Below are positions 1 to 64,000 of a DNA stretch of 64,000 bases, piece by piece (the stretch's first letter is position 1; every line of letters begins with the position of its first letter). The notes beneath the pieces were generated by a model. It was not told the origin of the DNA, searched no databases, and worked only from the letters and a program-made list of their open reading frames with translations. Source of the DNA: Dermabacteraceae bacterium TAE3-ERU27 (GTDB lineage Bacteria > Actinomycetota > Actinomycetes > Actinomycetales > Dermabacteraceae); the NCBI GenBank assembly GCA_019218415.1, contig JAHUUL010000002.1:372001-436000 (forward strand), in the 5' to 3' direction. The position numbers and the translations under genes were made by a program.

Positions 1-641
1 CGGGCAATATTTTCCGACGCCTCCGGGTCGATTTCCACCCCGAGCCGCGCCGCGGAACGGCTCACCACCACGTCCAGTTCGCCCGGCCCGTAGTAGTCCA
101 GGTGGGCGGTGAAGCCAAAACGGTCGCGTAGCGGGGCGGGTAGCAGACCCGCGCGGGTGGTGGCACCGACGGCGGTAAAGGGAGGCAGTTCGAGCGGGAT
201 CGAGGTGGCCCCGACGCCCTTGCCCACCACGACGTCCACGCGGAAGTCTTCCATCGCCATGTAGAGCATTTCTTCGGCGGGGCGAGCCAGCCGGTGAATT
301 TCGTCGATGAAAAGTACCTCGCCCTCTTCCAGCGCCGACAGGATCGCCGCCAGGTCGCCTGCGTGCTGGATTGCGGGGCCGGAGGTGATGCGCAGCGGCA
401 CCCCCATCTCGTGCGCAATGATCATCGCGAGGGTGGTTTTCCCTAGCCCCGGCGGGCCCGAGAGCAAGACGTGTTCAGGGCTGCCGCCACGGGCGGAGGC
501 GGCGCTAAGCACCAGTTGCAGCTGCTCGCGCACCACCTGCTGGCCCACGAAGTCGGCCAGGCTGCGGGGGCGCAGCGCGGCTTCGGCGGCCCTATCCAGC
601 GCGCCCGCTTCGGGGACAACCACGCGTTCGGCATCGTTCAT
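1..641 (-). CDS. ruvB: Holliday junction branch migration helicase RuvB, N-terminal 213 residues (runs off left edge)
   Basis: AAA+ motor that, as a hexamer on RuvA-bound Holliday junctions, drives branch migration. Translation from the ATG at 641 starts MNDAERVV. It contains the conserved stretch around [11 protein letters not shown], Walker A GPPGLGKT at about residues 62-69, Walker B LFIDEIH at about 114-120 and the sensor/arginine region GATTRAG near residue 160. The family is about 340 residues, so roughly the last third (winged-helix DNA-binding domain) lies outside the window. The start overlaps the ruvA stop as ATGA, so translation is coupled to ruvA. Identification is certain; only the C-terminus is unseen. 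Confidence 0.97.
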
Positions 642-1249
642 CGGGTACCGCCCAGGCTCTTCAGCGCGGTGCGCAGCAGGGCGGAGCGTTCAGCACCGTC
701 TCCCAGGTGTTCGGCGGCGCGCTGCACCGCCTCGCTGGCGGCCTTTTCCTGCCAGCCCAGGCCGATCAGCGCGTTCACGACGTCGGCGCTATCCGGCTGC
801 AGCTGCGGTTGCGGCGTGGGGATCTCCACCTGGGCGGATGCCTCTGCGGGCGCGCTCACCTTGTCTTTTAGTTCGAGGATCATGCGGTTGGCAACCTTCG
901 GGCCGATCCCGGGGGTCTTCGTGATGGCCTTGGTATCGCCCGCCAGGACTGCGCGGCGCAGATCGTCCGGGCTAAGCACAGAAAGCAGCGCCAGCGCCGT
1001 GCGCGCACCTATTCCGGTGACGGACTGCACCAGCGTAAAGACGTCGGCATCGTCTCGTTCCAGGAAACCGAACAGCGTGAGGGAATCTTCGCGCACCACC
1101 AGTTCGGTAAATAACCGCACGCGCTGGCCGTGGCGCACCGCGTTCAGGGTCGGGTGGGTCGTGCGCACGTCGTAGCCGACGCCGCCTACCTCTAGCACCA
1201 GGCGGTCAAGACCGATCCAGGCGACCTCGCCCGTTAATGTTGCGATCAC
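638..1249 (-). CDS. ruvA: Holliday junction branch migration protein RuvA
   Basis: Tetrameric Holliday-junction-binding subunit that loads RuvB. The 203-residue product has the usual length. It has an N-terminal OB fold ([13 protein letters not shown]), helix-hairpin-helix motifs around [16 protein letters not shown] and [19 protein letters not shown] (about residues 78-137), a Pro/Gln-rich linker (about 143-155) and a C-terminal RuvB-contact domain (about 156-200). The start is GTG with GAGG about 10 bases upstream. It is separated from ruvC by a 58-base gap holding a LexA-like box, so ruvAB may have its own damage-inducible promoter. Confidence 0.97.
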
Positions 1250-1291
1250 GCGAAATTTTCCTCACTGCCCAGAACCAACCGTACAAAACAA

Positions 1292-1307
1292 TAGAACAAG
1301 TGTACGA
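1292..1307 (-). promoter_or_regulatory. LexA-like SOS box upstream of ruvAB
   Basis: Read on the minus strand the site is TCGTACACTTGTTCTA. It matches the actinobacterial/Gram-positive LexA consensus TCGAAC-N4-GTTCGA at 10 of the 12 defined positions. It lies directly after the ruvC stop and 43 bases before the ruvA GTG, where a promoter for ruvAB would be. SOS control of ruv genes is well known. Placement inside ruvC-ruvAB rather than before ruvC is what is unusual. No LexA gene is in the window, so function is inferred. Confidence 0.6.
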
Positions 1308-1892
1308 CTACCAGACGGTGTTTGACCTATCTCGTTTTCGGCGCGCCGCGCGTTCCGCCTCCGCCCAGACCGATTGCGCCGAGGTGCGGGCCGCCCCGCT
1401 CGCGTCGAGGCGCACCGAACCGCGCCCGCGCCAAAGGTGCGTGAGCGCGATAGCGAGGGCGTCGGCTGCGTCGGCGGGCTGCGGCAGTGTCGACATGCCA
1501 AGCACCTTCATCATGACCCGCTGGATCTGCGCCTTATCGGCGCGTCCGCTGCCTGTCACGGCCGCCTTAACCTCGCTCGGGGTATGTAGGGCCACGGGGA
1601 TTCCCCGCTCTGCCGCGATCACGATGGCTACCCCGGTGACCTGCGCGGTGCCCATCACCGTGGGCAGGTTGTTCTGCGCGAAGACGCGTTCTATGGCCAC
1701 CGCGTCGGGAGCGTGCCGTTCCACGACCTCGCTCAGGCCGCGCGAAATGGCGAGCAGGCGCGTATCTATCGCGCCGCCCGCCTCGCTACGGATTACCCCG
1801 ACATCGACCAGGCTGGCGCTGCGGCCGGTCCCGGCGTCAAGGACACCGTAACCGCACCTGGTCAGGCCCGGATCGATGCCGAGTACCCGCAC
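1308..1892 (-). CDS. ruvC: Holliday junction resolvase RuvC
   Basis: Dimeric RNase H-fold endonuclease that resolves Holliday junctions. The 194-residue product begins MRVLGIDPGLTRCGYG, with the first catalytic Asp at residue 7. It has the second acidic residue in VAIERVF (about 67-73) and the C-terminal acidic pair in ADAADALAIALTH (about 140-152). The start is GTG, 6 bases after the yebC stop, so it is co-transcribed with yebC. The last 35 or so residues, rich in Arg and Ala, are an unconserved tail. Confidence 0.97.
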   Translation of the reverse strand: MRVLGIDPGLTRCGYGVLDAGTGRSASLVDVGVIRSEAGGAIDTRLLAISRGLSEVVERHAPDAVAIERVFAQNNLPTVMGTAQVTGVAIVIAAERGIPVALHTPSEVKAAVTGSGRADKAQIQRVMMKVLGMSTLPQPADAADALAIALTHLWRGRGSVRLDASGAARTSAQSVWAEAERAARRKRDRSNTVW

Positions 1893-1898
1893 GCCTCT

Positions 1899-2657
1899 TT
1901 AGCCTTCGGCTTCGAGCTGCGCCGCTACGTCGTCCGGAATGTCCAGGTTCGAGTAAACGTTCTGCACGTCGTCGCTGTCTTCCAGCGCTTCGAGCAGGCG
2001 CAGCACCTTGCGCGCACCGTCCAGATCAACCGCGACCTTCATGCTGGGCACGAACTGGGCCTCGGCCGAGTCGTAGTCAATGCCGGCTTCCTGCAGCGCG
2101 GTACGCACCGCCACGAAGTCGCTGGCCTCGGAGTAAATCTCGAAGGTATCGCCCTCGTCTACGATCTCCTCCGCGCCCGCATCGAGCACCACTTCGAGGA
2201 TGTCGTCCTCGGTGCGATCGCCCTTGGGCAGGGTTACTACGCCCTTGCGATCGAACAGGTAGGAAACGGAGCCGGAATCGGCCATGTTGCCGCCGTTACG
2301 GGAGAACGCGACACGCACCTCGGAAACCGCGCGGTTCTTGTTGTCGGTCAGGCATTCGACCAGCACGGCCACGCCGCCGGGAGCGTAGCCCTCGTACATC
2401 AGGTTCAGGTAGTCGACGCCGCCGCCGTCAAGGCCGCCGCCGCGCTTAACGGCGCGGTCGATGTTGTCGTTAGGAACGGAAGACTTCTTGGCCTTCTGGA
2501 TCGCATCGAACAGGGTGGGGTTGCCTGCGGGGTCGGGGCCTCCCACGCGCGCAGCAACTTCGATGTTCTTGATCAGCTTGGCGAACAGCTTGCCGCGCTT
2601 AGCATCGATGGCGGCCTTCTTGTGTTTCGTGGTTGCCCATTTAGAGTGACCCGACAT
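1899..2657 (-). CDS. yebC: YebC/PmpR family protein
   Basis: Member of the YebC/TACO1 family, described both as DNA-binding regulator and as ribosome-associated factor for translation of difficult (polyproline) sequences. The product starts [23 protein letters not shown], the family signature, followed by [10 protein letters not shown] and [17 protein letters not shown]. Length is 252 residues, as expected. The ATG at 2657 was chosen because it starts the conserved N-terminus. An in-frame GTG 9 bases upstream would add MET. Its position just before ruvC is conserved in actinobacteria. Confidence 0.95.
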
Positions 2658-2746
2658 GGTCTCCACCCTTTCTACGAATATTTCCCCGCTTAGTGCGGGC
2701 TAGGTTTACGCCTCTCGGCGTGGTTTGAGGATCGCGCCCTGACATT

Positions 2747-3970
2747 CTACGAGGTATGCGGCGGCGGCGTTGCCACCACCGGGTAGCTGAGGGCGCTCAG
2801 CTTCCTGCGAGCCGCGGTGACTCGCTCCAAAAGGGACATTTCCGTGCGCCGCGCTTTTTCGCCGAATTCCCCGTTTATCGCCGCGTTTCGCTGCACCGCC
2901 AGCTCCCCCGCCGCGAGCTGAAATTCGCGCATCGCCGCGAGCGGGAGCGCTCCCGAGCGTGCCGCCCAGCGGCGTGCCCGGCGGCGTTTGCGCAGCGAAA
3001 CCATCATCTCTACCTCCTGCGGGCTGAACCAGCCCGCCCGGCCGTAGACGGTGAGTTGCCTGCGCAGAATCTTCTTTTCGCGCCACCGCAGCCAGATCAC
3101 TACCGACCCCAGGAACAGGAAGATCGGCACCTGCAGGGCCAGGTACCAGACCAGGATGGCCGACGCGTTCTGGCCAAACCCGAGCGCGGGCAGGTAGAAA
3201 CCGGAGCCATTCCAGAGCGCGTGTAGCAGCATGCCAAACCCGATCATGCCGGGCAGCAGCGTGAAATAGAGCGGCAGATAGCGGCGCTCCGCAGCCACGC
3301 CCGCGCCGAAACCGGCCAGCGAGGTGAAGCAGACGTGCGCGAACGGGCTAAATACGCCGCGCATAACGAACACGGCCCAGAAGTTACTGGAGTCGCCGCT
3401 GATGCCGCTTTCTTGCAGGGCGCGCCCGAAGTAAAGAATGTTTTCCGTGAAGGCGAAACCGGCGGCTATCAGGGCGGCGTACACGATGCCGTCGATCGGC
3501 CCGGCGATGTAGCGCCGACCGAAGATGAGCAGGATCAGGATGCCCGCGCTCTTGGCGCCCTCTTCTACCAGGGGGGCCTGAATCACCGGCCCGATGAAGT
3601 TCGCGGCCTCCCGCGTGGCACCGTTGAAGGCGAGCGCCACCTCGATTACCCCGCCGAGCACCAAAGCCGCAAAAACGGAGGCGATGGCGCCCCAGGCGAA
3701 CGCGAAGAAGAGAGCACCGCGCGGTTCGGGGGTGAAGCGGTCGATCCAACGGATCACCAGGAACAGCATCCCGAACGGGATCAAGGCCGCCCCGCCCGCC
3801 GCCAGGGTGAGCCCGAAACCGAGCTGGAGCCCCATAAAAACGGCGATGGCAAGCAGCATCACGGCGAAGGCTCCCCAGGTGAGTCCCTTACCGATGTACC
3901 TCCGCCAACGGCGGGGTTTGCGCGGCGCGGGCGGCGTCTGCTGAATGGGGGTAAACAGCGGTGCGCTCAC
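2747..3970 (-). CDS. PrsW-family intramembrane metalloprotease
   Basis: Polytopic membrane protein of 407 residues. It shows the PrsW/CAAX-protease-like motifs EEGAK (about 138-142), FAFTENILYFGR (about 173-184) and two further helices carrying candidate ligands in HVCFTSLAGFG and LLHALWNGS. Known family members cleave membrane-bound anti-sigma factors (PrsW) or related substrates; the substrate here is unknown. A basic cytoplasmic tail of about 95 residues follows the last helix. The GTG at 3970 overlaps the pgsA stop as GTGA, and GGAGGG lies 6 bases upstream, so this start is preferred over one further upstream. It occupies the place that PIM-biosynthesis genes hold in mycobacteria. Confidence 0.88.
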   Translation of the reverse strand: MSAPLFTPIQQTPPAPRKPRRWRRYIGKGLTWGAFAVMLLAIAVFMGLQLGFGLTLAAGGAALIPFGMLFLVIRWIDRFTPEPRGALFFAFAWGAIASVFAALVLGGVIEVALAFNGATREAANFIGPVIQAPLVEEGAKSAGILILLIFGRRYIAGPIDGIVYAALIAAGFAFTENILYFGRALQESGISGDSSNFWAVFVMRGVFSPFAHVCFTSLAGFGAGVAAERRYLPLYFTLLPGMIGFGMLLHALWNGSGFYLPALGFGQNASAILVWYLALQVPIFLFLGSVVIWLRWREKKILRRQLTVYGRAGWFSPQEVEMMVSLRKRRRARRWAARSGALPLAAMREFQLAAGELAVQRNAAINGEFGEKARRTEMSLLERVTAARRKLSALSYPVVATPPPHTS

Positions 3971-4584
3971 CGGCTGCCCTCCGCCCGGTAGACCACCGCC
4001 ATGCGCTGCCCGACTGTCCACAGCGAGGTCACGGTGAGAAGAGCCATCGCAGCCATCAGGAGCCAGTAGCCAAACAGGGCGCTCAGGAAGGTGCCGAGCA
4101 GCACCACCACTAGCCGGTCGGAGCGTTCCATCAGGCCCACGTTGCAGGCGATGCCGAGCGATTCCGCGCGTGCCTTGGCGTAGCTGACCAGCATGCCGCC
4201 GACCAGACTGACCAGGCAGAACACGACCAGCACCCCGGCGTAGGGGGCCTCCGGATCGACCAGGGCGAAGTGCAGCAAAAGCGCGCCGATTACGGCGGCG
4301 TCGGCCACCCTGTCCAGGGTTGAGTCTAGGAACCCGCCCCAGACCGTGACTTTGCCGGTGGCGCGTGCCACGAGGCCGTCCAGGCTGTCCAGCAGCACAA
4401 CCGCGGTGACCAGCCAGGGACCGATCAGGAAGTAACCGGGGATCAGGGTCGCGCAGGCAACCGCGACAGTTAGCGCGGTGCCCGCCCAGGTGATCGCGTC
4501 CGGGCTGATGTTCCAGCGGATCATGAGGTCCGCCAGCGGTTTGAACGCCGCCCCCACGGGCTTGCGTGCGTTACGTCCTAACAT
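3967..4584 (-). CDS. pgsA: CDP-alcohol phosphatidyltransferase (phosphatidylinositol phosphate synthase type)
   Basis: Integral membrane enzyme of 205 residues, joining CDP-diacylglycerol to an alcohol phosphate. The complete family signature DxxDGxxAR-x8-GxxxDxxxD is present (DSLDGLVAR, then GGFLDSTLDRVAD, about residues 66-94). Five to six membrane helices are visible. Actinobacterial neighbours (thrS, HIT, yebC) indicate the PgsA1 branch that makes phosphatidylinositol phosphate from inositol-1-phosphate; this substrate is an inference from context. The start overlaps the HIT gene by 7 bases. Confidence 0.9.
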   Translation of the reverse strand: MLGRNARKPVGAAFKPLADLMIRWNISPDAITWAGTALTVAVACATLIPGYFLIGPWLVTAVVLLDSLDGLVARATGKVTVWGGFLDSTLDRVADAAVIGALLLHFALVDPEAPYAGVLVVFCLVSLVGGMLVSYAKARAESLGIACNVGLMERSDRLVVVLLGTFLSALFGYWLLMAAMALLTVTSLWTVGQRMAVVYRAEGSR

Positions 4585-5138
4585 TCCCGCGCCTCAGTTT
4601 CGGGCCAGGCCTCGGCGAACATGCGCCGGGTGTCGGCCAGCAGGATCGGCAGCGCCTTGGTCTGGCCGACGATCGGCAGGAAGTTTGCGTCCCCCTGCCA
4701 GCGCGGCACCACGTGCTGGTGCAGGTGGGCGGCGATCCCCGCCCCGGCTACCTCTCCCTGGTTCATGCCCAGGTTGAAGCCCGCCGGGTTGGAGACGCGC
4801 CGCACCACCCGCATAGCGGTTTGGGTCAGTTCCGCGACCTCTCGCGTTTCTGCCGCTTTCAGATCCGTGTAGTCCGCGACGTGGCGGTACGGGCACACCA
4901 GCAGGTGCCCCGAGTTGTAGGGGAACAGGTTGAGCACCACGAAGGCGTGCTCTCCCCGGTGCACGATCAGCGACTCCTCGTCGTCGTGCCGCGGCGCCCG
5001 GCAAAACGGGCACTGCTCCCCCGCCCCGGCGTCTTTCGGCTTGCCCTCACCGTTGATGTAGACCATCCGGTGAGGGGTCCAGAGCCGCTGGTAGCCGTCG
5101 GGGACCCCGGTTAGGAGGGACGGATCTTCGTGCGACAT
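4578..5138 (-). CDS. HIT-domain nucleotide hydrolase/phosphorylase
   Basis: Histidine-triad protein of 186 residues. The triad is HLHQH at residues 138-142 followed by VV, with the catalytic central His. A CPFC pair at 43-46 resembles the zinc site of actinobacterial Ap4A phosphorylase/HIT proteins. The family splits or phosphorolyses dinucleoside polyphosphates such as Ap4A, which thiol-less aminoacyl-tRNA synthetases produce as a by-product, so location 8 bases after thrS is meaningful. The actual substrate is not determined by sequence. Translation is probably coupled to pgsA through the 7-base overlap. Confidence 0.92.
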   Translation of the reverse strand: MSHEDPSLLTGVPDGYQRLWTPHRMVYINGEGKPKDAGAGEQCPFCRAPRHDDEESLIVHRGEHAFVVLNLFPYNSGHLLVCPYRHVADYTDLKAAETREVAELTQTAMRVVRRVSNPAGFNLGMNQGEVAGAGIAAHLHQHVVPRWQGDANFLPIVGQTKALPILLADTRRMFAEAWPETEAREC

Positions 5139-5146
5139 GTCGCTCC

Positions 5147-7147
5147 TCAGACCTGCTGTTTGTTTGTGATGGCGGAAACGATGCGCTCCACGGCCTCATC
5201 GACGGCGATGCCGTTGTCCTGGCTGCCGTCACGCATGCGGAAGGAAACCGCACCCTTTTCCTGGTCCTCGCTGCCCGCGATGAGCAGGTAGGGCACCTTT
5301 TCCTTGGTGTGGTTGCGAATCTTCTTCTGCATGCGGTCGTCGGAGGCGTCTACCTCTACGCGCACGCCGCGCTCGCGCAGCTTGGCCGCCACCTCGTTCA
5401 GGTAGGGCACGTGGTCGGCCGCTACCGGGATGCAGACCACCTGGACGGGGGCCAGCCAGACCGGGAACGCGCCGGCGTAGTGCTCGAGCAGCACGCCGAA
5501 GAAGCGTTCGATGGAGCCAAACAGTGCGCGGTGGATCATCACCGGGCGCTGGCGGCTGCCGTCGGAAGCGGTGTATTCGAGGCCGAAGCGTTCCGGCAGG
5601 TTGAAGTCCAGCTGGATGGTGGACATCTGCCAGGTGCGGCCGATGGCGTCCTTCGCCTGCACCGAGATCTTCGGGCCGTAGAACGCCGCGCCGCCCGGGT
5701 CTGGCACCAGGTCCAGGCCAGAGGCAGTGGCTACCTCTTCCAGGACGCGGGTGGCTTCTTCCCAGGTGTCGTCGTCGCCGACGAACTTTTCGGGGTTCTT
5801 GGTGGAGAGCTCCAGGTAGAAGTCGTCCAGGCCGTAGTCCTTGAGCAGGTCAAGCACGAAGGTGAGCAGGGTGGTCAGCTCCTCGCGCATCTGTTCGCGG
5901 GTGCAGTAGATGTGGGCATCGTCCTGCGTGAAGCCGCGGGCGCGGGTCAGGCCGTGCACCACGCCCGACTTTTCGTTGCGGTATACCGTGCCGAACTCGA
6001 ACAGGCGCAGGGGCAGTTCGCGGTAGGAACGGCCGCGCGAACGGAAAATCAGGTTGTGCATCGGGCAGTTCATGGGCTTGAGGTAGTAGTCCTGGCCCTG
6101 CTTGGTGATGTTGCCCTCGGCGTCGCGTTCCTCGTCCATGTGCATGGCCGGGTACATGCCGTCCCGGTACCAGTCCAGGTGACCGGAGGTTTCGAAGAGC
6201 TGCCCCTTGGTGATGTGCGGGGTGTTGACGAACGAATACCCGGAGGCCACGTGCTGGCGGCGCGAGTAGTCCTCCATCTCCATGCGGATCATCGCGCCCT
6301 TGGGGTGGAATACCGCGAGGCCGGAGCCGATCTCGTCGGGGAAGGAGAACAGATCGAGTTCGCTGCCCAGGCGGCGGTGGTCGCGGCGTTCCGCCTCCGC
6401 GATGCGCTCCTGGTACGCCTTCAGATCGTCCTTGGTCGGCCAGGCCGTGCCGTAGACGCGCTGCAGCATCGGGTTCTTTTCGCTGCCGCGCCAGTAGGCG
6501 GCGGCGGAGCGGGTCAGCGCGAAACCGTTGCCGATGTATTTGGTGGAGGGCAGGTGGGGGCCGCGGCAGAGGTCGGTCCAGGCCACTTCGCCGTTGCGAC
6601 GCACGTTGTCGTACATGGTCAGGCCGCCGTCACCCACCTCGACGCTAGCGCCCTCCCCCGCTTCAGCGGCGGTGGACTTGAGGCCGATCAGTTCGAGCTT
6701 GTACGGTTCGTGCGCTTCCTCGCCGCGCGCGTCGTCGTCGCTGATTTCGCGGCGCACGAAGCGCTGGCCTTCCTTGACGATGCGCGACATCGCCTTTTCC
6801 AGCTTTTTGAGGTCTTCGGGGGTGAAGGGGTCCGCTACGTCGAAGTCGTAGTAGAAGCCGTCCTTGATGGGCGGGCCGATGCCGAGCTTCGCGTCCGGGT
6901 TCACCTGCTGCACCGCCTGCGCGAGCACGTGGGCGGTCGAGTGGCGCAGGATCTGCAGGCCGTCCTCGCTGGTGATGGTTACCGACTCAACCACGTCGCC
7001 GGGGGTGAGTTTGGTATCGAGGTCGCGCAGTTCGCCGTTGACGCGTAGCGCCACGACGTCCTTGCTGCCGGGGAATAGGTCAAGCCCACTCACCCCGTCG
7101 GCGATCTCGGTTTGCACGCCGTCGAGGGTGATTTCTGGTGCTGCCAC
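5147..7147 (-). CDS. thrS: Threonyl-tRNA synthetase
   Basis: Class II synthetase charging tRNA-Thr. The 666-residue product has an N-terminal TGS domain (about 1-65) and the editing/SAD domain with [11 protein letters not shown] (about 70-80) and the Cys/His region CRGPHLP (about 194-200). Then comes the catalytic core with the zinc-ligand region MNCPMH and motif 2 around [10 protein letters not shown], and an anticodon-binding domain at the C-terminus. The start is GTG ([10 protein letters not shown]) with AAGGAG 8 bases upstream. It heads the run thrS-HIT-pgsA-PrsW-yebC-ruvCAB. No T-box leader is visible upstream. Confidence 0.98.
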
Positions 7148-7212
7148 AGGTGTTCTCCTTGTAGTGAAAATGGTCCGGCCTACGATGCCGGCTCATCCCC
7201 CATGTTAGCCGC

Positions 7213-7572
7213 TCAGGATATGTGCACCAGGATCGCCACCAGCATGAGTAGCGCGGCAAAGCTCACGGCTGCCGCCGCGAAAGCGAGAATCCGGGCCGAC
7301 GGCATCGGCACATGGTCGGTGTCGCTATTGAGCAGTACCCTTTGGATCGCCGCGTAGCGCCGTTCGGCGAAAAACACGATCGCCACGGAGGCACTCAATC
7401 CGAGGGCGCAGACCAGGAGCGAATAGGCCCCGAACACGTGGGGCAGGACTTTCAGGGCGATAAGCGAGCCGACGCCGAGCGCCAGCCCGGTACGCCGCCA
7501 GGAAAGCGCCGTGCGTTCGGGTTGCAGGCCCGGATCGAAAATCACCCTGCCCTCCGGTTCCGGGTGGCTCAC
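7213..7572 (-). CDS. DUF202 family membrane protein
   Basis: Small membrane protein of 119 residues with the DUF202 hallmark near the N-terminus (ERTALSWRRTGLAL, about residues 19-32) and three predicted helices. The function of DUF202 proteins is unknown. The GTG start overlaps the stop of the preceding DUF202 gene as GTGA, so the two are translationally coupled, a common paired arrangement suggesting a heteromeric membrane complex. Confidence in family is high, in role none. Confidence 0.85.
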   Translation of the reverse strand: MSHPEPEGRVIFDPGLQPERTALSWRRTGLALGVGSLIALKVLPHVFGAYSLLVCALGLSASVAIVFFAERRYAAIQRVLLNSDTDHVPMPSARILAFAAAAVSFAALLMLVAILVHIS

Positions 7573-7937
7573 GCCGTCAGCACCCCGATGAACAGCAGGA
7601 CACCCACCGCGAGGACCGCGACGGCGAGCGGTAGGGCTAGCAGGGCGTGCGGCAGGGGCTTATTCAGGCGCAGGCTGCGTTCGGTAGCTACCCAGCCGAG
7701 CCACGCTTGCAGGGGAGCCAAAATGCCGCACACGATCAGGATTAGGGAGGCCGCGAGGCGGTGGGGCGGGTTGATCCCCAGGCCGAGCGTTTCTAGCGCC
7801 ACCCCGCCCGCGATTAGTGCGAGGGAGGTGCGTAGCCAGGCGAGGAAGGTGCGTTCGTTAGCGAGGCTGAAACGTGCGTCCGGCTCGCTGCCGTGCCGGT
7901 AAACCCGCGCCGGGAAACGGGAATCTTGCTTCTCCAT
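7569..7937 (-). CDS. DUF202 family membrane protein (YidH type)
   Basis: Membrane protein of 122 residues with the YidH/DUF202 motif FSLANERTFLAWLRTSLALIAGG near residues 24-46 and three helices. The start at 7937 (MEKQDSRF) was chosen because GGAG lies 5 bases upstream. An ATG 15 bases further upstream has no ribosome site. It lies 62 bases downstream of the second tRNA-Glu, on the same strand, and could be co-transcribed with the tRNA genes. Function unknown. Confidence 0.85.
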   Translation of the reverse strand: MEKQDSRFPARVYRHGSEPDARFSLANERTFLAWLRTSLALIAGGVALETLGLGINPPHRLAASLILIVCGILAPLQAWLGWVATERSLRLNKPLPHALLALPLAVAVLAVGVLLFIGVLTA

Positions 7938-7999
7938 CGCAGCTCCATTCATAGATACAGGAAAAGCCCCGACACTTACGCGTCAGGACTCTTCATCTG

Positions 8000-8072
8000 T
8001 ACCCCGTACCGGATTTGAACCGGTGTTACCGCCGTGAGAGGGCGGCGTCCTAGGCCGCTAGACGAACGGGGC
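8000..8072 (-). tRNA. tRNA-Glu (CTC), copy 1
   Basis: 73-base cloverleaf on the minus strand. It has 5' GCCCCGT, D-arm, anticodon stem CCGCC/GGCGG enclosing loop CTCTCAC (anticodon CTC), and T-arm CCGGTTCAAATCCGG. The first acceptor pair is G1-U72 rather than Watson-Crick, unlike copy 2. CCA is not encoded. It is nearly identical to the neighbouring copy except for this end and a compensated pair in the anticodon stem. Confidence 0.95.
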
Positions 8073-8100
8073 CTAAACACTATCCGTAAATAATGTTTCG

Positions 8101-8173
8101 TGCCCCGTACCGGATTTGAACCGGTGTTACTGCCGTGAGAGGGCAGCGTCCTAGGCCGCTAGACGAACGGGGC
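8101..8173 (-). tRNA. tRNA-Glu (CTC), copy 2
   Basis: 73-base cloverleaf on the minus strand with a fully paired acceptor stem (GCCCCGT/ACGGGGC, discriminator A). The anticodon stem is CTGCC/GGCAG with loop CTCTCAC (anticodon CTC). It reads GAG. It lies 28 bases upstream of copy 1 and 31 bases downstream of tRNA-Gln, so the three form one transcription unit beside gltX, which encodes the synthetase that charges this tRNA. Confidence 0.97.
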
Positions 8174-8204
8174 GCGGACTTTAACAGGCGAACCTGTTTA
8201 AGCG

Positions 8205-8276
8205 CTGGGGTACCAGGACTCGAACCTAGAACAACTGAACCAGAATCAGCCGTGTTGCCAATTACACCATACCCCA
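8205..8276 (-). tRNA. tRNA-Gln (CTG)
   Basis: 72-base cloverleaf on the minus strand. It has acceptor TGGGGTA/TACCCCA, anticodon loop TTCTGGT (anticodon CTG), T-arm CTAGGTTCGAGTCCTGG and discriminator G. It is the first gene of the Gln-Glu-Glu tRNA cluster. In bacteria without GlnRS it is charged with Glu by GluRS (gltX next door) and amidated by GatCAB, also present in this window. Confidence 0.97.
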
Positions 8277-8326
8277 TGGTGGGAGCTTTCCAGCGGTTAA
8301 TCCGCTTTCCTGCAACGAGATAAAAC

Positions 8327-8354
8327 TTTATCCGAAGCGGGCGCGTTTACGCAA
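8327..8354 (-). promoter_or_regulatory. Possible promoter of the tRNA-Gln/Glu/Glu cluster
   Basis: Minus-strand TTGCGT (8354-8349), 16-base spacer, then GATAAA (8332-8327). Transcription would start near 8320, about 44 bases before tRNA-Gln. The surrounding stretch is AT-richer than its flanks. The match to a sigma-70-type promoter is moderate and unsupported by other data. Confidence 0.4.
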
Positions 8355-8369
8355 ACTAAAGCCCCCAAA

Positions 8370-8389
8370 GTGGCTGTGAGGTCAGCCAC
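8370..8389 (-). terminator. Hairpin downstream of gltX
   Basis: On the minus strand GTGGCTG-6 nt-CAGCCAC is a perfect 7-bp stem. It is followed by TTTGGGGGCTTT rather than a clean U-run. It lies just after the gltX stop and before the tRNA promoter, so a terminator for gltX is the simplest reading. Confidence 0.5.
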
Positions 8390-8395
8390 CCAAGG

Positions 8396-9886
8396 TTACT
8401 GCTGCGCCAGCAGCTCGGACATGGCCCGCAGGCGGTTCAGGGAAGATTCCCTGCCCAGCAGCTCCATGGACTCGAACAGCGGCGGAGAGACACGGCGGCC
8501 GGAAATCGCGCTGCGTAGCGGCCCAAAGGCCAGGCGCGGCTTGATTCCCATGTCGTCCACGATCGCGGCGCGCAGCACCTCTTCCAGGCGGGCGGCCGTG
8601 AATTCGTCCAGCCCCTCAACCTCGGCGATGGCGCGTTCCACGACGGCGCGCGGGTCATCGCCCAGTTTCTTGAGCGCGTCCTCGGCCACGGTTAGCTCCT
8701 CGTCCGGGGTGAAGAGGAAACGCAGCATTTCGGGGGCCTCCCCCAGCAGGTTCATGCGGGGCTGCACCAGCGGCGTCACCGCGGTAAGCAGCTCGGCCTG
8801 AGCAGGCGTCACCGGGTCGGAGATCAGGCCCGCCTCCTGCAGGTAGGGCACCATGCGGGAGGTGAACTCGGCCGGTTCCAGCATGCGCATGTGATCGGCG
8901 TTGATGGCGGTCGCCTTCTTGATGTCGACGCGTGCCGGGTTCGGGTTTACGTCGTGCACATCGAAGCGCTCCACCATCTGTTCGCGGGTGAAGATGTCCT
9001 GATCGGCGCTGAAGCCCCAACCCAGCAGGGCCAGGTAGTTGACCATGCCCTCGGGCAGGAAGCCCTGTTCGCGGTAGAGGAACAGGTTCGATTCCGGGTC
9101 GCGCTTGGAAAGCTTCTTGTTGCCCTCCCCCATCACGTAGGGCAGGTGGCCGAACTCGGGGATGCGTTCCGCAACGCCGATCTCCACGAGCGCACGGTAG
9201 AGCACGATCTGGCGCGGGGTGGAGGAAAGCAGGTCCTCGCCGCGCAGCACGTGGCTTACCTGCATGAGCGCGTCGTCTACAGGGTTTACCAGCGTGTAGA
9301 GCGGGGCGCCGTTGGCGCGCACCACCACGTAGTCGGGAACGCTGCCCGCGCGGAAGGTGATTTCGCCGCGAATCATGTCGGTGAAAGTGATGTCTTCGTC
9401 GGGCATGCGCACGCGCCAGACGGGCTCGCGGCCCTCGGCGCGGTAGGCGGCCTTCTGTTCTTCGCTCAGGTCGCGGTCGAAACCGTCGTAGCCGAGCTGC
9501 GGATCGCGGCCTGCAGCCTCGTGGCGGGCGCGGATTTCCTCGTTGGTGGAGAAGGATTCGTAGATGTGGCCGGAGGCCTTCAGCTTTTCGATCACGTCGG
9601 CGTAGATCTCGCCGCGCTGAGACTGGCGGTAGGGGCCGTGCGGGCCGCCCTTTTCCACGCCCTCGTCCCAGTCGATGCCGAGCCAGCGCATGGCGTCGAG
9701 CAGCTGGTTGTAGCTTTCCTCGCTGTCGCGCGCCGCGTCGGTGTCTTCGATACGGAAGATCAGCTTGCCGCCCATGTGCCGGGCGTAGGCCCAGTTATAG
9801 AGGGCGGTGCGCACCATACCGACGTGCGGCGTGCCGGTGGGAGACGGGCAGAAACGAAGCCGCACATCGGTGTTTTGCGTGGTCAC
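8396..9886 (-). CDS. gltX: Glutamyl-tRNA synthetase
   Basis: Class I synthetase of 496 residues. The HIGH element appears as [11 protein letters not shown] at about residues 14-24, the KMSKS element as KLSKRDP near residue 260, and the C-terminal anticodon-binding region is intact. GTG start with AAAGG 8 bases upstream. It lies next to its substrates tRNA-Glu and tRNA-Gln. With gatCAB also here, it is likely non-discriminating and makes Glu-tRNA-Gln; that specificity is inferred, not read from residues. Gap to the upstream FAH gene is 39 bases, as in mycobacteria. Confidence 0.97.
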
Positions 9887-9925
9887 AGTAAAACCTTTCG
9901 GTTGGGTAGCAAGTTTTGGTGGCGC

Positions 9926-10702
9926 CTAGCGGCGCACCACCGGGTTTTCGAGGGTGCCGATTCCGGCAATGCTGAGTGCAGCGCGCTGCCCCTCGCGCAG
10001 GGGCGCGGCGGGGGCCGGGGTGCCGGTGAGCACCACGTCCCCCGGCAGCAGGGTCATGACGGCGCTGATTTCGCTGATCAGGTTTTCTACGCTGCGCAGG
10101 GCGTTTGCGGTGCTGCCCTGCTGCGCAAGCTGATCGTCGACCAGGCAGCGCATGGCGTTGTCTTCCGCGGGCGCGAAGTCGGTTTCGATCCAGGGGCCGA
10201 GGGGGCAGGAGGTATCGAAGGCCTTGGCGCGCACCCACTGCGATTCCCCTGCCTGCGCATCACACGCGGTTAGATCGCCGGCGACGGTGTAGCCGAGCAC
10301 GTAATCGCTTACCTGTTCGGGGGCGAGGTTCTTGGCGAGGCGCTTAATCACGACCGCCAGTTCGACCTCCGCCCGCACGTCCTGGCTGTAGGCGGGAAGC
10401 TGAATCGGGTCCTGCGGGCCGATCACGGCGGTGTTCGGCTTCAAGAAGAAGAGCGGCGCGCCGGGTTCGGCGGGCTTTTCTTCTCCGGCCGGGGCATAGT
10501 TATCGCCCACGCAAACCACCTTGGAGCGCGGGATTACCGGCGCGAGCAGGCGCACGTCCTCCAGCGGCAGGATCTTTCCGGAGGGGCGAATCTCCGTGTA
10601 GAGGGGATCGCCCACCAGCCCCATGATGACCTGCTGGCCGTCTTTTTCCGCTACTACGCCGAATGCCGGCTCGTCTCCCGTGGTGAATCTGGCGATGCGC
10701 AT
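9926..10702 (-). CDS. Fumarylacetoacetate hydrolase (FAH) family protein
   Basis: 258-residue protein of the FAH/HpcE superfamily, which includes metal-dependent C-C hydrolases, isomerases and acylpyruvases. Visible features are the N-terminal MRIARFTTGDEPAFGVV, the core VCVGDNYAPAGEE, the acidic metal-binding pattern VRAEVELAVVIKR and the C-terminal PGDVVLTGTPAP. The substrate cannot be read from sequence. The ATG at 10702 starts the conserved region, and a TANNNT -10 element lies 7 bases upstream, suggesting a leaderless mRNA. Linkage to gltX is conserved in actinobacteria. Confidence 0.9.
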   Translation of the reverse strand: MRIARFTTGDEPAFGVVAEKDGQQVIMGLVGDPLYTEIRPSGKILPLEDVRLLAPVIPRSKVVCVGDNYAPAGEEKPAEPGAPLFFLKPNTAVIGPQDPIQLPAYSQDVRAEVELAVVIKRLAKNLAPEQVSDYVLGYTVAGDLTACDAQAGESQWVRAKAFDTSCPLGPWIETDFAPAEDNAMRCLVDDQLAQQGSTANALRSVENLISEISAVMTLLPGDVVLTGTPAPAAPLREGQRAALSIAGIGTLENPVVRR

Positions 10703-10709
10703 GTGTACC

Positions 10710-10715
10710 AGTTTA
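10710..10715 (-). promoter_or_regulatory. -10 element of a probable leaderless promoter for the FAH gene
   Basis: Minus-strand TAAACT ends 7 bases before the ATG at 10702, which places transcription start at or next to the A of the start codon. No Shine-Dalgarno sequence precedes the ATG. Leaderless mRNAs with TANNNT at this spacing are common in actinobacteria. Confidence 0.45.
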
Positions 10716-10934
10716 GTGGTTTGCCTGGGCCAGCGCCCCGTGTCCCACCGTGTCGGTCTAGACACTCATCCCCGCCTCGGCAGCACCGTGCGCCCCACCC
10801 ACGGGTCGTTTTATTGGACCGAAGCCTACTTAGGGCGCCTACTTTGGTCGGTTGGCGGGCAGGGCGGGTTTTCCGTAGCGTTGGTTGCGAGCAGTAATCG
10901 CCCGCCTTTTATGTGCAGCCTCGAAGGAGACGTT

Positions 10935-11264
10935 GTGAAGAAGCGAAACCCCGGCCTGATTGCCGTCTATCTGATTCTGGCCGCCGCCTCGGTTTACTTC
11001 CTGTTCCAGCCGAACAGCAGCTGGATGTGGATGGTGGCGGGGGTGATCTCCCTCTCGGCGCTGACGGCCCAGCTGCTACCGCAGCCGAAAGAGACCGACA
11101 TTTCCGCGCTGCGGGAACTGAGCCACATCGAGAACCCGACCTCGCAGGAAATCAAGGAATACCGCAAGGCGAACCCCGGCACGTCGTTTTCCGAGGCGCT
11201 GATCGCGCTGAAGCGCGAGCGTGCGGCTGCACTGGGCGAGCATCCGGAAAATCCCCAGCAGTAG
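10935..11264 (+). CDS. Small two-helix membrane protein, unknown function
   Basis: 109-residue protein starting at GTG 10935 (MKKRNPGLIAVYLIL) with GAAGGAG 5 bases upstream. Two hydrophobic segments (about residues 8-24 and 30-46) are followed by a hydrophilic C-terminal half ending in an Arg/Ala/Glu-rich helix. I do not recognise a named family. It is divergent from the FAH gene across a 232-base gap. A strong terminator follows, so it is probably monocistronic. Confidence 0.75.
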   Translation: MKKRNPGLIAVYLILAAASVYFLFQPNSSWMWMVAGVISLSALTAQLLPQPKETDISALRELSHIENPTSQEIKEYRKANPGTSFSEALIALKRERAAALGEHPENPQQ

Positions 11265-11282
11265 TTCCGCTAACACTCACCG

Positions 11283-11315
11283 GCCCGCGAAAACGCACGA
11301 GTTTTCGCGGGCTTT
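11283..11315 (+). terminator. Rho-independent terminator after the small membrane protein gene
   Basis: GCCCGCGAAAAC at 11283-11294 pairs perfectly with GTTTTCGCGGGC at 11301-11312 around a 6-base loop, followed by TTT. It is 19 bases after the stop codon. Confidence 0.85.
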
Positions 11316-11340
11316 GTACGTTGCATACCCTAGTGGGGTG

Positions 11341-12337
11341 ATGCTCAGCGATTCTGCCGTTTCCACCCCGTCCCCTTCCGTGCGGGGCAGCGCCTGGCTG
11401 CCGTCCGTGCTGCTGGGTGCCGACGAGGCGGCGGCAGCGGCGCGGGAGCACGCGCGGCGCGCGGATGAATTAACGGCCGGTCACCGGGAGCGTAAACAGC
11501 GCGGCGAGAAGCACGCGGTGGAGGATTTCCTTTACACCTACTATCCGTTTCCCCCGGCTAAGCTGCGCCGCTACCATCCGGGGTGGCGGGCGGCGATGCC
11601 CGCGCGGGGCGATTGCCCGGCCTGGTATCGCGTGCTCGGCAAAACGGCTCTGGGCGCGGCCCGCGCAGCATCCGGCGGCGCCGCCACCGTTGACGGCGAA
11701 TTTTTTCCAGGCCGACGTGGCGCTGTTTTTGCAGCGGCGTGCCGATGCCCTCCACTACATTTACCGCCTGCTGACCGCCACGCGGGAGCGGCGCAGTTCG
11801 TTCGACTGCTTTGGCCTGCACGAGTGGGCGATGGTTTATCGGCAGCAGCCGCGCCACGATGCGCTGCCGCTGCGGATCGGGCGGGAGGCGACCGACGCTT
11901 TCGTGGAGCGCGAGAACCTGCGCTGCACCCACTTTGATGCGTTCCGTTTCTTCACGCCCCCGGCGGTGCCACTGAACGCCTATACGCCGACCAGGGAGCG
12001 GCAGCTGGAGCTGGATAATCCGGCTTGCCTGCACGCGAACATGGATCTGTATAAGTGGGCGATGAAACTCAGCCCGCTGCTACCGTCGGCCCTGGTGCTG
12101 GACTGTTTCGAGCTGGCGCGCGACGTGCGCGTGCTGGACATGGAGGCCTCCCCGTACGACGTACGCGGCCTGGGCTACGGGGTGGTGCCGATCGAGACCA
12201 GCGAGGGCAAGGCGGAATACGTGCGCAGGCAGCGTGGCCTGGCGGCCCGCGCCGACGCTCTGCGTAAGCGCATGGCGGAGGAGATCGCTTTGCCTGCGCG
12301 GGCGGCGACGGAACTCCTAGAACACCAAAAGATCTAG
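11341..12337 (+). pseudogene. Frameshifted member of the actinobacterial family annotated as 3-methyladenine DNA glycosylase
   Basis: The first frame (from ATG 11341, or GTG 11338) gives MLSDSAVS, then HAVEDFLYTYYPFPPAKLRRYHPGW and continues to VDGEFFP at about 11709. The family's core then continues in the +1 frame: QADVALFLQRR, DCFGLHEWAMVYR, FDAFRFFTP, CLHANMDLYKWAMKL, SPYDVRGLGYG and EYVRRQRGLA, ending at 12337. Dropping one T from the T6 run at 11701-11706 restores one open frame of about 330 residues, the family's normal length. The cause could be a sequencing error, a real mutation or slippage. The glycosylase label is traditional for this family and weakly supported. TACCCT 6 bases before GTG 11338 suggests a leaderless start. 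Confidence 0.8.
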
Positions 12338-12366
12338 CAAACAGGGCATTTGCCCCATAAAGTTTG

Positions 12367-12410
12367 GCGGGCGGGGAGACTCCGATATTTTTCAGAGGTT
12401 CCCCGCCCGC
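12367..12410. terminator. Bidirectional terminator-like hairpin
   Basis: GCGGGCGGGGA (12367-12377) pairs perfectly with TCCCCGCCCGC (12400-12410). It lies between convergent gene ends at 12337 and 12438, and there is no U-tract. It also marks the edge of the AT-richer island to its right. Confidence 0.6.
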
Positions 12411-12437
12411 AGCTACACCGCACTGGATAGTACAGCG

Positions 12438-13310
12438 TTATGATTCACTACCGAAGCGTTCACGCAGATAGTCACGCAGCAGATGCGGCCAGTCAGTCTG
12501 TATCGCGCTAGGGCCGTAGTTTGCTATCACACCCCACCCCTTCTCAGGGTCTTCAAGTACGGAGACGTCGTCGTTGTAGTCCAGGAAGAGACGCGAGCCA
12601 TTTTCCAAGTTAAGCGCGTTAATCTGCACTAACGGATAACGTTCACGAATTTTCGCCACGTTATCCGGGTGCGCAAAATCATCTTCCTCGTTAACTGCAA
12701 GTAGCTCAGCACCAACCATATTTATGTGCTTGCGCGCGGCTGCCTTTTCAAACTCGTCCATAGTTCGCACAATGGGATACCACATGAATGGAATCGGATG
12801 TTCAGCCAGAGCATCCAAAAGGTAATCCTCGACCGACGATTTAAGCAAAACTCGCCGCTCTGCACCGTACTCGCCCAGGTAATCGAACAGTTCCGGCCAG
12901 TAGAACCAGGAACGATCTATGTTTAACCAAGCGTCGGGGAGAGTTTCAAGCAAAGTCCCTAACTGTTCCACACCGGTCGCGTTATTTCCCCCGGACCAGA
13001 CGTAACGCAGAGAGGAAATTTCCTGGCTGGTTTTTTCGCAAATATCAAACTTCTGGTTGAAGTTTTTTTCCTCATATGTGTTGTGGAAGAGGAAGTATTC
13101 GCCATCTACAGAACGAACTACGTCGGTTTCTGCAATATCCGCTCCACTTTTCAAAGAGCCGATGATGGAGCGTAGGGTGTTATCAGGGAAACTTCCCAGA
13201 GGTGTCCCACGGTGAGCGATTACCAGGGGACGCCCCATTCCAGTAATCAATTTCTCTAAGTTACCTCGTAGATAACGGGCCTTTTCCGTGCGGCTTATAC
13301 CGGTGGCCAT
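12438..13310 (-). CDS. Glycerophosphodiester phosphodiesterase-like protein
   Basis: 290-residue protein of the GDPD/PI-PLC-like TIM-barrel superfamily. It has the N-terminal catalytic pattern VIAHRGTPLGSFPDNT (about residues 29-44), the metal-binding ADIAETDVV (about 57-65) and FLFHN in place of the usual HD motif. No signal peptide, so cytoplasmic. The likely role is cleavage of imported glycerophosphodiesters to glycerol-3-phosphate and an alcohol. It is the last gene of the importer operon: ATG 13310 lies 2 bases after the permease stop, with AAGGAG 10 bases upstream. The substrate is inferred. The His-Asn change and the large middle region leave room for another specificity. Confidence 0.82.
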   Translation of the reverse strand: MATGISRTEKARYLRGNLEKLITGMGRPLVIAHRGTPLGSFPDNTLRSIIGSLKSGADIAETDVVRSVDGEYFLFHNTYEEKNFNQKFDICEKTSQEISSLRYVWSGGNNATGVEQLGTLLETLPDAWLNIDRSWFYWPELFDYLGEYGAERRVLLKSSVEDYLLDALAEHPIPFMWYPIVRTMDEFEKAAARKHINMVGAELLAVNEEDDFAHPDNVAKIRERYPLVQINALNLENGSRLFLDYNDDVSVLEDPEKGWGVIANYGPSAIQTDWPHLLRDYLRERFGSES

Positions 13311-13312
13311 AA

Positions 13313-14752
13313 TTATGCGACTCCTTCCGGGGCTGCGGGTAGCGCTACCTCGTTCGGGGTAGCTTTCTTGCCAAATGGTTTCTTTACCGCTCGTATTAAT
13401 TTCCCGGCACCGCCACCGTATACAAGCCACATTACAGTTGTGGCAATGCACATCAGCAATACCGTGTAAACAAACGTCAAAGTGATTCCGTCCGCGTTCG
13501 TTTCTCCTTGGGTGGAGTTTTTGATGAAGATGCCCAGCGGCTGGTAGAACGGGTTTGCTAGAAAAATAGCGTGGTCGTAGTCATCGAGCAGGCTATTAAA
13601 GTTCAGTGCGGTGATCGCGGCGGCCGTGGGCAACACCAGCGGCAATATAACACGGCGGAATGTGTAGAACTGGCTGGCCCCTAGCAGGGAAGCTGCCTCT
13701 TCCAGATTTTCGTGAATCCCTGCAAATCCAGCCTTGAGCAGGCGCAAGCTAAACGGGATTTTGCCTATTACCAATCCGATATAGAGGATAAGCAAGCCGC
13801 CGGTAAGCACCTGCCCGCCAACGGTCCATTTGGGTGTGGAATAAGTCAGAATAAGGCCCAGTGACATCATAGTTCCGGGCATTATCCAGGGAATGTGCAT
13901 CAGGTATTCGAGAGCACCCCCAAGAAAACCCTTGTATTTGGTGATTATCCGTACCACAAATAGCAGGCCAACGATCACAGTTAGGGATGCCGCGGTGGCA
14001 TAGCCAAGTGAAACCATAAATGGCCAGCGGGCAGCAGGAACCGTAAGCACCGCCAAATAATTATCCAAGGTAAAACTGTCTAGAGTCAATCTCCCGCTGT
14101 TTATCGTATCCGCATTGGTAAACGAGAAAATCACAATCAACACGGGAGGAATGATGTAGACCAGAAGCAAAAGGTAGGAAACCACGTGCACCAGAAGATT
14201 AGCTACGGGATTATCTATCTTCTGCTTCTCTATTTTGGATGCAACCTTAGAGACCGAGAAATAGGTGCCACCCCGCTCGACCCGGTTCATGAGCAACAAC
14301 AGAGAGATGGTAAACATCGCCAAAATAATTGCTAGGGCAGCAGCCAAGTCACGAGACCCGGGAGAGCTAGCAAAGGTTAGGATCATCGGCGAGATTGTCT
14401 GGAAGTCACGCCCACCAACAATCTGTGGAGCAGCTAGTGCGCTCAAGCCGCCGAGGAACGAAAGGATCGTAACCGCGAAAATGGTCGGTTTCAGAGTAGG
14501 CAACACCACGGTTCGCAGGATCTTCCATTGGGAAGCCCCCATCTGTTTCGCTGCCTCCACAGTCTGGTAGTCCACCTTCGCGAGAGAAGCGGTAAGGAAC
14601 AGGAGATGATTACCGGTCGTAGCAAAGGTCATTACAAAAACAACCGCCGGATACCCAACGAACCAATCATTCGGGAGGAAGGGGAAAACCCAGGTAAGCA
14701 AACGGGTCATAACGCCGGTCGAACCGTAAACAAAGTTGTATCCCGCAACCAA
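13313..14752 (-). pseudogene. ABC transporter fused permease, C-terminal fragment downstream of an in-frame TAG
   Basis: This fragment of 479 residues is in the same frame as the piece at 14774-15118, separated by one TAG. It carries the rest of the first permease domain, with the coupling-loop motif EAAKQMGASQWKILRTVVLP. It also carries a complete second domain with EAASLLGASQFYTFRRVILP; two EAA loops are typical of fused FbpB/ThiP/PhnU-like permeases of about 560-600 residues. About nine membrane helices are visible. A TTG at 14752 or an ATG at 14710 could restart translation, but the N-terminal helices would be missing. Either the importer is inactive, the amber codon is read through, or the base is a sequencing error. 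Confidence 0.8.
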
Positions 14753-14773
14753 GACAATCCCACCGTAGATAAG

Positions 14774-15118
14774 CTATGAGGCATATCCCAGCCAAAGCAC
14801 TTTCGCGCCCCAAATTTTGAAATAGTGCGTTACCAGCACAATAAATATGCCGACCAGGTTTACAGTTAACGACAGGGTTACCGCCAAAATCACGCTATTA
14901 CGCAGAGAATTCATCGCACGTTCGGATGAGAAGAGCCTCGCCCATGCGCGAGTCGAAGGTTCCCCGTTAGAGGTGAATACGGCGAATAGCAGTTCAATGT
15001 TTGGCAAAATCAAAAACGCCAGCACGAACCAGAGGGAAACCGCGATCGTAATTACCGCCATTGGCGAACGTAGATAGGGCGGTATTCGTTTTGCTACACC
15101 CACGCTAGACACCGCCAT
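14774..15118 (-). pseudogene. ABC transporter fused permease, N-terminal fragment ending at the TAG
   Basis: Reads MAVSSVGVAKRIPPYLRSP, then two membrane helices (AVITIAVSLWFVLAFLILP and the region NSVILAVTLSLTVNLVGIFIV) to LGYAS, followed by TAG at 14776-14774. Translation past the TAG continues as LIYGGIVLVAGYNFVYG without a frame change, a normal permease helix. ATG 15118 overlaps the end of the ATPase gene by 14 bases. The whole gene would span 13313-15118 (601 sense positions counting the stop). The start codon is uncertain because no strong ribosome site is seen. Confidence 0.78.
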
Positions 15119-16160
15119 TCGTACGCATACCAGATGCGTCATACTGCAGGAGATCTCGCGGATGCAGCAGCACACTCACTCGATCGTCGCGGGAGAATAT
15201 TTCCTGCCCGTACTGATACGGAACCTGGATACGCAATACCTGATCGTAAGTACGCACCTTATACATGACTGATGAGCCATGGTAGGCCTGCGAGTCAACT
15301 ATCGCGTCCACGGCAATGCTGCCATCCTGCGGGGTAACACCGGCGCGAGCCAGTCCCGCTCTCTCCACGCGAAGGTAACTACTCACCTCAGCTAGCACCG
15401 TACCCGGTGCAGCCTTAGCGAGTGACGCTGTAATTTCTGGGGAAAGCCTGTTCACAGAACCGATGAAGTTACATACAAACTCGCTGCGCGAGGTTTCGTA
15501 AACCTCGCGCGGAGTACCGACCTGCTCTATTTCTCCCCGATTAAGTACCGCTACCCTGTCACTCATGGCGAGGGCTTCGTCTTGATCATGAGTAACGTAA
15601 ATGCTCGTGATCCCGAATTGCTGCTGCAGTTCTTTCAACTGCACACGAAGCTGACCGCGTAGTTTAGCATCCAGGTTGGAAAGCGGCTCATCAAGCAGTA
15701 GTATGCGCGGACGCATAACCAACGCACGCGCAATTGCAACACGCTGCTGCTGGCCTCCGGAGAGGGCGGAAACGTCTTTCTCGAGCTGCTCCGGAGTCAG
15801 CTCTACCTCAGACGCGATTTTTTCTACCCGCTCGCGTATTTCACCCTTCGATACCTTCTGGACCTTCAGACCGAAAGCGATATTTTCCCGCACGCTCATA
15901 GAAGGGAAAAGAGCATAATTTTGGAAAACCATGCCGATACCGCGCCGGTCACTGGGCAGGGAAGTAACGTCTTTCCCTGCTACTTTGACACGGCCTGAGG
16001 CGGGCTTAATAAATCCTGCCAAAGTCCGCAGGGCGGTAGATTTCCCACATCCCGAAGGGCCGAGGAGGGTGAAGAACTCACCCTCCTCGATTTCGAGCGA
16101 GAAATCCGGGATAGCTACGAAGTCACCGAAGGCGACACGGATGTTCTCGAAACTAATCAT
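15105..16160 (-). CDS. ABC transporter ATP-binding protein (FbpC/PotA-like importer ATPase)
   Basis: Cytoplasmic ATPase of 351 residues for the importer encoded by its neighbours. It has Walker A GPSGCGKST (about 35-43), Q-loop MVFQNYALFP, signature LSGGQQQR (about 133-140), Walker B ILLLDEPLSNLD and switch His in VTHDQDEA. A C-terminal TOBE-like domain starts at about residue 235. The ATG at 16160 (MISFENIRVAFGD) is 2 bases after the stop of the binding-protein gene. The subfamily serves iron, spermidine, sulfate and phosphonate-type systems, so the ATPase alone does not tell the substrate. Confidence 0.92.
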   Translation of the reverse strand: MISFENIRVAFGDFVAIPDFSLEIEEGEFFTLLGPSGCGKSTALRTLAGFIKPASGRVKVAGKDVTSLPSDRRGIGMVFQNYALFPSMSVRENIAFGLKVQKVSKGEIRERVEKIASEVELTPEQLEKDVSALSGGQQQRVAIARALVMRPRILLLDEPLSNLDAKLRGQLRVQLKELQQQFGITSIYVTHDQDEALAMSDRVAVLNRGEIEQVGTPREVYETSRSEFVCNFIGSVNRLSPEITASLAKAAPGTVLAEVSSYLRVERAGLARAGVTPQDGSIAVDAIVDSQAYHGSSVMYKVRTYDQVLRIQVPYQYGQEIFSRDDRVSVLLHPRDLLQYDASGMRTNGGV

Positions 16161-16162
16161 GG

Positions 16163-17224
16163 CTACTTGATGACGTCCAGTTCGATCTTTTCGATCCAAG
16201 CGGTCAGGTTCTTGGAGACGAACGACCAGTCAATATCCTGACGCTTGAACTTGTCGGTAGCCTCGATTGCCTCGGTATTGCCATCCTTGGCTGCCTTTTC
16301 GTTAGCCGGCGCGGTGAAGAACTTCTTTGACCATTCCGACTGCACCTCTGCGCCACCGAACCAGTCAATAAATTTCTTACTCTGTTCTTCCTTCTTGCTG
16401 CCCTTAACCAAGGCAACCTGCTGCACCACGATAGGCACACCGTCTGCGGGGTAAATCGGAGTGGTTTTCACGCCGTATTCTTTTTCGCGCGCAACCTTAC
16501 CGGCAAGCCACATCGAGCCCATGTCTACCTCACCGGCCTTCATGCGTGCGAACAGGTCCTTGCCCTTAACGGAAGGAACACCCTTGGCGAAGTAAGACTT
16601 GATATTGTCCCACCCTTCCTTGCTGACTCCGAGCTCCCCGGAGTCATCCTTGTAGCGAGAAAGAATGCCGCTAATGACCATTTGCGCGGTCCCACCTCCG
16701 AGGGTTGACGGCACCTCGTACTTCTTTTCGTACTCGGGCTTGGTCCAAAGATCAGTCCAGGATGTCGGCGCCCCCTTGCCATCGGGGTAGGCAGAATCTT
16801 TATAGATGATCATGATCGGCTCACGCACGATGGGCCAGAAGGTTTTGCCATCGCAAAGCGCCTCGTCAACATCTACTGCCCAGGAAGGCTTGTACTCGGC
16901 AAGCACTCCCTCTGCCTTGAGCGCTTCGAAGTAGACGTTATTCATGCCAAAGGTAACGTCGGCAATCGGAGCTGCCTTTTCAGCCAAGAGTCGGTTCTTC
17001 ACATCGGCGCCGCCCATTTCAACGACGCGGACCTCGAATCCGGCTTTCTTCGCCTTATCAACTAGCCATTCGCTGCGTCCGTCAGACACAGAGTTGCTGT
17101 AAATAACGATGGCTTCATCACTGCCTGCCCCACCGTCGGCACTGGGAGGAGTGCAGGCAGAGAGCCCGATCATGCCTGCTGCGCCAGCGGCGGTTGCCAG
17201 AAAACGTCGTCGCGAGATCATCAT
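16163..17224 (-). CDS. ABC transporter substrate-binding lipoprotein (Fbp/phosphonate-type)
   Basis: 353-residue periplasmic-type binding protein. The N-terminus MMISRRRFLATAAG has twin-arginine character, followed by the lipobox LSAC (Cys at about residue 24), so it is a Tat-exported, lipid-anchored receptor. The mature part resembles the type 2 binding proteins of iron(III) and 2-aminoethylphosphonate importers (IVIYSNSVSDGRSEWL, ADVTFGMNN). ATG 17224 has AAGGA 5 bases upstream. A perfect palindrome lies 24 bases upstream of the start. Because a GDPD-like gene ends the operon, a phosphodiester or phosphonate ligand is the preferred guess. Confidence 0.9.
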   Translation of the reverse strand: MMISRRRFLATAAGAAGMIGLSACTPPSADGGAGSDEAIVIYSNSVSDGRSEWLVDKAKKAGFEVRVVEMGGADVKNRLLAEKAAPIADVTFGMNNVYFEALKAEGVLAEYKPSWAVDVDEALCDGKTFWPIVREPIMIIYKDSAYPDGKGAPTSWTDLWTKPEYEKKYEVPSTLGGGTAQMVISGILSRYKDDSGELGVSKEGWDNIKSYFAKGVPSVKGKDLFARMKAGEVDMGSMWLAGKVAREKEYGVKTTPIYPADGVPIVVQQVALVKGSKKEEQSKKFIDWFGGAEVQSEWSKKFFTAPANEKAAKDGNTEAIEATDKFKRQDIDWSFVSKNLTAWIEKIELDVIK

Positions 17225-17248
17225 TGAATCCTTAACTGTAAGCACGTT

Positions 17249-17264
17249 ATGAACGCGCGTTCAT
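17249..17264. promoter_or_regulatory. Palindromic operator upstream of the ABC importer operon
   Basis: ATGAACGCGCGTTCAT is a perfect 16-bp palindrome with the central CG expected of LacI-family operators. It ends 24 bases before the start codon of the binding-protein gene. The same core occurs before the mgtC-like gene at the same distance. The lacI-type gene nearby is the obvious candidate repressor. Confidence 0.8.
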
Positions 17265-17349
17265 TGGGTAATAGAAGCAAAGCACACCCGGCTTAGGCCT
17301 CGCAACAACCTTCCCCTCCCCCGCCAGAAAACTCTTGGTGAAAATTTGC

Positions 17350-18075
17350 TTAAGTCCCGCTCTCGTCATCCAGATCTCCCCTACGAATGATGCTTACCGC
17401 CCTTACACCAGGCAGATCAGAAAGCCTCGTAGCTAGATCGCAAAGCATGGGCTTACCATGAAACCGCAGGTCAACCACTGCCACAGGAATTCCATCCAGC
17501 TCGCTCCGACGCGTTTTCTCGATCAGAGCAGCAAACCCCATCGAGGTCGCCAGGGCTAGAATTTCTCGCAAAACGCCTGCCCCGTCCGCATAAACCACCT
17601 CTACGATCTGGTGACGTTCCGGACTTGGAAGCCTGCGCACCAGCGGGGATACCACAAACAGGGTTACCAGGTGCAGCGCAGTTAGCGTAATAGCCAGCGG
17701 AAGCATACCCGCGCCGCAGGCCATGCCCACGGCGGCCGAGACCCATACAGTAGCGGCAGTGGTCAGCCCTCGCACCACGTCTTTACCTTTAAAAATCACT
17801 CCTGCCCCCAGAAAGCCAATGCCGGAGACTATCTGCGCAGAGATGCGGGATGGATCAAAGTTCATACCTTCCGAAAAAACGAAGGAGAAACCGTACGCAG
17901 AGATCAAAGTGAAACCGCAAGACCCCAGGCCTACCAGCACGTTTGTTCTGTAGCCAGCGCTTTTTCTGCGCACTTGGCGCTCCACGCCAATTAAAGAGCA
18001 AAGCAAAAACGACGCAATCAGAAGCTCCACCTCAATAAACACGGTGGGGCTAGCAAAAGCAGAAAATATCTTCAT
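17350..18075 (-). CDS. MgtC/SapB family membrane protein
   Basis: 241-residue protein with an N-terminal MgtC domain of about five helices, containing LLCSLIGVERQ, AGYRTNVLVGLG, SGIGFLGAGVIFKG and GLTTAATVWVSAAVG, the family signature. A cytoplasmic C-terminal ACT-like domain follows (about 155-235). Family members are implicated in growth at low magnesium, acid tolerance and inhibition of the host or own F-ATPase. AGGAAGG lies 5 bases before ATG 18075. A 24-bp palindrome sits 25 bases upstream, placing it in the same regulon as the ABC importer. Its co-regulation with an importer is unusual. Confidence 0.9.
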   Translation of the reverse strand: MKIFSAFASPTVFIEVELLIASFLLCSLIGVERQVRRKSAGYRTNVLVGLGSCGFTLISAYGFSFVFSEGMNFDPSRISAQIVSGIGFLGAGVIFKGKDVVRGLTTAATVWVSAAVGMACGAGMLPLAITLTALHLVTLFVVSPLVRRLPSPERHQIVEVVYADGAGVLREILALATSMGFAALIEKTRRSELDGIPVAVVDLRFHGKPMLCDLATRLSDLPGVRAVSIIRRGDLDDESGT

Positions 18076-18100
18076 TGCAGCCTTCCTCGTTCCGCAAACA

Positions 18101-18124
18101 CGTTATGAACGCGCGTTCATAACG
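18101..18124. promoter_or_regulatory. 24-bp perfect palindromic operator upstream of the mgtC-like gene
   Basis: Half-site CGTTATGAACGC followed by its exact reverse complement, 24 bp in all. The inner 16 bp are identical to the site at 17249-17264. It lies 25 bases upstream of the mgtC-like start codon and 58 bases after the lacI-type stop. Minus-strand TTCCTG (-35) and TAGCAT (-10) with a 17-base spacer sit just upstream and would be blocked by a bound repressor. Confidence 0.85.
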
Positions 18125-18182
18125 AGATATGCTAGCCATGAAAGAGGACCCCAGGAAGGGCTAACGCTGAGAGAGTGGAAGA

Positions 18183-19211
18183 TTAAAGCGAGGCTAGGCT
18201 GGCCGCTGGTCGCAGCTCTCCAGTGAATTTTTCATGCTGCACTGTCACGGAATCCCTGTCTCGAAGCATCTGGGAGATCACCTCTACAGACCTCCGAGCC
18301 ACCGTCTCGACCGGAATGCGCAAGGTAGCAAGCTGCATATAGTCCAGCCCTGGCATCGTCCCGTCGCATCCAATCAAAGAGACATCAGCGGGAACATTAA
18401 TACCGGCCTTGCGCGCATCTTCCGCGAACTGAACCATGCGAGCATCGCTCGGGAACATCACCGCGCTAATACTCTTAGCAGAAAGTAGCGTGAAGATTTC
18501 TTCGTGTCCCTGCCCCATCGCAGCAAAGCGCGCAACCGGAATTACCTCCACGATGCACCCTAGCTTCCGCAACTGTTCGGTTGCGACATTAGCACGCATG
18601 TTTTCGGCTAGAGAATGCTCGTTTAACGGGCACACAACGGCGACCTTACGGTGCCCCCGCGCATAGATAAGCTGGGCTATCTGCCTTGCGTTATCCGCTT
18701 CGTCATAGCTAACGCCATAAACTTGCGGGTGAGATTCAGGGCGCCCCACAGAAATGATTGGCACCTTGGATAAGAGCGGCAATAAATCGTGGGTGCGTAC
18801 AACACCAGTAGCAACCAGCAACCCACCCACACGCATACTAAGCAAACGGCGCAATGCCTCTAATTCGCTCCCCTGCTGCCGATAGTGCGTGGGCATCGCG
18901 GTAACTACGTTGAGCCCCAATTCTTCTGCCCACTGTTGCACCTGCGAATAGAGCAAACCGTAGGAAGAATTGCGAGAATCACGAATCAATAGGCCAACAG
19001 TATTAGAGCGGCCCGCAGCTAGTTGCTGAGCGTGTACCGATGGCACATACCCAAGCTCGTCCACCGCGCGCAGAACCCGTTCACGTACTCCTGGGGAAAC
19101 CTGCACCGTACGGGAAAGAACCCTGGAAACGGTCGCACGGGATACCCCGGCAGCGCGTGCTACATCAGCCATGTTGGCTGGTGACGAGGGAGAGCGGGAG
19201 GAAGAAAACAT
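18183..19211 (-). CDS. LacI-family transcriptional regulator
   Basis: 342-residue repressor. It has an N-terminal helix-turn-helix NMADVARAAGVSRATVSRVLS (about 13-33), a hinge helix HAQQLAAGRSNTVGLL (about 60-75) and a type 1 periplasmic-binding-like effector domain to the C-terminus. It is encoded directly upstream of mgtC and the importer, whose promoters carry perfect CG-centred palindromes. A role as their repressor, relieved by an imported compound, is an inference from this arrangement. GGAAAG precedes the ATG. No palindrome is seen before its own gene, so no obvious autoregulation. Confidence 0.92.
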   Translation of the reverse strand: MFSSSRSPSSPANMADVARAAGVSRATVSRVLSRTVQVSPGVRERVLRAVDELGYVPSVHAQQLAAGRSNTVGLLIRDSRNSSYGLLYSQVQQWAEELGLNVVTAMPTHYRQQGSELEALRRLLSMRVGGLLVATGVVRTHDLLPLLSKVPIISVGRPESHPQVYGVSYDEADNARQIAQLIYARGHRKVAVVCPLNEHSLAENMRANVATEQLRKLGCIVEVIPVARFAAMGQGHEEIFTLLSAKSISAVMFPSDARMVQFAEDARKAGINVPADVSLIGCDGTMPGLDYMQLATLRIPVETVARRSVEVISQMLRDRDSVTVQHEKFTGELRPAASLASL

Positions 19212-19289
19212 GGTCTTTCCATACTAGGGGGCTAAGTCGCCGAAGCGATACGTAAATTCCTCACGAACTTTCCTCCAGTCCACCATTAA

Positions 19290-19319
19290 TTGACTGCCCC
19301 CGTCACCGCTCGGGATAAT
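19290..19319 (+). promoter_or_regulatory. Sigma-70-type promoter of the helicase gene
   Basis: TTGACT (19290-19295), 18-base spacer, GATAAT (19314-19319). Both hexamers are one mismatch from consensus. Transcription would start near 19326. The resulting leader carries a perfect 7-bp hairpin CGCGGGT/ACCCGCG at 19345-19367 before the coding region. Confidence 0.6.
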
Positions 19320-19419
19320 CGTTTCTATAGGCTGACCCGTACGGCGCGGGTTCCCCTGTTACCCGCGAATCCACTTCGGCGGTGCTATTCATTTCATTCC
19401 CCGTTTGCCGCGAAAGGAC

Positions 19420-21957
19420 GTGAGCGTCATCGCGCTGCTCGCCGACCACCTGCCCAAGACCGCCGATGCCGATGCCATCGTGGCGGCGTTCACCGCTGCC
19501 CAGGCCGAGGCCGGGCGCGTGCTCTACCCGCACCAAGAGGAGGCGCTGCTGGCGGTTGCCGCAGGCGATCACGTCATCGCCGCCACTCCAACCGGCTCCG
19601 GTAAGTCCACCATCGGCTATGCCTCCCTGTTCGCGGCCCTGGCGCGCGGCGAGCGCGCCTTCTACACGGCCCCCATCAAGGCATTGGTGAGCGAAAAGTT
19701 CTTCGAGCTGATCGAACTGTTCGGGGCCGAGAACGTGGGTATGGCCACCGGCGATTCGAGCGTAAACGCAGACGCCCCGATAATCGTCTGCACCGCCGAG
19801 ATCCTGGCCAATCAGGCCCTGCGTGACGGGGAGACGAGCGACGTCGGTCTGGCGGTAATGGACGAATTCCACTTCTACGGCGATAGCCAGCGCGGTTGGG
19901 CCTGGCAGGTGCCGCTGATCGAACTGCCCCGCACCCAGTTCGTGCTGATGTCGGCCACCCTGGGGGACGTTTCCTTCTTCGAAAACGATCTGCGTCGGCG
20001 CACGGGACGCGCGGTTAGCACCATTTCCGATGCGCAGCGGCCGGTGCCGCTCGACTACCTCTGGTCAGAGGACCCCCTCGAGGAAACCATCGACAGGCTG
20101 CTCGTGGAGCGTAACGCCCCCGTCTACATCGTGCACTTCACGCAGGCGCAGGCGCTCGATCAGGCGCGGGCGCTGCTCGGCAAAGACGTGTTGAGCAAGG
20201 AAGAAAAGGAAAAGGTACGCCTGCTGATCGGCGATTTCCGCTTCTCTAAGGGGTTCGGGCAGGTACTGAGCAAGCTGGTGCGCAGCGGCATCGGCATCCA
20301 TCATGCCGGGATGCTGCCGAAATATCGCCGCCTGGTAGAAAAACTCGCCCAGTCGGGCCTGCTGAAACTCATCTGCGGCACCGACACGCTCGGGGTCGGC
20401 ATTAACGTGCCTATCCGCACCGTGCTGCTGACCGGGCTCGCCAAATACGACGGGCGCAGGCAGCGGGTGCTGAACGCCCGCGAGTTCCATCAGATCGCGG
20501 GCCGGGCCGGACGCGCCGGATACGACACCGTCGGTCACGTGGTGGTACAGGCCCCCGAATGGGCTATCGAAGCGAAAAAGGAACGCGAAAAGCAGGCGGC
20601 GCGCAGCACCACCCCGAACAACGCGAAGAAAAAGAAGCGCCCGGTTAAGGAGAAGGTTCCCGAGGGGAAAACCAACTGGACGGAAGATACCTTCACGAAA
20701 CTGATCTCCCGTGAACCGGAGGCGCTACGCCCCCACATGCAGGTCAGCTACTCCCTGCTGCTGCAGGTGATCGCGCGGCCGGGCAACGCCGTGCAGGCGA
20801 TGCGCCACCTGCTACGGGAAAACCATCTGCCGGGTGGCGCGCAGGTGAAACTCGTGAAGCAGGCGTGCGAGCTGTTCCGCTCGCTGCGCGACGCGGGGAT
20901 CGTGAAGCTGCTGGACGAGCCCGATCACCTGGGGCGCAGCATCGTGCTGGAAAATGAGTTGCAGCTCGATTTCGCGATGAATCAGCCGCTCGCGCCGTTC
21001 GCGATTGCCGCCATCGACGTACTGGACGAATCCTCCCCCACGCTCACGCTAGATACCGTTTCCATTATCGAAGCGATCTTGGAAGACCCGATGGCGATCC
21101 TGTTCGCCCAGCAGAACGCCGCACGCGCCAGCCTGCTGGCCGAGCTGAAAGCCGACGGCGTGGACTATCACGAGCGCAAGGCGATGCTGGAGGAAGTGAC
21201 CTGGCCCCGCCCGCTCGAGGAAGAACTCACCGCCCAGCTAGAGATCTTCAAACAGAGCAACCCGTGGGTGCGCGATGACAGCCTCTCCCCCAAATCGATC
21301 GTGCGGGAAATGTACGAGACGGGGCAGACGTTTAGCGAATTCATCGCCCGCTATCAGCTCGCCCGCAGCGAGGGCATCCTGCTGCGCTACCTTTCCGACG
21401 CCTACCGGACGCTGCGCCGCACGGTGCCGATGGAGCTACGCACCCAGGAGCTAGACGATCTGATCGAATGGCTTGGTGTGCTGGTGCGCGGCATCGACTC
21501 GTCCCTGCTGGATGAGTGGGAAATGCTCATCAACCCGGAGGACGACGACATCGCCTCCACGCTGCGTCCCGACAGCCCGCGTGCGCTTTCCGGCCAGACC
21601 AAGGTGCTAGAGACGATGGTGCGCCAGGCCATGTGGCAGCGCGTGGAGCACTTCGCTTTCGAGCGCGAGGAACGCCTGGGCGAACTGGACGGCTGGTGCG
21701 GTTTCGACCGCGATGCCTGGGCCGAGGCCATGGACGATTTCTATGACGCCTACGATCACGTGGTGCTGGAGGGCGATGCGCGCTCCAAGCAGATGCTGCA
21801 TATTCGCCCGGAAAACGGTTTCTGGTTTATCCGCCAAACCATCGACGATCCCGACCACAACCGGGACTTCGTGATGGAGGCCGAGCTGGACCTAGCCGCG
21901 ACCGATGAGGCCGGGGAGATCGTGCTGCGCATGATGCACGTGGGCGAGATCCGTTAA
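19420..21957 (+). CDS. DEAD/DEAH-box helicase with C-terminal DUF3516
   Basis: Large ATP-dependent RNA/DNA helicase of about 845 residues. Motif I is ATPTGSGKS (about 54-62), motif II is DEFHFYGD (DEFH, about 147-154), motif III is MSATL and motif VI is HQIAGRAGRAG. A Lys-rich insert with KKKKRPVKEK near residue 405 precedes the DUF3516 region found in actinobacterial homologues. It is distantly related to Ski2/Mtr4-type helicases; the substrate is unknown. GTG 19420 begins the conserved VSVIALLADHLP. A TTG at 19405 would add five residues. The AAAGGA is very close to the GTG, so the exact start is uncertain. Confidence 0.92.
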   Translation: MSVIALLADHLPKTADADAIVAAFTAAQAEAGRVLYPHQEEALLAVAAGDHVIAATPTGSGKSTIGYASLFAALARGERAFYTAPIKALVSEKFFELIELFGAENVGMATGDSSVNADAPIIVCTAEILANQALRDGETSDVGLAVMDEFHFYGDSQRGWAWQVPLIELPRTQFVLMSATLGDVSFFENDLRRRTGRAVSTISDAQRPVPLDYLWSEDPLEETIDRLLVERNAPVYIVHFTQAQALDQARALLGKDVLSKEEKEKVRLLIGDFRFSKGFGQVLSKLVRSGIGIHHAGMLPKYRRLVEKLAQSGLLKLICGTDTLGVGINVPIRTVLLTGLAKYDGRRQRVLNAREFHQIAGRAGRAGYDTVGHVVVQAPEWAIEAKKEREKQAARSTTPNNAKKKKRPVKEKVPEGKTNWTEDTFTKLISREPEALRPHMQVSYSLLLQVIARPGNAVQAMRHLLRENHLPGGAQVKLVKQACELFRSLRDAGIVKLLDEPDHLGRSIVLENELQLDFAMNQPLAPFAIAAIDVLDESSPTLTLDTVSIIEAILEDPMAILFAQQNAARASLLAELKADGVDYHERKAMLEEVTWPRPLEEELTAQLEIFKQSNPWVRDDSLSPKSIVREMYETGQTFSEFIARYQLARSEGILLRYLSDAYRTLRRTVPMELRTQELDDLIEWLGVLVRGIDSSLLDEWEMLINPEDDDIASTLRPDSPRALSGQTKVLETMVRQAMWQRVEHFAFEREERLGELDGWCGFDRDAWAEAMDDFYDAYDHVVLEGDARSKQMLHIRPENGFWFIRQTIDDPDHNRDFVMEAELDLAATDEAGEIVLRMMHVGEIR

Positions 21958-21984
21958 CACAGCACCTAGCCCGTGCGGTTAATG

Positions 21985-22030
21985 AAACGGCGGGTGCCTG
22001 GGAATAATATCCCTGGGCATCCGCCGTTTT
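21985..22030. terminator. Bidirectional terminator between helicase and ilvE
   Basis: A long hairpin of AAACGGCGGGTGCC and GGGCATCCGCCGTTT (with G-U pairs) flanked by AAA and TTTT. It lies between the convergent stops at 21957 and 22054 and can serve both genes. Confidence 0.85.
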
Positions 22031-22053
22031 CATGCGCGCGTAGCGCTTTCAGA

Positions 22054-23142
22054 TCAGCTCACGAACTTGGTCATCCAGCCGTGTTCGTCGGCGCTACGGC
22101 CGTACTGGATGTTGAGCAGGCGCTCACGGATCGCGAAGGTCTTTTCGGTCTGGGCACCGTCACCGATCACGGTCTTTCCTTCGCTGGTCAGGAACGCGCC
22201 GATGGGGGTGACTACCGCTGCGGTCCCGCAGGCGAACATCTCCAGGATGTCCCCGGATTCGATGTCGGCAAGCACCTGCTTGAAGTTGAGGCGTTCCTCG
22301 CGCGGGGTGAGCCCCAGTTCTTCACCGATCTTGAGGATGGAAGCGCGGGTCACGCCCTCCAGGATCGAGCCGGTCAGTGCCGGGGTGCAGAGCGAGCCGT
22401 CGGCGCGCACCACGAACACGTTCATGCCGGAAAGCTCATCGATGAACGTGCGCGTTTCGGAATCGAGGAACATGACCTCATCGGCCCCGTTCTCCACGGC
22501 CTCCGCCTTCCCCAGCATGGAGGAGGCGTAGTTGCCGCCGCACTTGGCAGCGCCGGTGCCGCCCGCCCCCGCGCGGGAGAACTTCTCGCTCGCCCAGACG
22601 GTGAGAGGCTTGATGCCGCTCTTGAAGTAGGAATCGGCGGGAGAGGCGATGCAGTAGTACTCGACCTGCTTGGAGGGGCGCACTCCCAGGAACGCTTCGC
22701 TGCCGAACATGAACGGGCGCAGGTAAAGGGAGGATTCGCCACCGCTAGGCACCCAATCCTTATCGATCTCAAGCAGCTGGCGCACCGATTCCAGGTACAG
22801 CTCAACGGGCAGTTCCGGCAGCGCCAGGCGGCGCGCGGAAGCCTGCAGGCGCTGGGCGTTACGCTCCGGGCGGAAGGACCACACAGAACCGTCAGCGTGG
22901 CGGTACGCCTTCATGCCCTCGAAGATTTCCTGCGCGTAGTGGAGGACCCCCGCCGCGGGCGAAATGGTGATCGGGCCAAACGGCATAACCTGTGCGTCGT
23001 GCCACCCGTTCTCCGGGTTCCAAGAAATCCGCACCATGTGATCGGTGAAGTTGTCACCGAAGCCGGGGTTAGCGAGGATGTCCTCGCGTTCCTCCTGTGT
23101 GGCGGGGTTTTCGTTCCGGGTCACCTTGAAAGTCAGGGACAT
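22054..23142 (-). CDS. ilvE: Branched-chain amino acid aminotransferase
   Basis: PLP-dependent class IV aminotransferase of 362 residues, catalysing the last step of valine, leucine and isoleucine synthesis and the first of their breakdown. The catalytic Lys is in AAKCGGNYASS (about residue 198). FGPITISPAAGVLHYAQEIFEGMKAYR and LEGVTRASIL are typical of the BCAT-II group. ATG with GGAGGAAAA directly upstream. It lies 90 bases downstream of an IlvC-like gene on the same strand, so they are probably co-transcribed. No attenuator-like leader was found. Confidence 0.95.
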   Translation of the reverse strand: MSLTFKVTRNENPATQEEREDILANPGFGDNFTDHMVRISWNPENGWHDAQVMPFGPITISPAAGVLHYAQEIFEGMKAYRHADGSVWSFRPERNAQRLQASARRLALPELPVELYLESVRQLLEIDKDWVPSGGESSLYLRPFMFGSEAFLGVRPSKQVEYYCIASPADSYFKSGIKPLTVWASEKFSRAGAGGTGAAKCGGNYASSMLGKAEAVENGADEVMFLDSETRTFIDELSGMNVFVVRADGSLCTPALTGSILEGVTRASILKIGEELGLTPREERLNFKQVLADIESGDILEMFACGTAAVVTPIGAFLTSEGKTVIGDGAQTEKTFAIRERLLNIQYGRSADEHGWMTKFVS

Positions 23143-23232
23143 TTTTCCTCCATTAATTGCACGCGAGTATTGTTCCTCGCGATTCAGCTAGCGAATGCTC
23201 TAGGGCGGCGTATTTGCCGATAGAAGCGGTTT

Positions 23233-24117
23233 TTAGCGGCCGCCGCGCAGGGAAAACTTTTGCCGCAGCTCAGCCTGCTGCGCATCGTTTTCGCCGCCCG
23301 TTTCCGACTTTTCCAGCGGGGCAACCTTCCCCTCGCGGATCTCGGCCAGGATTCCGCTCAGCCTTTCCAGCGCGGCGTCATCCAGCACCTGCGCGCCGTA
23401 ACCGTGGGCCGGGGCAGAGCCTTCCGCGAGTTTCGCGGCGGCTGTCACGAGCTGGCGGTTAAGCAGCAGGTGCGCGGTTTCGGGAGAGTATCCCGCCGCG
23501 GTCAGGACCGTGAAACCTGCCTCTACGGTGCGCGCCATTACGCCCTGCAGCACGGCGCGCGCGCAGAAAACAGATGCGGCGGCGGTATCGCGTACGTCGC
23601 CGCGCACCGCTCCCGCGCGCAGCACGCCGAGCGCTTTCGCGTAGGAAAGCACAAGATCGAAGTCGTCGCCGGCAACCAGCGCGGGAACGCCCCTGCCCGC
23701 GGCGTACTCGCTACGCATGCCGGGCTCCGCGCAGATCAGTGCCGACCCTACGCCTTCGGGCAGCTGTAGCGTGCCCGTCAGCAGCGCCTCGGCGTCGGTG
23801 AGCAGCAGCGTCTTTCCGGGGCGCAGCGCCTCCCGCAGCGGCCCCTGACAGAGCGCCACCTGCTCCTGGCCCGGCACCAGCAGGGCGATCAGGTCGGCCC
23901 AGCCAGCGGCGTCGGCCGGATCGGTCACCTTAAAGCCTTCGTCTGCGGCATCTTCGCGGTGGGAAGAATCCTCCGGCAGGGCCACCTTCACCGCCACGCC
24001 GCTATCGCGCAGGTTCAGCGCGTGCTGGCGCGCAACTTTACCGAAGCCGATGATCGCTACCTTGGCGGCCTGTACCAGGCTCAGGTCAGCATCGTCGTCG
24101 TAAAACACTTCTGCCAC
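23233..24117 (-). CDS. Ketol-acid reductoisomerase-like protein lacking catalytic residues
   Basis: 294-residue protein aligning along its length with IlvC: MAEVFYDDDADLSLVQ..KVAIIGFG, QHALNLRDSG, GRGVPAL and AGY.PE are retained. Every functional site is changed. The Rossmann GxGxxG becomes GFGKVA (24-29). The HGFN loop with the catalytic His becomes TDAEALLTG (107-115). The metal-ligand block with D...E is replaced by DTAAASVFCARAV (177-189). The second acidic helix (FECLHEL in IlvC) becomes LLLNRQL (217-223). It should therefore not reduce or isomerise acetolactate. Start GTG with AAGGAG 5 bases upstream. It sits immediately upstream of ilvE. It might be a regulatory pseudoenzyme or have a new function. 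Confidence 0.85.
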   Translation of the reverse strand: MAEVFYDDDADLSLVQAAKVAIIGFGKVARQHALNLRDSGVAVKVALPEDSSHREDAADEGFKVTDPADAAGWADLIALLVPGQEQVALCQGPLREALRPGKTLLLTDAEALLTGTLQLPEGVGSALICAEPGMRSEYAAGRGVPALVAGDDFDLVLSYAKALGVLRAGAVRGDVRDTAAASVFCARAVLQGVMARTVEAGFTVLTAAGYSPETAHLLLNRQLVTAAAKLAEGSAPAHGYGAQVLDDAALERLSGILAEIREGKVAPLEKSETGGENDAQQAELRQKFSLRGGR

Positions 24118-24182
24118 GGGTGCTCCTTAAAAGATTGCCGACAAAATGCGCAGCTAGCACCATCTTAGAACCGCGGGCATAA

Positions 24183-24218
24183 AAAAGACCCGTCCGTGTG
24201 TTCACGGACGGGTCTTTT
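24183..24218 (-). terminator. Rho-independent terminator after the symporter gene
   Basis: A perfect 16-bp stem AAAAGACCCGTCCGTG (24183-24198) with CACGGACGGGTCTTTT (24203-24218) and a TGTT loop. A/T runs on both sides allow function in either direction. It isolates the symporter transcript from the downstream KARI-like/ilvE unit. Confidence 0.92.
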
Positions 24219-24230
24219 CACTAAAAGGCG

Positions 24231-25883
24231 TTACTTAACCTGCGGTATTTCGCCGGTTTCGGTGGATGCCTCCACGCCACTGCCCGGCTCTACCGGGTAG
24301 TCGGGGTCGGCTTCCAGCAGGGCACGCACCGATTCGATCTGCCCGGTGGCGGTGTCCTCTTCCGCCTGCGCCGCACGAATCTGTTCCTTGGTCGGCTCAT
24401 GATCCCCCATGCCCACGGCAAGCTCGGGATCAGCCACCGGCTCAAGCACGCCAACGTCGACGCGGGTCTTGTGGCGCAGGATCTCCATGCGCAGGATCTT
24501 GCTGAGCACGTACAGACCAACCAGGTTAGGAATGGTCATCAGGAAGAACGTGGAGTCGGAGAACGCGATCACGGAGTCCAGCGAAATAGCGGAGCCGACC
24601 ACTACCGCCAGGATCCAAACCACCTGGTAAACCTTGGTCACGACCGGGCTGCGGTCGAACAGGAACTCGGCGGCCAGCTGACCGTAGTAGGAGTAGGACA
24701 GCACGGTGGAGAACGCGAACAGGGCGACCGCGACCATCAGCACGTAGGGGAACCAGGCGGTGACGGTGGAGAACGCGGAGGCGGTCATCGTAATTCCGTC
24801 GATGTCCTCACCGTTCGTCTTGTAAACGCCGGTCACGGTAATCGCCAGCGCGGTCAGCGAGCAGATGATGACGGAGTCCACGAGGGGCTCCCACATCGCG
24901 GTGTAGCCCTCGGTAGCGGGTTCCTTGGTCTTCGCGGCGGAGTGCGCGATACCGGCGGTGCCGACGCCTGCCGCATTGGAGAACAGGGCACGCTGAATAC
25001 CGATGATGGCCACGCCAACCACGCCGCCCTGCACGCCCTCGGGGTTAATCGCGGACGAGAAGATGGTGCCGATTGCGGCGGGGATTTCGGCCGCGTGCAC
25101 AATCAGAATGGCGATAACGCACAGGAAGTAGATAATCGCCATGAGCGGGGTGATCTTCGCGGTCCAGCGGGCGATGGAGGAGATCCCGCCCAGGATCACG
25201 ATGGCGGCCAGAACCGCCATGATGACGCCGATAACCCACTTGTTATCTACCAGGAAATCGCTACCGAGCTGGGTCGAAAGGATCGAAGCCGCCTGGTTTG
25301 CCTGGAACAGGTTACCCGCACCGAACACGCCGATCAGGGTGAAGATCGAGTAAGCGATGGCCAGGCCCATACCGGTTTTCTTCCACCCGATCTCGGCAAA
25401 ACCGTTCTTCAGGTAGTACATGGGGCCACCGGCGGTGGTGCCGTCCTCGGAAATTTCGCGGTACTTAACGCCCATCGTCGCTTCGGCCATCTTCACGCTC
25501 ATCGCGAGGAAACCGAAGAGGATGATCCACAGCGCAGCGCCGGGGCCGCCCATCGAAATAGCGACGGCTACACCGGCGATGTTGCCGAGGCCGACGGTGC
25601 CCGACAGTTCGGTGGCGAGCGCCTGGAACGAGCTAACCTCGCCGGGGTCGGTCTTGCGGGTGAAGCGACCGCGGATCACATCTAGCGAATGCGCCATGCC
25701 GGTGATCGGCTGGAAACGCAGCCACACCGTCAAGAAGATAGCGCCCGCCATCAGCCAGAGCACGATGAGGGGAATCTGCACCCCACCGATCTGTGGCGAA
25801 TAGAAAACGATGCTAGATAGCTTGTCCGCAATCGGCGCGAACCACTCAGCCAAGAAAGCGTCGATACTGCCGTTGTCAGGCAA
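24231..25883 (-). CDS. Alanine/glycine:cation symporter (AGCS family)
   Basis: Sodium-coupled small amino acid importer of 550 residues, about ten or eleven membrane helices. Family motifs include TELSGTVGLGNIAGVAVAIS and GGPGAALWIILFGFLAMS in the first third and QRALFSNAAGVGTAGIAHSAAKTKEPATEG in the middle. After the last helix (about residue 455) there is an extra acidic cytoplasmic tail of about 90 residues ending ETGEIPQVK, not part of the transporter core. The start is TTG 25883 with GGAGAGGA 7-8 bases upstream. It lies between two terminators and is monocistronic. Confidence 0.93.
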   Translation of the reverse strand: MPDNGSIDAFLAEWFAPIADKLSSIVFYSPQIGGVQIPLIVLWLMAGAIFLTVWLRFQPITGMAHSLDVIRGRFTRKTDPGEVSSFQALATELSGTVGLGNIAGVAVAISMGGPGAALWIILFGFLAMSVKMAEATMGVKYREISEDGTTAGGPMYYLKNGFAEIGWKKTGMGLAIAYSIFTLIGVFGAGNLFQANQAASILSTQLGSDFLVDNKWVIGVIMAVLAAIVILGGISSIARWTAKITPLMAIIYFLCVIAILIVHAAEIPAAIGTIFSSAINPEGVQGGVVGVAIIGIQRALFSNAAGVGTAGIAHSAAKTKEPATEGYTAMWEPLVDSVIICSLTALAITVTGVYKTNGEDIDGITMTASAFSTVTAWFPYVLMVAVALFAFSTVLSYSYYGQLAAEFLFDRSPVVTKVYQVVWILAVVVGSAISLDSVIAFSDSTFFLMTIPNLVGLYVLSKILRMEILRHKTRVDVGVLEPVADPELAVGMGDHEPTKEQIRAAQAEEDTATGQIESVRALLEADPDYPVEPGSGVEASTETGEIPQVK

Positions 25884-26238
25884 AACAATTCCTCTCCGTT
25901 AGGTTCCTAAGAAAGTGCCCTAGGAAAAGTCACCTTCGCCACGTTACCGAGCGGGACTGCCTCGTGCAGCGCCATGGCCTGCACTGATACCTTTTCCACG
26001 ATTTTTATAGCGGCGGAAATGAACCGGGAAATGAACGCCGAGTGAACTAAGAAAGTGCAGGTCAGAGCAGACACATAGCAGCGCTTACGGAAAGCGTCAA
26101 GAAAAGTGCCTCTTTGACGGAGTAGGCGATCTTGCCCGCGGGTGCTATCTTGCCCGCGCACAAAACGCGAACGGGGGCGGGGAAGCAGCCGCTCCCCGCC
26201 CCCGTCCAGTGACGTTTTAACGCGTTAGCTGTCGTTAC
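25884..26238. other. 355-base non-coding region with paired short direct repeats
   Basis: No credible gene; the only open frame (minus, 25907-26161) has no family resemblance. It holds three repeated elements: CTAAGAAAGTGC at 25907-25918 and 26047-26058; GGAAATGAAC at 26015-26024 and 26027-26036 (12-base period); ATCTTGCCCGCG at 26129-26140 and 26147-26158 (18-base period). CGTCAA/TTGACG arms lie at 26095-26119. The region is AT-richer than its neighbours. It should contain the symporter promoter, so some repeats may bind regulators. The gatB terminator occupies its right end. Confidence 0.5.
26171..26205 (-). terminator. GC-rich hairpin downstream of gatB
   Basis: ACGGGGGCGGGGA (26171-26183) pairs perfectly with TCCCCGCCCCCGT (26193-26205) across a 9-base loop. 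It is 34 bases beyond the gatB stop and lacks a U-tract. The stem resembles those at 12367 and 48184. Confidence 0.7.
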
Positions 26239-27735
26239 TCAGCCGTTGATCTTTTCCAGGATGATCTCGCGGACGCGCCCCGCGTCTGCCTGGCCGCGCG
26301 TGGCCTTCATGATCGGCCCCATCAGCGCGCCGATGGCCTGCATCTTGCCGCCCTTGATCTTTTCGACCACGTCGGGGTTGTCGGCGATAGCCTGTTCCAC
26401 GGCCCCGGTCAGCACCGAATCGTCGGACACGACGGCTAGGCCTTCGGCTTCCACGATCTTGGCGGGATCGCCCTCTCCGGCAACGACCTTCGCCAGCACG
26501 CGCTTAGCGATCTTGTCGTTGATCTTGCCTTCGTCAACCAGCTTCTGCAGCTCGGCCACCTGGCCGCCGGTCACGCCCAGCGCTTCCAGCTCCAGCTCGC
26601 GCTCCTTGGCGGTGCGGGCCAGTTCGCCCATCCACCACTTGCGGGCCGCCTGCGCGCTCGCGCCCTCAGCCACGGTCGCCTCGATCAGATCGAGAGCGCC
26701 CGCGTTGATGACGTCGCGCATCTCCAGGTCGGTGAAGCCCCACTCACCGATCAGCCTGCGGCGGCGCTGCGCGGGCAGCTCCGGCAGGGAGGCGCGGATC
26801 TCCTCCACCCATTCGCGCCTCGGCGCCACCGGCACCAGATCCGGCTCCGGGAAGTAACGGTAGTCCTCGGCATCCGACTTTTCACGGCCCGACGAGGTCT
26901 GGCCGTCTTCCTCGTGGAAGTGGCGGGTTTCCTGGATGACCTTTTCCCCGGCGTCCAGGATCGCTGCCTGGCGTCGCATCTCGAACGTCACGGCCCGTTC
27001 GATGGAACGGAACGAGTTCACGTTCTTCGTCTCGGTGCGGGTGCCCAGCGGAGAATCGGGCGTCTCGCGCAGCGAGACGTTGATGTCGGCACGCACGTTG
27101 CCGCGCTCCATGCGAGCCTCGGAGACCCCGAGCGCGCGGAAAATATCGCGCAGGGTACGAACGTAGGCTGCCGCGACCTCGGGGGCACGCTCACCGGCAC
27201 CCGGGATCGGGCGGGTCACGATCTCAACCAGCGGCACGCCCGCACGGTTGTAATCGACCAGCGAATGCGTTGCGCCCTGGATGCGTCCGGTAGCGCCACC
27301 GATGTGGGTGTTCTTGCCGGCGTCCTCTTCAATGTGGGCGCGTTCGATCTCCACGCGGAAGATCTCGCCATCCTCCAGCTCCACGTCGAGGTAGCCGTCG
27401 TAAGCGATCGGCTCGTCGTACTGGGAGGTCTGGAAGTTCTTCGTCAGATCCGGGTAGAAGTACTGCTTGCGGGCGAAACGGCACTTTTCTGCGATCTTGC
27501 AGTTCAGCGCGAGGCCGATCTTGATCGCGTACTCAACCGCCTTGCCGTTCACTACCGGCAGGCTGCCGGGCAGACCCAGCGAGACAGGGGTGATGGCGGT
27601 GTTCGGTTCCGCGGCGAAGATATTGGGCGCACCGTCGAACATCTTGGTGGCGGTGCCCAGCTCAACGTGGACCTCGATGCCGAGTACCGGGTCGTAGCGC
27701 TTCGCGGCGTCCGCGAAATCAACCAGTTCAGTCAT
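26239..27735 (-). CDS. gatB: Aspartyl/glutamyl-tRNA(Asn/Gln) amidotransferase subunit B
   Basis: tRNA-binding and kinase subunit of the GatCAB amidotransferase (498 residues). It starts near [20 protein letters not shown] and carries the conserved [21 protein letters not shown] and [14 protein letters not shown]. The C-terminal YqeY-like tail (last 150 residues, to KINGstop) recognises the tRNA elbow. It follows gatA by 2 bases. In this genome it most likely amidates Glu-tRNA-Gln made by the GluRS encoded at 8396. Confidence 0.97.
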
Positions 27736-27737
27736 GC

Positions 27738-29243
27738 TCAGTTAGTCCCTTCCTCAAGCGCGGGCGCTTTCGCCAGCAGCGGGCCGCCCCAGTTCTCTTC
27801 CAGCAGCGCTTCCAGCGCACCGGCCACGCCGTAAAGGCGGCGATCCTGCATCGCGGGGGCGAGGAACTGGATACCGACGGGCAGGCCGTCGGAGGCCAGG
27901 CCTGCGGGAAGCGAAATGCCGGGGATACCGGACAGGTTCGCGGGAATCGTGGCGACGTCGTTCATGTACATCGCGAGCGGATCGTCCATCTTTTCCCCGA
28001 ACTTGAACGCCGTGGTGGGCGCGGTCGGGGAAGCCAGGACGTCTACCTGCGCGAAGGCGCGCGCAAAATCGGCCTGGATCAGGGTGCGTACCTTGAGGGC
28101 CGCACCGTAGTGCTCCTCGTACTGGCCAGAGCTGAGCGCGTAGGTGCCCAGCATGATGCGGCGCTTCACCTCGTGGCCGAAACCGGCCCCGCGGGTAGCA
28201 GCCATCACGCGCTCTGCGGTCGCGCCGCCCTCGGGGACCACCCGCAGGCCGTAGCGCATGCCGTCGAACTTCGCCAGGTTAGAGGAAGCCTCGGCGGGCA
28301 TGATCAGGTAGTAGGCGCCCAGCGCGTACTCGAAGCTGGGGCAGGAAACCTCGACGATCTCGGCACCGGCGGCCTCGAGTGCCGCCAGCGATTCGTTGAA
28401 GCGAGCGGTGACGTCGGCCTGGAAACCTTCGCCCTGCAGCTCCTTGATGACGCCGATCTTCATGCCTTTCACGTCGCGCTGCTTAGCGGCGGCCACGAAG
28501 TCGGTGGGCATCTCCCGGATCGAGGTCGAATCGCGCGGATCGTAGCCGCCGATCAGTTCGTGCAGCGCCGCCGCGTCGAGAACGCTGCGGGTGCAGGGGC
28601 CCGCCTGGTCAAGCGAGGAAGCCATCGCGATCAGGCCGTAACGGGAAACGGAGCCATAGGTCGGCTTAACGCCCACGGTGCCGGTGACCGCTGCGGGCTG
28701 GCGGATGGAGCCGCCCGTGTCGGTGCCGATCGCGAGCGGGGCCTCGAATGCGGCCAGGGCCGCCGCGCTACCGCCGCCGCTGCCTCCGGGGATGCAGTCC
28801 AGGTTCCAGGGGTTGCGGGTGATACCGAAGGCGCTGGTCTCGGTGGAAGAGCCCATCGCGAACTCGTCCATGTTGGTCTTGCCGAGCACGGGCAGCCCGG
28901 CGGCGTTGATGCGCTCTACCAGGGTCGCGTCGTACGGCGGCACCCAGCCTTCCAGCATCTTGGAGCCCGCGGTGGTGGGCATGCCCTTGGTGACCACGAC
29001 GTCCTTGACGGCGATGGGCACGCCCGCGAGCGGGTGCAGGGTTTCGCCTGCCTGACGGCGGGCGTCAACGTCGCGCGCCACCTGGCGGGCGCCGTCCGCG
29101 TTCACGTGCAGGTAGGAGTGGACGGTGGCGTCCACGGCCTCCATGCGTTCGAGGTGGGCATCCACCAGCTCTACCGAGCTGGTTTCGCCCGCGGCTAGCT
29201 TCGCCGCCATTTCGCTCGCGCTCAGGCGAATCAGGTCACTCAT
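27738..29243 (-). CDS. gatA: Aspartyl/glutamyl-tRNA(Asn/Gln) amidotransferase subunit A
   Basis: Amidase-signature glutaminase subunit (501 residues). The catalytic Ser-cisSer-Lys triad is readable: Lys in [14 protein letters not shown] (about 79), the Gly/Ser-rich [13 protein letters not shown] and the nucleophile in [15 protein letters not shown] 29243 was preferred over GTG 29249 because GGGAGG is then 7 bases upstream, although the GTG overlaps the gatC stop as GTGA. It supplies ammonia from glutamine to GatB. Confidence 0.97.
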
Positions 29244-29245
29244 GT

Positions 29246-29542
29246 TCACTCCTCCCCCAGAATCTGCGGTACACCGAACCGGCCCTCGATAGCCTGGGGC
29301 GCGCCCGCGAGGGCGTCCTCCTGGCTCAGGGTCTCGGTCACCACGTCTTCCCGGAAGACGTTAGTCATCGGGATGGGGTGGGAGGTGGGCTCAATATCCT
29401 GACGCGCGACCTCTGCTACGGAATGAACAGCGTCCATAATGGCGTCGAACTCGCCCGCGAAACGGGTCAGTTCTTCTTCGCTTAGTTCAATTCGTGCAAG
29501 GCCGGCCAGGCGTGCAACTTCGTCTCGTCCAATCGCTGGCAT
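29246..29542 (-). CDS. gatC: Aspartyl/glutamyl-tRNA(Asn/Gln) amidotransferase subunit C
   Basis: 98-residue subunit that wraps GatA and GatB together. Family features are [20 protein letters not shown] at the N-terminus, the [17 protein letters not shown] segment and VPQILGE at the end. First gene of gatCAB. ATG 29542 has no Shine-Dalgarno site but has TAGAAT 6 bases upstream, indicating a leaderless transcript. Confidence 0.95.
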
Positions 29543-29548
29543 GGGGCC

Positions 29549-29554
29549 ATTCTA
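29549..29554 (-). promoter_or_regulatory. -10 element of a probable leaderless gatCAB promoter
   Basis: Minus-strand TAGAAT ends 6 bases before the gatC ATG, so transcription should begin at the start codon. It is only 14 bases from a divergent -10 element on the other strand (29569-29574), making this a very compact divergent promoter. Confidence 0.55.
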
Positions 29555-29568
29555 CGCACCGCCCTAGG

Positions 29569-29574
29569 TAGGCT
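29569..29574 (+). promoter_or_regulatory. -10 element of a probable leaderless promoter toward the DUF808 gene
   Basis: TAGGCT ends 6 bases before ATG 29581. Transcription would start at that ATG, which opens a 9-codon frame running into the DUF808 start. No good -35 hexamer was found. Confidence 0.45.
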
Positions 29575-29580
29575 TAAACC

Positions 29581-29610
29581 ATGACTTCTAACTGGGCGGT
29601 AAAACTGTGA
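29581..29610 (+). CDS. Possible 9-residue leader peptide coupled to the DUF808 gene
   Basis: ATG 29581 reads MTSNWAVKL and stops with TGA that overlaps the GTG start of the DUF808 gene (GTGA at 29607-29610). It has a leaderless-type promoter immediately upstream. Ribosomes starting at the leaderless ATG could reinitiate at the GTG. The coding claim rests on position only. Confidence 0.3.
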   Translation: MTSNWAVKL

Positions 29611-30497
29611 GCGGCGGCCTGGCCGCGCTGCTGGATGACATCGCGCTGCTCGCCAAAATGGCGGCGGCAAGCGTGGACGATGTGGCTGCCGCGTCTGCCC
29701 GCGCCAGCGTGAAAGCGGCGGGCGTGGTGGTGGACGATACCGCCGTCACCCCGCAGTACGTGCACGGCGTAACGCCGGCACGCGAACTGCCGATCATCAA
29801 GAAGATCGCGCTCGGTTCGCTGCGCAACAAACTGCTGTTCATCCTGCCCGGCGCGCTGCTGCTGAGCCAGTTCCTGCCCTGGCTGCTCACCCCGCTGCTG
29901 ATGCTGGGCGGCGCCTATCTGTGCTTCGAGGGCGCGGAAAAGATCCTTTCGCTGCTCAAACCCTCCCACGAAGAACCCGCCGTAGCCACGGGGGACGAGG
30001 CTTCCCTGGTGGCGGGCGCGGTGCGCACAGATTTCATTCTGAGTGCCGAAATCATGGTGATCGCACTCGGCGAAGTGGTGCGCGAGCCGTTCGTAACCCG
30101 CGCCATCACGCTGGCGGTGGTGGCCGTGTTCATCACGGTGCTGGTCTACGGCGTGGTCGCGGTAATCGTGAAGATGGACGACGTCGGCCTGCACCTGGCT
30201 GCCAAGCCCCGTACCCGCCGCACCGGACACGCCCTGGTACGGGCGATGCCCCACGTGCTGCGGGTGCTTTCCGGCGTCGGCATGGTGGCAATGCTCTGGG
30301 TGGGCGGGCATATCCTGCTTGACGGGCTGCACAAGCTCGGCTGGCACGCCCCGCTCGACCTGGCGCATGAGGCCGCCCACGCGGTACCGCACCTGCTTTC
30401 CTGGCCGGTCGAGACCCTGCTGTCGGCGCTGGCGGGCCTGCTGACCGGGGCTTTGCTAGTCGGCGCGGCCCACCTGGCCGGGCACGGCAAGCATTAA
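29607..30497 (+). CDS. DUF808 family membrane protein (YedI-like)
   Basis: 296-residue polytopic membrane protein. The N-terminus SGGLAALLDDIALLAKMAA, the stretch VKAAGVVVDDTAVTPQYV (about 35-52), FEGAEKI and RTDFILSAEIMVIALGEV are hallmarks of DUF808. Four or five helices are visible, and the C-terminus is His-rich. Function of the family is unknown. The GTG is preceded by GGCGG and overlaps the stop of a possible leader peptide. It is divergent from gatC with 38 bases between the leader ATG and the gatC ATG. Confidence 0.88.
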   Translation: MSGGLAALLDDIALLAKMAAASVDDVAAASARASVKAAGVVVDDTAVTPQYVHGVTPARELPIIKKIALGSLRNKLLFILPGALLLSQFLPWLLTPLLMLGGAYLCFEGAEKILSLLKPSHEEPAVATGDEASLVAGAVRTDFILSAEIMVIALGEVVREPFVTRAITLAVVAVFITVLVYGVVAVIVKMDDVGLHLAAKPRTRRTGHALVRAMPHVLRVLSGVGMVAMLWVGGHILLDGLHKLGWHAPLDLAHEAAHAVPHLLSWPVETLLSALAGLLTGALLVGAAHLAGHGKH

Positions 30498-30504
30498 CCA
30501 ATCA

Positions 30505-30553
30505 GAAAAAAGGGGCTTTCCTACCCGCACCGGTAGGAACGCCCCCTTTTTTT
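30505..30553. terminator. Bidirectional terminator between DUF808 gene and ligA
   Basis: AAAAAAGGGGC and CTTTCCTACC on the left pair with GGTAGGAA and GCCCCCTTTTTT on the right around a short loop. A/T runs on both sides serve the convergent genes ending at 30497 and 30574. Confidence 0.92.
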
Positions 30554-30573
30554 AGTCAGCCTGCGGTAACGGG

Positions 30574-32721
<2,148 letters not shown>

Positions 32722-32741
32722 CTATCTAGCGCCTAGCGGTT

Positions 32742-33137
32742 TTACTTGATCTTGCTGAAATCTACGCCGACTTCCTTGCACTGCTGAGTCACGCTTTCCA
32801 TCTGGAAGCCGAGCGAGAGCACCTTTTCGGGGTTCTTCGCGAAGTCCGCGCTGAGCGATTCGGAAAGTCCCTCGAATGCCTTGGCGAGTTCGTCGCTAGA
32901 GGCCTCCCCGGCCGCGCGGCGGGCGGGCTCCGCCAGCTGAGAAAGCATTTCAGTGGCTTCCTTCAGGCTGTTCGGGCGCTTGTCGCCGTACTTCTTCGCC
33001 TCTTCCTTAACCTGGTTTGCGAAACTCTCGCAGGCGCGCTCGTCGCTCTTGGGAGCCATTATGCTGCAGCCCCCGGTGGCCAGGGGGAAAGACAGGCAAA
33101 GGGCGAGGGCGGCGGCGCGCACGAGTTTATTTTTCAT
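32742..33137 (-). CDS. Putative lipoprotein, unknown function
   Basis: 131-residue secreted lipoprotein starting at ATG 33137 (MKNKLVRAAALALCLSFPLATGGC). It has a basic n-region, hydrophobic h-region and lipobox ATGGC with Cys at residue 24. The mature part is mostly helical and charged, with two further cysteines (in ERACES and QQCKE) that could form a disulfide. No family recognised. In mycobacteria a lipoprotein gene (lpqA) lies in the same neighbourhood of ligA, but I cannot show they are related. Confidence 0.78.
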   Translation of the reverse strand: MKNKLVRAAALALCLSFPLATGGCSIMAPKSDERACESFANQVKEEAKKYGDKRPNSLKEATEMLSQLAEPARRAAGEASSDELAKAFEGLSESLSADFAKNPEKVLSLGFQMESVTQQCKEVGVDFSKIK

Positions 33138-33172
33138 AGGCTCCAGGTTACCCTCTGGCAACGCCACTGCGA

Positions 33173-34150
33173 CTATGCGCTGAGGGCCTCGGCCGCATAG
33201 GGGGCAGCACGCAGCAGCGCCGCCAGGTCCGCCTCGCGCAGTTCGCGCTCCGTAAGCGGGGGCCGGTTCAGCGCCCGTTCGTGCGCTCTCCTACTAGCCA
33301 GCAGCGTCAGGCCCGACATCTCCTTTAGGGCAAAGCCCAGTTCGCGCCAGGCCGCGCAGGCAGATCGCCAGGCGGGTCCGGGGTTTTGCGGATCTACCAG
33401 CAGGGTCGGTAGGCGCTCCGCGTCGCGCAGGCTCGCCACCAGCTCCCAATCTTTGCGGGAGGCCGGGGTTTCCAGCCTGCCGAGCCGCAGCGGGTCTATG
33501 CCGACGGTGCAGTTCACCGGCAGCGGACGCGGGGCGCACACCGTCGGCTCCGTCAGGGAATCGGTCAGGCCGCGTAGCAGTTGCAGCGCTTCCTCCCGAG
33601 GGATCGCCCGATACCGGCGATACCCGGAGGCGGTCGGGATAGCCCCGGCGCAGACGGCCTCAAACGCCGGCTCCCACACCGTGTAGGTGATACGCGCACC
33701 GGGCAGACGGGTAGCGAGATCTTCGCGCAGCCGCGCCGCGCCCTCGGCAAGCATCGCGGGAAGCTCCCGCACCGCGCCGCTATCGGCGAGCAGCCGCTCC
33801 CCCGTGCTCAGGTGGGTGGCGGTGGCCAGACTGAGCGGGCCAAGCAGCGAGATGCGCAGCTCCCCCTCGTACCCGAAGAACTCGATTTGCGCGCTTTCGT
33901 GCGCCCTGCGGCGCTCGTCCCGCGCGGCACGCCAGAAATGATCCTCGCCCACGCCTATCCGCCAACCGTAGGGGGCAAGGTCGCCGCCTATCGGTAGGTA
34001 TGCCAGGGTTGCGGCCACGATGTCGGTAAACGGCAGGTAGGGGGCGGCAGCTATCGCATCATCTACGTCGCTACCCAGGCAGCGATATACGGTGCCGACG
34101 GGGTTTTCGGCCCGCAGCGTGCCGTCACCGGTTATCGTGAGCAGGCTCAT
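33173..34150 (-). CDS. MetE-like (cobalamin-independent methionine synthase superfamily) protein
   Basis: 325-residue cytoplasmic protein between mnmA and ligA, the same place as mycobacterial Rv3015c, which belongs to the UROD/MetE-like superfamily. Sequence support is modest: the N-terminal PVGTVYRCLGSDVDDAI and PYLPFTD patterns, ISLLGPLSLA in the middle and LPVNCTVGIDPLRLG toward the end fit this barrel fold. I do not see the HxC zinc motif of true MetE, so methionine synthesis is doubtful. The start overlaps the mnmA stop as ATGA. It may act with the thiolation genes upstream, but nothing shows how. Confidence 0.65.
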   Translation of the reverse strand: MSLLTITGDGTLRAENPVGTVYRCLGSDVDDAIAAAPYLPFTDIVAATLAYLPIGGDLAPYGWRIGVGEDHFWRAARDERRRAHESAQIEFFGYEGELRISLLGPLSLATATHLSTGERLLADSGAVRELPAMLAEGAARLREDLATRLPGARITYTVWEPAFEAVCAGAIPTASGYRRYRAIPREEALQLLRGLTDSLTEPTVCAPRPLPVNCTVGIDPLRLGRLETPASRKDWELVASLRDAERLPTLLVDPQNPGPAWRSACAAWRELGFALKEMSGLTLLASRRAHERALNRPPLTERELREADLAALLRAAPYAAEALSA

Positions 34151-35226
34151 CGGATCGTGCCGCAGGCCACGACGCGCTCGCCCTCCGGGTCGGGCACGTA
34201 AAGCACGATGGTTTGCCCGGCGGCAACGCCGCGCAGCGGCTCGGCAAGCCGCACCTTGAAGCCGTCCTCCGTGTTCTCCGCGCGGGCGGGCGTGCAGGCC
34301 CCGTGCGCCCGGATCTGCACCAGTACCTCCATGCCGTCCCTCACCGGCTCGAAAAATACCGGGTTAGCGGCGGCTATCTCGGCCCGGCGCAGCAGCGTCT
34401 CCGCGCCAACCACCACCTGGCGGCTCTCGGGACGAATCTCTACCACGTAGCGCGGCTTGCCGTCTGGTGCGGGGCGCTCCAGGCCCAGGCCCTTACGCTG
34501 GCCGATGGTGAACTCGTGGGTGCCGCGATGGGTGCCGAGCACCTCACCGTCGGGCGTGACCAGATCGCCCTCGTTCTCACCCAGCCTGCTGCGCAGGAAC
34601 CCCTGGGTATCGCCGTCGGGAATGAAGCAGATGTCGTAGCTGTCTGGCTTGCGGGATACCCCGAGCCGGCGCTGATAGGCCTCCTGGCGCACCTGCTCCT
34701 TGTCGGCCACGTCCCCCAGCGGGAAGATCGCGTGCGCCAGGTTCTCCTGCCCCATCACCGCCAGCACGTAGCTTTGGTCCTTGGGGATGTTTGCGGCGCG
34801 GTGCAGCGAGCGGCCGCCGTCCGGGCCACGGTTAGCGAGGTGCGCATAGTGGCCGGTCGCCACGGCATCGAAGCCGAGGATGCGGGCGCGCTCCAGCAGG
34901 GAAGAAAACTTGATCCGCTCATTGCAGCGCACGCAGGGGTTAGGGGTGCGCCCTGCGCGGTATTCGCTGAGGAAGTCGTCGATTACGGCTTCCTCGAAGT
35001 CGTCGGAAAGGTCCCACACGTAGTAGGGGATGCCGAGCTTGTCGCATACCCGGCGCGCGTCCACCGCGTCCTCTACCGTGCAGCAGCCGCGAGATCCGGT
35101 GCGGCGGGCCTCACGGCTCTTGGACAGCGCCATGTGCACGCCGACCACCTCGTGCCCCATATCTACCGCACGTGCCGCCGCTACCGCGGAGTCCACTCCG
35201 CCGCTCATCGCTGCCAAAACCTTCAC
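34147..35226 (-). CDS. mnmA: tRNA-specific 2-thiouridylase MnmA
   Basis: PP-loop enzyme of 359 residues that thiolates U34 of tRNA-Lys, -Glu and -Gln, so it acts on the tRNA families encoded and charged in this window. PP-loop is MSGGVDSAVAA (7-17). The catalytic cysteines are in PNPCVRCNERIKF (about residue 97) and DICFIPDGD. The tRNA-contact ATGHYAHL is present. It lies 11 bases after the cysteine desulfurase that would supply sulfur. Confidence 0.96.
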   Translation of the reverse strand: MKVLAAMSGGVDSAVAAARAVDMGHEVVGVHMALSKSREARRTGSRGCCTVEDAVDARRVCDKLGIPYYVWDLSDDFEEAVIDDFLSEYRAGRTPNPCVRCNERIKFSSLLERARILGFDAVATGHYAHLANRGPDGGRSLHRAANIPKDQSYVLAVMGQENLAHAIFPLGDVADKEQVRQEAYQRRLGVSRKPDSYDICFIPDGDTQGFLRSRLGENEGDLVTPDGEVLGTHRGTHEFTIGQRKGLGLERPAPDGKPRYVVEIRPESRQVVVGAETLLRRAEIAAANPVFFEPVRDGMEVLVQIRAHGACTPARAENTEDGFKVRLAEPLRGVAAGQTIVLYVPDPEGERVVACGTIR

Positions 35227-35237
35227 GAGGCACGAGT

Positions 35238-36362
35238 CTAGAGCGATTCGATGCGCCTGGCCGCCCTTATCGCTTCTGGCAGACAGTTAGCGACCCGACT
35301 CACGTCCTCTTCGCCGCTGGTGTGGCCGAACGAGAAACGGATCGCGCCCCGCCGCACATTCACCGGATAGCCCATCGCGCGCAGCACGTGACTGTCCTCG
35401 GTGACGCCCGCCTGGCAGGCCGAACCGCCGGAGGCGTCTATGCCCTGGCTATCCAGGACGAACAGCAGCGCGTCCTGGTTACAGTCGGGAATGCAGGCGT
35501 GCACAATGTGCGGCGCGTGCGTGGCATCCGCGGCGGTCAGCACTGCCCTAGCATCGGATTCCTCGATCACCCGGCGCAGCTCCCGCGCTAACTTTTCGTA
35601 GCGGGCGGCGTTTTCTGCCAGGGAACCGATGGCCACGCGCAGCGCTGCGGCGAGCGCCACCGCGCCCGGCGCGTCCAGGGTGCCGGAACGCACCTGCCGT
35701 TGCTGTCCTCCCCCGGTCATGTGCGGGGTGAGGGGCAGGTCGGGGTCACACAGGAGAGCGCCGACGCCGACGGGGGCACCTATTTTGTGGCCGGAGAGGC
35801 TAACCAGGTCTAGCTGGCGCTGCGTACCGACGCCGATCTCCAGCGGGATGTGGCCGATGGCTTGCACCGCGTCGGTGTGAAAGCGGGCCCCGTAGCTGTG
35901 CGCTATTTCTGCGAGCGCGCGGACGTCCTGCACCACGCCGGTTTCGTTGTTCACCGCGTGCACGCTTACCAGGCTGGCGGGGCGCGCGGCCAGTTCCTCG
36001 GCGAGCGCGTCGGGGGTGAGGGTGCCGTCGGCGCGAACGGGGAGGATTCTGCCTCCTAGCGCCTGCACGGTTTCGAGCACCGCGGGGTGTTCCGTTGCGG
36101 TGGTGACTACCTCTCCGTCCACCCCGCGCAGCGCGAGGTTATCCGCCTCCGTGCCGGAACAGGTGAGGATCACCCAGGAGGAGGGAACCCCGAGCAGCTG
36201 CGCGATCTCGTCTATCGCGTCGGCAAACAGGGTGCGGGCGCGGCGCCCGGAAGAGTGCAGCGCCGACGGATTACCGACGCTTTCGAGCGCTCGCAGATAG
36301 GGTTCGCGCACCTGCGGGTGCAGGGGCGAGGTGGCGGCGTGGTCCAGGTAGTGCCTCACCAC
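35238..36362 (-). CDS. Cysteine desulfurase (NifS/IscS family)
   Basis: PLP enzyme of 374 residues that takes sulfur from cysteine onto an active-site Cys. Key sites are YLDHAATSP (start), ATEHPAVLE, HTDAVQAIG, the PLP Lys in SLSGHKIGAP (about 200) and the catalytic Cys in DASGGSACQAG (about 320). The linkage to mnmA is conserved in actinobacteria (Rv3025c-Rv3024c), so it is likely the sulfur donor for tRNA 2-thiolation. The start GTG 36362 overlaps the upstream TPR gene by 7 bases. An adjacent GTG at 36359 is equally possible. Confidence 0.93.
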   Translation of the reverse strand: MVRHYLDHAATSPLHPQVREPYLRALESVGNPSALHSSGRRARTLFADAIDEIAQLLGVPSSWVILTCSGTEADNLALRGVDGEVVTTATEHPAVLETVQALGGRILPVRADGTLTPDALAEELAARPASLVSVHAVNNETGVVQDVRALAEIAHSYGARFHTDAVQAIGHIPLEIGVGTQRQLDLVSLSGHKIGAPVGVGALLCDPDLPLTPHMTGGGQQRQVRSGTLDAPGAVALAAALRVAIGSLAENAARYEKLARELRRVIEESDARAVLTAADATHAPHIVHACIPDCNQDALLFVLDSQGIDASGGSACQAGVTEDSHVLRAMGYPVNVRRGAIRFSFGHTSGEEDVSRVANCLPEAIRAARRIESL

Positions 36363-37252
36363 GGCTTACTCCCGCCGTTGCCGTCTTCGCGTCCCTTTTG
36401 GCGTTCCTCTACGCGGTCTTCTTTGCGCTGATCCCCGCGCTGATCATCGGCGCTTTGTCTTTCATTGCCCTGGGCTCCGGGGTCGCGGCGGCGCTGATCT
36501 CCCGGTTCGAGCGGTCCACCCTGGCCGGGCTGCTCTCCCTTGCTGCCGTCCTGTCCCTCGTTTTCGTCTTTATTTTTGCTCTTGTCGCTGCCCGGTTTTT
36601 CTTCGGGATTGCCCGCTTCGCGGTCGGCCTGGCGTTTCTTCTCCTCGATGCGCTTCTTGGCCGATTCGCCCTCGCGCTGGTTTTCGTTGCCCTGGCCTTC
36701 GCCCTTTTGCTTGTTGCCCTGGCCGCCGCCCTTGCCTTTGCCGTTGCCCCGGCCCTTGCCGCCGTCACCGGAGTTGCCGCAGGGCTCGATCAGCTTCTTG
36801 GCCTCCTCCAGGACGCTTGCGCGCTGTTTCGCGTCGGCGATGTCGTCGCTTTTCTTTTCCAGGGTGAGCGCCAGGTTAATTTTGATCTTGCATTCCGCGT
36901 GCGGGGGCTGGTTCAGATCGTGGGAGGACTCCCAGTTTTGTAAAGCGGCGCGCAGGGAAGATTCGGCCTGTTCCAGCTTGCCTTCGCGAAGCAGGATGGT
37001 GCCCCGGTTGTAGTCAGCCAGGTAGGGCTCGAACCAGTTGGCGAAAAAGAGCGAATCGTTGCGTTCCTGCGCCGCCGGAAGCTCCTTTTGCGCGTAGTCG
37101 TCCACCACCAGGTGCGCGATCACGAACATGCTGAAGAACTTGAGCGCCAGTGCCGACAGCAGCAGTAGCGGTACGGCCAGGATCGCGGCCCAGATTAAGC
37201 GGACTTTGCGTAGCCATGCCCGGTCGAGTCCGTAGAGGGCGGGTCTGCTCAT
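36356..37252 (-). CDS. Membrane-anchored TPR protein with charged low-complexity tail (BatC-like)
   Basis: 298-residue protein beginning MSRPALYGLDRAW at ATG 37252, overlapping the VWA gene stop as ATGA. One membrane helix (about residues 18-42) is followed by a TPR-like helical region (YNRGTILLREGKLEQAESSLRAAL, about 80-103). The last ~130 residues are almost only Gly, Gln, Lys, Arg, Glu, Asp and Asn, so probably disordered. Order and composition match BatC-type genes of MoxR-VWA clusters. Role presumably scaffolding. A GTG or other start further upstream is unlikely. Confidence 0.8.
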   Translation of the reverse strand: MSRPALYGLDRAWLRKVRLIWAAILAVPLLLLSALALKFFSMFVIAHLVVDDYAQKELPAAQERNDSLFFANWFEPYLADYNRGTILLREGKLEQAESSLRAALQNWESSHDLNQPPHAECKIKINLALTLEKKSDDIADAKQRASVLEEAKKLIEPCGNSGDGGKGRGNGKGKGGGQGNKQKGEGQGNENQREGESAKKRIEEKKRQADREAGNPEEKPGSDKSKNKDENEGQDGSKGEQPGQGGPLEPGDQRRRDPGAQGNERQSADDQRGDQRKEDRVEERQKGREDGNGGSKPW

Positions 37253-38232
37253 TTCTTCCTCCCCACCGTTAGCGCAGGCATGGTGAGCGTCAAATACGCG
37301 CATTCCCACAGCAATAGCAGTGCGGCTCCCAGGGCGGGGATCCAGTAGTAGTCCTCGCGCGCGCTGATCTGCCCCTCTTGATCAGTTTTTATGCTGTGCA
37401 GATTCTTTATCGGAGCCAGTTTCCCGAGCACCGTGCTGTCTCTCTCCGTGTGCAGATAGGGAATGGCCATCTCTCTTGCGATCCGCTTTAGGTTCCTGAC
37501 GTCGGTACGCGAAATAGCGTCCGCCCCGGTGGCGGGGTCCTTAATGTACCCCTTGGGGGCATCCAGCCCGGAGGCGCGCATTTTGCCTCCCTGTTCGGTG
37601 CCGTAACCGATCACCGCGCCTCCGTTGAGCAGCCTGGCTATCGGCCTAAAATCGCGTGACTCACGATCGTCCGTGTTTTCCCCGTCGGAGAAGAAGTAGA
37701 GCAGTCGCAAGTCATCCGGGAACTGCGACTTTACGTCCGTTAGCTCCTCATAGATACGCTTCAGGGGACGATCCACATTGGAGCCGCGCGAGGTCGCAGT
37801 GGATTCCACCCGCATGGTGTCTACCCAGGCCAGCACCGCGCTCGTATCTGTCGTGTACGGCAGGCCGACGGTGGCCGACGAATCGAACGCGATGATGCCG
37901 AAACGCGCCCCCTGGTATTTCTCTACCAGTTCCCGAATATCCTTGCGCACCTGTTCCAGACGCGGTTTTCCGCCGGGGCCGTCCTCAGCCGCCATGGAAC
38001 CGGTCGTGTCCACCACGAAAAGCACATCGGCGTTTAGCCGCGAATCATTGCTGGTCTGCACGTAGGTGCCGGGGCGGGCCGCAACCAGGAGCAGCATGGT
38101 TACCAGCAGGAGCCGACGCACCCAGGCGAGCCTTTGTCCGGGCCGTTTCCAAACCAGCCACAGGCATAGCAGCGCGGCGGGCAGGAAGAGCGCGATAAGA
38201 GCGGGCCAGGAAAGTAAGGGTTGCCAGTTCAT
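37249..38232 (-). CDS. VWA-domain membrane protein (BatB-like)
   Basis: 327-residue protein with two N-terminal helices, a von Willebrand factor A domain (from about residue 75) and a C-terminal helix. The MIDAS motif is present as VVDTTGSMA (DxTxS variant), with later metal-site elements in FDSSATVGLPYTTD and YFFSDGEN. Predicted to display a metal-dependent adhesion domain on the outer face of the membrane. ATG 38232 overlaps the previous VWA stop as ATGA. Part of the moxR-DUF58-VWA cluster, where VWA proteins are thought to be clients or adaptors of the MoxR ATPase. Confidence 0.88.
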   Translation of the reverse strand: MNWQPLLSWPALIALFLPAALLCLWLVWKRPGQRLAWVRRLLLVTMLLLVAARPGTYVQTSNDSRLNADVLFVVDTTGSMAAEDGPGGKPRLEQVRKDIRELVEKYQGARFGIIAFDSSATVGLPYTTDTSAVLAWVDTMRVESTATSRGSNVDRPLKRIYEELTDVKSQFPDDLRLLYFFSDGENTDDRESRDFRPIARLLNGGAVIGYGTEQGGKMRASGLDAPKGYIKDPATGADAISRTDVRNLKRIAREMAIPYLHTERDSTVLGKLAPIKNLHSIKTDQEGQISAREDYYWIPALGAALLLLWECAYLTLTMPALTVGRKK

Positions 38233-39257
38233 CGCCTGCTCCTCCATCCCGCAAGCAGCATCAGGAATACGCTAATCGCGCTCAGCGCCCACAGCGGATA
38301 CGGGTAATCCGTGTATTGGCTCCGGGTTACTCCCCCGCTTTCCTGCGCAGTCGTGCGCTGAATGTCGTTCACGATGGCGGCCGCGGATTCCGGGCCGCGC
38401 AGCGAATAGAAAGTACCGTTCGCGCTTTCGGTGGCCTGCTGCAACTGCCGGGCACAGATCCCATCGGGGCAAATAAACGCGCCGGGGTAGAGCGTGTAGA
38501 GGTGAATCTTGCGTGCGGTCACGCTCTTCATCGCCTCGGGTAGCGAGAACACGGTCTTTCCGCCCACCTCGTTATCGGTAACGAAAATGATGGAACGGTT
38601 GCGTTCCTGATCGGCCCTATCGAACTGCCGGGAACAGGAAACCAGGCCGTCGGGGATCAGCGAAGCGCCCTCCTCACGGACGCGGGTGCCGCGCATGAAA
38701 CGCAGGAACTCTTCCTTCTGCTCCCTGGTGTAGGCGGACGGATTTTCCCGCGCCTTCAGCTCGTCTAGCTCTAACACCTTCGCGCCTAGTTCCAGCTGAC
38801 GCCGCGCCATCGCATAATCCGTGGTCAAGGGGAATACGGTGCGGGCACCGGAATTGAAGATCGTAAGACCGATGCGTTCCCCGTGAAAGCTTTTCAGCGC
38901 CTCAGCGAACTGCAGCAGTATGGCGCGGTCGCTCTTAGCCATGGAGCTGGAAACGTCCAGGCAAAGCACGATGTCTCGCTGCTGTCCTCCCGTGACTGCG
39001 CTGTGCTGAGTAACCGGCCTGCCCGCCAGCAGCGCCACGCTAAGCAGGGAAAAGGCACAGGATATGACCAGCAGCCACCGCCAGATGCGGGCGCGGCGCT
39101 GGGCGCGCACGAATTTGGGTAGTTGCCACAGGTAATCGGAGCCGGAAACCGGGATGGCGTCGCTGCCACGGTCGCGTCGGCGGCGCACCATGGCCGCCAC
39201 CAGGCCCACCGCAAGCAGCAGCAGGACCAGGGGAAGCCACCAGAAAGCTAACGCCAT
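38229..39257 (-). CDS. VWA-domain membrane protein (BatA-like)
   Basis: 342-residue protein. It has an N-terminal helix (3-23), a basic segment, a second helix (about 60-80), then a VWA domain with a perfect MIDAS DVSSSMA (about 100-106), IFNSGARTVFPLTTD and FVTDNEVGG, and a C-terminal helix before the stop. A 40-residue charged insert (KARENPSAYTREQKEE) sits in the VWA domain. ATG 39257 overlaps the upstream gene by 10 bases. Pairs with the following BatB-like gene. Confidence 0.88.
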   Translation of the reverse strand: MALAFWWLPLVLLLLAVGLVAAMVRRRRDRGSDAIPVSGSDYLWQLPKFVRAQRRARIWRWLLVISCAFSLLSVALLAGRPVTQHSAVTGGQQRDIVLCLDVSSSMAKSDRAILLQFAEALKSFHGERIGLTIFNSGARTVFPLTTDYAMARRQLELGAKVLELDELKARENPSAYTREQKEEFLRFMRGTRVREEGASLIPDGLVSCSRQFDRADQERNRSIIFVTDNEVGGKTVFSLPEAMKSVTARKIHLYTLYPGAFICPDGICARQLQQATESANGTFYSLRGPESAAAIVNDIQRTTAQESGGVTRSQYTDYPYPLWALSAISVFLMLLAGWRSRR

Positions 39258-39721
39258 TGCCTGATCACCTCCCGCACCCGCCGCAGCGAATCCTCTATCT
39301 GCCTATCGGAATCGGCCGCGAAGTCCGGTTCGTAAAGCCAGGCGATCGCCTCCCCGACCGGGCGGTTTCGCGGATCGGCCAGAACCTCGGTCAGCGAACC
39401 GCTAGATACGTCCACTCCGGTGGAGCGCAGCAGGAACATCCGCAATATCCCCGTGAGCTCCTGATGCGCGCGGCGGGCGGTGTATTCCCCGCTGGCAACG
39501 CGCGCGGAAACGTCCGCGGTAGCGCGCAGGAACTCCGCCTTGAGCGCCTCCAGGTCGCTCACCGTTGTGGTGAGCGCTCGCCGCAGGGCGTAGCGGTAGG
39601 TGAGGCTTTTTACCAGCAGAATGCTGGCGATCACCAGTGCCAGCAGCAGGAAGGAAAGAATCAACCAGGCCGGCGAGTAAGCCACGGGGGCGACTATCTC
39701 GTCGCCTTCGCTATATAGCAC
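39248..39721 (-). CDS. Membrane protein of the MoxR-VWA cluster (DUF4381-like position)
   Basis: 157-residue protein with one N-terminal membrane helix (about residues 17-37) and a helical cytoplasmic part containing GEYTARRAHQELTGILRMFLLRSTGVDVSSGSLTEVLADP, similar in arrangement to the DUF4381 proteins found between DUF58 and VWA genes. The family assignment rests on order and architecture rather than a clear motif. The GTG start overlaps the DUF58 stop by 11 bases. Confidence 0.7.
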   Translation of the reverse strand: MLYSEGDEIVAPVAYSPAWLILSFLLLALVIASILLVKSLTYRYALRRALTTTVSDLEALKAEFLRATADVSARVASGEYTARRAHQELTGILRMFLLRSTGVDVSSGSLTEVLADPRNRPVGEAIAWLYEPDFAADSDRQIEDSLRRVREVIRQWR

Positions 39722-40601
39722 TGCCCTGCCTCCTTCTTAGCGCCGCCACCATGTCGTTTACTACCGTGCTATCGCCGTCCGTGACGATCTGCGGGATGCG
39801 TAGCGCCGTCAGCATTTCCTTGACCTGCCGTTCCCGTGCGTCACGCACCTGCGCGGCCTGCGCCGCGATGTCGCGGCGGGAGCGCACGGCAGTTTCGATT
39901 ACGCGCGGATGTTCCACATCCCGCACGTCGCGATTCGGCTTATCGGGCTGCAGCGGGTCCGCGTCGCGCACTCTGACGATGAGCATGTCGTGGCGGACGG
40001 TCAGTTTGCGTAGCAACTGGTAGTCGGCGGTGCTCGGGTGGGCTTCGTCTGTCAGATAGACGATGAGCGATGGGCGCGCGATGACCTTGCTGGCTCGTTC
40101 CAGCAGCCAGGCGGAGTCGCTCGCGTGCGCCTGCAGGGTAGTGCTGCGTTGGATGGTGCGCAGCAGCAGTTCCAGGTGCCCGTCCGAGGCGCGGGCGGGG
40201 AGCTGAATGTGGTTGTGCGCGCTGCCCGCCACCAGGCTCACCAGGTCGCCGTTTTGCTGGGCGAGGTAGCAGATCAGCCCCGCCGCGGTGAGCATCGCGG
40301 CGCTCTTGCTGCTGCCGTCGCGGGCGGTGGCCGCCATGGCTCGCGAGGTATCTGCCACGATGGCGATGTGGCGTACGCGTTCCTCGTTGAAGCGCCTCAC
40401 CAGGGGTTCGTTGGTGCGAGCGCTCGCTTTCCAGTCGATATCGCTAATGCGGTCGCCCGACTGGTAGGTGCGCAGATCGTCAAAGTCTTCCCCGCTGCCC
40501 TTGAACTGTGACCGGCCGCGCCCCTGAATCAGCCCGCTGGTTTTCTTCAGCGTGCGTAGCTCTAGCCGCGCTTTTACGCGGGTGAGGAGGGAGGTCGCCA
40601 T
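39711..40601 (-). CDS. DUF58 domain protein
   Basis: 296-residue soluble protein with the DUF58 signature GSGEDFDDLRTYQSGDRISDIDWKASART (about 35-63), then a degenerate VWA-like fold (IAIVADTSRAMAA). DUF58 proteins accompany MoxR ATPases and VWA proteins and are thought to form part of a chaperone-like complex. The start is 3 bases after the moxR stop. The C-terminus (REVKEMLTALRIPQIVTDGDSTV) is typical of the family. Confidence 0.9.
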   Translation of the reverse strand: MATSLLTRVKARLELRTLKKTSGLIQGRGRSQFKGSGEDFDDLRTYQSGDRISDIDWKASARTNEPLVRRFNEERVRHIAIVADTSRAMAATARDGSSKSAAMLTAAGLICYLAQQNGDLVSLVAGSAHNHIQLPARASDGHLELLLRTIQRSTTLQAHASDSAWLLERASKVIARPSLIVYLTDEAHPSTADYQLLRKLTVRHDMLIVRVRDADPLQPDKPNRDVRDVEHPRVIETAVRSRRDIAAQAAQVRDARERQVKEMLTALRIPQIVTDGDSTVVNDMVAALRRRQGSAI

Positions 40602-40604
40602 CTG

Positions 40605-41639
40605 TTACGGAACCGGCACTGCCTGGAACACGGCGTCGATGATGGTTTCGGGCTTCATGCCACTGGCCAGCGCATCGAAGGTGAGCACGAGGCGGTGGCG
40701 CAGCACCGCGTAGCGCATGGCCTGCACGTCCTCCGGGATAACGTAATTTCGCCCGCTGAGCAGCGCGTATGCCTGGGCGACGCGCATGAGCGCGAGGGAA
40801 CCGCGGGGGCTGGCCCCGACCCGCACCGACTGCGATAGGTTCTGCACCGGGCGCGGCCCGCTACCGCGGGTGGTGAACACCAGGTCGATGATGTAGCGCT
40901 TGATCGCGGCGTCTACGTAGACCCGATCCACGCAAGACTGCAGGAAGCGCACGTCGTCCAGGGTGACGGCGCTCTGCTGCCCGCTGGGGGCGCTCAGGGT
41001 GCCGGCGGTGGAACGATCGAGGATGCCGTGCTCGTCCTGCGGGGAGGGGTAGGTCAGCACTTCTTTCATGAGGAAGCGGTCCATCTGCGCCTCGGGCAGC
41101 ACATAGGTGCCCTCTTCCTCGATCGGGTTCTGGGTGGCCAGCACCATGAACGGTTGCGGCAGCCGATACAGCTCGCCGCCGATCGAGGTCTGCTTTTCCT
41201 GCATCGCCTCCAGCATGGCCGACTGGGTTTTGGCGCTGGAGCGGTTGATTTCGTCAAGCAGCACGATGTTGGCGTGCACCGGGCCGAGCTGGGTCGTAAA
41301 GGTGCCGGACGAGTAGTTAAAGATCTGGGTGCCGATGATGTCGTTCGGCATCAGGTCGGGCGTGCACTGGATGCGGTGGAAGCTGCCGTCGATGGCGGAG
41401 GCGAGCGCCTGCGCGGCGGTGGTCTTGGCCAGGCCGGGCACGGATTCCAGCAGCACGTGTCCCCCGGCGGCGAGCGCGGTCAGTAGCGAGGTCCGTAGCC
41501 CCTGCTGGCCGACGATGCGCTCCCCCACGTGATTATTGATCGCAGTGGTTATCGCCGTGCAGCGGGACATTTCTTCCGCGCTGATGGCACCTTCGCGGGG
41601 CGCAAAAGAGGGGGAACGGTCGCCCACTGGCTGGGTCAT
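40605..41639 (-). CDS. MoxR-family AAA+ ATPase
   Basis: 344-residue AAA+ ATPase heading the VWA cluster. Walker A is ESVPGLAKTT (GLAKT variant typical of MoxR, near residue 70), Walker B VLLDEINRSSAKTQ, sensor 1 in MVLATQNPIEEEGTYVLPEAQMDRF, and the C-terminal lid RASPRG-like GASPRGSLALMRVAQAYA. MoxR proteins remodel or activate partner proteins, usually through VWA adaptors. ATG 41639 has GGAGG 5 bases upstream. An in-frame GTG at 41651 lacks a site. A TTGACG-containing promoter lies in the divergent gap. Confidence 0.93.
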   Translation of the reverse strand: MTQPVGDRSPSFAPREGAISAEEMSRCTAITTAINNHVGERIVGQQGLRTSLLTALAAGGHVLLESVPGLAKTTAAQALASAIDGSFHRIQCTPDLMPNDIIGTQIFNYSSGTFTTQLGPVHANIVLLDEINRSSAKTQSAMLEAMQEKQTSIGGELYRLPQPFMVLATQNPIEEEGTYVLPEAQMDRFLMKEVLTYPSPQDEHGILDRSTAGTLSAPSGQQSAVTLDDVRFLQSCVDRVYVDAAIKRYIIDLVFTTRGSGPRPVQNLSQSVRVGASPRGSLALMRVAQAYALLSGRNYVIPEDVQAMRYAVLRHRLVLTFDALASGMKPETIIDAVFQAVPVP

Positions 41640-41679
41640 CTGGGCCTCCACTGGATGAAGCAGTAACTGTACGGATCCT

Positions 41680-41716
41680 ACGCATAGTTACTTTACAGGG
41701 GTTAAATATGCGTCAA
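41680..41716. promoter_or_regulatory. Divergent moxR/glgX control region with inverted repeat
   Basis: ACGCATA (41680-41686) and TATGCGT (41707-41713) form a 7-bp inverted repeat with a 20-base spacer. Minus-strand TTGACG (41716-41711) with AAGTAA 17 bases on could be the moxR promoter, overlapping one arm. A plus-strand TTAAAT lies in the same space for glgX. A regulator bound across the repeat would affect both genes; no candidate regulator is adjacent. Confidence 0.4.
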
Positions 41717-41743
41717 CCGTGATGTTTTTGAGAGAATCGAGCG

Positions 41744-43909
<2,166 letters not shown>

Positions 43910-43955
43910 GAAGCAAAACGGCGAATAGCCGCCCCGATGCCACGGAGGCAGACGA

Positions 43956-45959
43956 ATGAGTAAAGCTGGCGCAAAAGGCCTGTCCGCTGGGATCGGCCGC
44001 ATCCCGATCGTTTCCGTTTCCCCCTGCGTGGACGGTGGCCGTTTTCCCGCTAAGTGCGTGACCGGGGAGGCCGTTACCGTCACGGCGAACACCTTCCGCG
44101 AGGGGCACGACGCGATGGGCGCGCAGGTGGTCTTGACCGACCCCGACGGCCGCGAGGTCTCCCGCACCCCGCTTTCCTGCGTTAACCCAGGGCTAGACCT
44201 CTGGCAGGGCACGGTGGTGCCGACCGCCGAGGGGATGTGGAGCTTCCACGTAGAGGCGTTCTCTGACCCGTACGCGACCTGGCTGCACCAGGCCGAGGCG
44301 AAGATTCCCGCCGGGGTTGACGTAGACCTCGTGTTCCTGGAGGGCGTGCGGGTCTGCGATCGTGCGCTGGCGGAGGTGTCCGCGGGTCTGCGCGACAAGG
44401 CCGACAAGAGCCTGCTGCTTTCGGTACGCGATTCCCTGCGCAGCCACAGCCTGCAGCCCAGCGCGCGCCTCGCGCCGGCGGCGTCGGCCGAGGTACGCGA
44501 GATGATGCGCCAGAACCCGCTCCGTGACGGGGTCACGCTGTCGGCTCCCCTGCCGCTAAAGGTAGAGCGTAAGCGCGCGCTTTACGGCTCCTGGTACGAG
44601 ATTTTCCCGCGTTCTTACGGCGCGCACTTTGATCGCGAAAGCGGCCGCTGGGTGTCGGGCACCCTGCAGGGCGCGCGCAAAGAGCTGCCGCGCATCGCCC
44701 GCATGGGCTTCGACGTGGTTTACCTGACGCCGATTCACCCGATCGGGCAGGCTTTCAAGAAGGGGCGCAACAACACCCTCGACGCGCGCCCGGAGGACCC
44801 CGGATCGCCGTACGCGATCGGTTCCGCCGACGGCGGCATGGAAGCGATCCATCCCGACCTGGGCAGCGTCGCCGATTTCGCGGATTTCGTCGCAGAAGCC
44901 AAGCGCCTAGATCTGGAAGTGGCGATGGACATCGCCCTGCAGTGCTCCCCCGACCATCCCTGGGTGGAGGAACACCCGGAATGGTTCAGTAAGCGCCCCG
45001 ACGGTTCCATCGCCTACGCCGAGAACCCGCCGAAGAAATACCAGGATATTTACCCCCTAAGCTTCGATACTGACTATCGCGGGCTCTACAACGCCATCAG
45101 GGACATTCTGGAGCTTTGGGTTTCGCGCGGCGTCACCCTGTTCCGGGTGGACAACCCGCACACCAAACCCGTGCGTTTCTGGGAGGAACTGCTGGCGGAG
45201 TTTTCCGAAAAGCATCCCGAGGTCATCTTCCTGGCGGAGGCGTTCACGCGCCCGACCATGATGCACACGCTCGGCAAGGTTGGTTTCCATCAGTCCTACA
45301 CCTATTACACGTGGCGCCACACGCCCAAGGAACTGAAAGAGTACCTGCTGGAACTGGTGGAGGCCGCGCCCTACATGCGACCGAGCTTCTGGCCGACCAC
45401 GCACGACATCCTGACCCCGTTTATGAGCCAGGGAGGCCGTAACGCGTTCGCGCTGCGCGCCATCCTCGCTGCGACGCTGGTGCCCACCTGGGGCATTTAC
45501 AGCGGCTACGAGCTGGTGGAGGACGTGCCGCGTCCGGGCGCCGAGGAACAGATCGACAACGAAAAGTACGAGTACAAGCCGCGCGACTTCGCTCTGGCCC
45601 TGCAGGAGGGGCGTTCCCTAGAGCCGCTGCTCAGCAGGCTCAACCGGATCCGCCGCGAGCACCCGGCACTGCAGCAGCTCACGGCGATAGATTTCCACCG
45701 CGCCGACGACGAACGCCTGCTCGTCTTTTCTAAGCGTGACCCGCTCAGCGACGACACCATCTTGGTGGTGGCACTCACTGAGCATCAGGGGGATAGCTAC
45801 GGCCACATCACCCTGGATCTGGAGGCCCTCGGCGTGAGCGGCACCCAATTCCAGGTGGAAGACCTGCTCACCGGCGAACGCTTCACCTTCGATGAGCGTC
45901 CCTACATCATCCTGACGGCGAACCACCGTCCCGCCCACATCCTGCGCGTAGTGCGCTGA
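43956..45959 (+). CDS. glgE: Alpha-1,4-glucan:maltose-1-phosphate maltosyltransferase GlgE
   Basis: GH13 subfamily 3 transferase of 667 residues that extends alpha-glucans with maltosyl units from maltose-1-phosphate. Family marks are GRIPIVSVSPCVDGGRFPAK at the N-terminus, VYLTPIHPIG, the covalent nucleophile Asp in LFRVDNPHTKP and the acid/base Glu in IFLAEAFTRPTMM. GlgE-type LGKVGFHQSYTYYTWR is intact. ATG 43956 has GGAGG 8 bases upstream. It feeds GlgB, 11 bases downstream. The enzymes that make maltose-1-phosphate (TreS-Mak or GlgM) are not in this window. Confidence 0.96.
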   Translation: MSKAGAKGLSAGIGRIPIVSVSPCVDGGRFPAKCVTGEAVTVTANTFREGHDAMGAQVVLTDPDGREVSRTPLSCVNPGLDLWQGTVVPTAEGMWSFHVEAFSDPYATWLHQAEAKIPAGVDVDLVFLEGVRVCDRALAEVSAGLRDKADKSLLLSVRDSLRSHSLQPSARLAPAASAEVREMMRQNPLRDGVTLSAPLPLKVERKRALYGSWYEIFPRSYGAHFDRESGRWVSGTLQGARKELPRIARMGFDVVYLTPIHPIGQAFKKGRNNTLDARPEDPGSPYAIGSADGGMEAIHPDLGSVADFADFVAEAKRLDLEVAMDIALQCSPDHPWVEEHPEWFSKRPDGSIAYAENPPKKYQDIYPLSFDTDYRGLYNAIRDILELWVSRGVTLFRVDNPHTKPVRFWEELLAEFSEKHPEVIFLAEAFTRPTMMHTLGKVGFHQSYTYYTWRHTPKELKEYLLELVEAAPYMRPSFWPTTHDILTPFMSQGGRNAFALRAILAATLVPTWGIYSGYELVEDVPRPGAEEQIDNEKYEYKPRDFALALQEGRSLEPLLSRLNRIRREHPALQQLTAIDFHRADDERLLVFSKRDPLSDDTILVVALTEHQGDSYGHITLDLEALGVSGTQFQVEDLLTGERFTFDERPYIILTANHRPAHILRVVR

Positions 45960-45970
45960 AGGAGAGCGTC

Positions 45971-48163
45971 ATGACCGATTCGCTTCCGGTAATGCCCACC
46001 GATCACCTGGCCGCGGTAGCTAACGGCAGCTACCATTCCCCGCACGATGTGCTGGGGGCGCATCCGCACGGCGGCGCCGTGACGTTGCGTGTCCTGGCAC
46101 CGTTCGCCGTTTCCGTGGCGGCAGTGGTGGCGGATAGGGAATACCCCCTCAACCATGAGCACGACGGCATCTGGTGCGCGGCGCTGCCTTTCGCGGAGGT
46201 GCCCGCCTATCGCCTGGCCATCGTCTGGAGCAGTGACACCGATAAGCAGCTGCTGGATGATCCCTACCGTTTCCTGCCCACGCTGGGTGAGCTGGATCAG
46301 TACCTGATCGGCGAGGGCCGCCACGAGGAGCTGTGGCGCGCGCTCGGCTCGCACTGCCGCGAGGTGGCGGGAGTGGCGGGCACTTCCTTCGCGGTTTGGG
46401 CCCCGAACGCCCGCGCCGTGCAGGTGGTGGGCGACTTCAACGGCTGGGACGGCCGCCGCCACGCGATGCGTACCCTGGGCGGGAACGGTGTTTGGGAAAT
46501 CTTCATCCCCGCCGTCAGCGAGGGCACCGTTTACAAGTACCGCATCCTCGGCCACGACGGGGTCTGGCGCGACAAGGCCGATCCCATGGCCCGCGCTACC
46601 GAGGTTCCGCCCCGCACCGGTTCCATCGTGACCGTCTCCCACTACGAGTGGCGCGACAACAAGTTCCTGGCGGAGCGCGGCGCGAGCGATCCGCACACCG
46701 GCAAGATGTCGATCTACGAGGTGCACCTGGGTTCCTGGCGGCCCGGCCTGAGCTACCGAGAGTTGGCCGTGGAACTGGTCGCCTACGTGAAGGAGATGGG
46801 CTTTAGCCACGTCGAATTCATGCCTGTCAGCGAACACCCCTACGCTCCCTCATGGGGCTACCAGGTATCCGGCTACTACGCGCCGACCTCCCGTTTCGGC
46901 AGCCCCGACGATTTCCGCTACCTGGTGGACGAACTGCACCAAGCAGGCATCTACGTGCTGCTGGACTGGGTGCCCGCGCACTTCCCCAAGGACGAGTGGG
47001 CACTGGGGTGCTTCGACGGCACTCCCCTCTACGAGCACGGCGACCCCCGCAAGGGTGAGCATCCCGACTGGGGCACCTACATTTTCAACCTGGAACGCCC
47101 CGCGGTGCGTAACTTCCTGGTGGCTAATGCCTGCTACTGGCTGGAAGAGTTCCACATCGACGGTCTGCGGGTGGACGCCGTGGCGTCGATGCTCTACCTC
47201 GACTACTCCCGCAAGGAGGGCGAGTGGATCCCGAACATTCACGGCGGCAGGGAAAACCTGGAAGCCATTTCCTTCCTCCAGGAAGTGAACGCCACCGTCT
47301 ACAAGCGCGTGCCCGGCGTGGTAATGATCGCGGAAGAATCGACCTCTTTCCCCGGCGTCACCCGCCCCACCGATTCCGGCGGGCTGGGCTTTGGCCTGAA
47401 ATGGAACATGGGCTGGATGCACGACACCCTGCAGTACATCGCGGAGGAGCCGATCTACCGCCAGTACCATCACAACGACCTCACGTTCTCGATGGTGTAC
47501 CAGTACTCGGAGAACTTCGTGCTGCCGATCTCCCACGACGAGGTAGTGCACGGCAAGGGATCGCTGCTGCGAAAGATTCCGGGCGATGACTGGCAGCAGG
47601 CCGCCACGCTGCGTGCCTATCTAGCGTTCATGTGGGCACATCCCGGTAAGCAGCTGCTGTTCATGGGCAGCGAGTTCGCCCAGGGCAGCGAATGGTCCGA
47701 CGAAAAGGGCCTCCAGTGGTGGCTGCTCGACTACCCCCTGCATCGCGGCGCGCAGGCACTGGTGAAAGACCTAAACCAGGTGCAGGCTAAGCATCCGGCG
47801 CTGTGGACGCTGGACAGCGACCCCGCCGGATTTGAATGGTTGATCTCGGACGACGCCGTGCACAACATGATCGTTTTCCTGCGGCGCGCTCCCGGCGAAA
47901 ACGGTGACGATCTGGTCGTGTTCGCCGTCAACTTCTCCCCGGTCCCCCTGTACGACATGCACGTGCCGCTCCCCCGTGCGGGTCGCTGGCGCGAGGTGCT
48001 TAACAGCGATTCCGAGGTTTACGGCGGCAGCGGGGTAGGCAACATGGGCATGGTCGAGGCCGACTGCGGCCCGCTCTACGGCCGCGAGGCAAGCGCCCGC
48101 ATGACCCTGCCCCCGCTGGGCGCGGTGATGCTGACCCCGGCTGACGATACGGACGCAGCCTAA
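45971..48163 (+). CDS. glgB: 1,4-alpha-glucan branching enzyme GlgB
   Basis: GH13 subfamily 9 enzyme of 730 residues introducing alpha-1,6 branches. Two N-terminal CBM48-type modules (1-215; FAVWAPNARAVQVVGDFNGWDG in the second), then the barrel with VLLDWVPAHF, nucleophile Asp in IDGLRVDAVASMLYLDYSR (about 400) and acid/base Glu in VVMIAEESTSFPGVT (about 455). It works on the linear glucan made by GlgE. ATG 45971 with GGAGAG upstream; a strong terminator follows. Confidence 0.97.
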   Translation: MTDSLPVMPTDHLAAVANGSYHSPHDVLGAHPHGGAVTLRVLAPFAVSVAAVVADREYPLNHEHDGIWCAALPFAEVPAYRLAIVWSSDTDKQLLDDPYRFLPTLGELDQYLIGEGRHEELWRALGSHCREVAGVAGTSFAVWAPNARAVQVVGDFNGWDGRRHAMRTLGGNGVWEIFIPAVSEGTVYKYRILGHDGVWRDKADPMARATEVPPRTGSIVTVSHYEWRDNKFLAERGASDPHTGKMSIYEVHLGSWRPGLSYRELAVELVAYVKEMGFSHVEFMPVSEHPYAPSWGYQVSGYYAPTSRFGSPDDFRYLVDELHQAGIYVLLDWVPAHFPKDEWALGCFDGTPLYEHGDPRKGEHPDWGTYIFNLERPAVRNFLVANACYWLEEFHIDGLRVDAVASMLYLDYSRKEGEWIPNIHGGRENLEAISFLQEVNATVYKRVPGVVMIAEESTSFPGVTRPTDSGGLGFGLKWNMGWMHDTLQYIAEEPIYRQYHHNDLTFSMVYQYSENFVLPISHDEVVHGKGSLLRKIPGDDWQQAATLRAYLAFMWAHPGKQLLFMGSEFAQGSEWSDEKGLQWWLLDYPLHRGAQALVKDLNQVQAKHPALWTLDSDPAGFEWLISDDAVHNMIVFLRRAPGENGDDLVVFAVNFSPVPLYDMHVPLPRAGRWREVLNSDSEVYGGSGVGNMGMVEADCGPLYGREASARMTLPPLGAVMLTPADDTDAA

Positions 48164-48183
48164 ACGGGCAAAGGGCCAAGACA

Positions 48184-48224
48184 AAGGGGCGGGGCGCGAA
48201 CCAAAAGTTCGCTCCCCGCCCCTT
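48184..48224. terminator. Bidirectional terminator after glgB
   Basis: AAGGGGCGGGG and GCGAAC on the left pair with GTTCGC and CCCCGCCCCTT on the right around a CAAAA-type loop. It lies between convergent stops at 48163 and 48273. Very stable; little U-run. Confidence 0.85.
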
Positions 48225-48272
48225 CTGCGTGGCTTTTCGTCTTTACCGGCGCAGAGGCTTTGGCAGATGTCG

Positions 48273-49100
48273 CTAGTAGAGCAGCGCGGCCAGCCGTTGC
48301 CGTGCCCTGGTAACGCGCGGGTCCGTGGCCCCCACCAGATCAAAGAACTCTAGCAGGCGCTCGCGCACCGGCTCTCGCTGATCGGAGGGCAGCTCGCGCA
48401 GAACGCCGAGCAGACGCGCGAAAGCGTCGTCCACGTGCCCGCCCGCCATGTCGAGGTCGGCCACGGCCATCTGCGCGGCGAGCGACTGCGGGGCGTTAGC
48501 GGCGGTCTCGCGCACCTCCTGCAGCTGCGCTCCCCTGGTGCGGCGCATCAGGTTTACGGTGGCGCGGCCTGCCTTGGCGGCTTCGTCTGCCGGATTATCG
48601 CTGAGCATCTTTTCGTACTGCGCCGCGGCAGCATCCAGGTCGCCGCGCTCCAGCGCGGCGTAGGCCTCCTGCTCGCGCGGGTCAAGCTGCTTGGGCTGGC
48701 CGGTTTCCAGGCCCTCCTCACCCGCGATACGCACTACCTCGTCGAGCACCTGCACAAGCTGCTGTTCGGCATGCACGCCGTCGAATAGCGGCTGCGGCTG
48801 CCCCTTGATGAGCAGGAAGGTGGTGGGCAGCTGCTGCACGCGCAGAGCCTGCGCAACCCGCCCCTGGGCGTCGGCATCGAGGACCGTCAGGGAAAGGGAG
48901 TCTGCGCGTTCCCCGACCAGCTTCGCCAGGGTCGCCACGAACTGCTTGCCCTCGGGCACCCGTGTGGAGGTGACGGTCAGCAGCGTGGCCTTCTTCAGGC
49001 TGCCCTGCAGAATGTCCTGCAGATTAGCTTCGGTGACCGCCACGGCCCCCGCGGGAAGATCGGAGCCGCCGGTATTTTTCAGGCTGGAAAGATCAATCAT
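48273..49100 (-). CDS. Thioredoxin-fold/TPR protein (YbbN/CnoX-like) without CXXC
   Basis: 275-residue cytoplasmic protein. The N-terminal ~115 residues follow a thioredoxin fold (LTVTSTRVPEGKQF where the CXXC helix should start, LTVLDADAQGRVAQALRVQQLPTTFLLIKGQ with the cis-Pro) but have no CXXC, so it has no disulfide chemistry. Residues about 140-270 form TPR-like helices (EAYAALERGDLDAAAAQYEKMLSDNP). This is the layout of actinobacterial YbbN co-chaperones. Often found near glgB in actinobacteria, for unknown reasons. Followed by a separate lipoprotein gene on the same strand. Confidence 0.88.
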   Translation of the reverse strand: MIDLSSLKNTGGSDLPAGAVAVTEANLQDILQGSLKKATLLTVTSTRVPEGKQFVATLAKLVGERADSLSLTVLDADAQGRVAQALRVQQLPTTFLLIKGQPQPLFDGVHAEQQLVQVLDEVVRIAGEEGLETGQPKQLDPREQEAYAALERGDLDAAAAQYEKMLSDNPADEAAKAGRATVNLMRRTRGAQLQEVRETAANAPQSLAAQMAVADLDMAGGHVDDAFARLLGVLRELPSDQREPVRERLLEFFDLVGATDPRVTRARQRLAALLY

Positions 49101-49120
49101 TGCGATTCTCCTTCGCGCTT

Positions 49121-50146
49121 TTATTCGCCGTTTGCACCCAGCAGCGGCTTATAGGCAGCCACCAGGGAAACCTTGCCGCCCTTGGCCTTCGCCGGGATGT
49201 GCAGCACGATGATTTCGCCGGAATCAATGGTTAGGTGTTTGGTGTAGGAGTCTTTACCGATCAGCTTCGTAAAGACGCTCTCCGAAAGCTTCACGGAACC
49301 CTTTTTCACGGTGACGGTGCGGCTCGAACGCAGCGAGGCAAATACCAAAGCCCCGCCCTCTGCCGTACGGAAACCGGCGTATTCGCCATCGTGGCGGGTA
49401 AACTTTTCCTCCACGGTGGCGATCGAATCCGGCTCTACGCCCTGGTTCAGCTGATCCCTGGTGCGCTTGATCAGATCGTGTACCGAAGTCATGAAGGCAT
49501 CCGGGGCGATGGTCTTTTCCAAACCGTCCTTCAACCCACCGTTGAGCGCATCCACGTACTTTGCGATCGCCTCGTTCGGCTGCATCAGCAGGTTAGCGTC
49601 GTCCGCCTTAACCGGCTGCGCGCCGACAGCCGCCGCCGGGATGGCGGGTGCGCTAGCGGCCTGTTTTGCCCAGCCCCAGCAGGAGTAGGGCTCGCGGGGG
49701 CCATTCTGCTGCAGCACCATGAAGTAGGGCAGCCCATCCTTCTTCTCCGCACGGGTGACCGCGAGGATGGTGCGCGGGTAAGCCTCATCGGAAGTAGCCA
49801 CCGAGGCAACGATCTCTGCCGACGGACGCTCCATGGCTCCCAGGTAAAGCGGATCCTTCTTGATGATTGCGTAGAGATCCGTACGGAACTCGCGCAGCGA
49901 ACCGCTGATACGCGGGGGCAGCAGGTTCGCGTCTAGCGCTTTATCGGCGGCAACGATTCGCGAGACCACATCCTTCACGACGCGGCCGGTCTGTTCGGCG
50001 CCCGCTACGGGAGTAGCCCCGTCTACGGTCGGGCCGGGATCGGCCGCCGGCGGGAGGGTTTCTTCGGCGCAGCCGGTAAATGCCAGCAGGGAAGCGCCAA
50101 GCCCGGTGGCGTAAAGGAAGCTGCGGCGGGAGGTCTGCTTGCTCAT
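49121..50146 (-). CDS. Tat-exported lipoprotein, unknown function
   Basis: 341-residue surface lipoprotein. The N-terminus MSKQTSRRSFLYATGLGASLLAFTGC combines a twin-arginine motif (SRRSFL) with a lipobox (Cys at about 26). A Pro/Ala-rich linker follows (28-50). The mature domain is globular and ends in VSLVAAYKPLLGANGE. I do not recognise a characterised family. The stop precedes the YbbN-like gene by about 20 bases. The start overlaps the upstream membrane-protein gene by 4 bases (ATGA), so the two products likely act together at the cell surface. Confidence 0.8.
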   Translation of the reverse strand: MSKQTSRRSFLYATGLGASLLAFTGCAEETLPPAADPGPTVDGATPVAGAEQTGRVVKDVVSRIVAADKALDANLLPPRISGSLREFRTDLYAIIKKDPLYLGAMERPSAEIVASVATSDEAYPRTILAVTRAEKKDGLPYFMVLQQNGPREPYSCWGWAKQAASAPAIPAAAVGAQPVKADDANLLMQPNEAIAKYVDALNGGLKDGLEKTIAPDAFMTSVHDLIKRTRDQLNQGVEPDSIATVEEKFTRHDGEYAGFRTAEGGALVFASLRSSRTVTVKKGSVKLSESVFTKLIGKDSYTKHLTIDSGEIIVLHIPAKAKGGKVSLVAAYKPLLGANGE

Positions 50147-50895
50147 GCGCGGGGCTCCTCGTTCTCGTTGGCGTTCAGATCCACTTCCGTAACGGCGGGG
50201 ATCTCTCCGGTCTCTTCGGCCTCGGTCACAGCGACCGCGCCTGCGGCGGTGCCCTGTTCGGCCTGCTCATCCTCGCGCGGATTCTTCTGCATACTGATAA
50301 GCAGCATCACCGCACCGAGCAGAGCGGATGCGGCACCCGCACCGTAAGCCCAGGGAACCCAGGGGTTGCTGGCTTCGTGCGGCCAGGTGATCTGGATACT
50401 GTCGGGGGCGGCGGTCTTGCCATCGCCCATCAGCAGGATTTCGCGCCGCATCTGGCCGCTTTCATCGGCGGCGAACCCTTCTACGGTGAAGTTCAGCGGC
50501 GAATCAGCCGTGTTCTCGGTGCGCCAAAGATCGCTGCCCTTGGGGCTCGGCAGCTCCTTGCCGCCTTCGGGGTTGACCACCTTGGTGGTGAGGGTATGCC
50601 AGTCTTTCAGACCCGTCACACGCACGTAGCGTTCCTTGCCCAGCCAGCCGTCAATGTCAGAGTTGGCGGCGGTGATCATCGTGATTTTGCCGCTCTTAGA
50701 ACTGATCTTGACCTTACCTGCCGTACCACCGACGTAAAGCACGCCCGGATCGATCACCACGGCCGCTCCCGGATCGGGGATAGTTACGCTCGCGGTACGC
50801 GAGGTGGGCGGTGCCCAGGTGGTTTCTCCCATTCGGGCTACGCCCAGGCCAACCAGGCCCAGAATCAGCAAAAATACCGCTATCAGCTTGCGCAC
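50143..50895 (-). CDS. Two-helix membrane protein with extracytoplasmic domain, unknown function
   Basis: 250-residue protein. An N-terminal helix (about 4-21) is followed by a roughly 160-residue extracytoplasmic beta-rich domain (ASVTIPDPGAAVVIDPGVLYVGG), a second helix (about 190-212) and an acidic cytoplasmic tail containing ETGEIPAV. The tail shares this short motif with the symporter encoded at 24231. No named family recognised. Translation coupled to the Tat lipoprotein gene downstream. Confidence 0.78.
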   Translation of the reverse strand: MRKLIAVFLLILGLVGLGVARMGETTWAPPTSRTASVTIPDPGAAVVIDPGVLYVGGTAGKVKISSKSGKITMITAANSDIDGWLGKERYVRVTGLKDWHTLTTKVVNPEGGKELPSPKGSDLWRTENTADSPLNFTVEGFAADESGQMRREILLMGDGKTAAPDSIQITWPHEASNPWVPWAYGAGAASALLGAVMLLISMQKNPREDEQAEQGTAAGAVAVTEAEETGEIPAVTEVDLNANENEEPRA

Positions 50896-50998
50896 TAAAG
50901 TCTCCTTAGCTAGTGCCCAATCGGCACCACAGCATAGTCTCTACCAGAGTACGCGCCGAGATCCCGCTAATGCAGGTCGTTGCGTCACTTCTCACCGT

Positions 50999-51004
50999 TA
51001 GGAT
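50999..51004 (+). promoter_or_regulatory. -10 element of a probable leaderless nucS promoter
   Basis: TAGGAT ends 6 bases before GTG 51011, placing transcription start at the initiation codon. GGAGGGG directly before the GTG is too close to act as a normal ribosome site. No clear -35. Confidence 0.5.
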
Positions 51005-51010
51005 GGAGGG

Positions 51011-51700
51011 GTGCGATTAGTTGTAGCCCAGTGTGCCGTTGATTATTCCGGCCGCCTCACGGCCCACCTCCCCAGTGCCCGCCGCCTGCTGATGATTAAG
51101 GCCGACGGAAGCGTGCTCGTGCATTCGGACGGGGGCAGTTACAAGCCCCTGAACTGGATGAGCCCGCCCTGTTCCGTGACGGTGGAACAGCCGGGAGAAG
51201 AAGAATGCGACTACGTGGAACAGTGGCAGGTGAAGCACGCTAAAACCGGCGATACCCTGCGCGTCACCCTGTTCGAGATCCTTTCCGATCAGTCGATCGA
51301 TATGGGCATAGACCCCGGACTGATTAAGGACGGCGTGGAAGCGCACCTGCAGGAGCTGCTTGCCGACAACATCACTACCCTGGGCGAGGGATGGACGCTG
51401 ATCCGCCGCGAATACGCGACCGCCATCGGGCCGGTTGACATCCTGGCGCGTGACGCCGATGGTGCCACCGTGGCCATCGAGATTAAACGCCGCGGAGAGA
51501 TCGACGGCGTGGAACAGCTCACCCGCTACCTGGAGCTCCTTAACCGCGACCCGCAGCTGGCCCCGGTTAAGGGTGTTTTCGCCGCGCAGCTAATTAAGCC
51601 GCAGGCCAAAGTGCTGGCAAACGACCGCGGCATAGACTGCGTGACGCTGGATTACGATGCCCTGCGCGGCATCGACGACATCGAATCGAGGCTGTTTTAA
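51011..51700 (+). CDS. nucS: Mismatch-specific endonuclease EndoMS/NucS
   Basis: 229-residue enzyme that makes double-strand breaks at G-T, G-G and T-T mismatches, the non-canonical mismatch repair of actinobacteria lacking MutS-MutL. The N-terminal dimerisation/mismatch domain ([31 protein letters not shown]) and the C-terminal PD-(D/E)XK nuclease (GPVDILARD with Asp, then [15 protein letters not shown]) are clear. The C-terminus ESRLF resembles the sliding-clamp-binding end described for other actinobacterial NucS proteins. GTG start, probably leaderless; the stop overlaps the nagA start (TAATG). Confidence 0.95.
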
Positions 51701-52887
51701 TGTCTGTCACCGTCCATCTGGGCACCGCCGTGCTGCCCGATCGCGTACTCCCCGGAGCCGCTATCGCCGTGCGTGACGGAAACATCGTCTACGCCGGCCC
51801 GGCCTCCTCACTGCCCGCCTATGAGGACGCACAGGAACGCGTGCACGAGGGGCTGATCCTGCCCGGCCTGGTAGATATCCACTGCCACGGCGGCGGCGGG
51901 GTGTCCTTCCCCGATAGCACCGACAGCGATTCGGCCCTGGTGGCCGTAAACGAACATCTGCGTCACGGCACCACCTCGCTCGTCGTTTCGCTAGTCACGG
52001 CCTCCCCCGAAACCCTGCGCGAGCGTATCGCCATGCTCGCGCCTTTGGTGGCCGACGAAACGCTGGCGGGCGTGCACATGGAAGGCCCCTATATTTCCCC
52101 CCACCGCTGCGGGGCACAGAACCCGGCCCACGTGCAGCTGCCCGACGCTGATTTCGTGGACGCCCTCTGCTCCGAGTTCCCCGGCGTGGTTAAAACCATG
52201 ACGATTGCCCCGGAACTGCCCGGCGCGGATGAAACCATCGCCGCCCTGGCCAAGCACGGCGCAATCGCCTCGCTCGGCCACACCGATTCCGCCGCCGCCG
52301 AGATGGAGGCCGGTATAGCCCACACCTGCCGGGTGCTGCAGGGCTCCCCCGCCGGCGTGTCGGTACCCACCGCGACGCACCTGTTCAACGGCATGCGGCC
52401 CATCCACCACCGCGATGCCGGGCCCGCTTTCGCCTGCCTCGATGCCGCGGCCCAGGGACGCATGATCGTAGAGCTGGTAGGCGACGGCGTGCATACCAGC
52501 CCCGACACCATCCGCTACGTTTTCTCCGTGGCGCGCCCCGGACACGTCATGCTGATCACCGACGCGATGGCGGCCGCGGGCATGCCCGACGGCGCGTACA
52601 CGCTCGGCTCGCTAGACGTCGAGGTCAAGAACGGCGTCGCTACTCTGGCGGGCGGCAACGCTATCGCAGGCGGCACCGCGCACCTGCTCGATGTCGTGCG
52701 CTGCGCCGTAACCATTGCCGGGGTGGAGCTTGCGAGCGCCGTGCGCGCCGCGAGCGAGACCCCCGCGCGCGTGCTCGGCCTGGCAAACCGCGTCGGCTCC
52801 CTGCGGGCCGGGCTGCGGGCAGACCTGGTGTTCACTGACGATTCCCTGCACGTTAAAGAGGTGCTGCGGGCAGGAGCGCCTGTCTAA
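51700..52887 (+). CDS. nagA: N-acetylglucosamine-6-phosphate deacetylase
   Basis: Amidohydrolase of 395 residues converting GlcNAc-6-phosphate to glucosamine-6-phosphate for amino sugar use and cell-wall recycling. Metal and substrate motifs are LVDIHCHGGGG (about 58-68), GVHMEGPYISP (about 125-135), SLGHTDS (about 190), THLFNGMRPIHHRD (about 226-239) and the catalytic Asp in LITDAMAAAG (about 285). ATG overlaps the nucS stop by one base, so the two are coupled although their roles look unrelated. No nagB follows. Confidence 0.94.
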   Translation: MSVTVHLGTAVLPDRVLPGAAIAVRDGNIVYAGPASSLPAYEDAQERVHEGLILPGLVDIHCHGGGGVSFPDSTDSDSALVAVNEHLRHGTTSLVVSLVTASPETLRERIAMLAPLVADETLAGVHMEGPYISPHRCGAQNPAHVQLPDADFVDALCSEFPGVVKTMTIAPELPGADETIAALAKHGAIASLGHTDSAAAEMEAGIAHTCRVLQGSPAGVSVPTATHLFNGMRPIHHRDAGPAFACLDAAAQGRMIVELVGDGVHTSPDTIRYVFSVARPGHVMLITDAMAAAGMPDGAYTLGSLDVEVKNGVATLAGGNAIAGGTAHLLDVVRCAVTIAGVELASAVRAASETPARVLGLANRVGSLRAGLRADLVFTDDSLHVKEVLRAGAPV

Positions 52888-52913
52888 AAAATTATTCGCC
52901 CGTAAAACGGGTG

Positions 52914-52960
52914 AAAGCGAGGGGCGCGGCAACATTTTCGTTGCCGCACCCCTCGCTTTT
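52914..52960. terminator. Bidirectional terminator after nagA
   Basis: AAAGCGAGGGG..GCGGCAAC (left) pairs with GTTGCCGC..CCCCTCGCTTT (right) around ATTTTC, one mismatch, followed by TTTT. It serves nagA and the convergent DUF2550 gene. Confidence 0.92.
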
Positions 52961-52995
52961 ATTTCTGCTCTATCCGCCGCTCGGTAGTTTCGCCC

Positions 52996-53448
52996 CTACA
53001 GCCTGGAACCGGCCGGGGCGGCTTCCATCCAGGCGGAAAAGCCGTGATAGGAGGCCAAATCCATCAGCAGGTATTCGGTCTGGGAGCCCCCGTTAGCGGT
53101 TTTCACGGTGAGCGTCACCATGCAGTCGAACTCGCGCACCGGTTTGATCGCGCCGGTAGCTTTCTGCATTACGTCGCGACTCACCGAAAGAATTTCCTCA
53201 CGCGCGAATGTCCTGGCAGACGCGGGCCAGAGAGACATCGCGCGATACCAGCGCAGGCAGGTGCGTTCATAGCGCAGCACCCCGTAATTCCACTTCTGAT
53301 AGCGAAACATGCCCGGCCCCCAATAGGCCGTTTCGATGATGCTACCGAGCCGAGAAATATAGGCCGCCCTGGCTAGGAACAGCAGACCCAGGCAAACAAA
53401 ACAGAGCGCCCCGACAAGGGCTATGGTGCTCGTCGAGGCGCTTTGCAT
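52996..53448 (-). CDS. DUF2550 family membrane protein
   Basis: 150-residue protein with one N-terminal membrane helix (about 9-27) and a cytoplasmic domain with RYERTCLRWYRAMSLWPASARTFAREEILSVSRD, typical of DUF2550. This family is found almost only in actinobacteria, directly after atpC, as here (11-base gap). Function unknown. Last gene of the ATP synthase operon. Confidence 0.88.
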   Translation of the reverse strand: MQSASTSTIALVGALCFVCLGLLFLARAAYISRLGSIIETAYWGPGMFRYQKWNYGVLRYERTCLRWYRAMSLWPASARTFAREEILSVSRDVMQKATGAIKPVREFDCMVTLTVKTANGGSQTEYLLMDLASYHGFSAWMEAAPAGSRL

Positions 53449-53459
53449 GGGTGGCTGCC

Positions 53460-55204
<1,745 letters not shown>

Positions 55205-56116
55205 TTAGCGTTCTTTCTTGCCCGAACCGGCGAGGGCGTCGGCGCCGCCCACGATTTCGGTAATTTCCTGGGTGATCTCTGCCTGGCGCGCCGAGTTCGC
55301 GAGCCGGGTGAACTTGCGGATCTGAGTCTGTGCGTTGTCCGCTGCCGTGCTCATCGCACGCTGCCTTGCCGCGTGCTCGGAGGCTACCGACTGCATCAGA
55401 ATGTTCGTGATGCGGGATTCGACGTATCGCGGTAGAAGCGCGTTCAGCACCTCTTCCGGATCCGGCGCAAACTCGTACAGCGGGTAGACATCGCTCTCTT
55501 CGGCGCTGGCCGCATCCACCACTTCGATCGGCACCAGTCGAGCGCTACGCGCTTCCTGGTTGAAGCGGCTCAGGAAGCGGGTCCCCACCACGTAGAGCTC
55601 ATCGATGTGCTTGTCTTTGTCTTCGGAAAGCAGCGCTTCCTGCACGGTGTGGGAAATTTCCCGGCCGAGCTCGACCAGCGCGTCCTCGGAATAAGGCGCC
55701 CAGGCCTTCTCTACCGGGCGTTCCCGGAACGAGAAGTAGGAGGCGCCCTTACGCCCGACGATGTAGAACACCGGCTTCTTGCCGCGCTCGCGCAGCAGGT
55801 TAGAGAGCTGCTCCGCCTCGCGGATCGCGTTCGGCGAGTAGGAACCTGCCATGCCGCGGTCGGCGGTAATGAGCAGGATGCCTACGCGGCCCGACCAGGC
55901 ACGTTCCTCGAGGAAGGGGTGAACCGTCTCGATGGAATGGGTGGCTACAGCCCCCACGGCGTGCGTGATGGCACGCGCGTAGGGGGTAGTCGCCTGGACG
56001 CGGGCGTTTGCCTTGGAGATCCGGGCGGCGGAGATCATCTCCATCGCCTTGAAGATCTTTTGCATTCCCTGCGCGGAACGAATCCGCTTCTTGAAGACCC
56101 TTTGCTGGGCTCCCAT
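55205..56116 (-). CDS. atpG: ATP synthase F1 gamma subunit
   Basis: Central-stalk subunit of 303 residues. The N-terminal coiled-coil start GAQQRVFKKRIRSAQGMQKIFKAMEMISAARISKA and the C-terminal SEHAARQRAMSTAADNAQTQIRKFTRLANSARQAEITQEITEIVGGA are the family's two conserved helices. ATG 56116 with GGGAG 5 bases upstream. Lies between atpA and atpD as usual. Confidence 0.97.
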   Translation of the reverse strand: MGAQQRVFKKRIRSAQGMQKIFKAMEMISAARISKANARVQATTPYARAITHAVGAVATHSIETVHPFLEERAWSGRVGILLITADRGMAGSYSPNAIREAEQLSNLLRERGKKPVFYIVGRKGASYFSFRERPVEKAWAPYSEDALVELGREISHTVQEALLSEDKDKHIDELYVVGTRFLSRFNQEARSARLVPIEVVDAASAEESDVYPLYEFAPDPEEVLNALLPRYVESRITNILMQSVASEHAARQRAMSTAADNAQTQIRKFTRLANSARQAEITQEITEIVGGADALAGSGKKER

Positions 56117-56148
56117 ATCTCTCCCTCGCTAACGATGCGTTGGACTCG

Positions 56149-57783
56149 TCAGCGGCGGCCGCGAACGATCTTGTCCTGATCGACATCCTCGGGATCGAGC
56201 GGCTCGGTCTCGCCCGCACTCGGGTCGATGCCGCGGCTGGTCAGGAAGTCGCGCTTGACGGAGTCGAGGATCTTCTCCAGCTCGGCCTCGGTGGCGGAAT
56301 CGAACTTGCCGCTCTCGCGGATCGTCTCCAGCACCGAACCGTTGTGGCGCAGGTGCTCCAGCAGCTCGGCCTCGAACGTGCGCACGTCCTCAACCTCAAG
56401 GTCGTCGAGCTTGCCGGTGGTACCGGCCCAGATCGAAACTACCTGCTCTTCTACCGGGAAGGGCGAGTACTGCCCCTGCTTGAGCAGCTCCATCAGGCGA
56501 GCGCCGCGCTGCAGCTGCTGCTTCGATGCCGCGTCCAGGTCGGAGGCGAACATGGCGAAGGATTCGAGGTCGCGGTACTGCGCCAGCGAAATCTTGAGCG
56601 TGCCCGAAACGGACTTCATCGCCTTGGTCTGGGCGCTACCGCCGACTCGGGAAACCGAGATACCTACGTCAACCGCGGGGCGCTGGTTGGCGTTGAAGAG
56701 GTCGGACTGCAGGAAGCACTGACCGTCGGTAATCGAAATTACGTTGGTCGGAATGTATGCCGACACGTCGTTCGCCTTGGTTTCGATGATCGGCAGGCCG
56801 GTCATCGAACCGCCGCCGAGCTCGTCGGAAAGCTTCGCGCAACGCTCCAGCAGACGGGAGTGCAGGTAGAAGACGTCACCGGGGTAGGCTTCGCGGCCCG
56901 GCGGGCGGCGCAGCAGCAGGGATACGGCGCGGTATGCCTCGGCCTGCTTGGAAAGGTCATCGAACACGATCAGGACGTGCTTGCCCTCGTACATCCAGTG
57001 CTGGCCGATGGCCGAACCGGTGTAAGGCGCGATGTACTTGAAGCCTGCCGGGTCAGACGCCGGGGCGGCCACGATGGTGGTGTATTCCATCGCGCCGGCC
57101 TCTTCGAGCGCGCCGCGCACGGAGGCGATGGTGGAGCCCTTCTGGCCGATCGCAACGTAGATGCAGCGCACCTGCTTTTCGGGATCGCCGGATTCCCAGT
57201 TGGCCTTCTGGTTGATGATGGTGTCGATCGCGATAGCGGTCTTACCGGTCTGGCGGTCGCCGATGATGAGCTGGCGCTGGCCGCGGCCGATCGGGGTCAT
57301 CGAGTCGATTGCCTTGATGCCGGTCTGCAGCGGTTCCTTAACGCTCTTACGCTGCATAACGGTCGGTGCCTGCAGCTCCAGGGCGCGGCGACCGGTGGTG
57401 GCGATCTCGCCCAGGCCGTCGATGGGGGCGCCCACGGCGTCTACGACGCGGCCCAGGTAGCCATCGCCCACGGGAACCGAAAGCACCTCGCCGGTGCGGT
57501 GAACCTGCTGGCCCTCTTCGATGCCGGTGAACTCGCCCAGCACCACGCAACCAACTTCGCGCAGGTCAAGGTTCAGCGCCAGGCCGAGGGTGCCGTCCTC
57601 GAACCTAACGAGTTCGTTAGCCATAACGTTGGGCAGGCCCTCGATGCGCGCGATGCCATCGGCAGACTCCGCTACTCGGCCCACCTCCTCACGGACGGTG
57701 GCTTTAGCCTCGTAAGTGCTAACAGCGCTGTCCAGGGCATCCCGGATGTCCTCGGGACGAATGTTGAGCTCGGCCATAGCCAT
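56149..57783 (-). CDS. atpA: ATP synthase F1 alpha subunit
   Basis: Non-catalytic nucleotide-binding subunit of 544 residues. Walker A is [14 protein letters not shown] (about 169-182), with the conserved [15 protein letters not shown] and [29 protein letters not shown]-type region and the arginine-finger segment [17 protein letters not shown]. The C-terminal 35 residues after [17 protein letters not shown] are an acidic extension common in actinobacteria. Confidence 0.98.
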
Positions 57784-57832
57784 CTCCGCTCTTTCGTGTC
57801 TAAAGCCCCGTTTGCAGGGCGTCGGTTAAGTC

Positions 57833-58648
57833 TCAGGAAGTGAGGCGTCGGCGGCTATCTTCCAGCCGACGCATGATGGTCGCGTCGTAGAGGTCGTCGC
57901 CCACGGTGATCCGCAGGCCGCCGACCACCTCGGGGTCGATCAGCAGGTTGAGCTGCACGGCCGTGCCGTACATCTTCTGCAGGATGTCGGTGAGGCGCTG
58001 CTGCTGTGCCTGGGTCAGCGGGATCGCGCTGTAGACCACAGCCATGGTGCGCCCGCGCAGGCTGGCCGCGAGTTCTGCGAACTCACGTACCCGCTGGGCA
58101 ACCTTCAGCTCACCCGGTCGCTTGGCAGCCTCGCTCACCAGCAGCAGGGCGTCCGCTTCCAGCTTCTCGGAGAGAAGCGAACGGAGCACCTCGACGCGGC
58201 GCTCGGAGTTTTCGCGTACGGAGTTAAGGCCCTCCGCAAGCTCCGGGTTCTCACCGATCAGGTGCGAAACCTGGAAGAGCTGCTGTTCGACAGTGTCGAG
58301 CGTGCCTTCCGCCTGTGCCTGCAGCAGTACGCAGTCCACACCGATACGCGTGATAGCTTCCAGCAGATCGTCCTGCAGGCTCCAGCGCTGACGCACCAGG
58401 CCCGTCACGATCTCCTTCGTCACCGAGGTGACATGATCGCCGAGCAGACGATCAACTATCTGTGCACGCGTATCCTCGCTCTGGCCGATGTCACTCAGAA
58501 CGCGCACGAGGCGGTTCGTGGAGTCGATCAGCTCGGCAACAGAGAAGAGCTCGTCGGCCACCAGCCGCGAGTCGATGTCGCTCGCCGCGAGTAGGCCCCG
58601 CACCGAGTCGCGCACTGTCTGGAAAGACTGTGCAGAAGTTCCTCGCAT
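57833..58648 (-). CDS. atpH: ATP synthase F1 delta subunit
   Basis: Peripheral-stalk subunit of 271 residues, the long actinobacterial form. Residues about 90-270 contain the family core ending in TAVQLNLLIDPEVVGGLRITVGDDLYDATIMRRLEDSRRRL. The N-terminal ~85 residues are a helical bundle. It lies 12 bases after atpF. ATG 58648. Confidence 0.94.
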   Translation of the reverse strand: MRGTSAQSFQTVRDSVRGLLAASDIDSRLVADELFSVAELIDSTNRLVRVLSDIGQSEDTRAQIVDRLLGDHVTSVTKEIVTGLVRQRWSLQDDLLEAITRIGVDCVLLQAQAEGTLDTVEQQLFQVSHLIGENPELAEGLNSVRENSERRVEVLRSLLSEKLEADALLLVSEAAKRPGELKVAQRVREFAELAASLRGRTMAVVYSAIPLTQAQQQRLTDILQKMYGTAVQLNLLIDPEVVGGLRITVGDDLYDATIMRRLEDSRRRLTS

Positions 58649-58660
58649 GTACTCTCTCCC

Positions 58661-59221
58661 CTAGCGTGTGGCGACCTGAGCGTGGGCGTTAGCCTCTTGC
58701 TCCAGCTCGTCAAGGAAGCGGTCGATAACTCGCTGAGCGCGTGCATCATCGCTGAGGGACTCGCCCACAATGCGGGTAGCCAGGTTGCTCGCGAGAGCAC
58801 CGACCTCACCGCGCAGGGAGCCTTCGGCAGCCTGGCGCTCCACAGCCACCTGGGTGCGGGCGGAAGAAATGATGCGCTCTGCTTCGGCGTTCGCCTGAGC
58901 CTTCATCTCTTCAACGATACGTACGCCATCCTGGCGAGCCTTCTCACGGATCGCGGTGGCTTCCTGTCGGGCCGCTGCGAGCTCCTGCTCCTGGTGGAGC
59001 CGGAGCTTCTTCGCCTCGTCCTGTACCTTCTCTGCCTGTGCCAGTCCGCCCTCGATGCGCTCGCGGCGCTCGTCAAGAACAGCGTTCAGCTTCGGCAGGA
59101 TGAAGTGCTTGAAAGCGACCGCGATGATGAGGATAAAGATCGCAGACCAGAAAACCTCGGAGATCACCGGCAGGAATAGCCGGTAACCGGGGATTTCCTT
59201 TGCACCTTCGGCCAAAATCAT
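58661..59221 (-). CDS. atpF: ATP synthase Fo subunit b
   Basis: 186-residue stator subunit. One membrane helix (about 19-41, EVFWSAIFILIIAVAFKHFILPKL) is followed by a long charged amphipathic coiled coil (DERRERIEGGLAQAEKVQDEAKKLR to DELEQEANAHAQ). Conventional length. 18 bases after atpE. Confidence 0.95.
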   Translation of the reverse strand: MILAEGAKEIPGYRLFLPVISEVFWSAIFILIIAVAFKHFILPKLNAVLDERRERIEGGLAQAEKVQDEAKKLRLHQEQELAAARQEATAIREKARQDGVRIVEEMKAQANAEAERIISSARTQVAVERQAAEGSLRGEVGALASNLATRIVGESLSDDARAQRVIDRFLDELEQEANAHAQVATR

Positions 59222-59239
59222 CGTCTTCTACCTACGCGA

Positions 59240-59548
<309 letters not shown>

Positions 59549-60346
59549 TCAGTGCTCGTCAGCAAGCGCCATCTGGATGTAGACGGCAGAGAGAAGCGTG
59601 AAGATGAACGCCTGCAGCAGGGCCACGAACGCTTCGAAGAAGGTAAAGCCGAGGGTGGTAAAGAATGCCAGCACGCCGACACCTTTGAGCGCCCAGTGAT
59701 CGGAGAAGACGATCAACGCTTCGGTGATGCCGATGAATACGAGCAGCATCATGTGGCCCGAGAACATGTTGGCCAAAAGACGCACGGTGAGAGACGCCCA
59801 GCGAATGATGAACAGCTGGAGCAGTTCGATCGGGGTCAGAATCAGGTAAACCAGTTTGGGCAGGCCCGGCGGCATCGCCGAGTTCTTCAGGAAGTGGCCG
59901 ACGCCGTGCTTCTTAATGCCCGCAACCATGTAGGTGACAAAGGTCCACAGCGCCAGCAGCAGCGGAATGCCGATCACCGAGGTACCCGCAATGTTCAGGC
60001 CGGGGATTACGCCCGCCAGGTTCATTGCGAAAACGGTGAAGAAAATGGTGGTCAGCATCGGGATATAAGGCTTTGCCTCGCGCGCGCCGATGACATCTTC
60101 GACGATGTCCTTGCGCACGTATCCGATGACGGCTTCCACGATGCTCTGGCTGCGGGAAGGTACGAGCTTTGCCCTGTTGGCCACCAGCATTAGGCCGCCC
60201 ACCAGGATAATAACTACAACCAGCCTGACGAGCTGAATGCGGTTGAACTCGTAGAAGGTGCCCGCACCGAAGATGGCTTCCGGAAAGAACTCTTCCAGCG
60301 TGGGGACATGGAAGAAATCATCCCCTGCCAGAAGGATCTGGTTCAC
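59549..60346 (-). CDS. atpB: ATP synthase Fo subunit a
   Basis: 265-residue channel subunit with about six helices. The essential Arg is in ASLTVRLLANMFSGHMML (about residue 197), and the N-terminal FHVPTLEEFFPEAIFG is typical for actinobacteria. GTG 60346 has no good ribosome site. A CTG four codons upstream (60358) has GGGGAG at 7 bases and is an alternative start. First gene of the atp structural run. Confidence 0.95.
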   Translation of the reverse strand: MNQILLAGDDFFHVPTLEEFFPEAIFGAGTFYEFNRIQLVRLVVVIILVGGLMLVANRAKLVPSRSQSIVEAVIGYVRKDIVEDVIGAREAKPYIPMLTTIFFTVFAMNLAGVIPGLNIAGTSVIGIPLLLALWTFVTYMVAGIKKHGVGHFLKNSAMPPGLPKLVYLILTPIELLQLFIIRWASLTVRLLANMFSGHMMLLVFIGITEALIVFSDHWALKGVGVLAFFTTLGFTFFEAFVALLQAFIFTLLSAVYIQMALADEH

Positions 60347-60480
60347 GTCGACGTTCAGGACCGCACTCCCCTTGGTTGTTGCGCTGTCCTGTCGAACAAA
60401 CGCAAGTTGACAAGCATGACGACACAGACACGACTAGCTGCCGCACCGAAGCGTCGCATACAAATAAAAGAACGATTCCC

Positions 60481-60511
60481 AGCATAGCAAGACTGGGCCG
60501 CGCTTTCCCAA
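60481..60511 (-). promoter_or_regulatory. Possible atp operon promoter
   Basis: Minus-strand TTGGGA (60511-60506), 19-base spacer, TATGCT (60486-60481) preceded by TTGC. It lies in the 174-base gap between the AtpI-like gene and atpB. The -10 resembles consensus; the -35 and spacer are weak. No other feature was seen in this gap. Confidence 0.35.
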
Positions 60512-60520
60512 ATTTAGGAA

Positions 60521-60937
60521 TTATCGGTTGACCAAAGGCAGCGTCTTGCGTCCGAGCACCAAATAATCGGCCACAGCAGCGCAAATAACGGATGCCAGTA
60601 GGACCCAGCCAAACCAGGGACGGGAGAAGAAGTCCGCTCCGTCGAGCAGCTTAAGCGCCACGATCACAACCACGATCTTGATGAGCCAGGAAATCATGAC
60701 CGTGGCGGCAAGTCCGGTGCCGTCCTTATCCCGGGCGAAAAGTGCGAGCAGAGCTGTCGGCAGCGAAAACACGAGTCCTACCCCACCGCCCAGCAGCGCG
60801 CCCCAGAGCGCGAGGGAATCGGCGAACGCGAGCGCGGCTCCGGCTCCCGCCGCAGTCACCAGAAGAACACAGGCCAAAGCCGCAAAAGCGGTTTTTCGGG
60901 CGCGGCGCAGGGCCTCGTCAGCTAGTGGCTTCGTCAC
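60521..60937 (-). CDS. AtpI-like membrane protein
   Basis: 138-residue protein with four predicted helices (about 18-40, 43-66, 78-99, 105-128), in the position of atpI/uncI at the head of the atp operon. Homologous AtpI proteins aid c-ring assembly. The sequence motif support is weak, so the name rests mainly on length, topology and location. GTG start with GAGG upstream. Confidence 0.72.
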   Translation of the reverse strand: MTKPLADEALRRARKTAFAALACVLLVTAAGAGAALAFADSLALWGALLGGGVGLVFSLPTALLALFARDKDGTGLAATVMISWLIKIVVVIVALKLLDGADFFSRPWFGWVLLASVICAAVADYLVLGRKTLPLVNR

Positions 60938-60988
60938 TTACTACCTCGCTTAGTTTTGGTTTTAGGCCGGCCAGGATCAGGGCCAATC

Positions 60989-62137
60989 TTACTTCTCGGT
61001 AATCGCATTTTCGCTCTGACCACCGCAAACAGGATCTTCGCAGACCTGCTGCGCTCCCCTGCCCAGCGGAGAAGCCGTAAGTGCGAGCGCCGCGATCAGA
61101 CCGATGGCCCAGAAAGGCACCACGCTGTAGGTGGGGGCGAACACCGGCATCAGCAGCCCCCAGCAAACCACCACGGTCCACACGTACATGATGAAAACCG
61201 CCCCGCGCTGCGAATGTCCGCGCGCGAGTAGCCTGTGGTGCAGGTGCCGCTTATCCGGGTGGAACGGGCTCTTGCCCGCTCCGACCCTGCGAAATACCGC
61301 GAAGGTGAGGTCCAGGAAGGGCACGATCATTACCGCGAATGGCAGCAGGATGGGCAGGAACTGCCCGAGGAAATCTGCGGTGCGCAGCCGGGCCGGGTCT
61401 ACCTGCCCGGTAACGGTGATGGTGGCCGACGCCAGTAGCAGCCCAAGCAGCATAGAACCGGAATCCCCCATGAAGATACGCGCCGGGTTTAGGTTGTGGG
61501 GCAGGAATCCAAGGCAGGCCCCCAGCATGAGCGCCGTGATTAGGGTGGCGAGCGAGGAATAGTCGGTGCTGGAAGCCGTGCGGGTAAGCAGATAGGAGTA
61601 GGCGAAGAAAGCGCTGCCGCCAATTCCCATCACGCCCGCAGCCAGGCCGTCCAGGCCGTCCACGAAATTAACCGCGTTCATCGCTACGACGACAACCAGG
61701 ATCGTGAGTAGCAGCGACATCGAGCTAGAGAGAATGGTGACCCCGTTTAACGGCAGGGTCACCAATTGCACACCGCTGCGGGCTAGCACAAAGGCGGCAA
61801 GCACCTGACCCGCTAGCTTTGCCCACCAGTCAAGGTCCCAGAGATCATCGGCCGCCCCCAGCGCGCACACCAGGGTGGCCGCCAAGAGGATGGCCCAGGC
61901 CTGGTTCGACTGCTCAAAGACCGGTTCCAGAAAAGGCACGCGGGAAGCCACCACGAGCGCCAGGCAGATGCCCAACCACATGGCTATGCCCCCAAAACGC
62001 GGGGTCACCTTCCTGTGCACATCCCTTTCCCGCACCGCCGTCATTGCGCCGTAACGACGCGCGATGAGGCGCGCCGCCGGCGTCGTCAAAAACGTTACGG
62101 TGGCGGTGAAGAGGATCAGGAATACGTAGACCCGCAC
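60989..62137 (-). CDS. wecA: Undecaprenyl-phosphate GlcNAc-1-phosphate transferase (WecA/TagO-like)
   Basis: 382-residue membrane enzyme with ten or eleven helices, transferring a sugar-1-phosphate to undecaprenyl phosphate, the first step of wall polysaccharide or teichoic-acid-type polymer synthesis. Conserved sites are the DDLWD pair (about 97-101), NFVDGLDGLAAG (about 155-166), FMGDSGSMLLG and the HLHHRLL His motif. It follows the tsaC-like gene by 9 bases, as in mycobacteria (Rv1301-Rv1302), upstream of the atp operon. GTG start. Confidence 0.93.
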   Translation of the reverse strand: MRVYVFLILFTATVTFLTTPAARLIARRYGAMTAVRERDVHRKVTPRFGGIAMWLGICLALVVASRVPFLEPVFEQSNQAWAILLAATLVCALGAADDLWDLDWWAKLAGQVLAAFVLARSGVQLVTLPLNGVTILSSSMSLLLTILVVVVAMNAVNFVDGLDGLAAGVMGIGGSAFFAYSYLLTRTASSTDYSSLATLITALMLGACLGFLPHNLNPARIFMGDSGSMLLGLLLASATITVTGQVDPARLRTADFLGQFLPILLPFAVMIVPFLDLTFAVFRRVGAGKSPFHPDKRHLHHRLLARGHSQRGAVFIMYVWTVVVCWGLLMPVFAPTYSVVPFWAIGLIAALALTASPLGRGAQQVCEDPVCGGQSENAITEK

Positions 62138-62146
62138 GGTATCCGG

Positions 62147-63064
62147 CTAGCGGTTTTCTTCATCCTGCGCGGGGTCGCCCTCCAGCGCCGCGAAGGCGCG
62201 GCGGGCCGATTCCTCGGCTTCGCTGAGCGCGTCGTGACTCGGTTCCTCTGCGGCAGGGGCATCTACTACCGAGGCGGCTGAGTTTTCAGCCTCGGGAGCT
62301 TCTGCTGCCTCAGCGTCATCTGCCGCTTTGTCGTCTGCCGCTTCCTCGGTTTCCACTACCTCGGCAGGCTCGTCTACCGAATCGTTTTCCCCGGCCTCTG
62401 CAGAGGTTTCCTCTTCCTCCTGCGGCAGCGCGAAGATATCTCCCAGCGCGGCCACGATCTCTTCCTTGGAGAGAGCGCCCTGGCGCACAATCTCGGGCGG
62501 CTCCACGGTGGCGTCAATGATGGTAGAAGCCTCACGAATAACGGTCTCGCCGCCGTCCAGGTAGACCTCTACCTCGTCCCCTAGCTGCGTCGCGGCCGCC
62601 ACTACGGTGGTGGCGGCATCGCGTCCATGCCGGTTAGCACTAGATACGGCCAGCGGGCCGGTTTCGCGCAGCAGCTCGATCGCTACCTCATGATCGGGCA
62701 TCCGCAGCGCCACGGTGCCGCGGGTCTCTCCGAGGTCCCAGCGCAGCGAGGGCTGAGAGCGCACGATGACGGTGAGCGGGCCCGGCCAGAATCGCTCCAC
62801 CAGGTCTTCCACGCACTGCGGCACTTCGCTACCCAGCGCGTGCAGCACGGCGGTATCCCCTACCAGCACCGGCGGGGGAAGCTGGCGGTCGCGTCCCTTG
62901 GCGTGCAAAAGATCCTGCACGGCATCGGCATTAAACGCGTCGGCCCCCACCCCGTAGACGGTGTCGGTGGGCAGGACGATCAGCTTTCCGTTGCGGATAG
63001 CCTCCGTGGCGGCGGCTATTCCCTCCACGCGGCCCTTTTCATCACGGCAGTCGTAAACACTCAC
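62147..63064 (-). CDS. tsaC: L-threonylcarbamoyladenylate synthase (YrdC/Sua5/TsaC family) with acidic tail
   Basis: Makes threonylcarbamoyl-AMP for t6A in tRNAs reading ANN codons. The YrdC fold spans about residues 15-205: PTDTVYGVGADAF, HAKGRDRQLPPPVLV (KGR/nucleotide site), FWPGPLTVIV, RMPDHEVA and SSANRHG. From about residue 215 to 305 there is a tail made largely of Glu, Ala, Asp and Ser, absent from most homologues and probably disordered. GTG 63064 with GGGAG 9 bases upstream. It follows prmC by 23 bases, a conserved order (prfA-prmC-tsaC). Confidence 0.94.
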   Translation of the reverse strand: MSVYDCRDEKGRVEGIAAATEAIRNGKLIVLPTDTVYGVGADAFNADAVQDLLHAKGRDRQLPPPVLVGDTAVLHALGSEVPQCVEDLVERFWPGPLTVIVRSQPSLRWDLGETRGTVALRMPDHEVAIELLRETGPLAVSSANRHGRDAATTVVAAATQLGDEVEVYLDGGETVIREASTIIDATVEPPEIVRQGALSKEEIVAALGDIFALPQEEEETSAEAGENDSVDEPAEVVETEEAADDKAADDAEAAEAPEAENSAASVVDAPAAEEPSHDALSEAEESARRAFAALEGDPAQDEENR

Positions 63065-63087
63065 GGGTGTATTCTCCCACTCTTTTC

Positions 63088-63966
63088 CTAAAACTGTCCG
63101 TTAGCCGTACGGCGCGCCACCAAAAAACGTTCGCGTCCGGCCAGATCAAGCCTGGTTTTTATGTCGGTAAACGCCCCCGGAGCCTCTTCCGCCAGCATCT
63201 CTCGCGTAGCTTCTCCCTGCACGTCGGCGTGCTCCATCACAAAAAGGCCACCTTCGCGAAGCAGTTTAGCGGCAAGTCGCGCCACCTCGCGGGGGACGTC
63301 CAGGCCGTCCTCTCCCCCGCCGTAGAGGGCGCGTTCCGGATCCCAGCGCAGCACCTCTTCTTCGCGCGGCACCATGCCCGCGGGAATGTAGGGCGGATTG
63401 GCTACCACTACATCGCAGCTGGGGATCTGCTGCTCCAGCCGGGGATCGCTCACATCAGCCTGCAAAACCCGCCAAGCACTGCCGGGAGCGGTAAGTTCTA
63501 GATTTTCTCGCGCCAGGCTCACCGCATTCGCGTCCACCTCTACCGCATAGACGCTGGCCTGCGGAAACTCGTCCGCCAGGGCGCATGCCAGGGTGCCGGA
63601 GCCCGTACACAGATCGGCTGCAACCGAAACCTTTTCCCCGCTTGCGGCGAATTCGTGCACGACGTCGATCGCGATTTCGGTTTCGGGTCGCGGAATAAAC
63701 ACCCCGGGCTTCACGCGCAGGGTAAGCCGACGAAATCCCGTCTCCCCCAAAATCTGTTGCAGCGGCTCGCGCGCGCAACGGCGCTCCAACAGCGCGGCGA
63801 AAGTTTTTCGGAAAGATGCGGGCACCTCATCCACGAGCACCAGCGGCGCGCTCGTTTCCAGCGCGGAAACGAGCAAAACCCTGGCGTCGTGCGCGGGTGA
63901 GGGCACCCCGGCTTCGGTCAACCTGCGAGTCCCCTCCCGCAGCGCATCGCGCACCAGGGGGTGCAT
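63088..63966 (-). CDS. prmC: Peptide chain release factor N5-glutamine methyltransferase PrmC
   Basis: SAM-dependent methyltransferase of 292 residues that methylates the GGQ glutamine of release factors. N-terminal helical domain (1-75), then PRPETEIAIDVV (about 93), SAM loop DLCTGSGTLACALADEFP and catalytic VVANPPYIP (about 188-196). The ATG overlaps the stop of the preceding frame (TGATG), presumably prfA. Confidence 0.95.
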   Translation of the reverse strand: MHPLVRDALREGTRRLTEAGVPSPAHDARVLLVSALETSAPLVLVDEVPASFRKTFAALLERRCAREPLQQILGETGFRRLTLRVKPGVFIPRPETEIAIDVVHEFAASGEKVSVAADLCTGSGTLACALADEFPQASVYAVEVDANAVSLARENLELTAPGSAWRVLQADVSDPRLEQQIPSCDVVVANPPYIPAGMVPREEEVLRWDPERALYGGGEDGLDVPREVARLAAKLLREGGLFVMEHADVQGEATREMLAEEAPGAFTDIKTRLDLAGRERFLVARRTANGQF

Positions 63967-64000
63967 CAGTCTGCTTTCGCGCCCGCCGCGGCGAGCATCG
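63966..64000 (-). CDS. prfA: C-terminal end of a gene, probably peptide chain release factor 1
   Basis: Only the last ten or so codons are present: MLAAAGAKAD then TGA, whose last base overlaps the prmC ATG. The short tail cannot be recognised by itself. The call rests on the conserved prfA-prmC-tsaC order and an Ala-rich C-terminus compatible with RF1. Confidence 0.4.
   Translation of the reverse strand, partial: MLAAAGAKAD

Follow-up and report, generated by a model that had tools for sequence, protein, structure and literature searches.

In the window analysed here (64,000 nucleotides from Dermabacteraceae bacterium TAE3-ERU27), a shortened ketol-acid reductoisomerase (KARI) homolog, hereafter pseudo-KARI, is the orthologous ilvC left over after pathway loss. 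The explanation that we favour as probable is that this leftover ilvC orthologue is now a selected KARI-fold pseudoenzyme with a non-catalytic role. With slightly less assurance, although still on balance, we propose that it represents a new KARI-derived pseudoenzyme family of one lineage of Dermabacteraceae, in which ilvC was taken over for a non-enzymatic function after pathway loss and came under strong purifying selection. It would be a clear-cut natural example of how an enzyme turns into a non-enzyme, as the orthologue itself would have been taken over without gene duplication. A literature search found no paper joining ketol-acid reductoisomerase and pseudoenzyme, and novelty is claimed within the literature and genome collections searched.

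Pseudo-KARI occupies the position of ilvC

Table 1. Features of the pseudo-KARI locus (window positions)
Feature	Position	Strand	Description
Pseudo-KARI gene (degenerate ilvC orthologue)	23233..24117	-	294 aa, GTG start
Pseudo-KARI residues 1-266, selected core	23320..24117	-	Defined by substitution pattern versus sister species
Pseudo-KARI residues 267-294, C-terminal tail replacing canonical C-terminus	23236..23319	-	Fast-evolving, low-confidence
Ribosome-binding site AAGGAG of pseudo-KARI gene	24123..24128	-	Read from sequence; also in sister species
Terminator-like hairpin, alsT/pseudo-KARI gap	24183..24218	-	16-bp arms and T run; read from sequence
ilvE, branched-chain aminotransferase type II	22054..23142	-	NF009897 470 bits, TIGR01123 380 bits, both above cut-off
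alsT/agcS sodium:amino acid symporter, upstream neighbour	24231..25883	-	TIGR00835 354 bits; synteny

In Dermabacteraceae relatives the gene order is gatA-gatB-alsT-ilvD-ilvB-ilvN-ilvC-serA-leuB-ilvE, after which comes a convergent helicase gene; alsT/agcS adjoins the ilv cluster there too. In the window and in the genome of a sister species (G001, whose contig matches Dermabacteraceae bacterium TAE3-ERU5) the order is gatA-gatB-alsT-pseudo-KARI-ilvE-helicase, and ilvD, ilvB, ilvN, serA and leuB are absent from the window interval. Because this is the order of the relatives minus the pathway genes, pseudo-KARI occupies the place of ilvC. One annotated relative (G002) has cimA before the helicase gene and carries an IS110 insertion in its ilv cluster, with the IS110-family transposase between ilvD and ilvB (L044:5690-6967).

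The preliminary description had regarded the protein as a paralogue. A search of the window genome (2.0 Mb, 98% complete) found no second KARI, canonical or otherwise, and pseudo-KARI is also the sole KARI in the sister genome; a paralogue beside a true ilvC was therefore rejected in favour of a single positional orthologue. Many Actinomycetaceae-like genomes (g25, g34; L064:6701-10057) were seen to have a pair of KARI genes separated by a few kb. A maximum-likelihood tree placed both pseudo-KARIs among the KARIs of the family and order, at a position that the tree does not resolve, and joined them by a stem roughly 6 changes per column long; since this stem is very long, it is gene order rather than the tree that carries orthology.

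The remainder of the pathway was also missing. Neither genome of the genus yielded an ilvD, for which a match exists in 55 of the 58 genomes searched, and no biosynthetic acetolactate synthase was found in either, the sole strong match to the latter being a PoxB-type pyruvate dehydrogenase. In another genome (G005) ilvD is split over two frames, by either a frameshift or an assembly error (L063:6034-7937, G005:C1). The genus has thus lost the common valine/isoleucine pathway while its ilvC orthologue stayed behind, and automatic annotation of the latter as 'ketol-acid reductoisomerase' would wrongly give the genus part of a missing pathway.

The hairpin between alsT and the pseudo-KARI gene, which was not among the elements listed by a simple pattern scan, is kept in the sister species, and its terminator-like form after alsT suggests that the pseudo-KARI gene has its own promoter. 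Downstream, a standard IlvE-II gene starts after 90 nt on the same strand. An Rfam search of the window returned three tRNAs only (three consecutive genes at 8000-8276, minus strand) and no RNA leader or T-box, so control of the pseudo-KARI gene by such an element was rejected.

The KARI fold is predicted to be retained

Pseudo-KARI gave a complete match to the Pfam KARI_N domain (2.4e-29, 102.5 bits; cut-off 20.6). KARI_C matched at 28 bits, below the cut-off of 29.1 and across model positions 10-43 of 144 only, or at a borderline 30.4 bits with the summing of another program. The NCBIfam class I ilvC models gave 110-163 bits against cut-offs of 226-406. Pseudo-KARI therefore lacks the pairing of KARI_N and KARI_C above cut-off by which a KARI enzyme was recognised, while homology, fold and orthologous position place it in the KARI superfamily by descent. 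The domain search found no DNA-binding or known regulatory domain.

An AlphaFold2 model, calculated from an alignment of seven rows, had a mean pLDDT of 76.9, with 83-95 over the first 130 residues, 51-86 in the C-terminal domain (where the model is only moderately confident) and below 50 in the tail. The preliminary description had called for a comparison with KARI structures, and KARIs were indeed the best matches (Z up to 27.4), indicating that the predicted fold is still that of a KARI. The rmsd was 5.1 over 241 residues against 4ypo (Z 27.4) and 2.8 over 233 residues against 4kqx; the high rmsd in some matches fits either a different domain opening or an imperfectly modelled C-terminal domain. 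Class I KARIs (C. glutamicum 6jx2 and M. tuberculosis 4ypo; Z 27.2-27.4) share the fold over most of its length, with 34-35% identity over 237-241 residues, together with the gene position and the start motif FYDDDADLSL. In contrast to these proteins of about 340 aa, pseudo-KARI has a shortened C-terminal domain with a 13-residue deletion, and it has lost H108, K131, D83, S252 and metal ligands.

Catalytic and cofactor residues are lost

Active-site residues were identified by aligning pseudo-KARI to 21 other KARIs and are numbered here as in the Methanothermococcus enzyme (MtKARI; PMC8615647). The metal ligands D191, E195, E227 and E231, which together form the two-Mg2+ site, are replaced by S, A, L and Q in the window protein and read S, E, L and Q in the sister species; D191, E227 and E231 are thus lost in both species and E195 in the window species only. 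KARI catalysis needs the metals (PMC8615647). The catalytic His of HGFN is replaced (H108D), as is the Lys of APKGPGH (K131E), where three residues of the loop are deleted. Further changes include D83G and E189A, and the 13-residue deletion takes out S252 with the SDTAE segment. The preliminary description had stated that all catalytic and metal sites were erased, which is borne out for the window protein, whereas E195 persists in the sister species. Histidine or acidic residues that are shifted but present were ruled out as far as this alignment shows.

The cofactor site has changed likewise. Substitutions S27K, Q28V and G29A turn the glycine loop from GSQG into GKVA and the GxGxxG motif into GxGxxA, confirming that the third glycine is gone. 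D83, R/K48 and S53 contact NADP in MtKARI (PMC8615647), and in pseudo-KARI the positions of the 2'-phosphate contacts R/K48 and S53 hold P and H. G24, G26, S51 and G134 are retained; of the NADPH contacts considered (GxGxxG, R/K48, S53, D83 and G134), G134 alone is intact.

Structural motifs were retained in the alignment while catalytic motifs were lost. Pseudo-KARI keeps 43 of the 85 columns that are invariant in KARIs, mostly Gly, Ala, Pro and hydrophobic residues, and none of seven catalytic columns picked by us from the known mechanism (hypergeometric P about 0.005), a distribution indicating that the loss of catalytic columns is not random drift. Stripped of the Mg sites, of both catalytic residues (His and Lys) and of several contacts to NADPH, pseudo-KARI would be unable to carry out ketol-acid isomerisation and reduction. 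A Nocardioidaceae MAG (L033:2252-3268) also encodes a KARI that carries D191A and lacks four residues at S252; its gene adjoins serA and ilvE, and ilvB/ilvN are not directly upstream. This KARI may represent an earlier step in the same process or else an artefact of the MAG.

The protein core is under purifying selection

The window and sister sequences differ by 58 substitutions in the pseudo-KARI gene, 37 of them at third positions, with no gap and no stop over 294 codons, and the ribosome site and upstream region are kept; the open reading frame of the preliminary description is real. For the whole protein dN/dS was 0.19, from the single pairwise estimate that two species allow, and 15 amino-acid changes were observed. 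Placing the same changes at random predicted 39.2 +/- 3.2 under neutrality, and 0 of 20,000 trials were as low. Residues 1-266 gave a dN/dS of 0.068, with 42 substitutions distributed 4/3/35 over codon positions 1/2/3 and 6 amino-acid differences against a neutral expectation of 28.4 +/- 2.8 (a value this low came up in 0 of 20,000 simulations). We set the boundary at residue 266 after the differences had been seen, and the whole-protein simulation is free of that choice. Over residues 267-294, where 16 substitutions fell, dN/dS was about 2.4, no different from the neutral simulation.

Neighbouring genes have dN/dS values of 0.02-0.06 (ilvE, 0.043). The pseudo-KARI core is thus held by purifying selection about like a working gene, in agreement with the earlier proposal that the gene is maintained rather than decaying. 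Since the frame, the ribosome site and the core are all preserved, pseudo-KARI does something, and probably it has a new job. Catalytic residues lost from a protein that selection maintains are the marks of a pseudoenzyme, and both are present.

Conservation extends beyond the strain, as the second species has the homolog, the ilvE linkage and, E195 excepted, the residue losses. One scan of genome contigs with pseudo-KARI recovered the sister genome and three other MAG KARIs only. Selection on an antisense ORF (23260-23769) was rejected, because its dN/dS was 1.8 and third positions of the KARI frame dominate the changes. Elsewhere in the window, the stretch 36356-40601 has mostly dS values of about 0.3-0.65 against the sister species, compared with 0.06-0.18 for the genes around ilvE, a pattern as from recombination.

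Candidate roles for pseudo-KARI

Since the metals, the His, the Lys and the NADP contacts are all lost together, a non-catalytic role is the likelier one, and it is the most likely reading overall, with a metal-free oxidoreductase as its main rival. The leftover ilvC would have become a pseudoenzyme that keeps the KARI fold but lacks the Mg sites, the catalytic His/Lys pair and several of the contacts to NADPH; it could then act by holding a ligand in the altered Rossmann cleft or through contact with another protein, for which IlvE would be the first candidate partner. The expression of pseudo-KARI, its partner and role, and its lack of all catalysis are what we infer from these patterns.

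The main rival, which we consider unlikely though worth weighing, is a new metal-independent oxidoreductase, in which the GxGxxA Rossmann domain would bind NAD(P)(H) and a remodelled pocket (D108, E131, K27) would turn over another substrate. The sequence GFGKVA, which we take to be a usable dinucleotide-binding motif, would serve such an enzyme, as would the retained G24, G26, S51 and G134 in a confidently modelled Rossmann core; the lost NADP contacts D83, R/K48 and S53 argue against it. Moreover, the family has neofunctionalised before. BurG, a cyclopropanol synthase (PMC9359912; 7pcc), is like pseudo-KARI a KARI descendant with a new role and matches its modelled fold with a Z of 24.6; however, BurG exists as a paralogue alongside an ordinary ilvC, retains both Mg2+ and uses NAD+, whereas pseudo-KARI is the sole copy and has lost its metal sites. 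Promiscuous IlvCs of Streptomyces reduce pyrroline-5-carboxylate (PMC4353338), and IlvC of Buchnera serves as ketopantoate reductase, the PanE step (PMC4306246), showing that a reduced genome can keep IlvC for a purpose beyond its own pathway. The Buchnera protein is, in contrast to pseudo-KARI, a working enzyme. The window genome encodes PanB, PanC and a PanE-family protein (the last above the TIGR00745 cut-off), unlike a genome that had kept PanB and PanC without PanE, and also a ProC-family, P5CR-type protein with a P5CR dimerisation domain. Replacement of ketopantoate reductase or of pyrroline-5-carboxylate reductase was therefore rejected, and neither reduction is needed to explain pseudo-KARI.

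A non-catalytic role remains our preferred reading. A related case is PriA of Actinomycetaceae with gene loss (PMC5404923), a retained enzyme that likewise evolves after its pathway partners have been lost. PriA keeps catalysis under relaxed selection, whereas pseudo-KARI has apparently lost catalysis and has a core under strong selection.

A further rival, in line with the regulatory or ligand-sensing role put forward in the preliminary description, is a regulator that senses branched-chain oxo acids or amino acids and acts on IlvE or transport; we regard it as improbable. In its favour, both species have the gene next to ilvE and to an amino acid symporter, branched-chain amino acids must be taken up from outside, and the 2-oxoisovalerate used by the retained PanB and LeuA would have to come from IlvE. 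LeuA is intact (TIGR00970, 769 bits; dN/dS 0.053; between era and recO, L089:8266-9987, G000:C12), and because it is under selection it is plausible that IlvE produces 2-oxoisovalerate for both leucine and pantothenate, with imported valine as the source; leucine may thus derive, by way of IlvE, from valine taken up by the cell. However, the linkage to ilvE goes back to the ancestral cluster, and the adjacency, although real, is therefore a lead only and offers little evidence that the two proteins work together. The charge reversals H108D and K131E and the metal loss further argue against the natural ligands, anionic oxo or hydroxy acids, still being bound as they are in KARI, and a regulatory domain of a known kind is missing, as described above.

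Finally, a pseudogene on its way out with a frame open by chance is very improbable and strongly disfavoured: the pathway is gone and the C-terminal tail drifts freely, but the core dN/dS lies near that of functional neighbours, 35 of the 42 core changes are at third positions, the neutral simulations never matched the observed conservation, and the ribosome site and upstream region are conserved. Genes of a lost pathway normally vanish. In a related family, for which 121 genomes were examined, KARI is essentially full length or undetected, with one clearly decayed remnant. This ilvC pseudogene (G038; L060:9866-10448, G038:C1), from a genome in which no ilvD was found, shows what such decay looks like, as its 5' part is missing and it is frameshifted; unlike pseudo-KARI, it still has the C-terminal catalytic acidic residues.
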